A stretch of DNA of 10,135 nucleotides from Deltaproteobacteria bacterium RIFOXYA12_FULL_61_11 (GTDB lineage: Bacteria; Bdellovibrionota_F; JAHFAK01; YA12-FULL-61-11): positions 6,549 through 16,683 of the forward strand of contig MGSU01000134.1 of assembly GCA_001799195.1 (NCBI GenBank), written 5' to 3'. Under the pieces are notes generated by a model, which ran no database searches, was not told where the DNA came from, and saw nothing but the letters and a program-made list of their open reading frames with translations. The position numbers and the translations under genes were made by a program. Below are positions 1 through 10,135 of the stretch, piece after piece. The stretch's first letter is position 1, and each line of letters begins with the position of its first letter.

Positions 1-1359
1 AAAGATGATGACAACGAATGGGAACCGATCGACCTCAAGGCCCATGACTGCTTCACGGCCCTCGAGTCCAAGGTGTCCATCATAAAGGACTTTATCGCCG
101 ACAACAACACGACCAGCCTGGGTCGAGCCAAGACCGTCTCGGTCAATGTCCCTGCCAAACTGCGTGTGCGCGTGATCAATAACGGCACCGGTAACGCAAC
201 GGGGGTGGCGGTCCATGACGTGCTCTCCAGCGGCGACGGGACCAAGTACACAGCCAGCTCGTTCTCGACCGGAACCGCGAATGGCACGGACGGCTTCGAC
301 GCCACCATCGGGAACCTCGCCGCCGGCGCCACCACAACCCTCTTCTTCACTGTCACGGGCTCGGCTGACGGCAAGTATTGTGACACGGTGACCGTTACTG
401 CCACTTCAGGCGACATCGGCATCAGCACGGACAGCGCATGCTTGACCGTGGCCACTCCCAACCTCACGATCACCAAAACTGACGCGCCCGAAAGCGTCAT
501 CCCAGGCGCCACCTATGTTTCGACTATCGTCGTGAAAAATGACGGCAACGCCACGGCCACCAACGTGGTCATCAGCGATGTGCTGGGCCTCAATTCGGCT
601 GTCAACATGAGGGTCATTTATGTGAGCTCGAGCCTCAGCGGCGTGGGCGGCACTCTGGCCAGCAATACGGTCACGGCAAAAACGATGGACATCGCGGCCG
701 GCCAAACCGTGACCTTCACCGTCACCAGCCGCATTCCGCTTGGCGCCATCTCCGGCACTTACTGCGACAAGGCCACCGTCGCCAGCAGCAACACCCCCAC
801 CCGGGACGCTTCGGATTGCATCGAGGTGCCGGCGTTCTCAGCGGTTCAAACCCAGATGATCGACCTGCATGATCCTATAGCGGCTGGAGGCAATTTCAGT
901 TACTTCTCGACCATGTATGTGGAAAATCTCTCCAACGAGGGTGTGAACAAGAACACCATCAAGTTCAGCTTCGGCCTGAGCGATCCTAAGGACATCGGCA
1001 AGGCCGGTCTCTTCCGCGTCAACTCGACCAAGGTCTACCTCGACTCGGCTCCGGTGCGGGATCCCATCACCGGTCTCGTCGTCTCCGACGCGGCTAATGC
1101 CACTGCCGTGCTTCAAACAGCGAACAGCGACTACACGATCAGCAACGCGACCGCTGGTCTGCAAGTCATCACCATGACTCCGAGTGTCGCCTTGATGCCC
1201 GACACGGCGATCTATGTTCTGCATGAGGTGGCGGTCCCGAGTGCCACGCCGACCAACAAGATGTATACCTCGAGCTACATCTGGAACTCGGTTGGTTTGG
1301 GCGATACCTCGCATCTCTACCAAGCAAGCTCATCCGAACCCACGACCGTGCTCCCCTGA
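1..1359 (+). CDS. Secreted/surface protein with tandem DUF11 (Ig-like) domains, 5' partial
   Basis: The frame is open from base 1 with no start signal, so the gene begins upstream; the GTG at 73 is internal. The visible 452 residues hold two clear DUF11-type repeats. The first (about residues 35-150) has the hallmark VINNGTGNATGVAVHDVL; the second (about 153-275) has VVKNDGNATATNVVISDVL. Each ends with a strand starting YCD and a second Cys 15-17 residues later, which suggests one disulfide per domain. A further beta-rich domain (about 276-452) has no cysteine. Composition is Thr/Ser/Asn/Gly-rich with almost no Lys clusters, as in exported beta-sandwich proteins. DUF11 domains are known from very long cell-surface or secreted proteins, where they act as spacers or adhesive units. 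The role here (surface layer, adhesin or stalk) is inference. The C-terminus (TTVLP) shows no LPXTG or membrane anchor. The gene ends at a strong terminator. Confidence 0.8.
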   Translation, partial: KDDDNEWEPIDLKAHDCFTALESKVSIIKDFIADNNTTSLGRAKTVSVNVPAKLRVRVINNGTGNATGVAVHDVLSSGDGTKYTASSFSTGTANGTDGFDATIGNLAAGATTTLFFTVTGSADGKYCDTVTVTATSGDIGISTDSACLTVATPNLTITKTDAPESVIPGATYVSTIVVKNDGNATATNVVISDVLGLNSAVNMRVIYVSSSLSGVGGTLASNTVTAKTMDIAAGQTVTFTVTSRIPLGAISGTYCDKATVASSNTPTRDASDCIEVPAFSAVQTQMIDLHDPIAAGGNFSYFSTMYVENLSNEGVNKNTIKFSFGLSDPKDIGKAGLFRVNSTKVYLDSAPVRDPITGLVVSDAANATAVLQTANSDYTISNATAGLQVITMTPSVALMPDTAIYVLHEVAVPSATPTNKMYTSSYIWNSVGLGDTSHLYQASSSEPTTVLP

Positions 1360-1374
1360 AGAAATGGTCGTGTT

Positions 1375-1408
1375 CCCGCGGGAGTCTCACGACTCCCGCG
1401 GGTTTTTT
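1375..1408 (+). terminator. Rho-independent terminator
   Basis: Perfect 12-bp stem (cccgcgggagtc paired with gactcccgcggg), 4-base loop (tcac) and six T directly after it. It lies 15 bases past the stop codon of the DUF11 gene and separates that gene from the next one. Confidence 0.95.
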
Positions 1409-1418
1409 CCGGTTTAAT

Positions 1419-1546
1419 CCCACCTGAAGATGGCAGTGAAAACCAGGTGAACCGGCTCTCTACCGCCGGACAGGTGGGCTGCCCTCATGCTGGTGATCGC
1501 CGAAGGAGCAACGCGGCGACTCCTACCTTCAGACCTTTCTAGGAGT
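1419..1546 (+). promoter_or_regulatory. Structured 5' leader with mutually exclusive hairpins covering the RBS
   Basis: Between the terminator and the ATG at 1552, several arms pair well. CCCACCTG (1419-1426) pairs with CAGGTGGG (1471-1478) and encloses a CCGGC/GCCGG hairpin (1452-1469). TCGCCG (1497-1502) pairs with CGGCGA (1514-1519). ACTCCT (1519-1524) is complementary to AGGAGT (1541-1546), which contains the Shine-Dalgarno sequence of the next gene. The same CTCCT can instead pair with AGGAG at 1504-1508, so the two states exclude each other. This is the layout of an RBS-sequestering switch or protein-controlled leader. Part of it (1498-1511) matches the CGCCGAAGGAGCAA core known from glycine aptamers, but the rest of that aptamer is not convincing. 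No ligand is assigned. Confidence 0.4.
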
Positions 1547-1551
1547 ATGCT

Positions 1552-2124
1552 ATGAACTCGAGTTATTTCCTGGTCACTCTGCTCTTGTGCCTGATCTTCG
1601 CCACCTCTGCTGCCTTGGCAGCAGAAAAACCAAGTGCCCAGACGAGCGGGCAGGTGCCCAATTCCGACGGCTTTTCGCTGGGACTCGTCCTCGGTGATCC
1701 GACCGGGATCACGCTCCGCAGCGGACGAGGCTATCGCCGCGCAATCCAAGCGCACCTGGGCTTCAGCCCCTTCCCCGGCGATGCGATGTCGCTGATGGTG
1801 GATTGGACCTACGATGTCTGGGATTTCCTGGGTGGTACCTCTGACCTGCCGCTGTCGTTGCCGTTGTATCTCGGCGCGGGCGTCAAAGCGCAGTGGTTCA
1901 ACGGTCAGTATCAAACCTATGGCTATAACAAACACTACGATGATCCCAAGGATGCCAACTTCGGGCTGGGGGCGCGCGGACTTGTCGGTCTCCGTGCGTC
2001 CTTCCACGACGCTCCGTTTGACCTCTTCCTAGAACTCGCTCCGCTCAGCATTCTCATCATCGTGCCGAACCTCGGCATCGTGTATGATTTCGACGCAGCC
2101 ATCGGCGCACGCTATCGATTCTGA
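1552..2124 (+). CDS. Small outer-membrane beta-barrel protein
   Basis: A 190-residue protein with a clear Sec signal peptide (hydrophobic core at residues 6-22, likely cleavage after ALA at 21-23). The mature part alternates glycine/aromatic-rich strands: GLVLGDPTG near residue 42, LPLYLGAGVKAQWF near 103, and FLELAPLSILIIVPNLG near 162. It ends in ARYRF, the terminal Phe typical of BAM-assembled outer-membrane proteins. The GDPTGI motif, the FLELAP segment and the terminal IGARYRF resemble the small DUF3996-type barrels, from memory of that family. About 165 mature residues would fit an 8-stranded barrel. The start is fixed by AGGAG at 1541-1545, six bases before the ATG. The structured leader upstream could control translation. 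It appears monocistronic. Function beyond an outer-membrane barrel is not known. Confidence 0.75.
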   Translation: MNSSYFLVTLLLCLIFATSAALAAEKPSAQTSGQVPNSDGFSLGLVLGDPTGITLRSGRGYRRAIQAHLGFSPFPGDAMSLMVDWTYDVWDFLGGTSDLPLSLPLYLGAGVKAQWFNGQYQTYGYNKHYDDPKDANFGLGARGLVGLRASFHDAPFDLFLELAPLSILIIVPNLGIVYDFDAAIGARYRF

Positions 2125-2332
2125 GATGGAATACAACCCCCTCGGTCGGATTCTGTTTTCACCCAAGGCCCTTCCGACCATCTTCTCCATGCTGGTCAGG
2201 GTACCTTCGGGTCTTTCCCGCGGTAGGCAGGGATGAGCGTGAATTCCAATCATTTTGATTTCATGCTCCGCTGGTACTTCACCAGTACGAGTTCCAGGTA
2301 CAGTCCCTCGAGGAGGTCGTGTTCGAAACAGG

Positions 2333-2364
2333 GTTTCCCCTCTATCAAATTGAATGAGGGAAAC
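2333..2364 (+). repeat. Inverted repeat, possible activator-binding site
   Basis: GTTTCCCCTC (2333-2342) and GAGGGAAAC (2356-2364) are inverted copies apart from one extra C, separated by 13 A+T-rich bases. Its centre is about 120 bases upstream of the start expected from the sigma-54-like promoter. That is within the usual range for an enhancer-binding protein site. This role is inference; the repeat could also simply be a hairpin. Confidence 0.35.
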
Positions 2365-2440
2365 TCCATATTGATAGTAGTAGCTGCCATCGGTGGTCCA
2401 ATTGTTCGCATAACTGAATGTTTATTAAGCTATAGTGTAC

Positions 2441-2457
2441 TTGGCTCGAATGCTGCA
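2441..2457 (+). promoter_or_regulatory. Candidate sigma-54 (-24/-12) promoter
   Basis: TTGGCTCG-AATG-CTGCA matches the known consensus YTGGCACG-N4-TTGCW with one mismatch in each half. The invariant GG (2443-2444) and GC (2455-2456) are separated by exactly 10 bases, as required. The predicted start of transcription is near 2468, giving a leader of about 30 bases before the ATG at 2501. I could not find a good -35/-10 pair at standard spacing in the same stretch. Confidence 0.55.
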
Positions 2458-2500
2458 TGCATATAGCATGCATTCATCAAGGTAGTGAAAGGAGGAGCCA

Positions 2501-2779
2501 ATGAGCAAACCCGAGGTGCATATTGGAAAAATGGAAACCCAACTCAAACAATGGGGGGCAAAGCTGGATGAGTTTGTAACCAAAGCCGAAGGAGTCGGCG
2601 CTGAGGTCAAGGAGGATTACTGCAAGCAAATTGAATTCCTCAAGGCGAAACATAAGGTTGTACAAACAAAGCTCGATGAATTCAAAGTCGCCAGCGGCAA
2701 AGAATGGGAAACCTTTAAAACCGGGGTCGAGGATACCTGGAATGATCTTGAAGTTGCTTTTAAGAAACTGACCAAATAG
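2501..2779 (+). CDS. sll1863-type coiled-coil stress protein
   Basis: A 92-residue, highly charged all-helical protein without signal peptide or membrane segment, so probably cytoplasmic. Heptad-like spacing of Leu/Val/Phe runs from about residue 11 to 90, with a Trp-containing C-terminal motif EWETFKTGVEDTW (68-80). Composition and length fit the small proteins annotated as sll1863-family stress response proteins, which are often found beside CsbD and OmpA-type genes. Their biochemical role is not established. The start is set by AAAGGAGG (2488-2495) five bases before the ATG. It is the first gene after the sigma-54-like promoter and probably leads the operon. Residues 11-89 align without gaps to residues 68-146 of the lipoprotein at 5282-5755. 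Confidence 0.75.
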   Translation: MSKPEVHIGKMETQLKQWGAKLDEFVTKAEGVGAEVKEDYCKQIEFLKAKHKVVQTKLDEFKVASGKEWETFKTGVEDTWNDLEVAFKKLTK

Positions 2780-2797
2780 ACGGAGAAGCTGGAAAGT

Positions 2798-2953
2798 ATG
2801 CTGTGGACCATTGCGATCATTACGACTGCTGCTCTGGGTGCTTGGACTGCTCAGGTCCTGCACTCGAGATGGAGGTATCCCTATTTGGGTCCTTTTGGCA
2901 GTGCCCCTGTTCAACTCCGGATCCTCAGTGGCCCACCTCGCTCACAACGATGA
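2798..2953 (+). pseudogene. Frameshifted lmo0937-type small membrane protein
   Basis: The ATG at 2798 opens with MLWTIAII, the typical start of lmo0937-type (DUF5670) membrane peptides and nearly that of the intact copy at 5075. That frame then loses hydrophobicity and stops at 2953 after 51 codons. The +1 frame from about 2820 continues the expected protein: LLLWVLGLLRSCT, then GGI and VLLAV, matching the intact copy's VLWILGLITSFT, GGF and LLMLAV. Base-level comparison shows one extra nucleotide before the Trp codon of the second segment. After the shift the frame has no stop and runs into the next gene. It therefore looks like a decayed copy or a sequencing insertion. No slippery heptamer is apparent, so programmed shifting is unlikely. 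Confidence 0.6.
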
Positions 2954-2987
2954 ACCCATCCATAATTGTATTCAACTGGAGGATAAG

Positions 2988-3365
2988 ATGAGACATCTAA
3001 CTACATTCGGAATGCCTATGTTCATCATAGCCATTTCCATCGTCCTGGGGTGCACGAGCCCCTTGTTGCGCACCGAAGCCTCAACCTCGGGAATACGGGC
3101 TGCAGAAGAGGTTGGTGCGGCAGGCGTGCCGCAAGCCTCCCTGCACCTTCTCTTAGCCAAAGAAGAGTTGGAAAAGGCCATTGAGTTCTCCAAGAATGAT
3201 GAGAGGAAGAAGGCCGAGTCCATGTTGTTGCGGTCTGAAGTAGACGCTGAACTTGCTGTAGCCCTTTCCCGTGAGGATACGGAGAAAATCGAGGGTCGTG
3301 CAGCAGTTGCGCGCGTACGTCAGCTTCGGCAGGATAACAGCCCAACGCCAGTTAACCCACTGTGA
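2988..3365 (+). CDS. DUF4398-domain lipoprotein
   Basis: A 125-residue protein with an N-terminal hydrophobic stretch (residues 9-21) ending in the lipobox VLGC, so Cys22 is the likely lipidated residue. The mature part is helical with the DUF4398 pattern: AGVPQASLHLLLAKEELEKA, then KAESMLLRSEVDAELAVALSR, ending in a charged Arg/Gln helix. Asp is absent at +2 (Thr follows the Cys), so outer-membrane sorting by Lol is likely. The function of DUF4398 proteins is unknown; they often sit next to OmpA-like lipoproteins, as here. GGAGG at 2978-2982 lies five bases before the ATG and decides this start. The same frame is open back to 2811 only because it joins the broken gene upstream. The gap to the next gene is 34 bases, so co-transcription is likely. 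Confidence 0.8.
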   Translation: MRHLTTFGMPMFIIAISIVLGCTSPLLRTEASTSGIRAAEEVGAAGVPQASLHLLLAKEELEKAIEFSKNDERKKAESMLLRSEVDAELAVALSREDTEKIEGRAAVARVRQLRQDNSPTPVNPL

Positions 3366-3399
3366 ATTTTAACTTGTAATCGACAATGGAGAAGATCGT

Positions 3400-4329
3400 A
3401 TGAAAACGTATAGTATTTCGATCCTCGTTTGTGCGGCGTTTATCGCCGGTTGCGCTGCTCATGCTCCGCGGGAACTGGTCAATGCTCGAGAAGTCTATCG
3501 ACGCGCCAGCACGGGTCCAGCGGCACAGGTTGCACCGGCTGAACTGCATGTTGCAACCCAAGCACTCGATAAGGCAGAAAAATCTTTTAAAGAAGATCCT
3601 GATTCCTATGTGACTCGGGATCTCGCCTATATTGCACAACGCAGAGCGGAGATAGCGGAAGCGACCGCCTCTATTATCTTCGAGCAGAAGGGTAATACCC
3701 TTGCGAAGAAAGATTATCAAGAGATGCAGACCAAGATCGTAGAACAGACGAAACAAGACCTGACTCAAACCCGCACCGCACTCGCGGAATCGGAGCGCAG
3801 CGGTGAATCGTCGGCAGCGAAACTTTCCGTCGAGCAGGATGCACGTATTGCCTCGGATCAACGAGCCGCTACCGCCCAGACGGATCGGATTGCAGCAGAA
3901 AATCGTGCCCTTGCTGCTCAAGCAGCCTTGGCCAAGTTGGGTGAGGTCAAGAATGAACCTCGCGGCATAGTTGTTACCCTTTCAGGTAGTTTGCTCTTCG
4001 CATCGAATGTGACAACGTTATTGCCGGCAGCCATGGCCCGGCTTGACCAAGTAGCAGAGGTGTTGCTCAACAACAGCGAACGTCGTCTCATGATTGAAGG
4101 ACATACCGACTCCCAGGGTACGAACTCACACAACCTTCAATTATCTCAGGGCCGGGCAGATGCAGTTCGCAGCTATTTCATACAAAAGCATTACCGAGCT
4201 AATCTCATTCAAGCCCAGGGATTTGGGGAGACCCACCCCATCGCTGATAATTCCAGTGCCGAAGGTCGGGCGAATAACCGCCGCGTTGAGATTATCATTG
4301 AGCGTGATCCGACCGTTTCCAGTCAATGA
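3400..4329 (+). CDS. DUF4398-OmpA peptidoglycan-binding lipoprotein
   Basis: A 309-residue lipoprotein. The signal peptide ends in the lipobox IAGC (15-18). Residues about 23-115 form a DUF4398-like helical domain and about 115-195 an Ala/Gln/Glu-rich coiled coil. Residues about 200-305 are a C-terminal OmpA domain with EGHTDSQG, LSQGRA, GFGET and GRANNRRVEI. Asp237 (in HTD) and Arg252 (in LSQGRA) are 15 residues apart, as are the two diaminopimelate-contacting residues of OmpA domains, so non-covalent peptidoglycan binding is well supported. It should tether the outer membrane to the cell wall, the coiled coil acting as a spacer. GGAGAA at 3388-3393 precedes the ATG. The domain shared with its neighbour at 2988 suggests the two interact or arose by duplication. 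Confidence 0.9.
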   Translation: MKTYSISILVCAAFIAGCAAHAPRELVNAREVYRRASTGPAAQVAPAELHVATQALDKAEKSFKEDPDSYVTRDLAYIAQRRAEIAEATASIIFEQKGNTLAKKDYQEMQTKIVEQTKQDLTQTRTALAESERSGESSAAKLSVEQDARIASDQRAATAQTDRIAAENRALAAQAALAKLGEVKNEPRGIVVTLSGSLLFASNVTTLLPAAMARLDQVAEVLLNNSERRLMIEGHTDSQGTNSHNLQLSQGRADAVRSYFIQKHYRANLIQAQGFGETHPIADNSSAEGRANNRRVEIIIERDPTVSSQ

Positions 4330-4528
4330 CAGGACCTGCACGGAAGAAGGATTTTGAGAGCAATTCGCTTCAAGATCCATCCCCCCCCGGCAAGCGTAGC
4401 TCAAGCTGTGCCCTTGAGGAAATGGACCCACACTCTCACCCTGCAACCTAAGGAGGAGCATCCAATCTGAAAGTATCCAAGTAAACGCTTGCAACGAGAT
4501 GATAATGAACACCAAGAAGGAGAATTTC
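4330..4528 (+). other. Intergenic gap with an orphan Shine-Dalgarno sequence
   Basis: No gene is supported in these 199 bases. They contain an 8-base C-run (4381-4388), a short inverted repeat (CTCAAG/CTTGAG around 4400-4420) without T-run, and a very strong Shine-Dalgarno sequence AAGGAGGAGC near 4450-4459 followed by CCAATCTGA instead of a start codon. The same words precede the ATG at 2501 (GGAGGAGCCAATGA), so a lost start or gene remnant is possible. A separate RBS at 4517-4522 serves the next gene. Confidence 0.4.
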
Positions 4529-4786
4529 ATGAGCCGAGAGAAAGAAATGACGAACGAGACAACCCTTACCGAGAATGATCTTCCTACAAAGCAGGATCAG
4601 ACGAAAGAAGTAACCGCAGAGAAAAAAACGACCACCATGGTGAAGGACGAACCCTCGAAACAGGTTCACAAACACGTCGCTCCCCATGATAACAAGGCGA
4701 CAACCACGGAGAAGATCCCTCAACAAAAACCCGATCAAACAAAAAACGTCAATCCTAAACCTGATAAAAAGACCGCAAAATCATAA
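4529..4786 (+). CDS. Small disordered Lys/Thr-rich hydrophilic protein
   Basis: An 85-residue protein made almost only of Lys, Thr, Glu, Asp, Gln, Asn, Pro, Ser and Val. It has no Gly, Phe, Trp, Tyr or Cys and a single Ile, so it should be intrinsically disordered. There is no signal peptide. I do not recognise a family. The composition recalls hydrophilins and LEA-like protectants of desiccation and osmotic stress, but without a diagnostic repeat. AAGGAG at 4517-4522, six bases before the ATG at 4529, decides this start over an in-frame ATG at 4499 with no RBS. The gap to csbD is 11 bases, so the two are almost certainly co-transcribed. Low complexity makes orthologue searches unreliable. 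Confidence 0.65.
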   Translation: MSREKEMTNETTLTENDLPTKQDQTKEVTAEKKTTTMVKDEPSKQVHKHVAPHDNKATTTEKIPQQKPDQTKNVNPKPDKKTAKS

Positions 4787-4797
4787 AGAGGTGTTGT

Positions 4798-4989
4798 ATG
4801 AACAAGGATCAAGCAAAAGGTACCTGGGAGCAGATCAAGGGAAGAGCGAAAAAGGCCTGGGGCGAATTGACCGACGATGACCTCAAGAAGGCTGAAGGTT
4901 CCGTAGACAAGCTCTATGGGGTGATACAAGAGAAATTTGGCGATACCAAGGAAGCGATATTGGCGAAGTTGGACAAGCTACACCTGTAA
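4798..4989 (+). CDS. CsbD family stress protein
   Basis: A 63-residue CsbD-like protein covering the whole family length. It starts MNKDQAKGTWEQIKG, followed by KKAWGELTDDDL, a central KKAEG, and ends in a helix with KFGDTKEAILAKLD. CsbD proteins are small cytoplasmic four-helix proteins induced by general stress (sigma-B in Bacillus; osmotic and phosphate stress in proteobacteria); their molecular activity is unknown. AAGAGGTG at 4786-4793 precedes the ATG. The segment TWEQIKGRAKKAWGEL (residues 9-24) closely resembles TWENIKSGIKKSHSEL in the lipoprotein at 5282. Confidence 0.93.
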   Translation: MNKDQAKGTWEQIKGRAKKAWGELTDDDLKKAEGSVDKLYGVIQEKFGDTKEAILAKLDKLHL

Positions 4990-5010
4990 CATACAAAAAA
5001 AAGATCAGAA

Positions 5011-5048
5011 GGTCCGGGGGTAGCTGCTATGCGCAGAACCCTCGGCCC
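5011..5048 (+). promoter_or_regulatory. Strong intercistronic hairpin
   Basis: CCGGGGGT (5014-5021) pairs with ACCCTCGG (5038-5045) through eight pairs, one of them G-U. An inner CTGC/GCAG stem (5024-5027 with 5033-5036) and an outer GG/CC past one mismatch extend it. An A-tract precedes it, and no T-run follows on the + strand. It may stabilise or process the mRNA, or partly terminate after csbD. The eight-A run upstream reads as T-run on the minus strand, but nothing there needs terminating. Confidence 0.45.
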
Positions 5049-5074
5049 CTCAACTTACCAAAAAGGAGATGTGC

Positions 5075-5224
5075 ATGTTGTGGACAGTCGCGATTGTCTT
5101 CCTTGTGCTATGGATACTTGGTCTCATAACCTCATTCACCATGGGAGGCTTTATTCACCTGCTCTTGATGCTTGCAGTTGTCGCGGTCCTTGTTCGCATT
5201 ATCCAGGGACGCCGAATAGTTTGA
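5075..5224 (+). CDS. lmo0937-type small membrane protein
   Basis: A 49-residue, almost wholly hydrophobic protein. It begins MLWTVAIVFLVLWILGL, has the central turn SFTMGG and a second helix through VVAVLVRII, and ends in a basic QGRR tail. This is the layout of lmo0937-type (DUF5670) peptides: two short inner-membrane helices with the positive tail inside. Their function is unknown; they commonly accompany CsbD, Lia/Psp-like and other envelope-stress genes. AAAAGGAG at 5061-5068 precedes the ATG. A broken second copy lies at 2798. The next gene starts 57 bases later, with a TCGAGATCTCGA palindrome in the gap. Confidence 0.88.
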   Translation: MLWTVAIVFLVLWILGLITSFTMGGFIHLLLMLAVVAVLVRIIQGRRIV

Positions 5225-5281
5225 CTTCGAGATCTCGAGGACCTGAAGGGCAAAGAAAACCTGAACGAGAAAGGTAAGACC

Positions 5282-5755
5282 ATGAGATACATGTTATTCT
5301 TCATTCCCTTGCTCATCGCAACCGGCTTTGCGCTGAGCTGTACGACGACCAAAGAGCAAGCCGAGAAAAATGCCGCTGCCAGCACAGCGGTACAACTCAA
5401 AACAGCAAAAACGGAAACTGTCGAAGCGTTCAAAGCCACGCAAGACTATACTTTTTCGCAACGAGCAGATTTCGTTGCAAGGATGAAAACGGAACTGGCA
5501 GAAACCCAGGATAAGTTGCATCAGATCACGCTCAAAATTGAAGCCTCGAATGCTGCCACCAAGGCCGATGCCAAGGAAAAGCTCGAAGTGGTGCGCAGGA
5601 ATTATTCGCGGGCGAAACAGGAACTCGAGCAGGCTGAAAGCGCCAGCGAGACCACCTGGGAAAACATCAAAAGCGGCATTAAGAAGTCCCACAGTGAGTT
5701 GAAGGAATCCTTTGAGCATATGCGCCAATGGTTGAGTGACAAAATTGAACCCTGA
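5282..5755 (+). CDS. Coiled-coil lipoprotein with an sll1863-like body
   Basis: A 157-residue protein with signal peptide and the lipobox ALSC (Cys20 lipidated, followed by Thr). Residues 21-67 are an Ala/Thr/Lys/Gln-rich linker. Residues 68-146 align without gaps over 79 positions to the soluble protein at 2501 (20 identities by hand count), including the TWENIKSG motif (125-132). The mature protein is all-helical and highly charged, with no beta domain or cysteine besides the lipid anchor. It thus looks like a periplasm-facing, membrane-anchored version of an otherwise cytoplasmic stress protein. AAAGG at 5270-5274 sits seven bases before the ATG. It is the last gene of the low-G+C cassette; an imperfect hairpin (5759-5779) follows without T-run. 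Function unknown. Confidence 0.75.
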   Translation: MRYMLFFIPLLIATGFALSCTTTKEQAEKNAAASTAVQLKTAKTETVEAFKATQDYTFSQRADFVARMKTELAETQDKLHQITLKIEASNAATKADAKEKLEVVRRNYSRAKQELEQAESASETTWENIKSGIKKSHSELKESFEHMRQWLSDKIEP

Positions 5756-5829
5756 CCTGGGTTAGGGCGAAACCTACCCGAGGCCCCCCCCCACAACTGT
5801 TAGGTCCCACATTCCGCCGAACTCGGCTT

Positions 5830-5900
5830 GCATCCTCTTTGCGCTCGTGCCAGGATGCCTCGCGACGCTGGTGCGAGCATGACCACGAGGTCGTATGCTC
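5830..5900 (+). promoter_or_regulatory. Two consecutive hairpins in the leader of the next gene
   Basis: GCATCCT (5830-5836) pairs perfectly with AGGATGC (5852-5858) around a 15-base loop. GAGCATGAC (5875-5883) pairs with GTC plus ATGCTC (5890-5892 and 5895-5900) with a two-base bulge and 6-base loop. They lie 36 to 106 bases upstream of the ATG at 5936 and leave its RBS free. A regulatory leader or transcript-stabilising element is possible. No known riboswitch class is recognised. Confidence 0.35.
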
Positions 5901-5935
5901 CACGTGATGTCGGAAACCTAGAGGGAGGTACTATC

Positions 5936-6424
5936 ATGAAATCGCTCTTGATCGTGCTGTGCATGTTCGTGCTCGTCGGGGGCGTGTCGGCCGATGAGCA
6001 CGTCGGGCGCTTCGCGTGCAAAGACACCGTGATGCGTCAAAACAGCGGCGCCAAGATCGCCAGCAACGCCGCTCTGTACTTCCAAGTCTACCAGACCGAG
6101 GAAGGCCGGTTCCTGCTCAAGAACGTCCTCGGCCACGTTATGGTCGGCTATGTCTGGGATGGCACCATCGACAGCCGCTACTACGGCATCTTCAGCTTCG
6201 ACCAGCTCGCCGACAATCCCGCCTACAAACCGCAGAAATACGTCGGGGCTGCCCAGTACAAAGATTTCAATGCCGTGAAGACCAACGGGAACGACGGCGG
6301 CGGCATGAACGGAACCCTGGTCCTGGACAAGAAGTTCGACCAGAAGAAGTTCCATGCCCACTATATCTTCCAGGCTGGGGAGCACATGGGCGGCACCCTC
6401 GATTTCGAGTGCTTCGCGGACTGA
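5936..6424 (+). CDS. Small secreted protein of unknown function
   Basis: A 162-residue protein with a signal peptide (hydrophobic residues 4-16, cleavage likely after VSA at 17-19). The mature part of about 143 residues is rich in aromatic residues and glycine and probably all-beta. Exactly two cysteines remain, one near each end (FACKD at 28 and FECFAD at 159), well placed to join the first and last strands by a disulfide. Other visible features are VMVGYVWDGTIDSRYYG and a GNDGGGMNG turn. I recognise no family; a periplasmic or extracellular beta-barrel or lipocalin-like fold is only a guess. GGGAGGT (5923-5929) precedes this ATG, so the longer frame from 5828 is not the start. Its stop is 21 bases before the Maf-like gene, suggesting co-transcription. 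Confidence 0.7.
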   Translation: MKSLLIVLCMFVLVGGVSADEHVGRFACKDTVMRQNSGAKIASNAALYFQVYQTEEGRFLLKNVLGHVMVGYVWDGTIDSRYYGIFSFDQLADNPAYKPQKYVGAAQYKDFNAVKTNGNDGGGMNGTLVLDKKFDQKKFHAHYIFQAGEHMGGTLDFECFAD

Positions 6425-6445
6425 GCCCCACGCGCCGAGCTCGCC

Positions 6446-8287
6446 ATGCCGACCGACATCTTCTCCTCGAACCTCGCGGCGCTCGCCGGACGGGATCCCG
6501 AGTTGCACCGGCGGCTCTGCGCTGCCCCACCTGATCCTGCCTATATCGTCGAGCAGCGCGGGGAAGAGTCCTGCCTACTCCGTCGGGGCACCGGAGGAGA
6601 GGTCCTCCTCTATCGCACCGCCGCAGCCCAGGCCGACCTCGAGCGCAGCCTCGCCAACCCTAGCCCTCCTCCGCGCCTGGTGGTGTACTTCGGTCTCGGC
6701 CTTGGGGAGCACCTCGACCGGCTCTCTCGGCACGAGCACCCGGACCTCGAAGGTCACCTGGTCCTCGAGGGCGACCTTGAGGTGTTCCGACACTTCCTGG
6801 CCTCGGCCGACCGGCGGGACCTCCTGACCGACCCCCGGGTCCTCTTCTGTGTCGGGCTCAATGTCGAGGCGCTGCAGCAGGCGCTGGTCGCTTACCTGAC
6901 CCGCTCACCTCGGTACTATTACCTTTCTTGTCTGCGCAACGTGGTGCTCACAACCCTCGCAGCCACGGCCCCACGCTACTACTTCGAGGCCGCCGAGGCG
7001 TTGCGCAAGGCCAAGGAGCAGGTCCGGCTCAGCTTCGGCAACTCCAGCGAGGATTATTTCCTGGGGATGCGCAACCTCCTGACCAACATCCCGGTGGTAC
7101 GCAACAGCCCGACCAGCGCCCCTCTCTGGAACCAATTCCGGGGCGTCCCCGGGGTGATCGTGGCCTCGGGACCATCGTTGGACCTCGCCAAACCCCGGCT
7201 GGCGGAACTGTCGGACAGAGCCTTGGTGCTGTGCTGCGATTCGGCGCTCAAGCCCGCCCTCGAGACAGGTCTGCGCCCTCACGGGGTGGTTTCCCTCGAA
7301 CGGTACGCCGAACTCGCGGCCTTCTTCTCGGGCTTCGAGATACCGGAGGAGCTACCGCTCTTCTCTCTCGTCGTCCAAGATCCTTCCGTCCTGGCCGCCC
7401 ATCCAGGTCCGAAGGTCATTTCCTCTCCTCACCTGCGGTTCTCGTCCTGGCTGCTGCCCTGGGTTCCCTGCTTCTACACCGGTCCCACGGTCTCGACCCT
7501 CGCCCTGGCCCTCCTGGCGCGCTTCGGCTGCTCCCCGATCGCCATCATCGGCAATGACCTCGCCTATGATACTGCCAGCGGCCGCAGTCATCTTTCCGGC
7601 ATGCTCCTGGACAATGACGCCGATCTCCAAGACGAGATCGGCCCCTGCCATGACGAGCCGGGGAACAGCGGTGCTCCGGTGCGCACCAAGGCGTCCTGGG
7701 TGTATTTCCGCGACAGTTTCTCCTTCCTCGTCCGCGATTTGAACGTGCGGCTGCTCAACGTCATCCCGGCCAGTCACGGGTTGCGGCTGCCCGGTGCCGA
7801 ACGGCGAGACCTCGACGACCTGCTCGCGAACGACCTGGCCGCACCTCTCCCCGGTCTTCGCGAGCGACTCTCGAGCTACCTATCGCCCGAGGCCGCCGAG
7901 GAAACCGAGCGACGCGAAACCATCGGGGTGAAGCTTCGCGAGGGGGTTACCTATCTCCAGGGCCTCGACGGAGAACTCCGCGCCTTCCGCGCTCGCCTGG
8001 AGTCGGGCTCCGTCGCCAAGATCCAGGAACTCGAACGAGCCGCCACGGGGTTGATCGACGGGAGCCCTCAGTTCCAAGACCTCCTGGCCGACCTGATCGC
8101 CCCGTTCCATCTCGACATCTTCAACCGCTATTATGCCATCCCCGGCCAGGAACATGGCAATTTCGATCGCAAGGTCGAGCTGTTGAAGTCGTGGTCCGAG
8201 CAACTGGGAAGCTGGGCCGGACGGCTGGCCGAACTCCTGGCTGCTGGAGCCGATCGATCGTCACCACCCCGTGGAGGTCAGGTATGA
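6446..8287 (+). CDS. Maf/DUF115 motility-associated glycosyltransferase
   Basis: A 613-residue protein with the architecture of motility accessory factors (MAF_flag10/DUF115, MptE-like). An N-terminal domain holds YFGLGLGEHL (81-90) and LVLEGDLEVF (105-114). The core has VIVASGPSLD (237-246), CCDSALKPAL (263-272), VVSLERY (281-287), GPTVSTLAL (346-354) and IGNDLAY with GRSH (368-382). A helical C-terminal part begins after LLNVIPASHGLRLPGAE. Maf proteins transfer nonulosonic sugars such as pseudaminic or legionaminic acid to Ser/Thr of flagellin in the cytoplasm; the substrate here is not known and no flagellin gene is in view. The ATG is the first start after an in-frame stop, the TGA of the preceding gene, so the start is secure although its RBS is weak. 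Confidence 0.85.
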   Translation: MPTDIFSSNLAALAGRDPELHRRLCAAPPDPAYIVEQRGEESCLLRRGTGGEVLLYRTAAAQADLERSLANPSPPPRLVVYFGLGLGEHLDRLSRHEHPDLEGHLVLEGDLEVFRHFLASADRRDLLTDPRVLFCVGLNVEALQQALVAYLTRSPRYYYLSCLRNVVLTTLAATAPRYYFEAAEALRKAKEQVRLSFGNSSEDYFLGMRNLLTNIPVVRNSPTSAPLWNQFRGVPGVIVASGPSLDLAKPRLAELSDRALVLCCDSALKPALETGLRPHGVVSLERYAELAAFFSGFEIPEELPLFSLVVQDPSVLAAHPGPKVISSPHLRFSSWLLPWVPCFYTGPTVSTLALALLARFGCSPIAIIGNDLAYDTASGRSHLSGMLLDNDADLQDEIGPCHDEPGNSGAPVRTKASWVYFRDSFSFLVRDLNVRLLNVIPASHGLRLPGAERRDLDDLLANDLAAPLPGLRERLSSYLSPEAAEETERRETIGVKLREGVTYLQGLDGELRAFRARLESGSVAKIQELERAATGLIDGSPQFQDLLADLIAPFHLDIFNRYYAIPGQEHGNFDRKVELLKSWSEQLGSWAGRLAELLAAGADRSSPPRGGQV

Positions 8288-9630
8288 ACGTTGCGCTCGA
8301 TTACACGCGTTGTCTGGAGGTGCCCCACGGCGGGCTGTTCTTGACCGAGGCCGACCTCCGGCGGCTGGTCCCCACCTTGGCCGACTGCCTGCGCCGCCTG
8401 CGCGAAGGCGAAGGCGACCTGTGTGACCAGGCCGTACTCATGACAGGCTGGCAGGACGAACCCGGCAGGCAACTACCGAAGGTTGAGGACTACCGCCGCC
8501 GTCTGGCCCCTCTCCGCGAGGTTGACCACGTCTTTATCGTGGGTATTGGCGGTTCCTACCTGGGACCGCGCGCCCTGTACGAGGCCCTGGGCGGGAACAC
8601 CGGACCCGAGCTGCTCTTCCTCGGGTACGATGTTGATCCGCAGTATGCCCGGACCTGCCTGGAACGGGCCCGGGGCAAGGTCGGCTGCGTGGTCATCTCC
8701 AAGTCCGGGACCACGGTAGAGCCGGCCATGGCCTTCAGGTACGTCCGCGCTTTGATCCACGAACGCATGGGTTCCTCGGCCCGGAAGTACATCAAGGCGA
8801 TCACCGGAGCCAAGGGCAGCGTGCTGCGGCGCATCGCCGAGGCCGAGGGTTACGACGTCTTCGACATTCCCGAGGATATCGGCGGACGCTTCTCGGTGAT
8901 GACGCCGGTCGGAGTGGTCCCGGGTCTGGTGGCCAGCCTACCGATGGAAGAATACCTCGAGGGCGCCTTGGCGATGAAGCGTTCCGCCGACTTGCTCGAA
9001 CCCTTGTGCAACCCGGCGGCTATGCTCGCAGCCTTGCGTTACCTGTTCTGGGAGCGCGGAGCAGTGGCCGAGTACCAGGTCTGCTCCTGTCAGCGGCTGG
9101 AGAGCCACTTGCAGTGGGCGGTGCAACTCCAGGCAGAATCCGAGGGCCACTACGGCCACGGAGTCCACGTGCTCGGCGCGTTGTTCCCGCGCGATCTGCA
9201 TTCGGTCGGGCAGCTCCTGCAAGAAGGGCCCCGCAATCTCTACGAGGTGGCCACGGTGGTGCGCAACCAGGGAACCGCCATGCCGCTGGCGAGGACCGGC
9301 GGAGACGATGGACTCGATGGTTTTGTCGAGCGGGTCGGAGACCTCGGGCGCTTCTCCGACATGGTCGTGACCGGAGCGCTCAACGCCCACTTCGCCGGGG
9401 GTGCGCCGAGCTCGACCCTCGAACTGGACACCCTCGACGCAGCCCATCTCGGCGCGTTGCACTATCTCCTGTTCAAGTCCACGGCCCTGATGGGGTTGCT
9501 CCTACGGCACAACCCCTTCGTCCAACCGGGCGTCAAGGCCTGGAAAGACGCCTTGCACGCCGTCGCAGAGGGACAACACGGCCCGGGCGAAACCGGAGGA
9601 GAACGCCATGTCCTACGCTGCGCTGGTTGA
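8284..9630 (+). CDS. pgi: Glucose-6-phosphate isomerase
   Basis: A 448-residue protein, the size of the short bacterial (Bacillus-type) isomerase, interconverting glucose 6-phosphate and fructose 6-phosphate (EC 5.3.1.9) in the cytoplasm. Phosphate-binding SIS motifs are GIGGSYLGPRAL (87-98) and SKSGTTVEP (139-147). PGI signature 1 appears as DIGGRFSVMTPVG (198-210). Expected catalytic residues are present: Glu285 in AESEG, His306 in DLHSVGQ and Lys421. Signature 2 is unusual: NPFVQPGVKAWK has Val for Asp/Asn and Lys418 for the usual Glu. GGAGG at 8273-8277 lies six bases before the ATG, which overlaps the preceding stop as ATGA, so translation is coupled and a GTG further upstream is not the start. 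Its 3' end overlaps the next gene by 23 bases. Confidence 0.93.
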   Translation: MNVALDYTRCLEVPHGGLFLTEADLRRLVPTLADCLRRLREGEGDLCDQAVLMTGWQDEPGRQLPKVEDYRRRLAPLREVDHVFIVGIGGSYLGPRALYEALGGNTGPELLFLGYDVDPQYARTCLERARGKVGCVVISKSGTTVEPAMAFRYVRALIHERMGSSARKYIKAITGAKGSVLRRIAEAEGYDVFDIPEDIGGRFSVMTPVGVVPGLVASLPMEEYLEGALAMKRSADLLEPLCNPAAMLAALRYLFWERGAVAEYQVCSCQRLESHLQWAVQLQAESEGHYGHGVHVLGALFPRDLHSVGQLLQEGPRNLYEVATVVRNQGTAMPLARTGGDDGLDGFVERVGDLGRFSDMVVTGALNAHFAGGAPSSTLELDTLDAAHLGALHYLLFKSTALMGLLLRHNPFVQPGVKAWKDALHAVAEGQHGPGETGGERHVLRCAG

Positions 9631-10039
9631 ACGACGTGGGCTGCTCTTTGCGCTCTGCGGTAGCTGCTGGGCGCTCGGTTTCGGGTTCTTCGCCCTGCAC
9701 GGCTTCCTGCCCGAACCCCTGCCCGAGGAGAGTCGCGCCCTCCTCTCGGAACTGAGGGCGGAACTCGAAGGAGCCTCGGGAGGAGCCTCAGCCACGGCCC
9801 TGGAAACCGCCCCGGAGCGCAACACCCTGAGCGTGCCCCTCCCTCAACTCCGGGCCCTGATGTTGCACCTCGACACGGTCGGCGGCGGCGGTTCGGTGCA
9901 AGCCTTCACCCACCTGCTCACCGCCTTGTTCCTGGGCGTGGTCTCGGTGCAACTGTTTCTCACCACGAGACGCCGACCCCGGCGTTTCACGATCCCCGAG
10001 GAAGCCACGAACGACTCTGGGGAACCTCCGACGGAATAG
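9608..10039 (+). CDS. Two-helix membrane protein of unknown function
   Basis: A 143-residue protein with two predicted transmembrane helices (about 12-34 and 99-118). They flank a loop of about 64 residues rich in Glu, Ala and Leu that includes LSELRAELEG. The tail is strongly basic (TTRRRPRRF) and then acidic. By the positive-inside rule both ends face the cytoplasm and the loop the periplasm. I recognise no family. GGAGGA at 9595-9600 inside the end of pgi, seven bases before the ATG, and the 23-base overlap show it is translated as part of the Maf-pgi operon. Codon use is as G/C-rich as its neighbours, which supports it being a real gene. Confidence 0.75.
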   Translation: MSYAALVERRGLLFALCGSCWALGFGFFALHGFLPEPLPEESRALLSELRAELEGASGGASATALETAPERNTLSVPLPQLRALMLHLDTVGGGGSVQAFTHLLTALFLGVVSVQLFLTTRRRPRRFTIPEEATNDSGEPPTE

Positions 10040-10135
10040 CCCCGTAACCATTTCGTCTTGGGGGGATTGCTGATAGTTTCTGTAACCTCGTAGGGGTGGC
10101 GCCGACGGGGGACCCCCGCCACGGTGGGTGCATGG
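10040..10135 (+). other. Downstream intergenic tail with G+C-rich hairpin
   Basis: GTGGCG (10096-10101) pairs with CGCCAC (10117-10122), and inside it GGGG (10107-10110) faces CCCC (10113-10116). No T-run follows within the window, so it is only a possible terminator or leader. An ATG at 10132 is too close to the edge to judge. Confidence 0.35.

Follow-up and report, generated by a model that had tools for sequence, protein, structure and literature searches.

The general stress regulons under sigma-B in Listeria and Bacillus include members of the CsbD, lmo0937, and YflT families. At the cell surface, a conserved Asp/Arg pair gives OmpA-like domains a role in peptidoglycan binding. Envelope and matrix genes can also be placed under sigma-54, as in the PrsK-PrsR regulon for PEP-CTERM and exopolysaccharide functions, where promoters of the form TGGCAC...CTGCTT are accompanied by a predicted upstream enhancer (PMC9850573). 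Among ligand-sensing activators of sigma-54, DmpR is the reference for four zinc ligands (Cys, Glu, Cys, Cys) and for the residues that position phenol, His100 and Trp128 (PMC7264223).

We analysed a window of 10,135 nucleotides (G000:C134:6549-16683), the whole stretch of DNA considered here, from a draft genome of 4.64 Mb in 342 contigs that is approximately 87% complete and had one relative of the same class among the 59 genomes initially sampled. Judging from sequence, we consider it likely that the row of small genes at positions 2501 to 5755 is one cassette in a regulon that depends on sigma-54 and serves envelope and general stress; an XylR_N-V4R activator would operate it through an upstream element. 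A literature search retrieved neither a description of such a cassette nor a link between CsbD and sigma-54.

The original prediction had placed eight genes of named families in this row, and open reading frames (ORFs) together with profile matches bear out the row and its families (Table 1). Eight holds as the number of co-directional genes on the plus strand; seven of them are intact, and a frameshift interrupts the first lmo0937 gene. The GC content of the row is 0.50, compared with 0.63 in the remaining window, and its GC3 is 0.49 to 0.64, compared with 0.71 to 0.86 elsewhere in the window. This lower GC is compatible with lateral arrival, without proving it. A plasmid origin was rejected, with no tblastn matches for the sll1863 lipoprotein or the small DUF4398 protein among 72,556 plasmids. 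The row fits a single putative operon because no terminator-like site was found on its plus strand, in a terminator scan that itself performed at chance level, as did the scan for sigma-70 promoters. The widest intergenic gap in the row is 200 bp (4329 to 4529). Scanning the contig for Rfam families and tRNAs returned no matches.

Table 1. Sequence features of the cassette, its promoter region, and the candidate regulator. Codes in parentheses are those used for gene orders in the text.
Feature	Position	Strand	Evidence
Candidate enhancer (upstream activating) element TCAAATTGAATGAGGGAAACTCCATATTGATAG	2345..2377	+	Starts 97 bp before the -24 element
Sigma-54-type -24/-12 promoter element TGGCTCGAATGCTGCA	2442..2457	+	59 bp ahead of first gene; shuffle P = 0.005
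Cytoplasmic sll1863-family stress protein, without signal peptide (sC)	2501..2779	+	NF052504 (sll1863_fam), 84.6 bits (cut-off, 35)
Decayed, frameshifted lmo0937/DUF5670 gene (broken L)	2798..2915	+	Two frames match lmo0937 in order
Small DUF4398 lipoprotein (D)	2988..3365	+	PF14346, 23.9 bits, just below cut-off (27.9)
DUF4398-coiled coil-OmpA lipoprotein (DO)	3400..4329	+	PF14346, 57.1 bits; PF00691, 78.3 bits
Hydrophilic protein of 85 aa, probably disordered, no family	4529..4786	+	GRAVY -1.67
CsbD-family protein (C)	4798..4989	+	PF05532, 72.7 bits (cut-off, 40)
lmo0937/DUF5670 membrane protein, two hydrophobic segments, ~50 residues (L)	5075..5224	+	NF033488, 56 bits; PF18919, 50 bits
sll1863-domain lipoprotein (sL)	5282..5755	+	NF052504, 44.3 bits; lipobox
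XylR_N-V4R enhancer-binding protein	G000:C21:15508-17196		Sole XylR_N protein of the host genome

Under the NF033488 cut-off of 30 bits, the ORF opening at 5069 is assigned to the lmo0937 family and the gene at 2798 is not. As a single ORF, the latter had no family match, and we read it as a frameshifted, decayed lmo0937 gene because MLWTIAII and LLLWVLGLLRSCTRDGGIPIWVLLAV stand in consecutive frames. An intact lmo0937 gene occupies the equivalent position in the Myxococcales MAG fen_1127 (L040); the second copy in the window therefore probably made the first dispensable. Ribosome-binding sites indicate that the intact copy more likely starts at 5075 and place the probable start of the hydrophilic gene at 4529 rather than 4499. 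The hydrophilic protein was not found in other cassettes.

All three lipoproteins of the row carry the lipobox cysteine. The longest combines an OmpA domain with the Asp/Arg pair of OmpA-like peptidoglycan-binding proteins (Asp237 and Arg252 of the TD...R motif, invariant among ten homologues), and on these residues it should be a tether between outer membrane and peptidoglycan; its structure model was too poor for use (pLDDT 65.5). The small DUF4398 lipoprotein is itself well conserved, at 55 to 67% identity to orthologues in L007 and L038 to L041. The sll1863 lipoprotein is predicted to form a bundle of four long helices, and a fold search with its model (pLDDT 83.5) retrieved only generic helical bundles (best E value, 0.2). 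Its homologues are 30 to 44% identical over the full length and share the C-terminal end RxWxSxKIxP. Compared with the cassette copies of G051, a genome from another phylum-level group, identity is 71% for CsbD and 76% for the second lmo0937 protein.

To follow the families elsewhere, we built profiles from the window genes and ran them on fetched loci. In the window, the order from 5' to 3' is sC, broken L, D, DO, hydrophilic gene, C, L, sL. G051 carries D, DO, C, L, sL within 2.3 kb, and L040 carries sC, L, D, DO, sL; L038 (fen_1125) and L039 (fen_1123) have sC, D, DO, sL without lmo0937. Orthologues of the first sll1863 gene of the window open the cassettes of L038 to L040. Shorter sets occur in G542 (L, D, DO), G497 (L, weak C, D, DO), and G456 (D, DO, and some 3 kb on L, C, L). 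Two to four of the cassette gene types are present in G669 (D, DO, approximately 4 kb, then OmpA, DO, L, sL, sC), G574 (DO as a partial match, sC, L, sL), and G577 (sL, sC, L, sC, sL). Thus, three to five families lie within 2 to 3 kb in unrelated lineages with their orders shuffled, and five lie within 5 kb in two other lineages. By these comparisons, the linkage is not private to the host genome.

Such a row might also arise from common small stress genes that happen to lie together and share no control. All of the families are small and common, and the linked sets of G574 and G577 lack the upstream element described below. We nevertheless regard chance as very improbable, because the families recur together across phyla. 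In Myxococcota, sll1863 and lmo0937 genes lay no more than 5 kb apart in three genomes, giving seven pairs where approximately 0.1 would be expected, a linkage far above chance, and the phased promoter architecture likewise argues for shared control. The D-DO pair is widespread in the same phylum: the small DUF4398 protein was present in 76 of 195 genomes, and DO adjoined it in every Myxococcota locus scanned. The strong form of the small protein is rare, with 3 matches in 386 diverse genomes, one of them weak; a genome scan with this protein, using weak patterns, gave four loci only.

The original prediction had also proposed that the cassette grew by duplication, its ends repeating in mirror order around a DUF4398 tandem, and that it serves osmotic or similar stress. 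The mirror order is real in this genome, and G577 (sL-sC-L-sC-sL) has it too; it is not a conserved feature, since most other cassettes are not mirrored. Similarly, the DUF4398 genes are adjacent, but the pair is old and not a recent duplication. Mirror duplication was rejected on orthology: across phyla, orthologues can be followed separately for each of the two sll1863 types and each of the two DUF4398 types, so the copies are old paralogues. A very large ORF near the G051 cassette, presumably a cyclic glucan synthase from its resemblance, would fit osmotic stress. Against this, the candidate activator groups with XylR and DmpR, which sense small molecules, and so does not look like an osmosensor. 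An osmotic envelope system grown by mirror-order duplication is therefore, in our estimate, improbable.

The prediction of sigma-54 control fared better. Ahead of the row is a sigma-54-type -24/-12 box (TGGC and TGC at standard spacing) with a candidate upstream activator site, and the form TGGC-N-CG(A/G)A-NN-CTGC(A/T) precedes the cassettes in the window, G051, L038 to L040, G542, and G581 to G583, as well as two further sll1863 loci on the same contig outside the window (L005). A loose sigma-54 pattern occurred near chance level. The pattern TGGCNCGRANNCTGCW, by comparison with its reversed control, was enriched in five genomes with full cassettes: 10, 12, and 9 occurrences in G581 to G583 (controls, 1, 1, and 3), 5 in G051 (control, 0), and 6 in the host genome (control, 2).

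Alignment of the upstream regions exposed a second element, TCGAATTGAAGGA-N8/9-TTCATYTTGATTGA, which starts approximately 97 bp before the -24 box. The copy in the window was the top-scoring site of the whole window on both strands, under a matrix from Myxococcota MAG promoters only; its score of 2.1 bits was reached in 27 of 1,000 shuffles of the intergenic region and is modest alone. Three promoters of the host contig have low scores (1.6 to 6.4 bits), and its two upstream sll1863 loci match the element better in inverted orientation. With a matrix from G581 to G583 only, the six best matches in 43.6 kb of the host genome all fell within sigma-54 promoter regions, and promoters of G051, G542, and G377 scored 24 to 26 bits, a level reached by 0 of 300 shuffles. 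The loci of first sighting also served to define the sigma-54 pattern and the upstream element, which makes the tests in G051, G542, G377, and G000:C341 the more independent ones.

Over all fetched loci, the element together with a sigma-54 box gave 41 sites. The gaps between the two, searched from 44 to 71 bp, cluster at 59 to 63 and 49 to 52 bp, one helical turn apart; the P value of this phasing for non-training genomes is post hoc. In the host genome, G000:C341:8622 is a good site with no obvious gene downstream, and at C87 and C262 the promoter pattern was matched and the upstream element was not found. The families and the regulator described below are not strictly tied to this architecture, since the linked families of G574 and G577 lack the element and a clear element plus sigma-54 site was not found in G669 and G368, which have the regulator and cassette genes. 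Because the box and its phased element recur ahead of cassette genes in other lineages, we conclude that the cassette promoter is very likely sigma-54 dependent.

The genes behind the element in the fen Myxococcota MAGs G581 to G583 extend beyond the cassette. Along with full cassettes and sll1863-lmo0937 pairs, they encode CsbD with a DUF3309-like membrane protein, an Hsp20 protein, a pirin, a WrbA-like flavodoxin, a YflT-domain stress protein, Ser/Thr kinases, and a WcaJ-type exopolysaccharide transferase. That the cassette families keep recurring in distant lineages behind this kind of sigma-54 switch points to a little-studied common stress programme.

A single XylR-type activator probably throws this switch. 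Proteins with a GAFTGA motif close to the sites have the architecture XylR_N-V4R-sigma-54 activator-HTH_8. The host protein, encoded on a contig other than that of the cassette, shows the domains of the XylR/DmpR type, with V4R at 25.4 bits, below the cut-off of 31. Over its full length it is identical at 77% to the orthologue in G377, 73% in G581 and G582, 71% in G051, 69% in G456, 65% in G669, and 63% in G368, compared with 43% for a paralogue in G581, and the recognition helix G(S/T/P)ATL(Y/H)RKLK is largely kept among orthologues. The regulator gene adjoins the element in G581, G582, G583, and G377 and lies near cassette genes in G456, G669, and G368. Furthermore, both of the genomes with a strong small DUF4398 protein in the 386-genome sample are among the four with a strong regulator orthologue (P = 8e-5). 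The regulon could be real and its element read by a different enhancer-binding protein: binding by the XylR_N-V4R protein is a prediction, Myxococcota are rich in sigma-54 activators, and the host genome has at least one other (L184). We think this unlikely, given that one orthologue group stands repeatedly beside the element and co-occurs with the strong small DUF4398 protein.

The same architecture raises the possibility of an aromatic or solvent stress response, in which a sensor like DmpR, MopR, or PoxR detects aromatics and the cassette protects the membrane. The four named carrier MAGs are labelled as coming from fen, a habitat believed to be rich in phenolics. The regulator also keeps all four zinc ligands of DmpR (PMC7264223). 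However, Trp128 is replaced by Leu in six of six aligned proteins, and the His100 position holds Tyr in the host, His in G051, G581, and G582, Gln in G456, and Pro in G669. The host copy, with Tyr and Leu, thus falls outside the phenol-responsive subgroup, and a DmpR-like phenol sensor was rejected on these residues. Because Trp128 is lost and His100 is variable, the ligand is probably not phenol in the manner of DmpR. Among the genes downstream of the sites, no aromatic-degradation enzyme was recognised. An aromatic stress response is accordingly doubtful in our view.

Returning to a sigma-54 stress regulon under the XylR_N-V4R protein, we propose the following course. The activator would sense a small ligand, bind the element some 97 bp ahead of the -24 box, and drive sigma-54 RNA polymerase at the -24/-12 box, so that the operon would be co-transcribed and induced. 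The DUF4398-OmpA protein would then tether the outer membrane to peptidoglycan, with the small DUF4398 lipoprotein as a partner; the sll1863 lipoprotein would act as a helical protein in the periplasm, lmo0937 as a short protein of the inner membrane, and sll1863 and CsbD as soluble proteins in the cytoplasm. From what the families suggest, all four compartments may be strengthened at once. The genes, their linkage, the promoter and upstream element with their fixed phasing, and the linkage and conservation of the regulator are themselves sequence-level observations.

A wider reading, which we hold to be about evenly balanced, is that several Gram-negative phyla share, through lateral spread, a sigma-54 counterpart to the sigma-B/RpoS general stress response, with one XylR-type ligand-sensing activator over dispersed cassettes for envelope tethers, sll1863, lmo0937, CsbD, Hsp20, YflT, kinases, and exopolysaccharide initiation. 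If true, sll1863, lmo0937, DUF4398, and CsbD, which are widespread and mechanistically blank, would gain a common regulator and context. It would also become possible to test directly, with one regulator, one 33-bp element, and few targets, whether sigma-54 governs general stress by way of a ligand-sensing activator.

The closest described systems resemble the locus in part. The DUF4398-OmpA protein shares a lipobox and a C-terminal OmpA domain with conserved Asp and Arg with lipoproteins of the Pal/YiaD/LptF type, but it has an N-terminal DUF4398 and a coiled coil, and its scores fall far short of the cut-offs for the named equivalogs. As in the PrsK-PrsR regulon, sigma-54 promoters with a predicted upstream enhancer stand over envelope or matrix genes; the target genes differ, and the sensor is an XylR_N-V4R protein rather than the two-component PrsK/PrsR. 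The candidate regulator has the domain order and zinc ligands of XylR, DmpR, MopR, and PoxR and a predicted site approximately 100 to 200 bp upstream of the promoter, as they do, whereas its phenol-positioning Trp is absent, its His is variable, and its predicted targets are stress and envelope genes rather than aromatic degradation. Finally, the CsbD, lmo0937, and YflT families overlap with the sigma-B regulons of Listeria and Bacillus; unlike those regulons, the system described here would use sigma-54 and an activator, occurs in Gram-negative lineages, and includes outer-membrane lipoproteins.

The region 5' of the window carries a tandem duplication (locus L005) whose unit joins a basic-tailed sll1863 gene to a gene for a giant PEGA/DUF11 lipoprotein downstream of it. 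The two lipoprotein copies (L005 1109-4501 and 5088-7907) share ~83% identity across most of their length; of the second sll1863 copy only the tail is left, and each copy has a sigma-54-type promoter of its own. Immediately 5' of the window start, the contig contains a gap of Ns. The transposase-like ORF at the contig end is a possible agent of the duplications. A mirrored gene order was found again at L104 (G577:C84), where lipoprotein (sL) and cytoplasmic (sC) sll1863 genes are arranged as sL-sC-lmo0937-sC-sL; the candidate upstream activator element is absent from this locus.

Features beyond the stress/envelope cassette
Feature	Position	Strand
Predicted outer-membrane barrel protein	window 1552-2124	
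MptE-like/Maf-type protein, then phosphoglucose isomerase	window 6446-9630	
Tandem duplication	L005 1-7907 (G000:C134, 5' of window and overlapping window 1-1359)	
Element plus sigma-54 site, good	L185 6638 = G000:C341:8622	-
Partial ORF at contig end, REP-associated (Y1-type) transposase-like, judged by eye	L005 3-221	-

Within the window, the barrel protein shows distant similarity (26% identity) to a protein of genome G582 (L188 913-1593) that is encoded behind a regulon promoter, i.e., the element together with a sigma-54-type -24/-12 box. No regulon promoter was seen ahead of the barrel gene itself. The MptE-like/Maf-type and phosphoglucose isomerase genes are unrelated to the cassette.

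Elsewhere in the source genome, the C341 site faces a convergent WcaJ-like sugar transferase gene and reads into its 3' end. No gene is evident downstream of the site; a small RNA or a misassembly may account for this.

Pirin genes recurred adjoining the G051 cassette (L036 13951-14784) and behind a regulon promoter in G581 (L191 2665-3396); a pirin-like ORF recognized by eye (L215 3675-4721) is close to the source genome's gene for the XylR_N-V4R enhancer-binding protein, the proposed regulator.
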